Source of the DNA: Oscillospiraceae bacterium
GTDB lineage: Bacteria; Bacillota; Clostridia; Oscillospirales; Oscillospiraceae
Assembly: GCA_902785905.1 (NCBI GenBank)
Contig: CADAAM010000004.1
Span: 1-32,301 of the forward strand
DNA length: 32,301 nucleotides
Direction: 5' to 3'
The notes under the pieces were generated by a model. It saw only the letters and a program-made list of their open reading frames with translations. It was not told the DNA's origin and ran no database searches. Numbering within the stretch: position 1 is the first letter of the stretch; each line of letters begins with the position of its first letter. The position numbers and the translations under genes are program-made. Positions 1 to 32,301 of the stretch are shown one piece after another.

Positions 1-309
1 CAGTGAGATCGGGATCGGCGTGCTGTCAAGCACATAACCTTCCGGAACGGAGGTCTCTTTGAGCAGATAGCTGCCGACAGGTACCATGGAGAAGATGAGT
101 TTTCCGTCAGAGCCGGTATCACCCTCAGCAATCAGAGTCCCGGAGGTATCTGTCAATTGAAAATGGACACCGGCAAGTTTGGCTCCGGTGTCATCCGTTT
201 TGATGATCTGGACATGCCCATCCAGAAAAGAGAGCACATATCTGCCGTCAACTGCGGCGTCATACTCAAACGCGCCTTTATTATAGGAACGGATATAGTG
301 TATGCCCAT
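1..309 (-). CDS. Cna-B/SpaA-like prealbumin-fold domain protein (partial, C-terminus outside window)
   Basis: The - strand frame is open from an ATG at 309 to the window edge, giving 103 residues. From about residue 32 it has the pattern of a Cna-B/SpaA prealbumin-like repeat: VQIIKTDDTGAKLAGVHF, a DG-containing turn, then VPVGSYLLKETSVPEGY, which holds the usual YxLKE(T)xxPxGY core. Such domains are stalk modules of Gram-positive surface adhesins and pilins and often carry isopeptide bonds. An AGGAGG ribosome site (325-320) lies 10 nt before the ATG. No signal peptide is visible from this start, so it may be a fragment or a cassette end of a larger protein. The start and ribosome site lie inside a perfect 18-bp inverted repeat. 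The fold call is good; the gene boundary and its functional state are uncertain. Confidence 0.6.
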   Translation of the reverse strand, partial: MGIHYIRSYNKGAFEYDAAVDGRYVLSFLDGHVQIIKTDDTGAKLAGVHFQLTDTSGTLIAEGDTGSDGKLIFSMVPVGSYLLKETSVPEGYVLDSTPIPISL

Positions 310-350
310 GCTATTATCTCCTCCTATACGAAGATAATAGCATGGGCATA
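301..350. repeat. Perfect 18-bp inverted repeat with 14-nt loop over a ribosome site and start codon
   Basis: Bases 301-318 are the exact reverse complement of 333-350, separated by 14 nt. Read on the - strand, the loop holds the AGGAGG of the Cna-B gene and the 3' arm holds its ATG. The same arm makes an ATG on the + strand at 342. It could be a translation-controlling hairpin or a recombination/inversion site. Confidence 0.85.
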
Positions 351-374
351 GAAATGTGCATAACACGTATCGGG

Positions 375-608
375 TTATTCTATTTGCATCTGCTCTTTAT
401 ACGCCAGGCCCCAGCTTTCCATGGATTTGATGATCGGGCGCATGGATTCGCCGAGCTCGGTCAGCGAGTATTCCACACGGGGCGGGACCTCCGGGTAGGC
501 GGTACGGATGACGATGCCGTCCGCCTCCATCGAGCGCAGCGCCTCGGTCAGCGCCTTCTGGCTGATGCCGTCGATACTCTTCTGCAGCTCATTGAAGCGC
601 CAGCTCAT
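375..608 (-). CDS. Short HxlR-type winged-helix regulator, lacking the usual N-terminus
   Basis: The 77 residues match the second half of the HxlR DNA-binding domain: RFNELQKSIDGISQKALTEA (recognition helix), LRSMEADGIV, and the wing signature YPEVPPRVEYSLTELG. HxlR proteins are usually 100-120 residues and begin with a C-x-(V/I)-x-x-T-L-x-x-I-G-G-K-W segment, often with the redox-sensing Cys; that whole segment is absent. An in-frame TGA lies just upstream of the ATG, so the gene cannot extend. Yet it has GGAGG 7 nt before ATG and a strong promoter (TTGCTT-N17-TATAAT), so it looks expressed. It is divergent from the sirtuin operon, the classic layout for autoregulated HxlR genes. Either a functional minimal regulator or a promoter-bearing remnant; family assignment is firm, function is not. 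Confidence 0.8.
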   Translation of the reverse strand: MSWRFNELQKSIDGISQKALTEALRSMEADGIVIRTAYPEVPPRVEYSLTELGESMRPIIKSMESWGLAYKEQMQIE

Positions 609-649
609 GGAAAAACCTCCAATAGTTTCAAATCAACTGTTGCCATCCA

Positions 650-678
650 ATTATACTGTAATGGCGCGGTAAAAGCAA
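650..678 (-). promoter_or_regulatory. Promoter of the HxlR-type gene
   Basis: On the - strand TTGCTT (678-673) and TATAAT (655-650) are separated by 17 bp, matching the sigma-A consensus closely. Confidence 0.75.
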
Positions 679-680
679 GG

Positions 681-704
681 GCAGTTACAAAAAGGTGCGT
701 ACTT
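681..704. promoter_or_regulatory. Candidate HxlR operator, copy 1 (between divergent promoters)
   Basis: On the - strand this reads AAGTACGCAC-CTTTTT-GTAACTGC. The same architecture recurs at 5254-5277 before the flavin reductase/macrodomain operon. Here it lies directly upstream of the HxlR -35 and overlaps the first two bases of the sirtuin -35 (703-708), so a bound regulator could control both directions. Assignment to HxlR is inference from position and from the known presence of GTAC-containing operators in this family. Confidence 0.55.
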
Positions 705-731
705 GTGCCGATTTCCGACTGCCCTTATACT
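703..731 (+). promoter_or_regulatory. Promoter of the sirtuin operon
   Basis: TTGTGC (703-708) and TATACT (726-731) are 17 bp apart, followed by about 100 nt of untranslated leader before the sirtuin ribosome site. Confidence 0.65.
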
Positions 732-840
732 GTTTACAGCATGGGGCGAAGGGGATCGAACACCTACCGCCTGTGAGCGTCCCTTTTCGGCGCTTTTTGT
801 TCCGCCTCACTTGCTGGGCATAACCCAAGGAGGAAAACCC

Positions 841-1803
841 ATGATATTCAACCGTTCATCCAAAAAGAAAGTGAGCTTTGAGCGCTTTTTAACCTGCGAA
901 TACGCGCGGGACTATATCGATCAGAATACTCCCTATACAGAACAGATTGAAAAGGCCGCGCAGGCGATCCGGGAGGCAGACTATGTGCTGCTCGGCGCGG
1001 GCGCGGGCATGAGCGCCGCGGCAGGAGCCGAGTACGGCGGCAAATACTTTGAGGAACACTTCGCCGAGTTTCAGAAGCTCTACGGCAAAGGGCCGTATAT
1101 GCAAGACATGTACTCCGCGGGCTTTTATCCTTTCCCTGACGAGGAGAGCCGCTGGGGCCTGTGGTCGCATCTGGCGCTGCTGGCCGGCGCGGATCTGGAC
1201 GTGACGCCGCTGCACAAGACGCTGCTGGACGCGCTGGAAGGAAAAAAGCTTTTCCTGCTGAGCACCAACGCCGACCATCAGTTTGAGAAGGCGGGACTGC
1301 CTTCCGTGCAGGTTTTCGCCACCCAGGGCAGCTACAAGCGGATCCAGTGCGCGCGCGGCTGCCACTCCAAGACCTATGACGCGGTGGAGCTGTTCCGGCA
1401 GATGGAGCGGGAGCGCGTCAACGGAAAAATCCCCGGCGAGCTTGTTCCGAAGTGCCCGGTCTGCGGCGGGCCGATGGCGATGAATCTGCGCGTGGACGAT
1501 CATTTCGTACAGGACGAGGACTGGCACGCCGCCGAGGAACGCTTCAGCCGCTTTCTTTCGGAATGCGTCGATCAGAAGACCGTGCTGCTGGAGCTGGGCG
1601 TGGGCTTCAACACCCCGACCATCATCCGCTTCCCCTTTGAAAAACTGGCGCGGGAGCAGGAGAACATCAGCCTGATCCGTCTCAGCCGCAGCAAGGCCGC
1701 CGTGCCCGCAAGCCTGGGTGACCGGGCCATCGGCATCAACGCCGACATGGCGCAGAGCATCACCGATCTTGCCCATAAGCTGAGCGAGTCCCGAAAGGAG
1801 TGA
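841..1803 (+). CDS. Class-M sirtuin (SirTM-type), putative protein ADP-ribosyltransferase
   Basis: A 320-residue sirtuin of the SirTM group. The NAD-binding motif GAGAGMSAAAG is at residues 52-62; STNADHQFEKAG (141-152) replaces the TQNID of ordinary deacetylase sirtuins; ATQGSYKRIQC (160-170) lacks the HG catalytic histidine. N143, D145 and Q162 sit where SirTM enzymes have their catalytic Asn/Asp/Gln. Zinc Cys are C170/C174 and C205/C208. SirTM proteins of staphylococci and streptococci ADP-ribosylate a lipoylated GcvH-like carrier and are encoded with a macrodomain hydrolase. No GcvH-L or lipoate ligase gene is in this window, so the target is open. The start at 841 is chosen because AGGAGG lies at 829-834; an upstream in-frame ATG at 703 would fall inside the promoter. 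The stop overlaps the next gene. Confidence 0.88.
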   Translation: MIFNRSSKKKVSFERFLTCEYARDYIDQNTPYTEQIEKAAQAIREADYVLLGAGAGMSAAAGAEYGGKYFEEHFAEFQKLYGKGPYMQDMYSAGFYPFPDEESRWGLWSHLALLAGADLDVTPLHKTLLDALEGKKLFLLSTNADHQFEKAGLPSVQVFATQGSYKRIQCARGCHSKTYDAVELFRQMERERVNGKIPGELVPKCPVCGGPMAMNLRVDDHFVQDEDWHAAEERFSRFLSECVDQKTVLLELGVGFNTPTIIRFPFEKLAREQENISLIRLSRSKAAVPASLGDRAIGINADMAQSITDLAHKLSESRKE

Positions 1804-2207
1804 CTGAAACGGACCAACTGTTTACGTTTGAACTGGACATGGGAGTCGGAGAAGACCGGCTGACCGTGCAGGCGCTGGAGGACTTGATCTTCAACTGTCT
1901 GGACTTCTGTCTGCTGAACCGGAAGCAGGCGCATTTCTTCCTCACAGGGAAGGACGCCGAGCGGCACCCTGCACTGTGGGAAATGCTGGAGACGCTTCGG
2001 GAAGAGGGCGCGAGCTTCTCCATCCTGAGCGAGCCGGAGCAGTCCGAGTTTCAGGCGCATCGCTCCCGCGCCGCCGGGACAAACACGGAGAAATTGAGTA
2101 TCCGGGTCAACGGAGACGTTTACTGGGGCGCGGCCTTTCTCGGCAGCGCACGGGAGGACCGTCTGGCAGACCTGTGGTACTGCGCGAGATCAGGAGGAAC
2201 AGCATGA
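1800..2207 (+). CDS. Small protein resembling a radical-SAM core fragment without the FeS-cluster loop
   Basis: 135 residues from a GTG whose bases overlap the sirtuin stop (GTGA), with AAGGAG immediately upstream; an in-frame ATG at 1839 is an alternative start. Residues about 22-75 follow the pattern of the half-barrel after a radical-SAM cluster loop: a helix, then HFFLTGKD (where radical-SAM proteins have xxFTGGEP), HPALWEMLETLREEGASFSIL. The end, IRVNGDVYWG...LGSAREDRLADLWY, resembles a SPASM-like tail (gDVyp...lGn...edsl.eiW). The CxxxCxxC motif is absent (only C-LDF-C inside the helix), so it cannot be an ordinary radical-SAM enzyme. It is translationally coupled to both neighbours (ATGA overlap downstream). 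It could be a degenerate paralogue or a partner/scaffold protein. The resemblance is by eye only. Confidence 0.6.
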   Translation: MTETDQLFTFELDMGVGEDRLTVQALEDLIFNCLDFCLLNRKQAHFFLTGKDAERHPALWEMLETLREEGASFSILSEPEQSEFQAHRSRAAGTNTEKLSIRVNGDVYWGAAFLGSAREDRLADLWYCARSGGTA

Positions 2208-3070
2208 CAAACATCGCCGACTTTCAGGCAGAGAAAGAAAAGTGCATCGGCTGCGGTCTGTGCGTCAAGGTTTGCCCCGGCGGCATTTTGCGCCTGAACG
2301 AAGAACGTAAATGCGAGATGGACGAGATCGACCGGTTCGGCTGGCGGGGCTGCTGGAAGTGTGAGCACTGTCTGGCCGTCTGCCCCAAGGGCGTGATCAG
2401 CATCTTCAGCAAGCAGCCGGAGGACAGTCTGCCGCCCGTCAAGGCGGAGAGCGCCGCTCCGGTGCTGGACGCGCTGATCATGAACCGTCATTCCTGCCGC
2501 CGCTTTCTGAAAAAGGACGTGGACGCCTCTGTGATCGACGGTATGCTCCAAACGCTGGGCAACGCCCCTAACGGCGGCAACAAGCAGCAGGTGGAGTTTA
2601 CGCTGATCGACGACCGGGCGCAGATGGAGGCATTTCGCCGTCTCGCCTACGCGGAGATGGATCGCCTGGCCTCGGAGGGCGTCTATCCCGCCGGCTTTGA
2701 CAAAGCCTCCTATGAGGATATGAAGCGCTGGGAAAAGACCGTGCGGCCGGAGATGCTGTTCTGCGGCGCGCCCTATCTGCTGATTCCCCACGCGCCGCTC
2801 GGCAGGGGCGAGCCGGTGGAGGACGTGAACATCGCGGCGGCGTATTTCGAGCTGCTCTGTGCTTCCCGCGGCCTTGGCTGCGTGATGATGAGCTTCCCGA
2901 AAGACGCGCTGCGAAACATGCCGGAGATCGAAGCGCTGCTCCAGATCCCGGAAACCCACTATGTCGGCGTGATGCTGGGCTTCGGCTGGCCGGAGATCCG
3001 CTATGCCAGAGGCACGCAGAGAGGCGTCGGGGAAGAGAGAATCCACCGGCTGCGTTTTACGGAGAAATGA
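2204..3070 (+). CDS. Ferredoxin-type 4Fe-4S / nitroreductase fusion oxidoreductase
   Basis: 288 residues. Two 4Fe-4S motifs lie at the N-terminus: CIGCGLCVKVCP (Cys 14, 17, 20, 24) and CWKCEHCLAVCP (Cys 50, 53, 56, 60). A nitroreductase (FMN) domain follows from about residue 90, opening with NRHSCRRFLKKDVD and carrying NAPNGGNKQQVEF and LGCVMMSFPKDALR. Such fusions take electrons from ferredoxin-like clusters to an FMN site to reduce nitro compounds, quinones or enones in anaerobes. The ATG overlaps the previous stop (ATGA) and has AGGAGG 6 nt upstream, so it is in the sirtuin operon. It may supply redox chemistry tied to the ADP-ribosylation circuit, as flavin enzymes do in known SirTM operons (inference). 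Confidence 0.9.
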   Translation: MTNIADFQAEKEKCIGCGLCVKVCPGGILRLNEERKCEMDEIDRFGWRGCWKCEHCLAVCPKGVISIFSKQPEDSLPPVKAESAAPVLDALIMNRHSCRRFLKKDVDASVIDGMLQTLGNAPNGGNKQQVEFTLIDDRAQMEAFRRLAYAEMDRLASEGVYPAGFDKASYEDMKRWEKTVRPEMLFCGAPYLLIPHAPLGRGEPVEDVNIAAAYFELLCASRGLGCVMMSFPKDALRNMPEIEALLQIPETHYVGVMLGFGWPEIRYARGTQRGVGEERIHRLRFTEK

Positions 3071-3868
3071 GTGATGGCCGCTCTGATCGCCGCCTATTTT
3101 GAGAGCAACGGCAGCCGCTTTGTCGGTATGCTGCTGGCCCATATCTGCGTGAGCCTGATCGCGCTGGCGATCGCCGTGCTGATCGGCGTCCCGGCCGGCT
3201 TTCTCTGCGTCCGGCATCCGCGCTCGCAGAAGTTCATCACCGGGCTTTTCGCCGTCCTGCGCATCATCCCGAGCCTTGCGATCCTGCTGCTGATGGTGCC
3301 GCTGCTGGGCACAGGCACGGCCCCCGCGGTCGTGGCGCTGGTACTGCTGGCCGTGCCGCCGATTTTGATGAACACCGTGGCCGGGCTGGAGGGCGTGCCG
3401 GCATTCATGCTGGAAACGGGAGAGGGCCTCGGCATGACGCCAGGCCAGGTCTGGACGAAGGTGCGTTTCCCGCTGGCCATGCCGATGCTGCTGACGGGAA
3501 TGAAAACCGCCGCGGTGGAGATCGTGTCCAGCGCGACCCTCGCCTCCAAGATCGGGGCGGGCGGCCTGGGCGACCTCATCTTCACGGGGATCGGGCTGTA
3601 TAAAACCGAGCTGCTTTTGATCGGCGGCACGGCGGGCGCGCTGCTGTCGCTGAGCACGGGGCTGCGGATCGCGCTGGTGTCCACGGTGGGTATCGCCACG
3701 ATCGCCGCTTCTATCAACGCGGGGGGTCTGGGTGCGATTCTCTTTGATGGTCTGCGCACGATGAACACCGCCAAGATTCTCTGGGGCAGCCTCCTGTCCG
3801 CGGCGCTGGCCGTCGCCATTGACCGCCTGCTTCTGCTTGTGGAAAGAAAAAGCGAAAACAGTGCGTAA
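3071..3868 (+). CDS. OpuC/ProW-type ABC transporter permease with a repeated C-terminal module
   Basis: 265 residues (GTG at 3071; ATG at 3074 also possible), starting right at the nitroreductase stop. It matches osmoprotectant (glycine betaine/choline) permeases: multiple TM helices, LRIIPSLAILLLMVPLLGTG, the EAA-type coupling loop GEGLGMTPGQVWTKVRFPLAMP (about 117-138), then ATLASKIGAGGLGDLIFTG. Family members normally end soon after this, at about 210 residues. Here a second copy follows: GLRIALVSTVG-IATIAASINAGGLGAILFDGL, offset 54 residues from the first, with no EAA loop of its own. No ATPase or binding-protein gene is adjacent, so it may be an orphan or use a distant ATPase. A terminator follows at once. 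Family call is firm; whether the chimera is functional is unknown. Confidence 0.82.
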   Translation: MMAALIAAYFESNGSRFVGMLLAHICVSLIALAIAVLIGVPAGFLCVRHPRSQKFITGLFAVLRIIPSLAILLLMVPLLGTGTAPAVVALVLLAVPPILMNTVAGLEGVPAFMLETGEGLGMTPGQVWTKVRFPLAMPMLLTGMKTAAVEIVSSATLASKIGAGGLGDLIFTGIGLYKTELLLIGGTAGALLSLSTGLRIALVSTVGIATIAASINAGGLGAILFDGLRTMNTAKILWGSLLSAALAVAIDRLLLLVERKSENSA

Positions 3869-3869
3869 G

Positions 3870-3918
3870 AACGCATAAACCCCATCCGATTTCAACGATC
3901 GGATGGGGTTTATGCGTT
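3870..3918. terminator. Bidirectional terminator between convergent operons
   Basis: A perfect 21-bp stem (3870-3890 with 3898-3918) with a 7-nt loop sits between the permease stop (3868) and the macrodomain stop (3920). A/T-rich stem ends make it usable from both sides. Confidence 0.85.
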
Positions 3919-3919
3919 A

Positions 3920-4705
3920 CTATGCCAAAAGCAGCGACTGATAGATCCTCAGATTCTCGTCTCCGTGAACGCAGAAGACGACCTTCTCGATCCGGCTGTT
4001 TTGCAGGGTTTCCTTCACGGTCGCCACGGCGATCCGGGCGGCCTCGCCCTTGGGGAAACGGAACACGCCCGTGGAGATGCAGCAGAAGGCCACGCTTTTG
4101 AGCCCCTTTTCCTCCGCCAGCGCGAGGCAGGAGCGGTAGCAGGAGGCGAGCAGCTCCCGGTCGCGGTCGCTCAGCGGCCCGTCGATGATCGGGCCGACGG
4201 TGTGCAGCACATGCCTGGCCGGGAGATTGTAGCCCCCGGTGAGCTTGGCCTGTCCAGTCGGCTCTTCGTGGCCCTGGGCACGCATGATCGCGGCACATTC
4301 CTCACGCAGCTGCAGTCCGGCGGCGGAGTGGATCACGTTGTCGATACAGTTGTGCCCCGGCCGGAAGCAGCCCAGGAGCCGGGCGTTGGCCGCGTTCACG
4401 ATGGCGTCCGCGTCCAGCCGCGTGATGTCGCCCTGCCAGAGGACGAGGCGCTCGTCAGAGGGGACGGGCGGGAGCTCCGCCACATGGACGACGCCCTTTT
4501 CCTCCCGCTCCCGGCTCAGCAGCTCATCCTGCGCCTTCAGAAAGCGCTCGGACAGCGCGCCGGGCTCGCGGACGTTCATCAGGCAGCGCAGGAAATAGCG
4601 CTGCTCCTCCGCATTTCGCGGGACGCGCTTTGCCTCCAGGCGGTACTGCGGCATCTCGTCCAGGAGCGTCTCATTCAGAAATTGTATTTGCTCTAATTCT
4701 TTCAT
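3920..4705 (-). CDS. Zinc-type macrodomain protein-ADP-ribose hydrolase
   Basis: 261 residues with a helical N-terminal extension of about 85 residues, then a macrodomain: QGDITRLDADAIVNAAN (91-107), LGCFRPGHNCIDNVIHSAAG (111-130), GYNLPARHVLHTVGP (158-172) and STGVFRFP (211-218). C113, H118 and C120 fit the Cys-His-Cys zinc site of the Zn-macrodomain family, hydrolases that remove ADP-ribose from protein and are typically encoded with SirTM. Finding it 2 kb from a SirTM gene therefore predicts a writer/eraser pair. In classical loci the two genes share one operon; here they sit in convergent operons. The ATG overlaps the flavin reductase stop (ATGA), so those two are co-translated. Confidence 0.9.
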   Translation of the reverse strand: MKELEQIQFLNETLLDEMPQYRLEAKRVPRNAEEQRYFLRCLMNVREPGALSERFLKAQDELLSREREEKGVVHVAELPPVPSDERLVLWQGDITRLDADAIVNAANARLLGCFRPGHNCIDNVIHSAAGLQLREECAAIMRAQGHEEPTGQAKLTGGYNLPARHVLHTVGPIIDGPLSDRDRELLASCYRSCLALAEEKGLKSVAFCCISTGVFRFPKGEAARIAVATVKETLQNSRIEKVVFCVHGDENLRIYQSLLLA

Positions 4706-5202
4706 CTCTCGATCACATCGATGATCTCCCCGATAAACATGGTGTGGGGAGGCATGCGCTTATAGATCCAGTCCGCGACCTCCTGCGGCACCTGTTCTTT
4801 CTCAAACTGGTGAGCGTAGAGCTTTTTGCAGACAAAGCTCAGCTCTGCCTGCTCGAAATCCACACCGTGCTCGACCGCGACCGGCGTGAGCTGCGTCAGC
4901 GCCACCTTGTCCCCGTCCCGGCCGGACTTGCTTCCGAGAACGCTCAGGTCCTGCCGATACTCCCCCGGGAAAAAGCTGACGGTGAAATACTCGTTGGCTT
5001 CCAGAAAGCTGTGCGTATAGCGCGCCGGGGAGACGTAGATTGTCAGGATCGGCCGCCCCTTGTGCGGCGGGCCCCAGATCGTACCCATGCTTCCCCAGGC
5101 GATGGTCATGGTGTTGTAGTTCTCGATCGTTCCCGCCGTAACCAGCGCCCAGCGATCATTGAACATGCGAAACACGTCGTAGCTTTTGTCTTTGAATTCC
5201 AT
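4702..5202 (-). CDS. Flavin reductase-like FMN-binding protein
   Basis: 166 residues of the flavin reductase/FMN-binding split-barrel family: RWALVTAGTIENYNTMTIAWGSMGTIW near the start, then RPILTIYVSPARYTHSFLEANEYFTVSFFP, with HTMFIGEIIDVIE at the end. Relatives in Clostridia bind FMN and pass electrons or reduce flavin; the substrate is not known. It is the first gene of a two-gene operon with the macrodomain hydrolase. The start has AGGGGG 8 nt upstream. Its promoter contains the same operator-like sequence as the sirtuin promoter, so the flavoprotein and hydrolase are probably switched together with the sirtuin operon. Confidence 0.88.
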   Translation of the reverse strand: MEFKDKSYDVFRMFNDRWALVTAGTIENYNTMTIAWGSMGTIWGPPHKGRPILTIYVSPARYTHSFLEANEYFTVSFFPGEYRQDLSVLGSKSGRDGDKVALTQLTPVAVEHGVDFEQAELSFVCKKLYAHQFEKEQVPQEVADWIYKRMPPHTMFIGEIIDVIER

Positions 5203-5226
5203 TGGATCGGCCCCCTATTTCTCCGT

Positions 5227-5255
5227 ATCATACTCGTGATCCGCTCTCCCGTAAA
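5227..5255 (-). promoter_or_regulatory. Promoter of the flavin reductase-macrodomain operon
   Basis: On the - strand TTTACG (5255-5250) and TATGAT (5232-5227) are 17 bp apart. The -35 begins at the end of the GTGCGTAC half of the operator, exactly as at the sirtuin promoter. Confidence 0.55.
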
Positions 5256-5277
5256 GTACGCACAAAAAGGTGAGTGA
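5254..5277. promoter_or_regulatory. Candidate HxlR operator, copy 2
   Basis: Reads AAGTACGCAC-AAAAAG-GTGAGTGA on the + strand, matching the copy at 681-704 in 10 of 10 bases of the first half, in the 6-nt gap length and in the GTRAST core of the second half. The central six bases are the reverse complement of those in copy 1. Confidence 0.55.
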
Positions 5278-5565
5278 TCCTCGGGTCATCTTTTAGTTCG
5301 GTATACCAATGATACAGGCAGATTAGTTTACATAATTATATACCTTTTGGCAGTAATACCCTTGTCTGGACATCGTTTGGTAGTAGACAGACAGAAAAGA
5401 ACCCCGATTTTGATAGAATTGGGGTCCTTCCTTTTTACCCAAAAGTCCTTGATATCAGCCACTTTCTTAAAAACGGCTCTTCCGGGCAGATCAATTCTGT
5501 CCCGGGAGAGCCGTTTTTTATGAGATCACATTCTTTGACGCATGACCCGGCACGTCATCCGGGGC
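5278..5565. other. Intergenic region with two hairpins, no gene seen
   Basis: No coding frame with a ribosome site is visible. A short hairpin at about 5401-5424 (ACCCCGATT/AATTGGGGT, one wobble) is followed by a pyrimidine run and looks like a terminator, but no + strand gene ends here. The strong terminator of the nucleotidase gene occupies 5470-5520. Confidence 0.6.
5470..5520 (-). terminator. Terminator of the 5'-nucleotidase gene
   Basis: AAAACGGCTCT pairs with AGAGCCGTTTT, with an inner CCGGGCAG/CTGTCCCGG stem and a 7-nt loop; T runs lie on both sides, so it can act in both directions. It lies 46 nt past the nucleotidase stop. Confidence 0.8.
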
Positions 5566-7260
5566 TCAATCCAGTGGGGCCGGTACTTCTCCCTGGATAC
5601 AGGTGCCGCGGGGACTCGTATCCACGGCGATATAGCCCTCGTTGTCCCGCGCTTCCTGACGCAGGAAGAGGATCAGGGTCAGGTTGTCGAGCGGCGCCTC
5701 GGCTACCGGATACAGGGGCTCCTTGCCCTCAAACACACTGCCGGGGAGCGTGGCACTAAAGTTAGTAGTACAGACCCGATAGAGAGTTTGGCTGTCGTGG
5801 ATGTCTACCTCTGTCCCGTCGGAAAGCGTGATACTGACAACCTCAATATCCGGCTGATCTTTGGTGCCGTGGTTGATGTAGGTATAAGTCAGACCACTCA
5901 TCTGATCGCCTAAGTTGCTTTGGCGAAAGCTGGTTTCAATCTGCCGGGCAAGCTCCTCGCCGGTGAGCTCATAGATCATCCAAAAATTGTTGAAAGGCGA
6001 GATCGCGTAGATGTCGCCCACGGTGAGGTCACACCGGCTCTCACCGGCGGGAATGGTGACATCGGCGCGGAAGCCGTAGTGGTTATAAAAAGCTGCCACG
6101 ACCCCGTCGGAGGCTGTCGCCCGCAGCATCATACCAGTGTACCAGTTTCCGCCGGTGGTTTCGCGGGGGCCGACGTAGCCGTCCTCTTCAAGGGGAGTGT
6201 CGATATAGCCCAGCACCTCGTCCATCTCATCGCGGATCTCATCCCAGGCCTGATGGGAGATGGTGAGCACCGTGGGATCCAGATGACCGGCATTCTCCGG
6301 CGTGTCGAAAAGCGCCTCGTCGTCCTGTATGATGGAAGTATAGAGCGGCTCCTCAATGCGTACAGTCCCATCCCCGTCGATCACGATGGTGGCCGAGGCA
6401 TAGCCTTTGGCATAGCAGTTACCCTGAATGTAAGGGACACCGCTCTCTGCCACGCCGTAAAGCCCCTCGTGCGAGTGGCCTCCGGTAACCAGGTCCACGT
6501 CCTCCGGGCTCAGGGCCGCCGCCACTTTCACTGGCGCAGCGTGGGCCATGACGATGGTCACATCCGGCTGTTCGGCGGTATTGATCTCCTTCACCCGCCG
6601 GGAGAGGGCGGAAAGCTCCTCTTTAATGGCATAGGGGGCAATCATTTCGTGCATGATGGACCTGGAATAGTCGGGAATATAACCGATCAGCGCAACGCGC
6701 AGTCCAGCTTTTTCCACGATCACATAGTCTCTCGTAAAGGGGACGCGCTCCTGCGTGTCCGCAAAATAGAGATTGCAGGCCAGAACCGGGATTTCCGGGT
6801 CGCCGGCAAAATCGCCGATCCGGTAGGCAGGGAGTGTGGCGTCGGCATCTGCACAGTATTCGCTCACGCCCCAGTCAAACTCATGGTTGCCAAGCGCCAC
6901 AGCGTCATAGTCCATGGCATCCAGCGCGGCGACCACGGCAGCGCCCTTGCTCATGTTCGAGACAGGCATCCCTTGATAGAGGTCACCGCCGTCGACCAGC
7001 AGCACATCGTCGTATTGCCCGTCGGCACGGGCCTCGTTCACGATATGGGCGATATAGGCAAGCCGATACTGAAACTTGTCCTCTGCTCCGCCGGTGGTGT
7101 CCAGGAGATAGCCGTGAATATCGGTGGTTTCAAAGACGCGGATGGTCCGCTCGCCCGGAGCATCCGGTGCCTCTGCAGACGACTCCACGCGCTGCCCGAA
7201 GGCGCCGCAGCACAGCAGCACCGTAACCAACAGAAGACAGAGAAGGTGTTTTCTGTTCAT
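5566..7260 (-). CDS. Secreted bifunctional 5'-nucleotidase / 2',3'-cyclic phosphodiesterase-type enzyme
   Basis: 564 residues. A signal peptide is visible (residues 1 to about 22, MNRK followed by a Leu/Val-rich core). The metallophosphoesterase domain has TTDIHG (D47, H49), VDGGDLYQG, LGNHEFDWG, MAHAA and TGGHSHEG, supplying the two-metal site. A C-terminal 5'-nucleotidase domain follows with GGNWYTGMMLRA, VTIPAG and DIYAISPFNN. This family hydrolyses extracellular nucleotides and cyclic nucleotides to nucleoside and phosphate. The start at 7260 follows GGAAAGGAAA 7 nt upstream and gives a clean signal sequence; a longer in-frame ATG at 7371 would lie upstream of the promoter. No sortase or S-layer anchor is seen, so it is probably released or wall-associated. 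It is monocistronic. Confidence 0.92.
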   Translation of the reverse strand: MNRKHLLCLLLVTVLLCCGAFGQRVESSAEAPDAPGERTIRVFETTDIHGYLLDTTGGAEDKFQYRLAYIAHIVNEARADGQYDDVLLVDGGDLYQGMPVSNMSKGAAVVAALDAMDYDAVALGNHEFDWGVSEYCADADATLPAYRIGDFAGDPEIPVLACNLYFADTQERVPFTRDYVIVEKAGLRVALIGYIPDYSRSIMHEMIAPYAIKEELSALSRRVKEINTAEQPDVTIVMAHAAPVKVAAALSPEDVDLVTGGHSHEGLYGVAESGVPYIQGNCYAKGYASATIVIDGDGTVRIEEPLYTSIIQDDEALFDTPENAGHLDPTVLTISHQAWDEIRDEMDEVLGYIDTPLEEDGYVGPRETTGGNWYTGMMLRATASDGVVAAFYNHYGFRADVTIPAGESRCDLTVGDIYAISPFNNFWMIYELTGEELARQIETSFRQSNLGDQMSGLTYTYINHGTKDQPDIEVVSITLSDGTEVDIHDSQTLYRVCTTNFSATLPGSVFEGKEPLYPVAEAPLDNLTLILFLRQEARDNEGYIAVDTSPRGTCIQGEVPAPLD

Positions 7261-7339
7261 AAGTGCGTTTCCTTTCCTGACATGTTTATTCTGTTTTCCA
7301 GAGCTGATGAAGATTGCAGGCAAAAAGTATGCTGACAAG

Positions 7340-7368
7340 ATTATATAGCAAACAGTTATTTTCGGCAA
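7340..7368 (-). promoter_or_regulatory. Promoter of the 5'-nucleotidase gene
   Basis: On the - strand TTGCCG (7368-7363) and TATAAT (7345-7340) are 17 bp apart, 80 bp before the ATG. Confidence 0.7.
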
Positions 7369-7506
7369 CAAAAAATTGCTTTTTTATAAAATAGCAAGCC
7401 TGAGTTGAGCAATCGTTCTGTTCATCAGTGATGGAATGCCGACGGCGATGAATGCTCTGCAATCAAAATGTCAGCGAGCTCCGGCTTTCCGATGGTGTGC
7501 GCCTTC

Positions 7507-7529
7507 TGTGACAGTTCGCGCGCTATTCT
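7507..7529 (+). promoter_or_regulatory. Shared upstream motif, copy 1 (before GG-leader peptide)
   Basis: TGTGAC, 11 bp, then TATTCT. The same arrangement with a similar central sequence occurs at 18404 and 20981, each before a small-protein gene. The TATTCT is a plausible -10 box. Confidence 0.5.
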
Positions 7530-7595
7530 TAGACTGTCCTTAAGGGATAGAACAAAACAACAACAATCACATCAAATATAAAGGAGATAACCACA

Positions 7596-7727
7596 ATGAA
7601 AATGCTCAATGAAGTTGAACTCGAAATGATCGCCGGCGGCATCCTGCCGATCTTTACTCTTGGCCCGGCCTACGAACCTGTCACCACCGATGAACCGCAC
7701 GACGGCGGTGCGACCTACACCTGGTAA
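7596..7727 (+). CDS. Short double-glycine leader peptide, putative bacteriocin/RiPP-like precursor
   Basis: 43 residues beginning MKMLNEVELEMIAGG, which fits the double-glycine leader used by C39-peptidase ABC exporters (LNE-xELExIxGG). Cleavage after GG (residues 14-15) would release a 28-residue, acidic, Cys-free core rich in Pro, Thr and aromatic residues and ending in Trp. AAGGAG lies 9 nt before ATG and an intrinsic terminator starts 13 nt after the stop, so it is a stand-alone expressed gene. No exporter, immunity or modification gene is nearby; an exporter elsewhere in the genome would be needed. Function could be antimicrobial or signalling. Two other GG-leader genes lie at 21035 and 30731. 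Confidence 0.75.
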   Translation: MKMLNEVELEMIAGGILPIFTLGPAYEPVTTDEPHDGGATYTW

Positions 7728-7740
7728 AAAGTATTTTCCT

Positions 7741-7776
7741 GGCTGCATACGACCAAAAGTATGCAGCCGTTTCTTT
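7741..7776 (+). terminator. Terminator of the GG-leader peptide gene
   Basis: A perfect 10-bp stem GGCTGCATAC (7741-7750) / GTATGCAGCC (7759-7768) with an 8-nt loop and the tail GTTTCTTT. Confidence 0.85.
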
Positions 7777-7891
7777 GTGCTGTTTATATACAGATTACTC
7801 ACCCGCAGTTTTTCATCCCGCCCATCTCTCTTCTGCGCAGCGCTGCAGGAGCCCCCATTAGGGTATACAGAAACCGCGGCAGCCGGAATTT

Positions 7892-7920
7892 TTGACAGTC
7901 AGAAATTTCGGCTGTATAAT
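7892..7920 (+). promoter_or_regulatory. Promoter of the tocopherol-cyclase-like gene
   Basis: Perfect consensus boxes TTGACA (7892-7897) and TATAAT (7915-7920) with a 17-bp spacer; expected to be strong and constitutive. Confidence 0.85.
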
Positions 7921-7981
7921 ATCATGATCAAAGAGTAAACCAACGCAGTGCGGATTTTTTATAAAAGGCAGGAATCGACAC

Positions 7982-9118
7982 ATGTTCAATCATCATGACA
8001 TCAGCCGGGACGCATGTATGCTCCACGGCCCACTGGCCCACCACGGCTATGACTGGTGGTGGCACTCCTTCACGGCTCAGGATGCGGTGACCGGCGAGGA
8101 TAAGCCGTTCTTTATCGAGTTCTTTGTCTGCAATCCCGCGCTGGGCGGGGACGAGCCTGTCCTCGGTCAGCTGCCAGCGAACAAGGCGGCCGGCAGACAG
8201 CCCACCTATCTGATGGTGAAGGCCGGGACCTGGGGCGAGGATCACTGCCAGCTGCACCGCTTCTTTGCCTGGAAGGATGTCGAGCTGCACGGGGCTGCGC
8301 CCTATCTGGTGAAAGCCGCGGACTGCCTTGCCGGTGAAACAGTTTTAAAAGGCAGCATTGCCATCACTGCAGAAGAAGCGGCGGCACACCCGGAATGGAT
8401 GTGCGACGCGGGCGAGATGACTTGGGAACTGACCATCGACAAACAGATCGCTTTCAATGTGGGTTACGGTGCAAGCAAGCCGCTGCGGGACGCCGAGGCC
8501 TTCGCCATGTACTGGCACGCGGAGGGCATGAAGAGCGCCTACAGCGGTGAGATCACCTTCAACGGGAAAAAGTACACCGTCACCCCGGAAAAGAGCTACG
8601 GCTATGCGGATAAAAACTGGGGCCGGGATTTTACCAGCCCCTGGGTCTGGCTGTCTTCCAACCATCTTGTCAGCAAGGTGACGGGAAAGCAGCTCATGAA
8701 CAGCGTGTTCGATATCGGAGGCGGCAGGCCGAAGATCTACTTTGTGCCGCTGGATCGCCGCCTGCTGGGCGTATTCTACTACGAGGGCAGGGAGTATGAT
8801 TTCAATTTCTCCAAGCTCCATCTGAAGGTCAAGACGGACTTCTCCTTTGAGGAACTTAACGACGTGGTGCACTGGACGGTACGGCAGGAGAACAACCACG
8901 CGGTGATGGAGACGGAGGTCTTCTGCCGGAAGGCAGACATGCTGCTGGTAAATTACGAAGCCCCCGACGGCAGCAAGCGACACAACCGCCTGTGGAACGG
9001 CGGCAGCGGCTGGGGCACGGTGAAGCTATATGACAAGAGAGACGGCGCGCTTATGCTGGTGGACGAAGTGGAGGCAACCCACATCGGCTGCGAATACGGG
9101 GAGTATGATCCGGAGTGA
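7982..9118 (+). CDS. Tocopherol cyclase-like family protein
   Basis: 378 residues matching bacterial members of the tocopherol-cyclase-like family: HGYDWWWHSF near the N-terminus, a central SYGYADKNWGRDFTSPWVWLSSN (key residues around 205-226), and paired beta-sheet stretches such as GRPKIYFVPLDRRLLGVFYYEGREYDF. In plants and cyanobacteria the family cyclises a prenylated quinol; in Clostridia the role is unknown and this organism is not expected to make tocopherol, so a lipid- or terpenoid-related barrel function is only a guess. No signal peptide or TM helix is visible. It is monocistronic behind a consensus promoter, with AGGCAGGAAT upstream of the ATG. No clear terminator follows. Confidence 0.8.
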   Translation: MFNHHDISRDACMLHGPLAHHGYDWWWHSFTAQDAVTGEDKPFFIEFFVCNPALGGDEPVLGQLPANKAAGRQPTYLMVKAGTWGEDHCQLHRFFAWKDVELHGAAPYLVKAADCLAGETVLKGSIAITAEEAAAHPEWMCDAGEMTWELTIDKQIAFNVGYGASKPLRDAEAFAMYWHAEGMKSAYSGEITFNGKKYTVTPEKSYGYADKNWGRDFTSPWVWLSSNHLVSKVTGKQLMNSVFDIGGGRPKIYFVPLDRRLLGVFYYEGREYDFNFSKLHLKVKTDFSFEELNDVVHWTVRQENNHAVMETEVFCRKADMLLVNYEAPDGSKRHNRLWNGGSGWGTVKLYDKRDGALMLVDEVEATHIGCEYGEYDPE

Positions 9119-9540
9119 GTAAAGGCAAATACAATTTGCAAACGCAAGATCCGCCGCTTTTTGTCATAAATCATATTCTTCTTCATTGTGCTCTCCCCTG
9201 AATGTCGGAGGAAAGCTCTGTGGGGGTGCTGCCCGGAATACGAACAGAGCCCTCGCGGCACTGCCCCAAAACGGCAGTATGCACTCGGTTCGGCAGCGAG
9301 TTGCCTGGCGGAGAGGAAATGCGGTACAGCGACGGAATCTGGGCTAAATATTGCGGCAGCTCGCGCGTCCGCCGGCAGGAAAGGAAAGAAGAAACAGGCA
9401 TATCATCCATGATTTTCGGACGGCATGCCTGTTCATTCTTCAATCCTTTTTCGCCCTTGGCAGGGCCGGCAGCCCGGACGCACCGATCTGCTTTTCGATG
9501 GCGGTCAAAACCGTAATGATTACGAATCGTATTTTTGCTC
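9119..9540. other. Intergenic region without a supported gene
   Basis: Short open frames exist on both strands but none has convincing homology. One imperfect inverted repeat is present (AACAGGCAT at 9393-9401 with ATGCCTGTT at 9425-9433). The stretch may be gene debris. Confidence 0.5.
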
Positions 9541-9570
9541 TTGATTGCAAGCGGATCGGTTTGCTATAAT
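9541..9570 (+). promoter_or_regulatory. Promoter of a structured RNA / Pr6Pr-like gene transcript
   Basis: TTGATT (9541-9546) and TATAAT (9565-9570) with an 18-bp spacer. Transcription would begin at about 9577, at the base of the first predicted stem. Confidence 0.65.
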
Positions 9571-9576
9571 TGATAC

Positions 9577-9726
9577 TAGAACCTCATGAAAACTGTTAAT
9601 CCCTTAAAGGTTTTCATAGCGCCATAAGGCGCGTAGAGGTTCTTGTATGAGACGCGTTTTCAGCGTTTCGCGCTGAAAACGCCGCAGGAACTGCGGCTTT
9701 CTTGATTAAAAAATATAATCAAGAAA
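9577..9726 (+). ncRNA. Candidate structured RNA (three-way junction plus hairpins)
   Basis: The first predicted stem begins at the expected transcription start. An outer stem (9578-9585 with 9636-9643, 8 bp) encloses two hairpins: 9586-9593/9610-9617 (8 bp) and 9619-9623/9628-9632 (5 bp, ATAA loop). A 12-bp hairpin (9654-9665/9671-9682), a 7-bp GC hairpin (9681-9687/9691-9697) with a T-rich tail, and an 11-bp inverted repeat (9698-9708/9716-9726) follow. It could be a riboswitch-like leader of the gene at 9802, a small RNA ending near 9703, or a mobile palindromic element. It matches no riboswitch class I recognise. Confidence 0.5.
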
Positions 9727-9801
9727 TAGTATGAAAACACTCTGTATGGGCAGAAATACGAAGAAAATGAGTCTCATAATACATAACGGAGGTTCCTGAG
9801 A

Positions 9802-10512
9802 ATGGGCATTGCCTGTCAGATCACAAAGAAAAAGTGTATTGCTGCGATGATCAGCTCGTTTGTGGTCGCGGTTTGCGTGTGCATCGGCGTGACCATGAAC
9901 CTGACCACGCTGTATGATGTCAATTTTGACCACATGGGACTGCGTACATTTTGCATGTTCACGGTAAACTCGAACATTCTGTGCGGTATCGGCATGTTGA
10001 TGGCGCTGCCGTATACGATTGACGGCCTGATTACCAAAAAATTCTATCTGCCCGACTGGATGGTGGACCTGCTCTTTGCGGGCACCACATCTGTAGCGCT
10101 GACCTTTCTGGTATCGTTGTGCATTCTGGCACCGGTAAAAGGCTTCGTGCTGATCTTCACAGGCTCACGCTTCTTCCTGCACGGCTTGTGTCCGATCCTT
10201 GCGATGATCACATTCTGCTTCTTTATTACGAGCCATGTCATCTCGCTGCGGGAATCGATTTTTGCGATGCTCCCGGTGATGCTCTATGCGATGGTATATT
10301 ATTTTATGGTTGAGATTCTTGGCCCGGATAATGGCGGATGGGATGATTTCTATGGCTTTTTGACCCGAATCCCGCAGTGGATTTCCCTGCTGTCCTTTAT
10401 GCCGCTTACCTTTGCCATCGCCAGCGTCCTGCGTCGGCTTCACAACAGGAACTGCATCAGATTGCAGCGGATAGAAGATGAATTGCTTCGCTCGTTGGAC
10501 AAGCAGCAATAA
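9802..10512 (+). CDS. Pr6Pr-family-like integral membrane protein
   Basis: 236 residues with about six TM helices (about 14-32, 52-72, 85-110, 118-145, 152-172, 190-210) and a basic C-terminal tail. The stretch LRTFCMFTVNSNILCGIGMLMALP carries the FTVxSN signature of the Pr6Pr/FAR-17a-like membrane proteins; WMVDLLFAGTTSVALTFLVSL and a later HGLCPILAM with a membrane His also fit. Function in bacteria is unknown. GGAGG lies about 9 nt before the ATG. The upstream structured RNA and its promoter suggest the gene is controlled through that leader. It is monocistronic. Confidence 0.75.
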   Translation: MGIACQITKKKCIAAMISSFVVAVCVCIGVTMNLTTLYDVNFDHMGLRTFCMFTVNSNILCGIGMLMALPYTIDGLITKKFYLPDWMVDLLFAGTTSVALTFLVSLCILAPVKGFVLIFTGSRFFLHGLCPILAMITFCFFITSHVISLRESIFAMLPVMLYAMVYYFMVEILGPDNGGWDDFYGFLTRIPQWISLLSFMPLTFAIASVLRRLHNRNCIRLQRIEDELLRSLDKQQ

Positions 10513-10535
10513 AACGCGCCCGGTAAAACAGACAA

Positions 10536-10573
10536 AATAAACGCGACTGCATGTTGCCGGAGCGTTTTTTGCT
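10536..10573 (+). terminator. Possible terminator after the Pr6Pr-like gene
   Basis: AAACGC pairs with GCGTTT over a 17-nt loop with partial inner pairing, and ends in T6. A weak but well-placed candidate. Confidence 0.4.
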
Positions 10574-10709
10574 TTTCAGTTGATGATCGCCGATGAAAAA
10601 TCGGCAATCATTCAGATCGTCGGCGATTAAAGGTGACGATCCGGCTTTCTTTTCTTGTCATTCCCGCGAGATCTGATAAGCTGCGAACAACTCAGAGGGC
10701 AGATCATTC
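10574..10709. other. Leader region upstream of the UvrA-like gene
   Basis: Contains overlapping GATCGCCGAT/ATCGGC and CGTCGGCGATT inverted repeats (about 10585-10630) and a weak promoter-like TTGTCA near 10656. No gene is seen. Confidence 0.4.
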
Positions 10710-10724
10710 ATGAAAAATGAGAAG

Positions 10725-10772
10725 CCGGATAAGAGAGCAGGCCAAGATGCCTGCCTGCTTATCCGGTTTTTT
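10725..10772 (+). promoter_or_regulatory. Attenuator-type terminator upstream of the UvrA-like gene
   Basis: CCGGATAAG (10725-10733) pairs with CTTATCCGG (10758-10766), and GCAGGC (10737-10742) with GCCTGC (10749-10754) around a 6-nt loop, followed by T6 (10767-10772). It stands 23 bp before the start codon of the next gene. A short leader frame beginning MKNEKPDKRAGQDACLLIRF starts at 10710 and runs through the hairpin. This is the layout of antibiotic-inducible ribosome-stalling attenuators, although the upstream hairpin alternative was not resolved. Confidence 0.7.
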
Positions 10773-10794
10773 GGAAAACAGGAGATTATTGAAC

Positions 10795-13299
10795 ATGGAC
10801 AGAATCATCACCGACACTATCCCGAAGAAAATTCAGATCCGCGGTGCGAGGGTCCACAATCTGAAGAACATCGATGTCGACGTTCCCTTGAATCAGATCG
10901 TCGGGATCGCGGGCGTGTCCGGTTCGGGGAAATCCTCTCTGGCGCTGGGCGTCCTGTATGCAGAGGGCTCGCGACGCTATCTGGAATCTCTCTCCACCTA
11001 CACGCGCAGGCGCATGACACAGGCCGCGCGCGCCGATGTGGACGACGTGCTGTATGTACCCGCGTCTCTGGCCCTGCACCAGCGGCCCGGCGTACCCGGC
11101 ATCCGCTCCACCTTTGGCACGGGGACGGAGCTGCTCAACAGCCTGCGCCTGATGTTCTCGCGCCTCGCTTCCCACCGCTGCCCCAACGGGCACTATTGCC
11201 CGCCGTCGATGAGCGTCGCGGCGGAGAAGGAGATCGTCTGCCCCGTCTGCGGCGTCTCCTTTTACGGTCCCGGCGCGGAGGAGCTGGCCTTCAACAGTCA
11301 AGGCGCGTGCAAACGCTGCGGCGGCACAGGCACGGTCCGCACCGTGGACGAGCGCACGCTGATCCCGGATGAAACGCTGAGCATCGACGAGGGCGCTGTC
11401 GCCCCCTGGAACAGCCTGATGTGGTCCCTGATGACCGACGTGTGCCGCGCCATGGGCGTCCGCACGGACATTCCCTACCGGGAGCTGACGGACGAAGAAA
11501 AAGAGATCGTCCTCCACGGCCCCATGGTCAAGAAGCATATCTTTTACCGCCCCAGAAAGGCGGACACGGCCACGGCGGGCGAAATGGATTTCACCTATTA
11601 CAGCGCCACGGCCACCGTGCTGAACGCGCTGAACAAGGTCACGGACGAGAAGGGCATGAAGCGGGTGGAGAAGTTCCTCCGGGAAGAGCTCTGTCCCGAC
11701 TGCGGCGGGACACGGCTTTCCGACGCGGCCAGAGCGCCGAAGCTCCGGGGCCTGAGTCTGGATGAGGTCTGCCGCATGCCGCTCAGTGAGCTCTGCGATT
11801 GGGTGCGCGGCGTACCTGCGTCTCTGCCGGAGGAAATGCGCCCCATGGCGGAGAGCATCTGCGCCTCCTTCCATCTGGTCGCCAAGCGGCTGATGGACCT
11901 GGGCCTTTCGTATCTCTCTCTTGACCGGGCGGCGTCCACACTCTCCACGGGCGAGCGACAGCGGATGCAGCTTGCCCGCGCGGTGCGAAACCGCACCACC
12001 GGCGTCCTGTATGTGCTGGACGAGCCCTCGATCGGCCTGCACCCGTCCAATATTGTGGGGCTCACCGGCGTGATGCACGATCTGGTGGCGGACGGAAACT
12101 CCGTCCTGCTGGTGGATCACGACACGCAGATTTTGAAGGAGGCCGACTGGATCATCGAGATGGGGCCGGGGGCCGGGTCATCGGGCGGCCGGGTCATCGC
12201 GGAGGGGACGATCCCCCAGATCGTGCAAAACGCGGCGTCCCGCATCGGGCCGTTTCTCTCCGGGAAAACGGGAGCCCTGCGCCCGCAGACGCCGAAGGAG
12301 GCGCTTTTTGTTCCGGGGACGATCCATCTGTCCACCGGCTCCCTGCACACGGTAAAGCCCCTGGATGTCGACATTCCCAAGGGTCGGCTGACAGTCGTGA
12401 CCGGCGTATCCGGTTCGGGCAAGACGACGCTGATCCTGGAAAGTCTGGTCCCGGCGCTCGAAGCGCTCACCGCAGGAAAAGCGCTCCCCGACCACGTCAA
12501 AGCGGTGACGGCAGAGGGAATCGCGCATGTCAAGCTCATTGACGCCACGCCCATCGGCATCAACATCCGCTCTACAGTGGCCACCTATGCCAATGTGCAC
12601 GACGAGCTGCGCAAGATCTATGCCCGGACGCAGGACGCCAAAGATCGTGGCCGGAAGGCGTCGGCCTTCTCCTACAACACCGGCGAGCTGCGCTGCCCGG
12701 TCTGTGACGGCACGGGCTGTGTGAGCCTTGACGTGCAGTTTTTGCCGGATGTGGATATCCCCTGCCCGGAGTGCCGGGGCTCCCGCTATGCAAAAGAGGC
12801 GTGGCAGATCCGCCACATGAGCAGGAGCGGCGAAGCCCGCTCTCTGCCGGAGCTCATGGCGCTGGACGTGAACACGGCACTCTGCTTCTGTAAGGACATG
12901 AAGCTCGTGCACAGCAGGCTGGAGGTACTGCAGAGTCTCGGCCTCGGCTATCTGACGCTGGGCGAGGAGACGCCCAGTCTCTCCGGCGGCGAGGCGCAGC
13001 GCCTGAAGCTGGCAAGCGAGATGGGACGGCTGCAGACGGATTCCGTGTTTGTGTTTGACGAGCCGACCATCGGCCTGCATCCGCTGGACGTGCAGACGCT
13101 GCTCGGGGTCTTTCAGACCCTGATCGAAAACGGCGCGACTGTCATCGTGATCGAGCACGATCTGGATGTGATCCGCAATGCGGACTACATCATCGACATG
13201 GGGCCGGGCGGCGGCGAGCAGGGCGGCCGGGTTGTCGCCTGCGGCACGCCCGAGGAGATCCAAAACAGCAAAGACAGCATCACCGGACAGTTTCTGTAA
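10795..13299 (+). CDS. UvrA-like ABC ATPase (UvrA2/drug-resistance type)
   Basis: 834 residues, about 100 shorter than UvrA, with two ABC modules. Walker A sites are GVSGSGKSS (40-48) and a second GVSGSGKTT; signatures are LSTGERQRMQLAR in the first half and LSGGEAQRLKLA in the second; Walker B sites are VLDEPSIGLHP and VFDEPTIGLHP. Zinc-finger pairs CPVC, CKRCGG, CPDCGG, CPVCDG and CPECRG are present. The shorter length and LSTGE signature fit the UvrA2 subfamily, which lacks the UvrB-binding region and is linked to drug tolerance rather than excision repair. The start at 10795 has GGAG 10 nt upstream and lies downstream of the attenuator; an in-frame ATG at 10717 would read through the hairpin. 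Induction by a DNA- or ribosome-targeting drug is a reasonable inference. Confidence 0.88.
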   Translation: MDRIITDTIPKKIQIRGARVHNLKNIDVDVPLNQIVGIAGVSGSGKSSLALGVLYAEGSRRYLESLSTYTRRRMTQAARADVDDVLYVPASLALHQRPGVPGIRSTFGTGTELLNSLRLMFSRLASHRCPNGHYCPPSMSVAAEKEIVCPVCGVSFYGPGAEELAFNSQGACKRCGGTGTVRTVDERTLIPDETLSIDEGAVAPWNSLMWSLMTDVCRAMGVRTDIPYRELTDEEKEIVLHGPMVKKHIFYRPRKADTATAGEMDFTYYSATATVLNALNKVTDEKGMKRVEKFLREELCPDCGGTRLSDAARAPKLRGLSLDEVCRMPLSELCDWVRGVPASLPEEMRPMAESICASFHLVAKRLMDLGLSYLSLDRAASTLSTGERQRMQLARAVRNRTTGVLYVLDEPSIGLHPSNIVGLTGVMHDLVADGNSVLLVDHDTQILKEADWIIEMGPGAGSSGGRVIAEGTIPQIVQNAASRIGPFLSGKTGALRPQTPKEALFVPGTIHLSTGSLHTVKPLDVDIPKGRLTVVTGVSGSGKTTLILESLVPALEALTAGKALPDHVKAVTAEGIAHVKLIDATPIGINIRSTVATYANVHDELRKIYARTQDAKDRGRKASAFSYNTGELRCPVCDGTGCVSLDVQFLPDVDIPCPECRGSRYAKEAWQIRHMSRSGEARSLPELMALDVNTALCFCKDMKLVHSRLEVLQSLGLGYLTLGEETPSLSGGEAQRLKLASEMGRLQTDSVFVFDEPTIGLHPLDVQTLLGVFQTLIENGATVIVIEHDLDVIRNADYIIDMGPGGGEQGGRVVACGTPEEIQNSKDSITGQFL

Positions 13300-13310
13300 G
13301 CGCTTCGCTT

Positions 13311-13540
13311 CTATCCAAGAATCCCGACGATATCCGCAAGAGAAAATCCCACATCTTTTAGGGCGGCAATGTGTCGCGCTGTCGGGAGCTGAACCTCTCT
13401 CTAATGCCGGTAATCTTGATTTCGGCCGGCTTCAAAAGGCCGATCTCATTATAGCGGCGGAGCATTCTGACGCTGACTCCGGACAGTTTTGAAAATTCGG
13501 CATGGCGATACCTCCCGTCGCCGACCTTTCGCATCCCCAT
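13311..13540 (-). pseudogene. MerR-family regulator remnant (frameshifted, C-terminally truncated)
   Basis: One - strand frame (13540-13358) reads RHAEFSKLSGVSVRMLRRYN followed by EIGLLKPAEI, a clear MerR N-terminal DNA-binding helix-turn-helix and wing start. It then goes out of frame. A second frame gives RHIAALKDVGFSLADIVGIL and stops at 13311. Together they align with the first 70 residues of MerR activators, but the frame is broken near 13370 and the effector domain is missing. It overlaps no other gene. It is probably the decayed former neighbour or regulator of this locus. Confidence 0.7.
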
Positions 13541-13570
13541 ACCGGACAGAGGGGAGCCTGCCGGGCCGGC

Positions 13571-13637
13571 GGCGGGATTGACGCGCTTGAATCAAATCTT
13601 TCCTATGGCAGCGCCTGTTTTCACCGTGAAAACAGGC
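13571..13637. repeat. Dispersed repeat, copy 1, with palindromic tail
   Basis: Bases 13571-13613 align with 15163-15204 at about 35 of 42 positions (shared core TGAATCAAAT then CTATGG). The unit ends in a palindrome, GCCTGTTTTCAC (13613-13624) with GTGAAAACAGGC (13626-13637). Confidence 0.6.
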
Positions 13638-13702
13638 AAATCAGCAAAGAGTTTGCCGAAGGACAGCTTTTTGGTCAGCCCCAATATGTATCGTTCGGGG
13701 GA

Positions 13703-13731
13703 TTGCATCATCCCGGTATTGCCGCTATACT
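13703..13731 (+). promoter_or_regulatory. Promoter of the lipoprotein gene at 13781
   Basis: TTGCAT (13703-13708) and TATACT (13726-13731) with a 17-bp spacer, 50 bp before the ATG. Confidence 0.65.
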
Positions 13732-13780
13732 GTCTGTATACATGCTCATCAAGAAGATGAGAAAACAGGAGGATAAACTG

Positions 13781-14434
13781 ATGATACGAAAACAGTGCTG
13801 TGTAGTATTGGTATGCCTTTTGGCAGTTTTATTCCTCACTGCCTGCGGGGGAAATGCGCGGGAAACCGACTCACCGGCGGCTCCCGCTCAGCCGGTGAAA
13901 ACCGAAGCGCCGACCGTGACCCCTTCCGCTGCACCGGACGAGGCCGTTGAGCAGACCGGTGAAACGGGCGCCGATGACGCTGTGAACGGCGCGGAAAATC
14001 AGGATCGGCAGTCTGCTGCCGGCCCGTTTGCGGGCGTGATGGGGACGGAGTTTGTTGTCCCCGAGGGCTTTGTACAGCTGTATGAGAGTCCGAGTATCGG
14101 CTATCAATACACCTTCTGGCATCCCGACTATGAAATTCGGATCGTGGTCTATGAGATCGCGCCGGGCTATATTCCGGAGGGGGCGTATGAGACAGACTAT
14201 CAGATTGCCTCAAAGAATCCGGATGTAACGTATCTCAACAAGGGCGAAAGCTGGTTCGTCCAAAGTGGATACAATAACAACGGCAAAGAGATTTTTTATT
14301 CCAAGGAGAGCTCGACCGACAGCGGATTGAAGACTTTCTGGGTCACTTACCCGACCGCAAAAAGAGAGTTCGGCGATACGATTGCAGCGGACTTTGAGAA
14401 AAACTGCCGCTTCGACGGTACACCGGCCGCCTGA
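13781..14434 (+). CDS. Putative lipoprotein of unknown function
   Basis: 217 residues. The N-terminus is a lipoprotein signal: MIRKQCC, a hydrophobic core, and the lipobox LTAC with Cys at 22. Residues about 25-80 are a Pro/Thr/Ala/Glu-rich low-complexity spacer typical of surface lipoproteins. The folded part (about 85-215) contains FVVPEGFVQLYESPSIGYQYTFWHP and ends near DTIAADFEKNCRFDG, a pattern seen in small Clostridial lipoproteins without an assigned function. AGGAGG (13768-13773) sits 7 nt before the ATG; a longer upstream start is rejected because it would cover the promoter and repeat. Monocistronic. Confidence 0.85.
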   Translation: MIRKQCCVVLVCLLAVLFLTACGGNARETDSPAAPAQPVKTEAPTVTPSAAPDEAVEQTGETGADDAVNGAENQDRQSAAGPFAGVMGTEFVVPEGFVQLYESPSIGYQYTFWHPDYEIRIVVYEIAPGYIPEGAYETDYQIASKNPDVTYLNKGESWFVQSGYNNNGKEIFYSKESSTDSGLKTFWVTYPTAKREFGDTIAADFEKNCRFDGTPAA

Positions 14435-14529
14435 TCGGGGGTGCATGGAGAAGCAGGAGGACGATCCCTTGGCGATCACGCTGAAACGGACGGACGGAAA
14501 CCTCGTCAGATTTGCGGATGGGGCTCCGC

Positions 14530-15042
14530 TCAACGGTGAGCTCGATCCGAAGCGCTTAGCATCTGCGCGATGCGCTCTTCGCGCTCTTTGACTTCCTTTG
14601 CGCACTCAATGATTTTCTCTTCCCAATCGTCGTCCTCCGCGTCGAGCTGATAGGTCTGGAAACCGTACTGTCTTCCAAGCGAGCAGATTACGGTCTCGTC
14701 GTCCACATGCAGGGAAATCCGGTAATGATTCGGCAGCTTCTGCGGCAGGATCGTTTTATGGTCGCGCTGGACCTCCCGCAGATGCCGCTGGGCATTCACG
14801 ATGCCGTCAAAATGAACGCCGTACAGCCGGAACAAACGCCGGATATACTTCTCCGAACGGTAGGAGGAGGTATAGATCCACACCTCATAGCCGAGCCGCT
14901 GCAGTTCATTGATCAGCCTCGGGGTGCCCAGGCGGAGCCGCTCCGTGAACACGCGGTTGAACGGGAAGGGCAGAGACGGCTCGGTTTTGTGCGACGCCGG
15001 GTTGACGAACAGCACCTCATCCAGATCAAATGAAATTTTCAT
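14530..15042 (-). CDS. HAD-superfamily hydrolase
   Basis: 170 residues. Motif I is FDLDEVLFV (D6, D8 as nucleophile and acid/base), motif II is YTSSYRS (Thr/Ser after beta-strand 2), and motif IV is HVDDE. There is no large cap, so it is a compact phosphatase-like HAD protein; the substrate is not evident. A charged helical tail (DDDWEEKIIECAKEVKEREE) ends it. The ribosome site GGAGGAG lies 9 nt before the ATG. It is downstream of the cNMP/ParB-like gene in the same orientation, but about 200 bp with a repeat separates them, so co-transcription is uncertain. Confidence 0.82.
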   Translation of the reverse strand: MKISFDLDEVLFVNPASHKTEPSLPFPFNRVFTERLRLGTPRLINELQRLGYEVWIYTSSYRSEKYIRRLFRLYGVHFDGIVNAQRHLREVQRDHKTILPQKLPNHYRISLHVDDETVICSLGRQYGFQTYQLDAEDDDWEEKIIECAKEVKEREERIAQMLSASDRAHR

Positions 15043-15162
15043 GTTGACCGCTCCTCCTCTGCTTTTTCAATAAATCCCCATGCGCCATAAACCGCACCAC
15101 GATAATTGAATGCCCTGTCGGCATGGGGATTTTCACGAATGTCATTCGGTTGACGCGTCAGC

Positions 15163-15220
15163 GGCGAGAATGACGTGTCTGAATCAAATTTTACTATGGA
15201 AGCGTCAGCTTTCATAGTAA
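15163..15220. repeat. Dispersed repeat, copy 2, with hairpin tail
   Basis: Aligns with 13571-13613 (see that entry). Its 3' part forms TTACTATGGAAGC (15191-15203) paired with GCTTTCATAGTAA (15208-15220), one wobble. Confidence 0.6.
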
Positions 15221-15243
15221 GTATTACCGTAAGCCGGACGGCC

Positions 15244-16392
15244 TCAGGGATTGGCAAGCGATGCACGAACCTTGGACAGTCCGGCTTTCATGGCGGCGGC
15301 CCAGCGGTGGTGTCCGTTGAGAATCAGATACTCGCCGCACGCCATTTTATTTACCAGAATCGGCTCTTCAAAAATATGCCCGCTCTGATAGTTCAACTCG
15401 CGGATGGTATCGATGTATTCGTCAATAATGTGATCGCAGGGGCCGATGGACGGCTGGGCGAACTCGTCATCGGGATTGACGTGCATGGTACTCGGGGCAA
15501 GCAGACGAACCTTGCGGCGCTCAAACAGAGACACGCGGACAAGCTCTCGCCGTCCCTCGGTCCAGGCGAGATCGCTTTGAATATACTTCTCAAAAGACGA
15601 TCCCCCGGCCGTGCCGTAGCGTGGCTTTTCGGAGGCGCTGCGGCTAAACTGCTCAAGCTGCCGGCTGAGATCATCACTTATCTCTTCACCCTTTGTTTCG
15701 GCAGCTTCGTTCCTGGCGAGAACGCTGCGGGCTGCGAAATAAGCATTGTTCATTTCACGGATACGGCTGCTCGTCTGTTTCAAAATCAGCAGGATCTTTT
15801 CAGGGTCTTTCTGCAGCAACGCGTAAAACGCTTCCTCGCTCAATACATCGGTCTCTGCAGGCAGATCCTTCGGCACGACGGGAGCAGCGTCCTGACGATC
15901 GGCGGATTTCCCCGTATCGGACGAGGGCTGCGATTCGATGAGTTCAAAGTTTGCCAAGAGCTTTGACAGGCGATGCTCCAGCGAGTGGCTTTTCTCCTGC
16001 CCCGTCCTTTTCGCCTCGAGCACATCGTTCGCCGCCCGGCAGGCTTCGGCATAATCGCGCGAGATACGGCGGAGGCGGGCTTTCATCTGCTGCATGCCGC
16101 AAAAGAGAAGCTCCGGATTTTTCTGGAAAAAGCCCAGACACTCCTCCTGCGGTATCGCGTCGAGCACCGTGTTGTCCTGTTGGGAAACGGCTGTCGCAGA
16201 GCGCGGAGCATCATCGATCAGCCCCATCTCACCGAAGAACTGGCCGGGCTCAAGCTCCGCCAGCTTAGTCTCGCCCTTTCCGCCATAATCAAGCCAGATA
16301 CCGACGCTGCCGCTTTGGATTTTGTACATGGTCGAGGCTGATTCCCCTTGGCGGAAAATCACCTCATCAGCATGATATGTAATATGATTCAC
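15244..16392 (-). CDS. Cyclic-nucleotide-binding domain fused to a ParB/Srx-like domain
   Basis: 382 residues from a GTG start with GGGAGAG upstream. Residues about 5-115 are a CRP/FNR-type cNMP-binding fold: FRQGESASTMYKIQSGSVGIW and the phosphate-binding-cassette region LEPGQFFGEMGLIDDAPRSATA, but no DNA-binding helix-turn-helix follows. A long charged helical region (about 110-260) comes next. The C-terminus (about 290-382) has HIIDEYIDTIRELNYQSG...EEPILVNK and YLILNGHHRWAAAMKAGLSKV, the (D/N)GHHR signature of the ParB N-terminal/sulfiredoxin-like fold. In ParB this motif binds CTP; related proteins bind ATP or act as kinases or nucleases. A cNMP sensor coupled to a ParB-like enzyme is unusual and its role is unknown. 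Confidence 0.8.
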   Translation of the reverse strand: MNHITYHADEVIFRQGESASTMYKIQSGSVGIWLDYGGKGETKLAELEPGQFFGEMGLIDDAPRSATAVSQQDNTVLDAIPQEECLGFFQKNPELLFCGMQQMKARLRRISRDYAEACRAANDVLEAKRTGQEKSHSLEHRLSKLLANFELIESQPSSDTGKSADRQDAAPVVPKDLPAETDVLSEEAFYALLQKDPEKILLILKQTSSRIREMNNAYFAARSVLARNEAAETKGEEISDDLSRQLEQFSRSASEKPRYGTAGGSSFEKYIQSDLAWTEGRRELVRVSLFERRKVRLLAPSTMHVNPDDEFAQPSIGPCDHIIDEYIDTIRELNYQSGHIFEEPILVNKMACGEYLILNGHHRWAAAMKAGLSKVRASLANP

Positions 16393-16766
16393 TGTTACTC
16401 TCCCGTTTCTTTCAATCTTTTTTCGGCTTTATTTTGCATAACTGTGACGGCCGGGCAAGAACAGAATAACAGGAAGACCGTTTTGCGGGAACCCCCCCGG
16501 GAACGGATACCGCAAGTCACAGTCGAAAGCCATCCCGGAGTCTGGCCTTCTGTGACAGGCCTGGTGACTGCCCGCACGGCGGGGATTTGTTTGCCGTTTA
16601 CCGGAAGCGTATCCGCTCCTGCCTTTCAAAACCTTGTTTCTATCCGGATCGGTTTAACCGTCTATACCTTTACTATAACATGGCGCCCCGCTTCATTTCA
16701 ACATGAAGAAATATCTTATGCTCGCCGAGCATGATTGCAAAGTCTGCGCGCGCCCTGACTTTGGGA
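16393..16766. other. Intergenic region with no supported gene
   Basis: Short frames on both strands lack ribosome sites and recognisable homology. TGTGACAG/TGTGACGG words occur at about 16444 and 16553 but without the TATKMT box of the shared promoter motif. Confidence 0.5.
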
Positions 16767-16795
16767 TTGAATCATTCCTGCTTTTTCGCTATACT
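16767..16795 (+). promoter_or_regulatory. Promoter upstream of short ORF and DMT transporter
   Basis: TTGAAT (16767-16772) and TATACT (16790-16795) with a 17-bp spacer. Confidence 0.65.
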
Positions 16796-16830
16796 ACGAG
16801 CAGACAGCAGATCGGGAGGCGACAGAAGCG

Positions 16831-16938
16831 ATGAGCCAATATGAGCCCTTGCGGAAGCGGATCGCGGAACACGGCGCGGGCATCGACCGGGACGGCGGGC
16901 TGAGCTTCACCGGCGGCACGGTGATAATGACTGTCTGA
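16831..16938 (+). CDS. Short ORF, possible leader peptide or gene remnant
   Basis: 35 residues starting MSQYEPLRKRI, with GGAGG 12 nt before the ATG and a promoter about 35 bp upstream, so it is probably translated. The beginning resembles small Clostridial proteins that open MSKYEPLxxYI, but the rest does not match. Its last codons lie inside the 5' arm of a branched inverted-repeat structure, so its translation could affect folding of the leader before the transporter gene. Confidence 0.35.
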   Translation: MSQYEPLRKRIAEHGAGIDRDGGLSFTGGTVIMTV

Positions 16939-17025
16939 AGGCGAAACGCCGTAAGGCGTTCCGCCGAGCGGCAATGCTGCTCAGCGCCGCAATATGGCTG
17001 CGGCGCCAGATGATCATTATCATCG
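16919..17025 (+). promoter_or_regulatory. Branched inverted-repeat element upstream of DMT transporter
   Basis: An outer 12-bp stem (16919-16930 with 17014-17025, one wobble) encloses three hairpins: AACGCC-GTAA-GGCGTT, GAGC..GCTC around 16967-16982, and GCGCCGC..GCGGCGC around 16984-17007. It resembles a cloverleaf RNA. One hairpin type (CGCC-RTAA-GGCG) is shared with the element at 9577. Confidence 0.5.
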
Positions 17026-17092
17026 AGGGGAGAGCGGCGCCGGGATGCCGAACGCAAGCAAGCACTCCCCGGCAAAAGAAGGAGATAAAACC

Positions 17093-17533
17093 ATGAACGG
17101 AATCCACATTTCCTATATCTGGCCGATGGCTCTGGTGGTGCTGTCAAATGTCGTATACCAGATCTGCGCGAAATCCGTGCCGGAGGACATGAACCCCTTC
17201 GCGTCCCTGACCGTGACCTACCTGATCGGCGCGGCGGCCAGTGCGGTGCTCTATTATGCGCTCGGAGCCAACGGCAGCATTCTGAGAGAGTATGGCAAAG
17301 TGAACTGGGCGCCGCTTGTGCTCGGCCTCGTGATCGTGGGACTGGAGGTCGGCTGGATCTATGCCTACAAGGCCGGCTGGGAGGTCAGCACGGGCTTCAT
17401 TATCCAGAGCGCCGTCCTCGCCGGGGTACTTCTGCTTGTCGGCGCGCTCCTTTACCGTGAGGTGCTGACATGGAACAAGCTTGTAGGCGTGGCGGTATGC
17501 CTGATCGGTCTTGTGATCCTGAACCTGAAATAA
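17093..17533 (+). CDS. Small DMT-superfamily (EamA-like half) membrane transporter
   Basis: 146 residues with five hydrophobic segments (about 8-26, 38-58, 72-92, 99-122, 126-143). Features fit single-domain DMT proteins: YQICAKSVPEDMNPFASLTVTYLIGA at the start, a mid-protein LVIVGLEVGWIYAYKAGW, and the end LLYREVLTWNKLVGVAVCLIGLVILN, the usual (G)xxLxxExxxxxxxxGxxLIxxGLxLL. Such half-size proteins act as dimers and export small molecules; the substrate is unknown. The start at 17093 follows AAGGAG 7 nt upstream. The gene sits behind a promoter, a short ORF and a branched inverted repeat, so leader-mediated control is plausible. Confidence 0.85.
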   Translation: MNGIHISYIWPMALVVLSNVVYQICAKSVPEDMNPFASLTVTYLIGAAASAVLYYALGANGSILREYGKVNWAPLVLGLVIVGLEVGWIYAYKAGWEVSTGFIIQSAVLAGVLLLVGALLYREVLTWNKLVGVAVCLIGLVILNLK

Positions 17534-17661
17534 GAAATATCCCGTCCGTCGACAGAGCGCGGGCGGACGGGAAAACAGCGTCAAAACACACGGGCGGCGC
17601 GGCCGACCGCCGAGCCCCCGGGCTGAGACGCGGAGAAAACAGAGAAAGAGAGACGAAAGAA

Positions 17662-18288
17662 ATGAAAAAGAGAACGCTCATCATCGCGGTGCTTCTGCTG
17701 CTGGCGGCGGCCCTGACCGGCTGCGCCAGACTGCAGAGCGGTGTGCATGATCTCCATGGGAGCATTATCGGCAACGAGTACAACATCGACATCTTTGACA
17801 ACACCGGTGTGCGCACCCTGAGATCCCACGGAAAGCGAATTGATATCGACAACAACATCGTGGAGGAAAAAACTTATTCTTCGGATTCGGATTCGTGGCT
17901 TTCAACCAAGACGCTGAGCTCCGTCATCACGATCACGATCGACGGAAAACAGATGATCTCCTGCGGAGATACCTGCATCTTCTATGACAAGCGCCTCAAG
18001 CCGGAGTATGAATTCTATCTGGACAACATGGACAGCACGTCGTCGGGGATCATGGACTCGACGCTGATCAGCGGCATGGTAAACAGCGTGAAGAATGAAT
18101 TCGGAAAACCGATGGTGGTCATCATCAAATCCCAGATGGGCGCTCCGATCTACGCCTTCTCCGGGCACAAGGTCTATTGGGAGGTCCAGGAGGATCTGCC
18201 CAGATTTACAAAGCTGATGATCGACGGTATGGCCCTGTATATCCACCGGGCAAACTTCCAGATCATTGACAAGGCCCTGCTGGACTGA
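17662..18288 (+). CDS. DUF5052-like lipoprotein
   Basis: 208 residues. The lipoprotein signal is MKKR, a Leu/Ala core and lipobox LTGC with Cys about 21. The mature part reads GNEYNIDIFDNTGVRTLRSHG and SSVITITIDGKQMISCGDTCIFYD, the pattern I associate with DUF5052 lipoproteins of Firmicutes; function is unknown. It is rich in beta-strands and ends with an amphipathic LMIDGMALYIHRANFQIIDKALL. The start has a weak GAGAGACGAAAG ribosome site; an upstream start is rejected because it would hide the signal peptide. It may be co-transcribed with the DMT gene 128 bp upstream. Confidence 0.85.
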   Translation: MKKRTLIIAVLLLLAAALTGCARLQSGVHDLHGSIIGNEYNIDIFDNTGVRTLRSHGKRIDIDNNIVEEKTYSSDSDSWLSTKTLSSVITITIDGKQMISCGDTCIFYDKRLKPEYEFYLDNMDSTSSGIMDSTLISGMVNSVKNEFGKPMVVIIKSQMGAPIYAFSGHKVYWEVQEDLPRFTKLMIDGMALYIHRANFQIIDKALLD

Positions 18289-18372
18289 ACTGGAAGCTCA
18301 GTATTTCCGCGCCTGTCCCGGGCGCCGGAAACGCACGGAAGAGCAGGCAGCCAGACCGGGGCAAAACAAATC

Positions 18373-18419
18373 CGCGGGAACCGCCGCCGTTCTGTGACAG
18401 AACTGTGACGGTTCCCGCG
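18373..18419 (+). terminator. Nested inverted repeat, possible terminator/operator
   Basis: CGCGGGAACCG (18373-18383) pairs with CGGTTCCCGCG (18409-18419), enclosing GTTCT-GTGAC-AGAAC (18389-18403). The 3' arm is also part of the shared TGTGAC-N11-TATGAT motif, so it may be an operator rather than a terminator; no strong T tract follows. Confidence 0.5.
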
Positions 18420-18426
18420 TTATGAT
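18404..18426 (+). promoter_or_regulatory. Shared upstream motif, copy 2 (before small membrane protein)
   Basis: TGTGAC, 11 bp, TATGAT; 38 bp before the ATG at 18465. See copies at 7507 and 20981. Confidence 0.5.
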
Positions 18427-18464
18427 CATCACGCAAGCAGGAAATACGGAAAGGATTTTTTAAC

Positions 18465-18647
18465 ATGAACGCGAAGAGTATCATACTCAATCTGACGGTC
18501 AGCGTGGCTGCATGGCTGCTGTTTTCATTTGCCTACAGCCTTGGGCATGAGGGGGCTGCCTTCGCAAACGTGCTCGCAAATCACGTGGGGCTTTGCATCG
18601 CGATCAGCCTTGTCTACGGCGCGTACATGGCCGTCGTAAAAGAGTGA
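18465..18647 (+). CDS. Small two-helix membrane protein
   Basis: 60 residues with two hydrophobic helices (about 6-26 and 38-56) and short polar ends; the loop carries GHEGAAFAN. A GGAAAGGA ribosome site precedes the ATG. I do not recognise the family. It shares its upstream motif with two GG-leader peptide genes, which suggests a common regulon. Confidence 0.65.
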   Translation: MNAKSIILNLTVSVAAWLLFSFAYSLGHEGAAFANVLANHVGLCIAISLVYGAYMAVVKE

Positions 18648-18766
18648 TGCGGCTGCGCGGCACTCTCCGCGGGATTCCCGCTGAATGCGGCCCCAAAACC
18701 CGGAGGGGGGAAACTCCGGTTGGCATACAGGAAAGACAGGAAAGCATACGGACAAAGGAGCATAAT

Positions 18767-18784
18767 ATGAATAAGCACCGTTAA
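18767..18784 (+). other. Five-codon minigene (MNKHR) followed by terminator
   Basis: AAAGGAG stands 7 nt before ATG, five codons and TAA, and a terminator hairpin begins at the next base. It could be a tiny leader peptide or the scar of a deleted gene. Confidence 0.3.
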
Positions 18785-18825
18785 GGCCCACAGTGAGGAG
18801 CGTCTTCACTGTGGGCTTTGGTCAC
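18785..18825 (+). terminator. Hairpin terminator
   Basis: GCCCACAGTGA pairs with TCACTGTGGGC (11 bp) around a 9-nt loop, followed by TTTGGT. Confidence 0.65.
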
Positions 18826-19096
18826 GTATTGTTCATAAATATTGGCGTATATGGTCATTTTTTGAGAAACAGAGGCAAAATTCACGGCTTTTTACGCTCT
18901 TTTTGTGCATTATTTGAGTGGAAATTTCAGACAGAATGTGGTATTATCCTCAAAATCCGATATCTATGACAGATCAGCATGAGACAGGCGCGCCGGTCAG
19001 ACGCAGTGAAGATAGAAGAAACGAATATAGATGGAAGACAGGAAAGTTTGCACGCACAGGATGGTGCGCCGAAGGGTCAAGGAGATCATAAGCGAA
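18826..19096. other. A/T-rich intergenic region before the diguanylate cyclase
   Basis: Contains T-rich stretches and a possible -10 (TATTAT near 18942) but no convincing -35 at 17 bp. No small gene is seen. Confidence 0.4.
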
Positions 19097-20167
19097 ATGA
19101 CGTTTGCTCAAAAAGTAAAAAAGATGTTTTTATATGCCAACCTGGAAAAGGAGGAGTACGAGAAACTACTCCCCACGATCCGGGAGGAAAACCGCCTGCT
19201 GCTGGTCATCTATTCAAAGATCGCGGCCGCCATGTTTTTCCTGCTGTTTGCTGCAAGCATGGTTACGGGCGGCTTTACAACAGTGAATACCACGACATAT
19301 CTGGCCTCCGGAGTGGTGGTGCTGGTGATTCTGTTTTGCGCGCATGGCTACCTGCACGAGCGTCCTGATCTGGTGACGTTCTTCGTCTATATTTTTGAGC
19401 TCCTGCTCTATGGATTCGGCGTCCGCATCTCTATGCTTCATGCGGATGCACCGGCCGTTTCGGCAATCGCCTTTCTGCTGGTGAGCCCGCTGCTGTTCTA
19501 TGACCGCCCCGTCAGGCTGTCCGCCGTCACCGCGGGTGTTGTGGCGGTGTTCTGCGCAATGACCGCCTGCTTCAAGGAACCGAATGTGGCGGCAACCGAT
19601 ATCTGGAACGCGCTTACCTTCGGTGTCGTCTCGGGCGCCACGACGATGTTCCTGATGAGCGTCAAAATCCGGGCCCTCGCACAGTCCAAGCGGATCGAAT
19701 ATCTGAGCCAGACTGATCTGCTGACGGGCGTGAAAAACAGAAACCACTACGAGGACCGGCTGCAGATGTACCCGGAGATATGCAAGTCGAGCCTGGTCTG
19801 TGTCTACGGTGATGTAAACGGCCTGCATGAGATGAACAATCGGGAAGGGCATCGGAAGGGCGACGAAATGCTGCGCACAGTAGCGGAGACTATGCAGCGC
19901 AGCTTTGGCGAGGAGCACACCTATCGCGTCGGCGGCGACGAGTTTGTAGCCTTCCTGCCGGACGGTCAGGCGGAGAAGACGGCTTCCGAGATTAAACGGA
20001 TACAGACCGAGCTTGAAAAACAGGGCTACCACGTTTCCTTCGGCATCGCGGTATGGGAGAGGGACAGCGTTGACATGAATAAGCTCGTCAGCGAGGCGGA
20101 GACCAGCATGTTTGAGGCCAAGCAGGCATTCTACCGCCAGCCCGAAAACAACCGCAGAAGCAGATAA
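19097..20167 (+). CDS. Membrane-bound diguanylate cyclase (GGDEF)
   Basis: 356 residues from the ATG at 19097 (AAGGAG 12 nt upstream); an in-frame ATG at 19031 would add 22 residues with a weaker ribosome site. A cytoplasmic helix is followed by about six TM helices (roughly 38-58, 64-84, 92-112, 118-138, 143-160, 168-188), then a GGDEF domain: DLLTGVKNRNHYEDRL, YGDVNGLHEMNNREGH and the active-site loop YRVGGDEFVAFL. Substrate and metal residues look intact, so it should make c-di-GMP. No RxxD inhibitory site is seen before the loop. The membrane part has no named sensor domain. Signal unknown. Confidence 0.9.
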   Translation: MTFAQKVKKMFLYANLEKEEYEKLLPTIREENRLLLVIYSKIAAAMFFLLFAASMVTGGFTTVNTTTYLASGVVVLVILFCAHGYLHERPDLVTFFVYIFELLLYGFGVRISMLHADAPAVSAIAFLLVSPLLFYDRPVRLSAVTAGVVAVFCAMTACFKEPNVAATDIWNALTFGVVSGATTMFLMSVKIRALAQSKRIEYLSQTDLLTGVKNRNHYEDRLQMYPEICKSSLVCVYGDVNGLHEMNNREGHRKGDEMLRTVAETMQRSFGEEHTYRVGGDEFVAFLPDGQAEKTASEIKRIQTELEKQGYHVSFGIAVWERDSVDMNKLVSEAETSMFEAKQAFYRQPENNRRSR

Positions 20168-20320
20168 ACGCCGCCCGTCCGACGGATGACAGACAGAAGC
20201 AAAACTCTTTTTTCTCCGGCCGATCTGCGGCAAGGTGTTCCGGATCGTCGGTGAAGCGGCGGTGAGCTGAGCGGAGAAACCAGAGCGCCGAGACAAATCA
20301 AAACGGGAGAGCAGAGCCGT

Positions 20321-20974
20321 ATGAACTACAAGGTGATCGACAAAGAAAGCTACTACCGCAAGGGCGTTTTCCGCCACTTTACCGAGGACTGCAAATGCTC
20401 GACCTCCATGACGGCGCGGCTCGACGTGACCGAGCTCGCGGCGTATTCCAAAAAGACGGACACAAAGTTCTATATTAACTTTCTCTATCTGCTCTGCAGG
20501 GCGCTCAATTCCCGCGAGGATTACCGGATGGGCTATCTCTGGCAGACGGACGAGCTGATCTGCTACGACGTGATCCATCCCACGCACTATGTCTTCCATG
20601 AGGACACGGAGACCTGCACCCCGGTCTATACGGAGTACAGCGAGGACTACCAGTACTTCTATGCCAATGCCCTGCGCGATGTGGAGAAAGCCAAACAGAC
20701 GCGGGAATACGGACTTGATATGGCCAATCACCCGAACTGGTTCGACGCCTCCTATATCTCGTGGCTGTCCTACGACTCCCTGAACGTGGAGCTGCCGGAC
20801 GGCTATCTGTACTTCGCTCCCATCGTCAACTGGGGCCGCTGCCGCGAGGAAAACGGCCGGCTCGTCATGCCGGTCAGTGTGAGATTGAATCACGCCATCG
20901 CGGACGGCTATCTGGTCGCCAGGGTGTTCCGCCTGCTGGAGCAGGAAATCGAAGCCTTTGCGAAGGAATTGTGA
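20321..20974 (+). CDS. CatA-like O-acetyltransferase
   Basis: 217 residues of the chloramphenicol-acetyltransferase fold: an N-terminal YRKGVFRHFTEDCKCSTSMTARLDVTEL and a C-terminal VSVRLNHAIADGYLVARVF. The catalytic HHxxxDG appears as NHAIADG, keeping the second His and the DG but changing the first His to Asn. Many Clostridial CatA-like proteins have this form and are not proven to inactivate chloramphenicol; the natural acceptor is unknown. CAT proteins act as trimers using acetyl-CoA. GGGAGAG precedes the ATG. The next gene, a GG-leader peptide, has its own promoter at the end of this gene. Confidence 0.85.
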   Translation: MNYKVIDKESYYRKGVFRHFTEDCKCSTSMTARLDVTELAAYSKKTDTKFYINFLYLLCRALNSREDYRMGYLWQTDELICYDVIHPTHYVFHEDTETCTPVYTEYSEDYQYFYANALRDVEKAKQTREYGLDMANHPNWFDASYISWLSYDSLNVELPDGYLYFAPIVNWGRCREENGRLVMPVSVRLNHAIADGYLVARVFRLLEQEIEAFAKEL

Positions 20975-21003
20975 TTGTTTTGTGACAGCCCGTGTGATAT
21001 TCT
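20975..21003 (+). promoter_or_regulatory. Promoter with shared motif, copy 3 (before Cys-rich GG-leader peptide)
   Basis: TTGTTT (20975-20980) and TATTCT (20998-21003) with a 17-bp spacer; the spacer begins with TGTGAC (20981-20986), giving the TGTGAC-N11-TATTCT motif. The -35 box overlaps the CatA-like stop codon region. Confidence 0.6.
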
Positions 21004-21034
21004 CTAACCATACCGAATAAGGGAGGACACGACC

Positions 21035-21307
21035 ATGAAACACGACGATCTGATCTCCAGACTGACAGACGAGCAGATGGAAAAGGTGTCGGGCGGCAGC
21101 TCGGGCATCCATGTCGATTATTACGAGGAGAACGGTTACTGCCCCTTCTGCACGGACTATCACGAGATCATCCACTGTCAGGAAAGTCTCTGCCTCGACA
21201 CCGGGGATTTCCCGCTGCAGTACTGCCCGATCAGGGGGCGCTACTTCTTCGAGGCGGGCAACGGATACTTCGACTGGGACTCCAATATGATCTGGGGTTG
21301 GTATTGA
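21035..21307 (+). CDS. Cys-rich double-glycine leader peptide
   Basis: 90 residues. The leader MKHDDLISRLTDEQMEKVSGG ends in a GG cleavage site at 20-21 with the usual LxDExMExVSGG pattern. The 69-residue core has five Cys (CPFC, then HC, LC and YC) and is rich in Tyr, Trp, Asp and Glu, ending WGWY. CPFC plus His/Cys suggests a small zinc-binding or disulfide-bonded fold. AGGGAGG lies 7 nt before ATG and a strong hairpin follows the stop. There is no exporter or modifying enzyme nearby. Candidate bacteriocin, RiPP precursor or exported signalling protein. Confidence 0.75.
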   Translation: MKHDDLISRLTDEQMEKVSGGSSGIHVDYYEENGYCPFCTDYHEIIHCQESLCLDTGDFPLQYCPIRGRYFFEAGNGYFDWDSNMIWGWY

Positions 21308-21313
21308 TCACGT

Positions 21314-21354
21314 TCGTTTCACCAAAATGCCATCAGGGCATTTTGGTGAAACGA
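21314..21354 (+). terminator. Perfect 18-bp hairpin after the Cys-rich peptide gene
   Basis: 21314-21331 pairs exactly with 21337-21354 around a 5-nt loop. No T tract follows on the + strand, so termination is uncertain; it opens a larger hairpin array. Confidence 0.6.
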
Positions 21355-21540
21355 GGGGACACTCGCGCTTATCGCAGCGGGCTTGAGGCCCGCTTTGGTC
21401 GGCGCGAGGCCTCGCGGAGCTCGGCTCAGGGTGTTTTTGCCGAAGCAAAGCTCCGTCAAAAACGGATTTGAATTTGTTTTTCGCCTTCCGAGGCGAAAAA
21501 TCAGAGGCGTTTCCCCTCTGAACTCCCCGCCTGGCGTTTT
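21355..21540. repeat. Hairpin array of unknown nature
   Basis: CTCGCGC (about 21362) pairs with GCGCGAG (about 21401), enclosing GCGGGC-TTGAG-GCCCGC; further on TTTTTCGCC-TTCCGA-GGCGAAAAA (about 21476-21500) and CAGAGG..CCTCTG follow. No gene, promoter or known RNA is recognised. It may be a structured RNA or an eroded mobile element. Confidence 0.4.
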
Positions 21541-21663
21541 ATATAACAGCCGCGGGTATTGATCCGCATTTATTGTCAGGCCCGCGGCGGGGATTTCTGC
21601 CGCGGGCTTTGTCATCCCCAGCCAGAAGCTGCACTCCCGCGGCGAAAAATCCCTGTGGACAGC

Positions 21664-21695
21664 GCCCCCTGCCCCGTGGTATCATGGGCGGGCAG
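21664..21695 (+). promoter_or_regulatory. Possible promoter of the cyclase-family gene
   Basis: TGGACA followed after 18 bp by TATCAT (ending near 21686), about 60 bp before the ATG. Confidence 0.5.
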
Positions 21696-21744
21696 ACAGC
21701 CCGCCGGACGGCGGGGCGACAAAATTGACAGGGAGGCGCTGCAC

Positions 21745-22497
21745 ATGTATAAACTCTGGGACATTCTGGGAGAGCTGAAGCAGTACAAGCTGGTCGATCT
21801 CACCCATACGCTGAACAACGACAGCCCGTTCTGGGCCGGAATCCCCGAGGGCTCGGTTGAACTTTGCAAAACGGTCTTCGACTGGGGCAATCCCATGCTG
21901 GAATGCCTGATCCAGACCTTCAAGTTCCCCGGCCAGTTCGGCACTCACATTGACTTCCCCGGCCACTTTGTAAAGGACGCGCCGCTGTCCGAGGCCTATG
22001 GCGCGGAGCAGATGATGTTTCCCCTCTGCGTGATCGACATCACGGATAAGGTGGCGCAGGACGTGCACTATGCCGCCACGGCGGAGGACATCAAAGCCTG
22101 GGAGGCAAAATACGGCGACATCCCCGACGGCGCCTTCGTGGCCCTGCGCACCGACTGGTCAAAGAACTGGCCCGACATGAACGCCCTCTCCGGCATCGCC
22201 GAGGATGGCAGCGAGAATTTCCCAGGCTGGTCGCTGGACGCGCTCAAATATATCTACGAAGTCCGCAATGCCGCCGCCAACGGCCACGAAGCGCTGGACA
22301 CCGACGCCTCCGCCGAGGCGGCGAAGGCCGGCGATCTCGCGTGCGAGCGCTATGTCCTCTCCAAGGGCAAGCTGCAGATCGAGGTGCTGTGCAACCTGGA
22401 TCAGGTCGCGCCCGCCGGGGCTATCCTCTTTGCCGCCTGGCCGAACTTCGAGGGTGCGACGGGCCTGCCCGCCCGCGTCTGGGCCGTCACCGAGTAA
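21745..22497 (+). CDS. Cyclase / kynurenine-formamidase-like family metal hydrolase
   Basis: 250 residues of the cyclase family: LVDLTHTLNNDSPFW at the N-terminus, the metal-binding HxDxPxH as GTHIDFPGHF (about residues 66-75), then ADGAFVALRTDWSKNWP-like and NGHEALDTDAS further on. Family members are metal-dependent hydrolases or dehydratases of amides, lactones and cyclic compounds (kynurenine formamidase is the best known). The neighbours do not suggest tryptophan breakdown, so the substrate is open. GGGAGG lies 8 nt before the ATG; an earlier in-frame start would cover the promoter. A terminator follows. Confidence 0.88.
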   Translation: MYKLWDILGELKQYKLVDLTHTLNNDSPFWAGIPEGSVELCKTVFDWGNPMLECLIQTFKFPGQFGTHIDFPGHFVKDAPLSEAYGAEQMMFPLCVIDITDKVAQDVHYAATAEDIKAWEAKYGDIPDGAFVALRTDWSKNWPDMNALSGIAEDGSENFPGWSLDALKYIYEVRNAAANGHEALDTDASAEAAKAGDLACERYVLSKGKLQIEVLCNLDQVAPAGAILFAAWPNFEGATGLPARVWAVTE

Positions 22498-22520
22498 ACG
22501 GCGGAACAAAACAAATACTA

Positions 22521-22569
22521 ACGGCATGTGTGCCATCCGTGTACAGCGGACGGTATACATGCCGTTTTT
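22521..22569 (+). terminator. Terminator of the cyclase-family gene
   Basis: ACGGCATGT pairs with ACATGCCGT; an inner CCGT/ACGG pair and a T5 tail complete it. Confidence 0.75.
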
Positions 22570-22650
22570 CGGCTCATAGGGCGCTTATAAACGTGAAAAC
22601 AGACAAAAAGCGCGGGGGAGCGGGCGCGGAATTTCAGTTATCCGGGGTAC

Positions 22651-22679
22651 TTGACGGGAGACGGCGCAGCACATATACT
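22651..22679 (+). promoter_or_regulatory. Promoter of the Na/Pi cotransporter gene
   Basis: TTGACG (22651-22656) and TATACT (22674-22679) with a 17-bp spacer, 50 bp before the ATG. Confidence 0.75.
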
Positions 22680-22728
22680 GCAACGTGGCTTAAAATTATG
22701 TAAAAAATTATGAAGCAGAGGCTTTTTT

Positions 22729-24558
22729 ATGGACATTTTTGATGTGATCTCCCTGCTTGGCGGCCTTGCCATGTTCCTGTACGGCATGCGCCTGATGGGG
22801 GATTCGCTGAAGGAAAACTCTTCCGGCGCGCTGAAGCTCGCCATGGAAAAGGTGACGAACAACCCCTTCAAGGCTTTCATCCTCGGCGTGCTCGTCACCG
22901 CGCTCATCCAGTCATCCACCGCCATGATCGTCATTACCGCCGGACTTGTCGGCGCGGGCATCCTGACACTGCATCAGGCGCTGGGCATCATCGTCGGCGC
23001 AAACGTCGGCACGACTGTCACAGGCCAGATCATCCGCCTTTTGGATATCGACTCCAGCGGAGCCGCGTGGCTGCGCTTCTTCCAGCCCTCCACGCTCGCG
23101 CCCGTCGCCCTGATTATCGGCATGGTGCTGATCATGGGCAACTTTGTAAAGAACGCCAAGTCCGTCGGCAGCATCGCCATCGGCTTCGGCATCCTGTTCT
23201 CCGGTCTTCTGAACATGACCGGTTCGGTGCATAACCTCGCCCAGTCCGGCGCAATCGAGAAGCTCTTCTCCGGCCTCGGCGAAAACCCCTTCCTCGGCTA
23301 TCTGACCGGCGCGGGCGTAGCCTTCGCGCTGCAGAGCTCCTCCGTCACAGTGGGCATACTCCAGGCGTTTTCGTCCTCGGGCCTGCTGACTTTCAAGGCC
23401 ATCTACGCCGTCATCGTCGGCATCTATCTCGGCGACTGCGTCACGACCGCCATCGTCTGCTCCATCGGCGCAAAGCCCGAAGCCCGGCGCGTCGGCATCG
23501 TGAACATCCTCTTCAACCTCAGTGAAACCGTCCTTGTCCTGCTCGGCGTCACGATTGCTCACCGCCTTGGCCTGCTGGACGGGCTGTGGAACCGGACGGT
23601 GAACTCCGGCATGATCGCCAATACCAACACCATCTTCAATCTCAGCTGCTCCATCTGCCTCTTCCCGATGCTGAACACCTATGAGAAGCTCAGCCGCCGC
23701 ATCGTGAAGGACGAGCCTGTCAGGCAGGAGAAGTACCGCGAAGAGCTTGACGCCCTGAACCCCGGCTTTCTCAACACCCCGGCCCTGGCCCTGCGCAGTA
23801 TCTATCAGCTCCTGCTGACCATGCTGCGCGCCTCCCGTGAAAATATCGAGAGATCCTTCAGACTGCTGGATCGGTACGACGAGAACCTCCACAAGGAGCT
23901 TCTCGCGGAGGAGGAGAACATCGACCGCCTCACCGACTGCTGCAGCCGTTACACCGTGGATCTTCTGCCGCATCTGCAGCTTGAGCAGCATGTCTTCATC
24001 CTCAACCAGTATTACAAGGTCACCTCGGAGTTTGAGCGCCTGGGCGACCATGCCGTCGGCATCGCGGAGATCGCGGCCGGCATGGCGGGAAGCGAGCTGC
24101 ACTTCTCGGCCGCTGCCGTGGAGGAGATCCATGTGGTTGAGGACGTCCTGCGCGAGATCCTTGAGCATAGCGAGGTCGCCTTCCGCAACCGCGACGAGAA
24201 GGCTGCCCGCCAGATCGAGCCGCTGGTGCAGATCGTCAACGGACTCAACCCGCTGCTGCGGCGCAACCATCTGCGCCGCCTGAGTCTCGGCCAGTGCAAC
24301 ATGTTTGCCGACAGCAGCTTCTCCAACCTCGGAGTCGAGTTCCGACGCATCGCGGCGGTGTGCTCCAACGTGGGCGTGGCTACCATGGTGCGCATCCACC
24401 CGGAGCTCGCCGACCACGAGCACCTGTATTTCGAGAGCCTGCACAACGGCGGCGACGCCGAGTTCAACGCCGCCTACAATGAAGCACATGAGCGTTACTA
24501 TCGCCGCCTGGAGGCCGCGCCGACCGACGCGCTCCCGCCCGAGCCCGCTGCAACCTGA
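22729..24558 (+). CDS. Na+/Pi cotransporter family protein with PhoU-like tail
   Basis: 609 residues. The N-terminal half (about 1-330) is the Na/Pi-cotransporter membrane domain with its internal repeat: ALIQSSTAMIVITAGLVGAG and GIIVGANVGTT in the first copy, ALQSSSVTVGILQAF and IYLGDCVTTAI in the second. The C-terminal half (about 340-560) is a helical PhoU-like domain with FERLGDHAVGIAE. Bacterial members import phosphate (or related anions) with sodium. The start follows AGAGG 7 nt upstream. It is followed by a secreted 5'-nucleotidase with its own promoter, so together they would release and take up phosphate from nucleotides. Confidence 0.92.
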   Translation: MDIFDVISLLGGLAMFLYGMRLMGDSLKENSSGALKLAMEKVTNNPFKAFILGVLVTALIQSSTAMIVITAGLVGAGILTLHQALGIIVGANVGTTVTGQIIRLLDIDSSGAAWLRFFQPSTLAPVALIIGMVLIMGNFVKNAKSVGSIAIGFGILFSGLLNMTGSVHNLAQSGAIEKLFSGLGENPFLGYLTGAGVAFALQSSSVTVGILQAFSSSGLLTFKAIYAVIVGIYLGDCVTTAIVCSIGAKPEARRVGIVNILFNLSETVLVLLGVTIAHRLGLLDGLWNRTVNSGMIANTNTIFNLSCSICLFPMLNTYEKLSRRIVKDEPVRQEKYREELDALNPGFLNTPALALRSIYQLLLTMLRASRENIERSFRLLDRYDENLHKELLAEEENIDRLTDCCSRYTVDLLPHLQLEQHVFILNQYYKVTSEFERLGDHAVGIAEIAAGMAGSELHFSAAAVEEIHVVEDVLREILEHSEVAFRNRDEKAARQIEPLVQIVNGLNPLLRRNHLRRLSLGQCNMFADSSFSNLGVEFRRIAAVCSNVGVATMVRIHPELADHEHLYFESLHNGGDAEFNAAYNEAHERYYRRLEAAPTDALPPEPAAT

Positions 24559-24577
24559 ACCGACACTGATCACCGAG

Positions 24578-24618
24578 ACCGTGCCTTTCGGATCATTACC
24601 CGGAAGGCGCGGTTTTTT
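24578..24618 (+). terminator. Terminator of the Na/Pi cotransporter gene
   Basis: ACCGTGCCTTTCGG pairs imperfectly with CCGGAAGGCGCGGT and is followed by T6. Confidence 0.75.
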
Positions 24619-24651
24619 CGCTGCGGCTGAGCGCTTTCCCCATTCTTTTCC

Positions 24652-24680
24652 TTGCCCTTCGCGGGAAAAAGGACTATACT
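24652..24680 (+). promoter_or_regulatory. Promoter of the second 5'-nucleotidase gene
   Basis: TTGCCC (24652-24657) and TATACT (24675-24680) with a 17-bp spacer. Confidence 0.7.
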
Positions 24681-24745
24681 ATAAGCGCAGAATATGAAGC
24701 ACAGAACACGCGGCTTCACAACAAACAAAAAGAAGGGAGAAGAAC

Positions 24746-26416
24746 ATGAAAAGAAAAACGCTTGCTTTGATTCTGGCTCTGGTGCTGTGCCTGAGTGTCC
24801 TCAGCGGCAGCGCCTTTGCCGACGGGGCCGAGGATAAGGACATCCTCATCCTGTACACCAGCGACGTGCACTGCGGCGTCAGCCAGGGCTGGGGCTACGC
24901 GGGCCTCGCCGCGGTGAAGGAGCAGCTGTCCAAGGACTACAACGTCCTGCTGGTAGATGACGGCGACCATATCCAGGGCGAGCCGATCGGCACCATGACC
25001 ACCGGCGAGAGCATCATTCGTATTATGAACACCCTCGGCTACGACGTGGCGATCCCCGGCAACCACGAGTTCGACTACGGTGTGGATCGCTTCCTCGAGC
25101 TGACAAAGATGGCAAACTTCCCCTACATCAGCTGCAACTTCAACAAAGATGGCGAGCTGGTCTTTGCCCCCTGGCTCATCAAGGAGGTCGGCGGTATCAA
25201 GATCGGCTTTGTCGGCGTGACGACCCCCTACACCCTGCGCAGCTCCACCCCCCGCTACTTCATGGATGACGAGGGCAACTTCATTTACGGCTTCCTCCAG
25301 GAGGAGAGCGGCGAGCTTCTTTACAACGCCGTGCAGAAGGCTGTGGACGAGGTTCGTGCCGAGGGCGCGGATTACGTCGTTGTCCTGGCCCACCTCGGCA
25401 ACGAGACCGAGTGCATCCCCTGGATGTACAGCGACGTGATCTCCCACGTCAGCGGCATTGACGCCATGCTCGACGGTCACAGTCACGATACAGACCAGGT
25501 CGTCATGAAGGACAAGGACGGCAAGGACGTGGTTCGCAGTGCCTGCGGCACAAAGCTCGCGAACATCGGCGTGCTTCACATCACCCGCGACGGCAAGATT
25601 TCCTCCGAGCTCTACGCCTGGGGCAGCAGCGTCGCGGCACCCAAGCTCCTCGGCATTGAAAACGCTGTCGGCGACGCGGTCACGGCCGAGACCGGCGTGC
25701 TGGACGAAAAACTCCAGGAGGTCGTGGCCACCAGCACGGTCGATCTGGTCATCCATGATCCCACAACTGTGAGTGCCGACGGAAAACCCGTGCGTATTGT
25801 CCGCCGCACCGAGACCAACCTGGGCGACCTCTGCGCCGATGCTTACCTGGATCAGGCGGGCGATGCGGACATCGCCTTTATTAACGCAGGCGGCATCCGC
25901 GTTCCCCTCAACAAGGGCGATATCACGCTCAATGACGTCCTGAAGGTCCACCCCTTCGGCAACAACCTCAGCGTCATTGAGGTCAGCGGCCAGCAGGTGC
26001 TGGACGCGCTGGAGTGGTCCGTCCATGCCGTGCCGGGCGAATTCGGCGGCTTCAACCAGGTGGCCGGTCTGAGCTTTGAGTACGATCCGACTATCGAAAG
26101 TCCCTGCGTCCAGGATAACAACGGCTTCCTGGATCACATTGAAGATGGCATGGAGCGCCGTGTGCGCAGCGTACTGGTGGGCGGCGAACCGCTTGACCCC
26201 GCAAAGACCTATAAGCTGGCGTGCACCGATTATCAACTCCAGAACCACGGCGACGGATATACCATGTACGACGGGGCGCCCGTCCTGCAGGAGGCTGTGA
26301 AGCTCGACAACCAGGTGCTGATCGACTATATCTCCGGGACCCTCAACGGCATCATCGGCGCGGGATACGAAAATCCCTACGGCCAGGGCCGCATCGTGGC
26401 GCTGAACGCCGAGTAA
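24746..26416 (+). CDS. Secreted 5'-nucleotidase / UshA-type metallophosphoesterase
   Basis: 556 residues with a clear signal peptide (MKRK, Leu-rich core, SAFA cleavage at about 25). The metallophosphoesterase domain carries YTSDVHCG (D40, H42), VDDGDHIQGEP, PGNHEFDYG, AHLGNE and LDGHSHD. The C-terminal nucleotidase domain has ETNLGDLCADAYLD, INAGGIR, HPFGNNLSVIEVSG and the terminal NHGDGYTMY. It should hydrolyse nucleoside monophosphates outside the membrane. It differs from the other nucleotidase in the window (5566-7260) in the metal-loop and tail sequences, so they are distinct paralogues. GAAGGGAG lies before the ATG. Its neighbour, the Na/Pi cotransporter, would import the phosphate released. 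Confidence 0.93.
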   Translation: MKRKTLALILALVLCLSVLSGSAFADGAEDKDILILYTSDVHCGVSQGWGYAGLAAVKEQLSKDYNVLLVDDGDHIQGEPIGTMTTGESIIRIMNTLGYDVAIPGNHEFDYGVDRFLELTKMANFPYISCNFNKDGELVFAPWLIKEVGGIKIGFVGVTTPYTLRSSTPRYFMDDEGNFIYGFLQEESGELLYNAVQKAVDEVRAEGADYVVVLAHLGNETECIPWMYSDVISHVSGIDAMLDGHSHDTDQVVMKDKDGKDVVRSACGTKLANIGVLHITRDGKISSELYAWGSSVAAPKLLGIENAVGDAVTAETGVLDEKLQEVVATSTVDLVIHDPTTVSADGKPVRIVRRTETNLGDLCADAYLDQAGDADIAFINAGGIRVPLNKGDITLNDVLKVHPFGNNLSVIEVSGQQVLDALEWSVHAVPGEFGGFNQVAGLSFEYDPTIESPCVQDNNGFLDHIEDGMERRVRSVLVGGEPLDPAKTYKLACTDYQLQNHGDGYTMYDGAPVLQEAVKLDNQVLIDYISGTLNGIIGAGYENPYGQGRIVALNAE

Positions 26417-26422
26417 TACTGT

Positions 26423-26501
26423 TTTTCGTTAAAACGGCTCGTTTTAACGAAAAGGCATCGCGCAAGGCGCACTGCCAGTTTTGTGCCCTCGGGCACAAAA
26501 C
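26423..26501 (+). repeat. Stem-loop array downstream of the nucleotidase gene
   Basis: A perfect 14-bp hairpin (26423-26436/26440-26453) is followed by GGCA..TGCC (26454-26476) and an 11-bp hairpin (26478-26488/26491-26501). Compact and GC-rich, it may be a structured 3' region or a palindromic repeat element. Confidence 0.5.
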
Positions 26502-26541
26502 ACGTCTCATGCTGCTGCTGAACGCAGATCATGTAAGCTCT

Positions 26542-26582
26542 CGGGCGGATACGCAGATAAAATGCGTATCCGCCCGTTTTTT
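26542..26582 (+). terminator. Strong intrinsic terminator
   Basis: A perfect 14-bp stem (26542-26555 with 26563-26576) with a 7-nt loop and T6. It ends the nucleotidase transcript together with the stem-loop array. Confidence 0.9.
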
Positions 26583-26723
26583 GCCTTTGCCGAAACCCCG
26601 CATAGCAAAAAGAAGGACGTGTTTATATTCCTGATTTTATAAAGCAAGACTGGAAAAAAGTGCGGGCATATGCTATGATAAATTAAATCTCTTACACGCA
26701 AACAGGATGGGAGAGCGATCGCC

Positions 26724-29700
26724 ATGCTCAAGAGCCATGATAAATTCCACTCCGCCAACGGCAAGTGGCAGATTCTCGTTGCCGATGACGGGCCGCATAA
26801 TCGTGAACTGCTGGAACAGATACTCGGCCGGGACTATGAGCTCCTGTTTTCCGGAAACGGGGAGGAGACGCTGAACATGATCCGCCGTCACCGGGAGACG
26901 CTGTCGTTGGTGCTGCTGGATCTGATGGTGCCCGGCATGAGCGGACTGGAGCTGCTGCGCGTCAAGCGGGACGACCCTGACATTCAGGCAATCCCGACCA
27001 TCGCTGCTGCGTCCGACCGGAAGGCCGAGATGGAGAGTCTCAGCCTTGGGGCCATCGACACCATTGCCAGGCCCTACCCGCCCGCCGACCTTATCCTGGC
27101 CTGTGTGCGCCGTACCATCGAGCTGTGCGAGAATCGCCAGATCATCCGCTTCACGGAGCGCGATGAGCTGACAGGCCTGTATAATCGTGAGTACTTCTGC
27201 CGTTACGCCGAGCAGTACGATCTTCACCACACAGACCTGGACATGGACGCAATCTACCTGGACGTCAACCACTTCCGCATGCTCAACGAGCGCTTCGGCG
27301 CCGCCTGCGGGGACGAGGTACTGCGCCGCATTGCCCGCAATCTGCGGGGTCTCGTCTCAAAGTCCGACGGCATTGTCAGCCGCCGCGAGGCAGACGCCTT
27401 TATGATCTACTGTCCCCACCGCGAGGACTATCGCGAGTTTTTAGAGCGCGCCTCTGCCGACACGAACGTGGGGGAGGGCGTCAAGCGCGTGCATCTGCGC
27501 ATGGGTGTGTACGCGCATGCGGACAAGTCCCTTTCGGTACAGCGCCGCTTCGACCGGGCCAAAAAAGCGGCCGACTCGGTTCGCGGCGGCTATTCCCGCG
27601 CTATCGGTTTTTACGACAGCACCCTGCAGGAAAAGGAGCTCTATCACGCGCAGCTCATCGGGGACTTCCACGGCGCGCTGGGCAGGCATGAATTTGAGGT
27701 CTGGTATCAGCCAAAGTTTGACATCCGCGGAGATGTTCCCGTCCTCGTCAGCGCCGAGGCGCTGGTGCGCTGGAGGCATCCTGCCCACGGCCTTGTCAGC
27801 CCCGGCGAATTTGTCTCCCTCTTTGAGGAAAACGGCCTGATCGAGGAGCTGGACAAATATGTCTGGCGCAAGACGGCGGCGCACCTGCGGGAATGGAAGG
27901 AGCGCTTCGGCTTCTGCGTCCCTGTCTCGGTCAATGTCTCGCGTATCGACATGCTCGATCCCGGCCTCTTTGATACCTTCAAGCGGCTGATGGAGGAATA
28001 TGGCCTCGAGCCGCGCGAATTTCTGCTTGAGATCACGGAGTCGGCCTATACCCTGGACTCCGGCCGTATCGTTGAGACCGTCAACCGTCTGCGCAAGTTC
28101 GGCTTCCAGGTGGAGATGGACGACTTCGGCACGGGCTGCTCCTCTCTGAACATGATTTCAAGTCTCCCTGTCGACGCCCTGAAGCTGGACATGCAGTTTG
28201 TCCGCGGCGCCTTCGACGGGCGGCGCGATACCCGCATGCTGGAGATCATTATTGAGATCGCGGACTCTCTTGCCGTCCCCATTATCGCCGAAGGCGTGGA
28301 GACGGAGGAGCAGCTCAACGCCCTCAAGGCCATGGGCTGCGATCTGGCGCAGGGCTTCTACTTTTCAAAACCCCTCCCCGCTGCGGAGTATGAGCGTTTC
28401 CTGGCCGAGCGCCGGGATCTCCCGGGCAGCACAACCCTGCCCGAGCGCGACGGTAAGTACATAGGCGAGCGCGGCGGCGAGCTCAGCTTCGGCAAGGTCG
28501 CCCATGCCCTCTCCAGCGGCTACGAGAGTATTTACTATGTCGATCTCATCAGCAGCCACTATGTCGAGTTCAGCTCTCAGGGAAAATATGAGGACCTCAA
28601 GATCGAGAGCAGCGGCGCGGATTTCTTCGCCGATACCCGGCGCAACATTCCCCGCGTCGTCTATGAGGAGGACCGTGAGCGCCTCATGGCGGCCATGAGG
28701 AAGGAGACGCTGCTGTCCCATGTCACGGGAACGGAGACCTTCTCCATCCTCTATCGGCTGATGATCGAAGGCAGGCCCCTGTATTACAGCCTCAAGGCGG
28801 TCCGGGCCAGCACCTATGACCGCAACCATCTGGTGGTCGGCATACGCAATGTGGATCAGGAGGTCCGCGACGCCCGACGTATCGGGGAGCATAGCGGCTT
28901 TACCCCGGACTTCACCGGCCTGGCCAAAGCCCTCTCCCGCGATATCGAGAGCGTCTATTACGTCGACGTTTCGACCGGCAATTATCTGAGCTTTTCCTCT
29001 GACGGGGCCTACAGCCTGCTGGAGACAGACAACAGCGGCATAGACTTCTTCAGCGACTGCCAGCGCGACATCCAGAAGGTTGTCTACACCGAGGACTGGG
29101 AGAAGGTTGCCAACGCTCTGGATCGAAAGACCCTGCTTACGGCGCTCGAAACCCGAAAGAGCTTTTCCATGGACTATCGCCTTGTGGTCGGAGGAAAACC
29201 GACCTATTACCGTATGAAGGTCATCCCCGCCGAAACCGGCAGCTTCCGCCATTTCATCGTGGGCGTCAGCAATGTGGACGCCCAGATCGCCGAGGAGCAG
29301 CGCGTCATGGCCGAACGGCAGAATCTTCAGTCGGTCTCCCGCATCGCCCAGGCGCTGGCCCAGGATTACTTCATCATCTACTACGTCGATATCGAAACCG
29401 ATTATTTCATCGAATTCAGCGCGAGCGACAACTTCTCGACCATCGGCATTGAGAAGCGGGGCGAGGATTTCTTCGAGCTCAGCCGCGGCAATATGAAGCG
29501 CTTCGTCCATGAGGATGATCGGCCGCTCTTCCTCGCGCTGTTTACCAAGGAGAACATCCTGCACGCGCTGGAAAAGCACGGCAGCTTCAACCACACCTAC
29601 CGTATGCTCATCGGAGATGAGGTGCAGTATGTGATGATGAAGGTTTCCCGTCTGGACGAACGCCATATCGTCATCGGCACCAGCAATGTCAATGCCGAAG

Positions 29701-30632
29701 TCCGGGAGCGCCTGACTGCCCTTGTCAACTCCGGCGTCGCTCAGGCCTTGTCCTCCGACTACTTCCTCATCTTCTATATCAACACGGAGACCGACCGCTA
29801 CATCGAATACCACACCGACGCTGCGGACGGTGTGATCAACGCGGAGGAGGGCGGCGAGGACTTCTTCGGTGTCAGCCGGGAAAACATCCTCCGCAATGTC
29901 ATTCCCGAGGACCTGGAGCGCATTCAGCCTTTGATGGATAAGGAGACGCTTCTCACCCTGCTCAGCGAATCGGGCAGCTACACCGTCGAATATTGTCTTC
30001 GCATGGACGGTGTGCCCACCTATGTCCACATGAAGGCCAGCCGTATGATGGACCGCAGCGATAAGCACATCGTCATCGGTCTGCGCAATATCGACGCCCG
30101 GGTTCGCCGCGAGCGTGAACAGGCCATGGCCCTGAGGAAGGCGACGGAGCTCGCCTCCCGCGACGCACTCACCGGCGTCAAGAGCAAGGGCGTTTTTGTC
30201 GACGCCGAGCTCCAGTGGGACGAGAGGATACGGACGGAGAGTGATCTTGCCTTCGGCATCGCCATGTTTGACCTCAACGGCCTCAAGGAGGTCAACGATA
30301 CCCAGGGTCACGCGGCGGGCGATATGTATATACGCTCTGCCGGCGCTGCCATCTGTGAGACTTTCAAGCACAGTCCCGTCTATCGCATCGGCGGAGACGA
30401 GTTCGCCGCAACTCTGAGCGGAGCGGACTACGAAAACCGTGAGGCTCTGCTGGAGAGCTTTCTGGCCGGAAACCCCGAGCGGGCAGCTCACGGCAAGGCC
30501 GTGGTGGCCTGCGGTATCGCAGTCTACCGCCCCGGCGAGGACAACCGTTTCCAGGACGTTTTCGAGCGGGCCGACGCTGAAATGTACGAAAACAAGAGAC
30601 AGATCAAAGCGGAATATCCCACCATACGGTGA
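26724..30632 (+). CDS. Multidomain c-di-GMP regulator: REC, degenerate GGDEF, EAL, four PAS-like repeats, GGDEF
   Basis: 1302 residues. REC at about 15-130 keeps the acidic DD and phospho-Asp (LLDLMVPGMSG), but the conserved Lys is Arg (ARPYP). A first GGDEF domain (about 145-300, DELTGLYNRE) has SRREADAF in place of GGDEF and should be inactive. EAL (about 315-560) has AEALVRWRHP, NVSRID, EITES, DDFGTGCSSL, AEGVET and QGFYFSKP, and looks active as a phosphodiesterase. Four related sensor repeats start near 590, 731, 872 and 1003, each opening with a variant of xxAxALSxDYxxIYYVDxxT. The C-terminal GGDEF (about 1146-1295) has YRIGGDEFAA and looks active. It could make or break c-di-GMP according to its input. 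No TM helix. GGAGAG lies upstream of the ATG. Confidence 0.92.
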   Translation: MLKSHDKFHSANGKWQILVADDGPHNRELLEQILGRDYELLFSGNGEETLNMIRRHRETLSLVLLDLMVPGMSGLELLRVKRDDPDIQAIPTIAAASDRKAEMESLSLGAIDTIARPYPPADLILACVRRTIELCENRQIIRFTERDELTGLYNREYFCRYAEQYDLHHTDLDMDAIYLDVNHFRMLNERFGAACGDEVLRRIARNLRGLVSKSDGIVSRREADAFMIYCPHREDYREFLERASADTNVGEGVKRVHLRMGVYAHADKSLSVQRRFDRAKKAADSVRGGYSRAIGFYDSTLQEKELYHAQLIGDFHGALGRHEFEVWYQPKFDIRGDVPVLVSAEALVRWRHPAHGLVSPGEFVSLFEENGLIEELDKYVWRKTAAHLREWKERFGFCVPVSVNVSRIDMLDPGLFDTFKRLMEEYGLEPREFLLEITESAYTLDSGRIVETVNRLRKFGFQVEMDDFGTGCSSLNMISSLPVDALKLDMQFVRGAFDGRRDTRMLEIIIEIADSLAVPIIAEGVETEEQLNALKAMGCDLAQGFYFSKPLPAAEYERFLAERRDLPGSTTLPERDGKYIGERGGELSFGKVAHALSSGYESIYYVDLISSHYVEFSSQGKYEDLKIESSGADFFADTRRNIPRVVYEEDRERLMAAMRKETLLSHVTGTETFSILYRLMIEGRPLYYSLKAVRASTYDRNHLVVGIRNVDQEVRDARRIGEHSGFTPDFTGLAKALSRDIESVYYVDVSTGNYLSFSSDGAYSLLETDNSGIDFFSDCQRDIQKVVYTEDWEKVANALDRKTLLTALETRKSFSMDYRLVVGGKPTYYRMKVIPAETGSFRHFIVGVSNVDAQIAEEQRVMAERQNLQSVSRIAQALAQDYFIIYYVDIETDYFIEFSASDNFSTIGIEKRGEDFFELSRGNMKRFVHEDDRPLFLALFTKENILHALEKHGSFNHTYRMLIGDEVQYVMMKVSRLDERHIVIGTSNVNAEVRERLTALVNSGVAQALSSDYFLIFYINTETDRYIEYHTDAADGVINAEEGGEDFFGVSRENILRNVIPEDLERIQPLMDKETLLTLLSESGSYTVEYCLRMDGVPTYVHMKASRMMDRSDKHIVIGLRNIDARVRREREQAMALRKATELASRDALTGVKSKGVFVDAELQWDERIRTESDLAFGIAMFDLNGLKEVNDTQGHAAGDMYIRSAGAAICETFKHSPVYRIGGDEFAATLSGADYENREALLESFLAGNPERAAHGKAVVACGIAVYRPGEDNRFQDVFERADAEMYENKRQIKAEYPTIR

Positions 30633-30654
30633 ACCCGTCTTAAGGATTCTTTAT

Positions 30655-30683
30655 TTGCGCGCACAGTGCGTCTGTGTTATACT
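30655..30683 (+). promoter_or_regulatory. Promoter of the SH3b-like GG-leader gene
   Basis: TTGCGC (30655-30660) and TATACT (30678-30683) with a 17-bp spacer. Confidence 0.65.
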
Positions 30684-30730
30684 GTAAACAGCAGGAGAAA
30701 AGCATTAACTCAAATAAGGAGGCACTATCA

Positions 30731-30970
30731 ATGGCAGATATGGAGAAACTGAGCGATAACGAGCTTGACGAGGTCAGCGGCGGCACAAAGTATAACATCG
30801 GCAATGCCCCGGTCAGCGTCTACAACTTCCCGGGCGGCGGCGTGATGTACACCCTCTTCAAGGGCGACTATCTCGTCACGGACGGCCAGTCTTCCTGGGT
30901 CGGCGGCATCAACTGGTGCCACGTCTATACGGCTTTCGGCGAAGGCTACGTCAACGGCGCTGTCCTTTGA
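30731..30970 (+). CDS. Double-glycine leader peptide with SH3b-like body
   Basis: 79 residues. The leader MADMEKLSDNELDEVSGG ends in GG (17-18) with the classic LSDxELDxVSGG pattern. The remaining 61 residues look like a bacterial SH3 (SH3b) domain: APVSVYNFPGGGVMYTLFKGDYLV..., then WCHVYTAFGEGYVNGAVL, matching the 'W-x-x-V...G-x-x-GYV-x-x-x-x-L' end. SH3b domains bind peptidoglycan or related ligands. AAGGAGG lies 8 nt before the ATG and a strong terminator follows, so it is a stand-alone gene. Export by a C39-type transporter encoded elsewhere and a role at the cell wall are inferences. Confidence 0.72.
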   Translation: MADMEKLSDNELDEVSGGTKYNIGNAPVSVYNFPGGGVMYTLFKGDYLVTDGQSSWVGGINWCHVYTAFGEGYVNGAVL

Positions 30971-30989
30971 TTCAACGGAATCCAAAAAA

Positions 30990-31027
30990 CGCTCCTCCGA
31001 AGTAAATCTTCGGAGGAGCGATTTTTT
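30990..31027. terminator. Terminator between convergent genes
   Basis: A perfect 13-bp stem (30990-31002 with 31008-31020), 5-nt loop and T7; A6 lies on the other flank, so it may also serve the - strand gene. Confidence 0.9.
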
Positions 31028-31081
31028 TGCTTGCCATCCTGAATGATGCGAAGGAGCGTTTTGTGGTGATGACAAGCCTAA

Positions 31082-31897
31082 TCAGAACACAGAGACAGTG
31101 GCCTCAGCGCTGGTTTTCGTGATGCCGGTGGCGTCCGTGATGACGCAGCGGTAGGTGCCGCTGGCGTTGGGCTTGATACCGTTTGCCCAGAGCACGGAGG
31201 TGTAGGAATTTTCGGTCTTGTCAAAGCTGTTCTCCAGGCGCAGACCGTACTCCTCGTTGGTGGTGGCGTCGCCGGTAAAGACAACGGAGACCCAGCCGCC
31301 GGTTGACTCGTTGTATCTCTGCCAGTCAAAGGAGCTGCTGACGCTCAGGTTGCCCTTGGCCGTGACAATGAACATACGGTTGTACTTGTCCATCTCGACA
31401 GGGCCGGTGAGCGGTGTGATGTCCTTCGTGATGGCAATGGACTGGCTGGCAAGCTGGTTGTAGGCCTCGGACTGCACGCGCGACACGGTGACGTCCAGAT
31501 CGCCAAGACGATCATTGACGGCGTTGACGGCGTTTCTCACCTCGGAGACGCTGCCGGTGAGAACCTTGCCCTGTTCCCGAATGGCGGTGCGCGTGGACAG
31601 AAGGATCAGCAGGCACGCCAGACTCAGCGCGCAGGCGACTGCCGACAGGATCAGCGCCGGCAGACCGGACAGCTTCATGCCCTTGCCGGGCTTGCGGGGT
31701 TCTGGATAGACGGGGTTTTCATCAAAATAGTCCTGGCCGTCGACAGGCTCCTCCGGCTCAGGGTCGGCACCCGGCAGATCGGCGGGGGCGGCGCTCTCAT
31801 AGGCGGGGGCGTCGGCATACGCCTCGATCAGGCTTCCGCAGAAGGGACAGACCTTCAGATCATCGTCGATCGCTTTGCCGCAATTCAAACAGATCAT
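31082..31897 (-). CDS. Zinc-ribbon membrane protein with C-terminal Ig-like domain
   Basis: 271 residues. The N-terminus is a zinc ribbon (CLNCGKAIDDDLKVCPFCG). An acidic Pro/Glu/Asp/Ala-rich linker follows, then one TM helix (about 78-100), a coiled-coil-like stretch (about 105-145, VSEVRNAVNAVNDRLGDLDVTVSRVQSEAY) and a beta-rich end with GTYRCVITDATG, an Ig-like signature. The zinc ribbon would be cytoplasmic and the Ig-like domain outside. The start at 31897 has AAAGGTG upstream; an earlier in-frame ATG at 31957 would precede the ribbon. The function is unknown; similar multi-part proteins in Clostridia are surface sensors or stress proteins of unassigned role. Confidence 0.82.
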   Translation of the reverse strand: MICLNCGKAIDDDLKVCPFCGSLIEAYADAPAYESAAPADLPGADPEPEEPVDGQDYFDENPVYPEPRKPGKGMKLSGLPALILSAVACALSLACLLILLSTRTAIREQGKVLTGSVSEVRNAVNAVNDRLGDLDVTVSRVQSEAYNQLASQSIAITKDITPLTGPVEMDKYNRMFIVTAKGNLSVSSSFDWQRYNESTGGWVSVVFTGDATTNEEYGLRLENSFDKTENSYTSVLWANGIKPNASGTYRCVITDATGITKTSAEATVSVF

Positions 31898-32094
31898 GGT
31901 CAACACCTTTCTTTTTTCAAGAATCGCATGGCTTTCATGCAGGTGGCATTTTAGCATACAATACGCTTTTTGTCAACGTTTTGAAAGAAAATTTGGGCAA
32001 AAATCGAGCGGTTTGCCCCACAAAACGGGTGAAAAGCCGGGGAGAAAACAGGAACAATCCCCCACATCTTGTGTTAATGCATCGAAAGGCGTCG

Positions 32095-32122
32095 AAATTT
32101 GCAACAATATATATGCAAATTT
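32095..32122. promoter_or_regulatory. Candidate operator upstream of PFOR (AAATTTGCA-N10-TGCAAATTT)
   Basis: A perfect 9-bp inverted repeat with a 10-bp A/T gap, 17 bp upstream of the PFOR -35 box. It does not look like a terminator and suits a dimeric regulator. No match to the Rex consensus. Confidence 0.45.
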
Positions 32123-32138
32123 TTGTGTTCGTGACGAG

Positions 32139-32167
32139 TTTACAAGGCGCGGCATTCGTGATAGAAT
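32139..32167 (+). promoter_or_regulatory. Promoter of PFOR gene
   Basis: TTTACA (32139-32144) and TAGAAT (32162-32167) with a 17-bp spacer. Confidence 0.65.
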
Positions 32168-32214
32168 ACCCTTGTCCTTCTGGCAAACAAATTTACAGAT
32201 ATGGAGATGAGTTT

Positions 32215-32301
32215 ATGGAGAGACACTACAAGACCATGGACGGCAATAACGCGGCCGCCCATGTATCGTATGCGTTTACCGAGGTAGCGGCGATCTACCC
32301 G
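32215..32301 (+). CDS. Pyruvate:ferredoxin (flavodoxin) oxidoreductase, N-terminal fragment (runs off window)
   Basis: 29 residues to the window edge, containing MDGNNAAAHVSYAFTEVAAI, which is the nearly invariant opening of PFOR/NifJ proteins (KTMDGNxAAAHVAYAFxEVAxIYPI). The enzyme oxidises pyruvate to acetyl-CoA and CO2 and reduces ferredoxin, and is the core of anaerobic energy metabolism in Clostridia. GGAG lies 8 nt before the ATG. The rest of the gene (typically about 1170-1190 residues) lies beyond 32301. A promoter and an inverted repeat lie upstream. Confidence 0.9.
   Translation, partial: MERHYKTMDGNNAAAHVSYAFTEVAAIYP

Follow-up and report, generated by a model that had tools for sequence, protein, structure and literature searches.

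A class M sirtuin (SirTM) and a zinc macrodomain protein (Zn-Macro), encoded in a 32,301-nt stretch of DNA from an Oscillospiraceae draft genome (contig CADAAM010000004.1; hereafter the window), are proposed to form a reversible ADP-ribosylation module that is organised as a small multi-operon regulon under an HxlR/DUF24 activator, a reading to which we give a probability of about 0.7. By homology the two proteins are probably the enzymes that add and remove an NAD-derived protein tag in gut and rumen bacteria and, judged from gene content, their neighbourhood here is one of redox enzymes and not of lipoate proteins, as in the characterised systems. The gene identities, the conservation of the operator, the promoter geometry and the co-location with HxlR genes were established computationally.

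Results

The SirTM gene (P0001; 841–1803, forward strand) has as its best PDB match 5a3a, 'SIR2 FAMILY PROTEIN' (E = 2.8e-50, residues 34–308, covering the catalytic domain), which we take to be the SirTM of S. pyogenes (SpySirTM). P0001 carries QG (FATQGSY; FHIQGEY in the alignment with 5a3a) in place of the HG of other sirtuins. The replacement of the catalytic HG motif by QG is described as a feature of the class (PMC4518038). The Zn-Macro gene (P0005; 3920–4705, reverse strand) lies 2.1 kb downstream of SirTM and convergent with it. Its product scores 332.4 bits against NCBIfam PRK04143 (cut-off 272), matches SauMacro (5kiv) with E = 3.6e-66, and has an eight-residue zinc loop with three ligands, C-FRPG-H-N-C (CFRPGHNC), aligned to CMQANHDC of 5kiv; an eight-residue zinc motif is given as a Zn-Macro feature in PMC11490716. 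These matches bear out the sequence-only reading, which had placed the two enzymes in convergent operons. Among relatives, a Zn-Macro gene was found within −4/+5.5 kb of SirTM in 26 of 42 loci.

Each operon also holds a flavin-type redox enzyme, as that reading had it: a ferredoxin-nitroreductase fusion (P0003; 2204–3070, forward strand; PF00881 plus Fer4 domains, with a 70% identical orthologue in locus L037) and a flavin reductase-like protein (P0006; 4702–5202, reverse strand; PF01613, 38.5 bits), which has matches of 81–88% identity in L174, L175, L190 and L208. P0002 (1800–2207, forward strand; ~135 aa) resembles a gutted radical-SAM enzyme of family TIGR04340 from which CxxxCxxC is absent, matching the N-terminal part of the family over residues 20–102 (E = 8.8e-12; 44.9 bits, where the cut-off is 400). 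A homologue was labelled in seven of the 42 loci; six homologues (48–56% identity) can be aligned along the length, that of L177 from an internal start, and L208 matches residues 2–68 only. With this distribution, and with dN<dS in 19 of 21 pairs (the 19 where dS could be corrected), the idea that P0002 is a decay remnant peculiar to the source genome was rejected. Its structure model has a pLDDT of 82, but a fold search against the PDB returned no match with E ≤ 0.001, and no function is therefore claimed. The ProW/OpuC-like ABC permease (3074–3868, forward strand) is, by comparison with L172, a chimera in which parts of permeases 1 and 2 from the cassette of the relatives are joined, its L172 matches overlapping at 3648–3679; relative to L172, the transporter in the window has neither binding protein nor ATPase. 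In turn, no P0002 or flavin reductase was seen in the L172 locus. Genes in the compared loci were labelled by BLAST with a small set of queries, so that a missing label is weak evidence of absence.

Both operon promoters contain AAGTACGCAC-N6-GTRASTG. Copy 1 of this putative operator, AAGTACGCAC-CTTTTT-GTAACTG (682–704, reverse strand), is a pattern match that is conserved in syntenic loci, and copy 2, AAGTACGCAC-AAAAAG-GTGAGTG (5254–5276, forward strand), is a pattern match conserved in relatives. As read from the sequence, the SirTM operon promoter (703–731, forward strand) is TTGTGC (703–708)-17-TATACT (726–731), with its −35 box starting at the operator's last TT, and the flavin reductase/Zn-Macro operon promoter (5227–5255, reverse strand) is TTTACG (5255–5250)-17-TATGAT (5232–5227). 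The operator thus shares two bases with the −35 box, the first two of the box, and direct reading agrees with the earlier description of an operator in both promoters, −35 boxes at its last TT and 17-bp spacers. A site that touches a −35 box could equally serve repression. The pattern has two matches in the window, against none in 100 dinucleotide shuffles, and two in the whole 2.73-Mb draft, where the reversed pattern has none. Since it was derived from the two window copies, conservation elsewhere is the real test.

It had also been claimed that copy 1 adjoins the promoter of a divergent HxlR-type gene. That promoter, TTGCTT (678–673)-17-TATAAT (655–650) (650–678, reverse strand, read from the sequence, with identical boxes in L172), does begin 3 bp from the end of the operator, but the gene itself is truncated in the contig. 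The ORF (375–608, reverse strand; 77 aa) matches PF01638 with 85.6 bits at positions 20–89 of 91 only and, compared with its L172 orthologue, is without the first ~34 residues, so that the N-terminal helix and the sensor cysteine are missing. The shared part is 95.9% identical to L172 in DNA over 219 bp, and the codons compared in it show pN 0.00 and pS 0.19; the loss is therefore either very recent or an assembly artefact. Present-day control in the source genome may have been lost with the truncation, unless the gap is of that kind. L172 and other relatives encode a complete HxlR, in which the N-terminal cysteine motif is mostly (E/D)CPV (ECTV in L210 and L211; TCPL in the distant L206 and L207).

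A search of related genomes for SirTM together with the operator, proposed by the sequence-only reading and capable of overturning it, found the decamer to be conserved, though not in every locus. The exact decamer occurs within −4/+5.5 kb of SirTM in 24 of 42 relatives' loci and is absent near SirTM in 18; 1000 shuffled decamers gave a mean of 0.5 loci and a largest value of 15. Among the 19 SirTM loci fetched first, ten have a promoter site (≤1 mismatch) and nine have none, one of the nine (L044) starting at a contig end. With the −35 box starting at the decamer's last TT, 85 of 94 copies have a TAnnnT −10 box at a spacer of 16 or 17, and the same test at 14 other offset pairs gave 0–8 of 94. 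The 94 copies all differ within 50 nt, but they are not independent phylogenetically. The −35 boxes are poor in 80 of the 94, matching TTGACA at four or fewer of six positions. At the second half-site, at N6 spacing, AC is found in 82 of 94 copies, partly through selection, as GTG at this place was a requirement in fetching 60 of the 121 loci.

In genus-type loci, the operator (≤1 mismatch) and a −10 box precede SirTM in 15 of 25, with a sixteenth (L173) from separate inspection; the same layout precedes the flavin reductase or Zn-Macro gene in four of 25 and P0002 in two of 25. In those four the site before the convergent gene, for flavin reductase or Zn-Macro, is the exact decamer (L175, L186, L208) or a copy with one mismatch (L174), while five of the nine loci with a convergent Zn-Macro gene (L172, L174, L175, L183, L184, L186, L187, L190, L208) have no operator at the Zn-Macro promoter. 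Across 300 genomes there were 70 operator sites against three reversed-pattern matches, and operator and SirTM occurred together, SirTM being present in 36 of 52 operator genomes versus 75 of 248 others (Fisher test, relatedness ignored). For 69 distinct family sites, counted after removal of identical repeated stretches and of L144, which is the same locus as L045, an HxlR start lies ≤330 bp downstream in 47, and HxlR, SirTM or Zn-Macro lies within 4.5 kb in 61; L175 was left out of the family-site alignment, its operator coming from separate locus comparisons. An HxlR-labelled gene was found near SirTM in only 22 of 42 loci. The decamer is also used by other HxlR clades without SirTM nearby ('flavour B' sites), some of them beside FMN-reductase-like genes, and an operator unique to SirTM regulation was rejected on that account. 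Of the earlier claim of a single regulon, there remains one conserved operator type serving both operons and accompanied by HxlR genes, but the decamer is not SirTM-specific. At the level of sequence comparison, operator conservation and HxlR association support a shared regulon.

Discussion

In the mechanism that we favour, an HxlR/DUF24 dimer whose gene adjoins the SirTM operon would bind AAGTACGCAC-N6-GT.. sites abutting the −35 box of each operon, and reaction of its N-terminal cysteine with an electrophile or oxidant would switch the operons on. The regulon would comprise an operon of SirTM, P0002 and ferredoxin-nitroreductase, another of flavin reductase and Zn-Macro and, in some relatives, a third of P0002, a nitroreductase and a betaine-type ABC transporter. 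The tag that SirTM adds and Zn-Macro takes off would be carried by a redox protein working with the local flavoenzymes. DNA binding by HxlR, activation, the signal and the target are what we infer from the genomic pattern; an activator role is suggested by the fixed position of the site and the weakness of the adjoining −35 boxes.

The same operator and regulator would also serve if HxlR were a repressor that, like YodB and CatR, blocks the −35 box until electrophiles release it. The overlap with the first two −35 bases agrees with this, as does the position of the site close before the HxlR start codon in many family loci, which autorepression predicts, and YodB and CatR are inactivated by thiol stress with induction of their regulons (PMC6943732). 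However, most of the operator is upstream of the −35 box, at a fixed distance, and the poor −35 boxes (80/94) fit an activator, so that we consider repression rather unlikely. The family leaves the direction of regulation unsettled, since HypR is called a 'repressor' in one passage of PMC6943732 and is activated in another. It is much less probable that the decamer belongs to an extended −35 element recognised by some other regulator or by an alternative sigma factor, with HxlR genes as one target among many: the rigid decamer–promoter geometry (85/94) and the several HxlR clades with the site would suit such an element, but 47 of 69 sites stand just before an HxlR gene and there is a second half at N6 (AC in 82/94, in part a product of selection).

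The operators might instead control flavoenzymes only, with SirTM and Zn-Macro as passengers in oxidoreductase operons, as the several flavour B sites beside FMN-reductase-like genes with no SirTM nearby could suggest. This seems quite improbable, given that, in 15 of 25 genus-type loci (L173 being the sixteenth), no labelled gene stands between the operator and SirTM, that the SirTM-first loci L180, L182 and L187 have no flavoenzyme of the query set nearby, and that operator and SirTM go together across genomes (36/52 versus 75/248). Decay of the system in the source genome, leaving orphaned operators and an uncontrolled SirTM/Zn-Macro pair, is a more serious alternative, although a doubtful one. 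By comparison with L172, HxlR is short of ~34 residues and the transporter is missing both binding protein and ATPase, and neither P0002 nor flavin reductase was seen in L172 itself; on the other side, the two operators and the two enzymes are undamaged, and the absence of nonsynonymous change in the shared HxlR codons at pS 0.19 leaves room for only a very recent loss or an assembly artefact.

By analogy with the HxlR family and from the partner enzymes, redox or electrophile sensing by the proposed activator is plausible. The Bacillus subtilis regulators HypR, YodB and CatR sense oxidants and electrophiles through N-terminal cysteines and control regulons that include flavin/nitro reductases (PMC6943732); like them and B. 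subtilis HxlR, the relatives' HxlR proteins belong to the same fold family, have an N-terminal cysteine and are found with such reductases, but unlike those regulons the present one includes an ADP-ribosylation pair. In B. subtilis HxlR, the action of formaldehyde on Cys11 increases both DNA binding and transcription, and crosslinking needs the lysine two residues past the cysteine (Cys11-Lys13; PMC7835342). The relatives' HxlR_b proteins differ in having no lysine at this position, and a formaldehyde signal through the Cys11-Lys13 mechanism is therefore disfavoured.

The extended SirTM operon of Staphylococcus aureus and Streptococcus pyogenes comprises GcvH-L, Macro, SirTM, LplA2, OYE and LLM (PMC4518038, PMC11490716), and shares with the window locus a SirTM writer, a Zn-Macro eraser, flavin oxidoreductases and a proposed redox role. 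It differs in several respects. Bacterial SirTM and macrodomain genes are described as adjacent in one operon (PMC4518038), whereas writer and eraser are here in separate convergent operons with an HxlR operator; the flavoenzymes are Fd-nitroreductase and flavin reductase, with Fd-PPOX in relatives; and some relatives have an ACGX peptide and a radical-SAM enzyme, while no GcvH or LplA was found in the draft. The sequence-only reading had remarked on the lack of GcvH-L and lipoate ligase genes and suggested looking for GcvH-L elsewhere in the genome. None was found: neither GcvH (PF01597) nor the LplA/B catalytic domain (PF21948) has a match in the 84.8% complete draft. Such an absence is not unusual, because lone SirTM/Zn-Macro pairs have been published (PMC4518038, PMC11490716), for example those of Enterococcus faecalis and Treponema pedis, which like the window locus have both enzymes without GcvH-L or LplA (PMC11490716). 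The targets and physiological role of pairs outside the lipoyl operon are called elusive there, and the passages available from these two sources make no mention of HxlR control, a common operator or an ACGX peptide. Nor did the matches listed by our searches, mostly of non-subscription literature, include a report of an HxlR/SirTM/macrodomain regulon or an ACGX–SirTM link. The present work offers a conserved operator and a candidate regulator for non-lipoyl pairs in commensal Clostridia, a cultured strain included.

GcvH-L would be an unlikely target here, and the best candidate in related loci would be an ACGX cysteine-repeat peptide, which may take the place of lipoyl-GcvH-L. It is a concrete candidate, lying in one gene array with SirTM and Zn-Macro in some genomes. 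Taken together, SirTM and Zn-Macro could reversibly ADP-ribosylate a radical-SAM-processed ACGX peptide, a thiol carrier replacing lipoyl-GcvH-L, in gut and rumen Clostridia, the set being switched by an electrophile-sensing HxlR activator and P0002 being the window lineage's reduced, non-catalytic radical-SAM partner; this is a speculative combination that we hold to be unlikely as a whole. If true, it would connect the NAD-dependent marking of proteins with thiol/electrophile sensing and with a radical-SAM peptide system, and would provide a second class of SirTM target. Literature searches found no paper on the ACGX radical-SAM peptide system among the matches listed. A scan for ACGX repeats found no such peptide in the window, where P0002 stands alone, in contrast to relatives that have both TIGR04340 and the peptide. 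Some relatives among the Oscillospiraceae and Lachnospiraceae have the operator at the head of an array that encodes the ACGX peptide, its radical-SAM enzyme, flavoenzymes, Zn-Macro and SirTM, and TIGR04340 (ACGX radical SAM/SPASM) is over its cut-off in the SirTM loci of some relatives, with 582 bits in L204, the cultured Frisingicoccus caecimuris DSM 28559. A similar set is present in the isolate Faecalicatena contorta ET52 (L205), in which SirTM is split into two ORFs.

Module and Genome Context

The window carries a variant form of the SirTM/Zn-Macro system already known, set apart by its genetic context and by what is likely to be an HxlR-controlled regulon. The gene identities first proposed from sequence agree with structure and family matches. 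By its sequence P0001 is a SirTM (best structure match 5a3a, E=2.8e-50), with QG replacing HG, and P0005 is a zinc macrodomain, above cut-off for PRK04143 and with the CX4HXC loop present. Family searches identified P0003 as a ferredoxin-nitroreductase and P0006 as a flavin reductase-like protein. The window makes up the whole of contig C4 in a draft genome of 2.73 Mb that is spread over 191 contigs and is 84.8% complete. Among 42 SirTM loci, obtained as matches to the single protein query P0001 in a collection of 84,980 genomes, the closest named relative is MAG RUG10684 'Ruminococcaceae bacterium' (L172), its SirTM being 92% identical. RUG presumably denotes rumen MAGs; rumen, omasum, abomasum and reticulum are named as sources for other relatives in this set.

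The Shared Operator

The candidate HxlR operator, decamer-N6-GTRASTG, occurs at both window promoters (682-704, minus strand; 5254-5276, plus strand), and these are its only two matches in the whole draft genome, where the reversed pattern has none; 100 shuffles of the window gave none. The -35/-10 pairs of the sequence-only reading, with 17-bp spacers, can be read at both operons. Its expectation that the operator would be conserved near SirTM in related genomes also held, in that the exact decamer lies within -4/+5.5 kb of SirTM in 24 of the 42 loci and is absent nearby from the rest. Over the same loci 1000 shuffled decamers averaged 0.5 loci, the largest count, 15, possibly reflecting a register-shifted copy of the operator. 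In the 19 loci fetched first (L035-L053), a site with at most one mismatch was at a promoter in 10 and none was in 9. For 25 genus-type loci (L172-L192, L208, L209, L212, L213), an operator with at most one mismatch and a -10 at the right distance preceded SirTM in 15; L173, which escaped this count owing to an ORF start set far upstream, was found separately as a sixteenth. The second operator copy, that of the promoter for flavin reductase or Zn-Macro, is present in L174 (one mismatch), L175, L186 and L208; a search of the five remaining convergent Zn-Macro loci (L172, L183, L184, L187, L190) did not detect it. In L173 and L213 a copy precedes P0002, a protein of about 135 aa. Sharing of the operator by both operons is well supported by comparison with relatives, not all of which have the site. 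In L035 and L036 (genomes G109 and G264) the operator is followed by SirTM-DUF1848-ZnMacro, with no HxlR gene labelled alongside. The DUF1848 protein (PF08902) of L035 occupies 7957-8889, and a DUF1848 gene adjoining SirTM recurs in several relatives' loci. The SirTM of Faecalicatena contorta ET52 (L205:9980-10950) is split into two ORFs, as it is in L210, L211 and L212.

Across 300 family genomes, AAGTACGCAC-N6-GTG occurred 70 times in 52 genomes vs three reversed-pattern matches. With the window counted in and repeats removed, 69 distinct sites remained: an HxlR start lay up to 330 bp downstream of 47, SirTM or Zn-Macro lay no more than 4.5 kb from 20, and neither kind of gene was labelled near eight. 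SirTM was present in 36/52 operator genomes vs 75/248 others, relatedness being uncorrected. Three operator flavours could be distinguished. Flavour A, its spacer mostly AATATT-like, in many cases accompanies genes for SirTM, Zn-Macro, Fd-PPOX and NmrA-like proteins. Flavour B spacers are mostly AT-rich (ATAAAA, for example); the HxlR proteins found with them are related to the C137 protein of the window's own genome and, in the cases read, have what were judged FMN-reductase-like genes alongside. Flavour C, AAAAAG ... GTACGCACCTTTTTGTAACTG or a sequence close to it (L091, L092, L093, L122, L138), goes with the HxlR clade to which that of the window is closest. The window's two sites resemble the two halves of a tandem flavour C operator.

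Direction of Control and State of the Candidate Regulator

Among 94 distinct GTGCGTACTT copies (121 loci plus the window), 85 had TAnnnT at a spacing of 16 or 17 bp downstream of a -35 beginning at the decamer's last TT, and 14 alternative offset pairs gave TAnnnT in 0-8. The -35 boxes matched TTGACA at 2, 3, 4, 5 and 6 positions in 5, 43, 32, 13 and 1 copies, respectively. Since the site is fixed directly upstream of poor -35 boxes, HxlR would fit the role of an activator of these promoters. It could, alternatively, act as a repressor from the same operator. Formaldehyde is reported to raise both DNA binding and transcription in the case of B. subtilis HxlR (PMC7835342), and for HypR one passage of PMC6943732 speaks of activation and another of a repressor.

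The divergent HxlR-type gene noted by the sequence-only reading has an ORF (375-608, minus strand) of only 77 aa, which matches PF01638 over positions 20-89 of 91. It is truncated: set against L172 some 34 residues are missing, among them the CPVATT segment that holds the sensor cysteine. Leader, ribosome site and common coding part are 95-96% identical to L172, and the codons compared hold no nonsynonymous change at a pS of 0.19, so these residues were either lost very recently or dropped in assembly. The window's ABC permease is a chimera of both permeases of a four-gene OpuC-like cassette, all four genes of which were seen in L037, L172, L173 and L185. Two L172 matches within it overlap at 3648-3679, at a place where, set against L172, the genes that relatives have for a substrate-binding protein and an ATPase do not appear. 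This suggests either that the permease genes, being homologous, lost the DNA between them or that the assembly collapsed here. Neither P0002 nor the flavin reductase was shown in the L172 locus by label BLAST and window comparison.

Possible Targets of SirTM

The absence of GcvH-L and lipoate ligase genes, first remarked for the window, extends to the draft genome (84.8% complete), where family searches detected no GcvH and no LplA/B catalytic domain; Biotin_lipoyl had two matches, one strong. SirTM/Zn-Macro pairs without GcvH-L/LplA are already described in PMC4518038 and PMC11490716.

In some relatives a cysteine-repeat peptide of the ACGX type belongs to the same regulon, together with the radical SAM/SPASM enzyme that goes with it (TIGR04340). 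TIGR04340 was above cut-off in 24 of 300 family genomes, and SirTM was present in 22 of these (exceptions G117, G195) vs 89 of the 276 others. By eye, the two genes shared a contig and were no more than about 3 kb apart in nine of the 24 (G045, G077, G089, G157, G194, G207, G231, G236, G284), and on separate contigs in the remaining 13 having both. The order in Frisingicoccus caecimuris (L204) is HxlR, operator, ACGX peptide, radical SAM, nitroreductase, Fd-PPOX, Zn-Macro and SirTM; in this cultured species, ACGX peptide through SirTM form one array behind the HxlR operator (L204:6223-10933). The radical-SAM ACGX gene was found in 5/42 SirTM loci and a P0002 label in 7/42. P0002 (1800-2207) resembles the N-terminal part of TIGR04340 (positions 32-115) with the cluster cysteines CxxxCxxC absent. 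Its homologues show dN < dS, and its model is fairly confident (pLDDT 82) with no significant match in a fold search. By analogy with lipoyl-GcvH-L, we infer that the ACGX peptide may be the most attractive SirTM target in ACGX-bearing loci; in the window's lineage this would be P0002 or a flavoenzyme.

Other Features of the Window

Judged from reading the sequence, an ORF at 10717-13299 (860 aa) resembles a UvrA-type ATPase paralogue, and another at 26724-30632 (1302 aa) a response-regulator/GGDEF/EAL protein in which sensor-like segments recur. The stretch 21366-21472 is 76% identical to the L172 DNA directly upstream of SirTM, and is perhaps a dispersed intergenic repeat.
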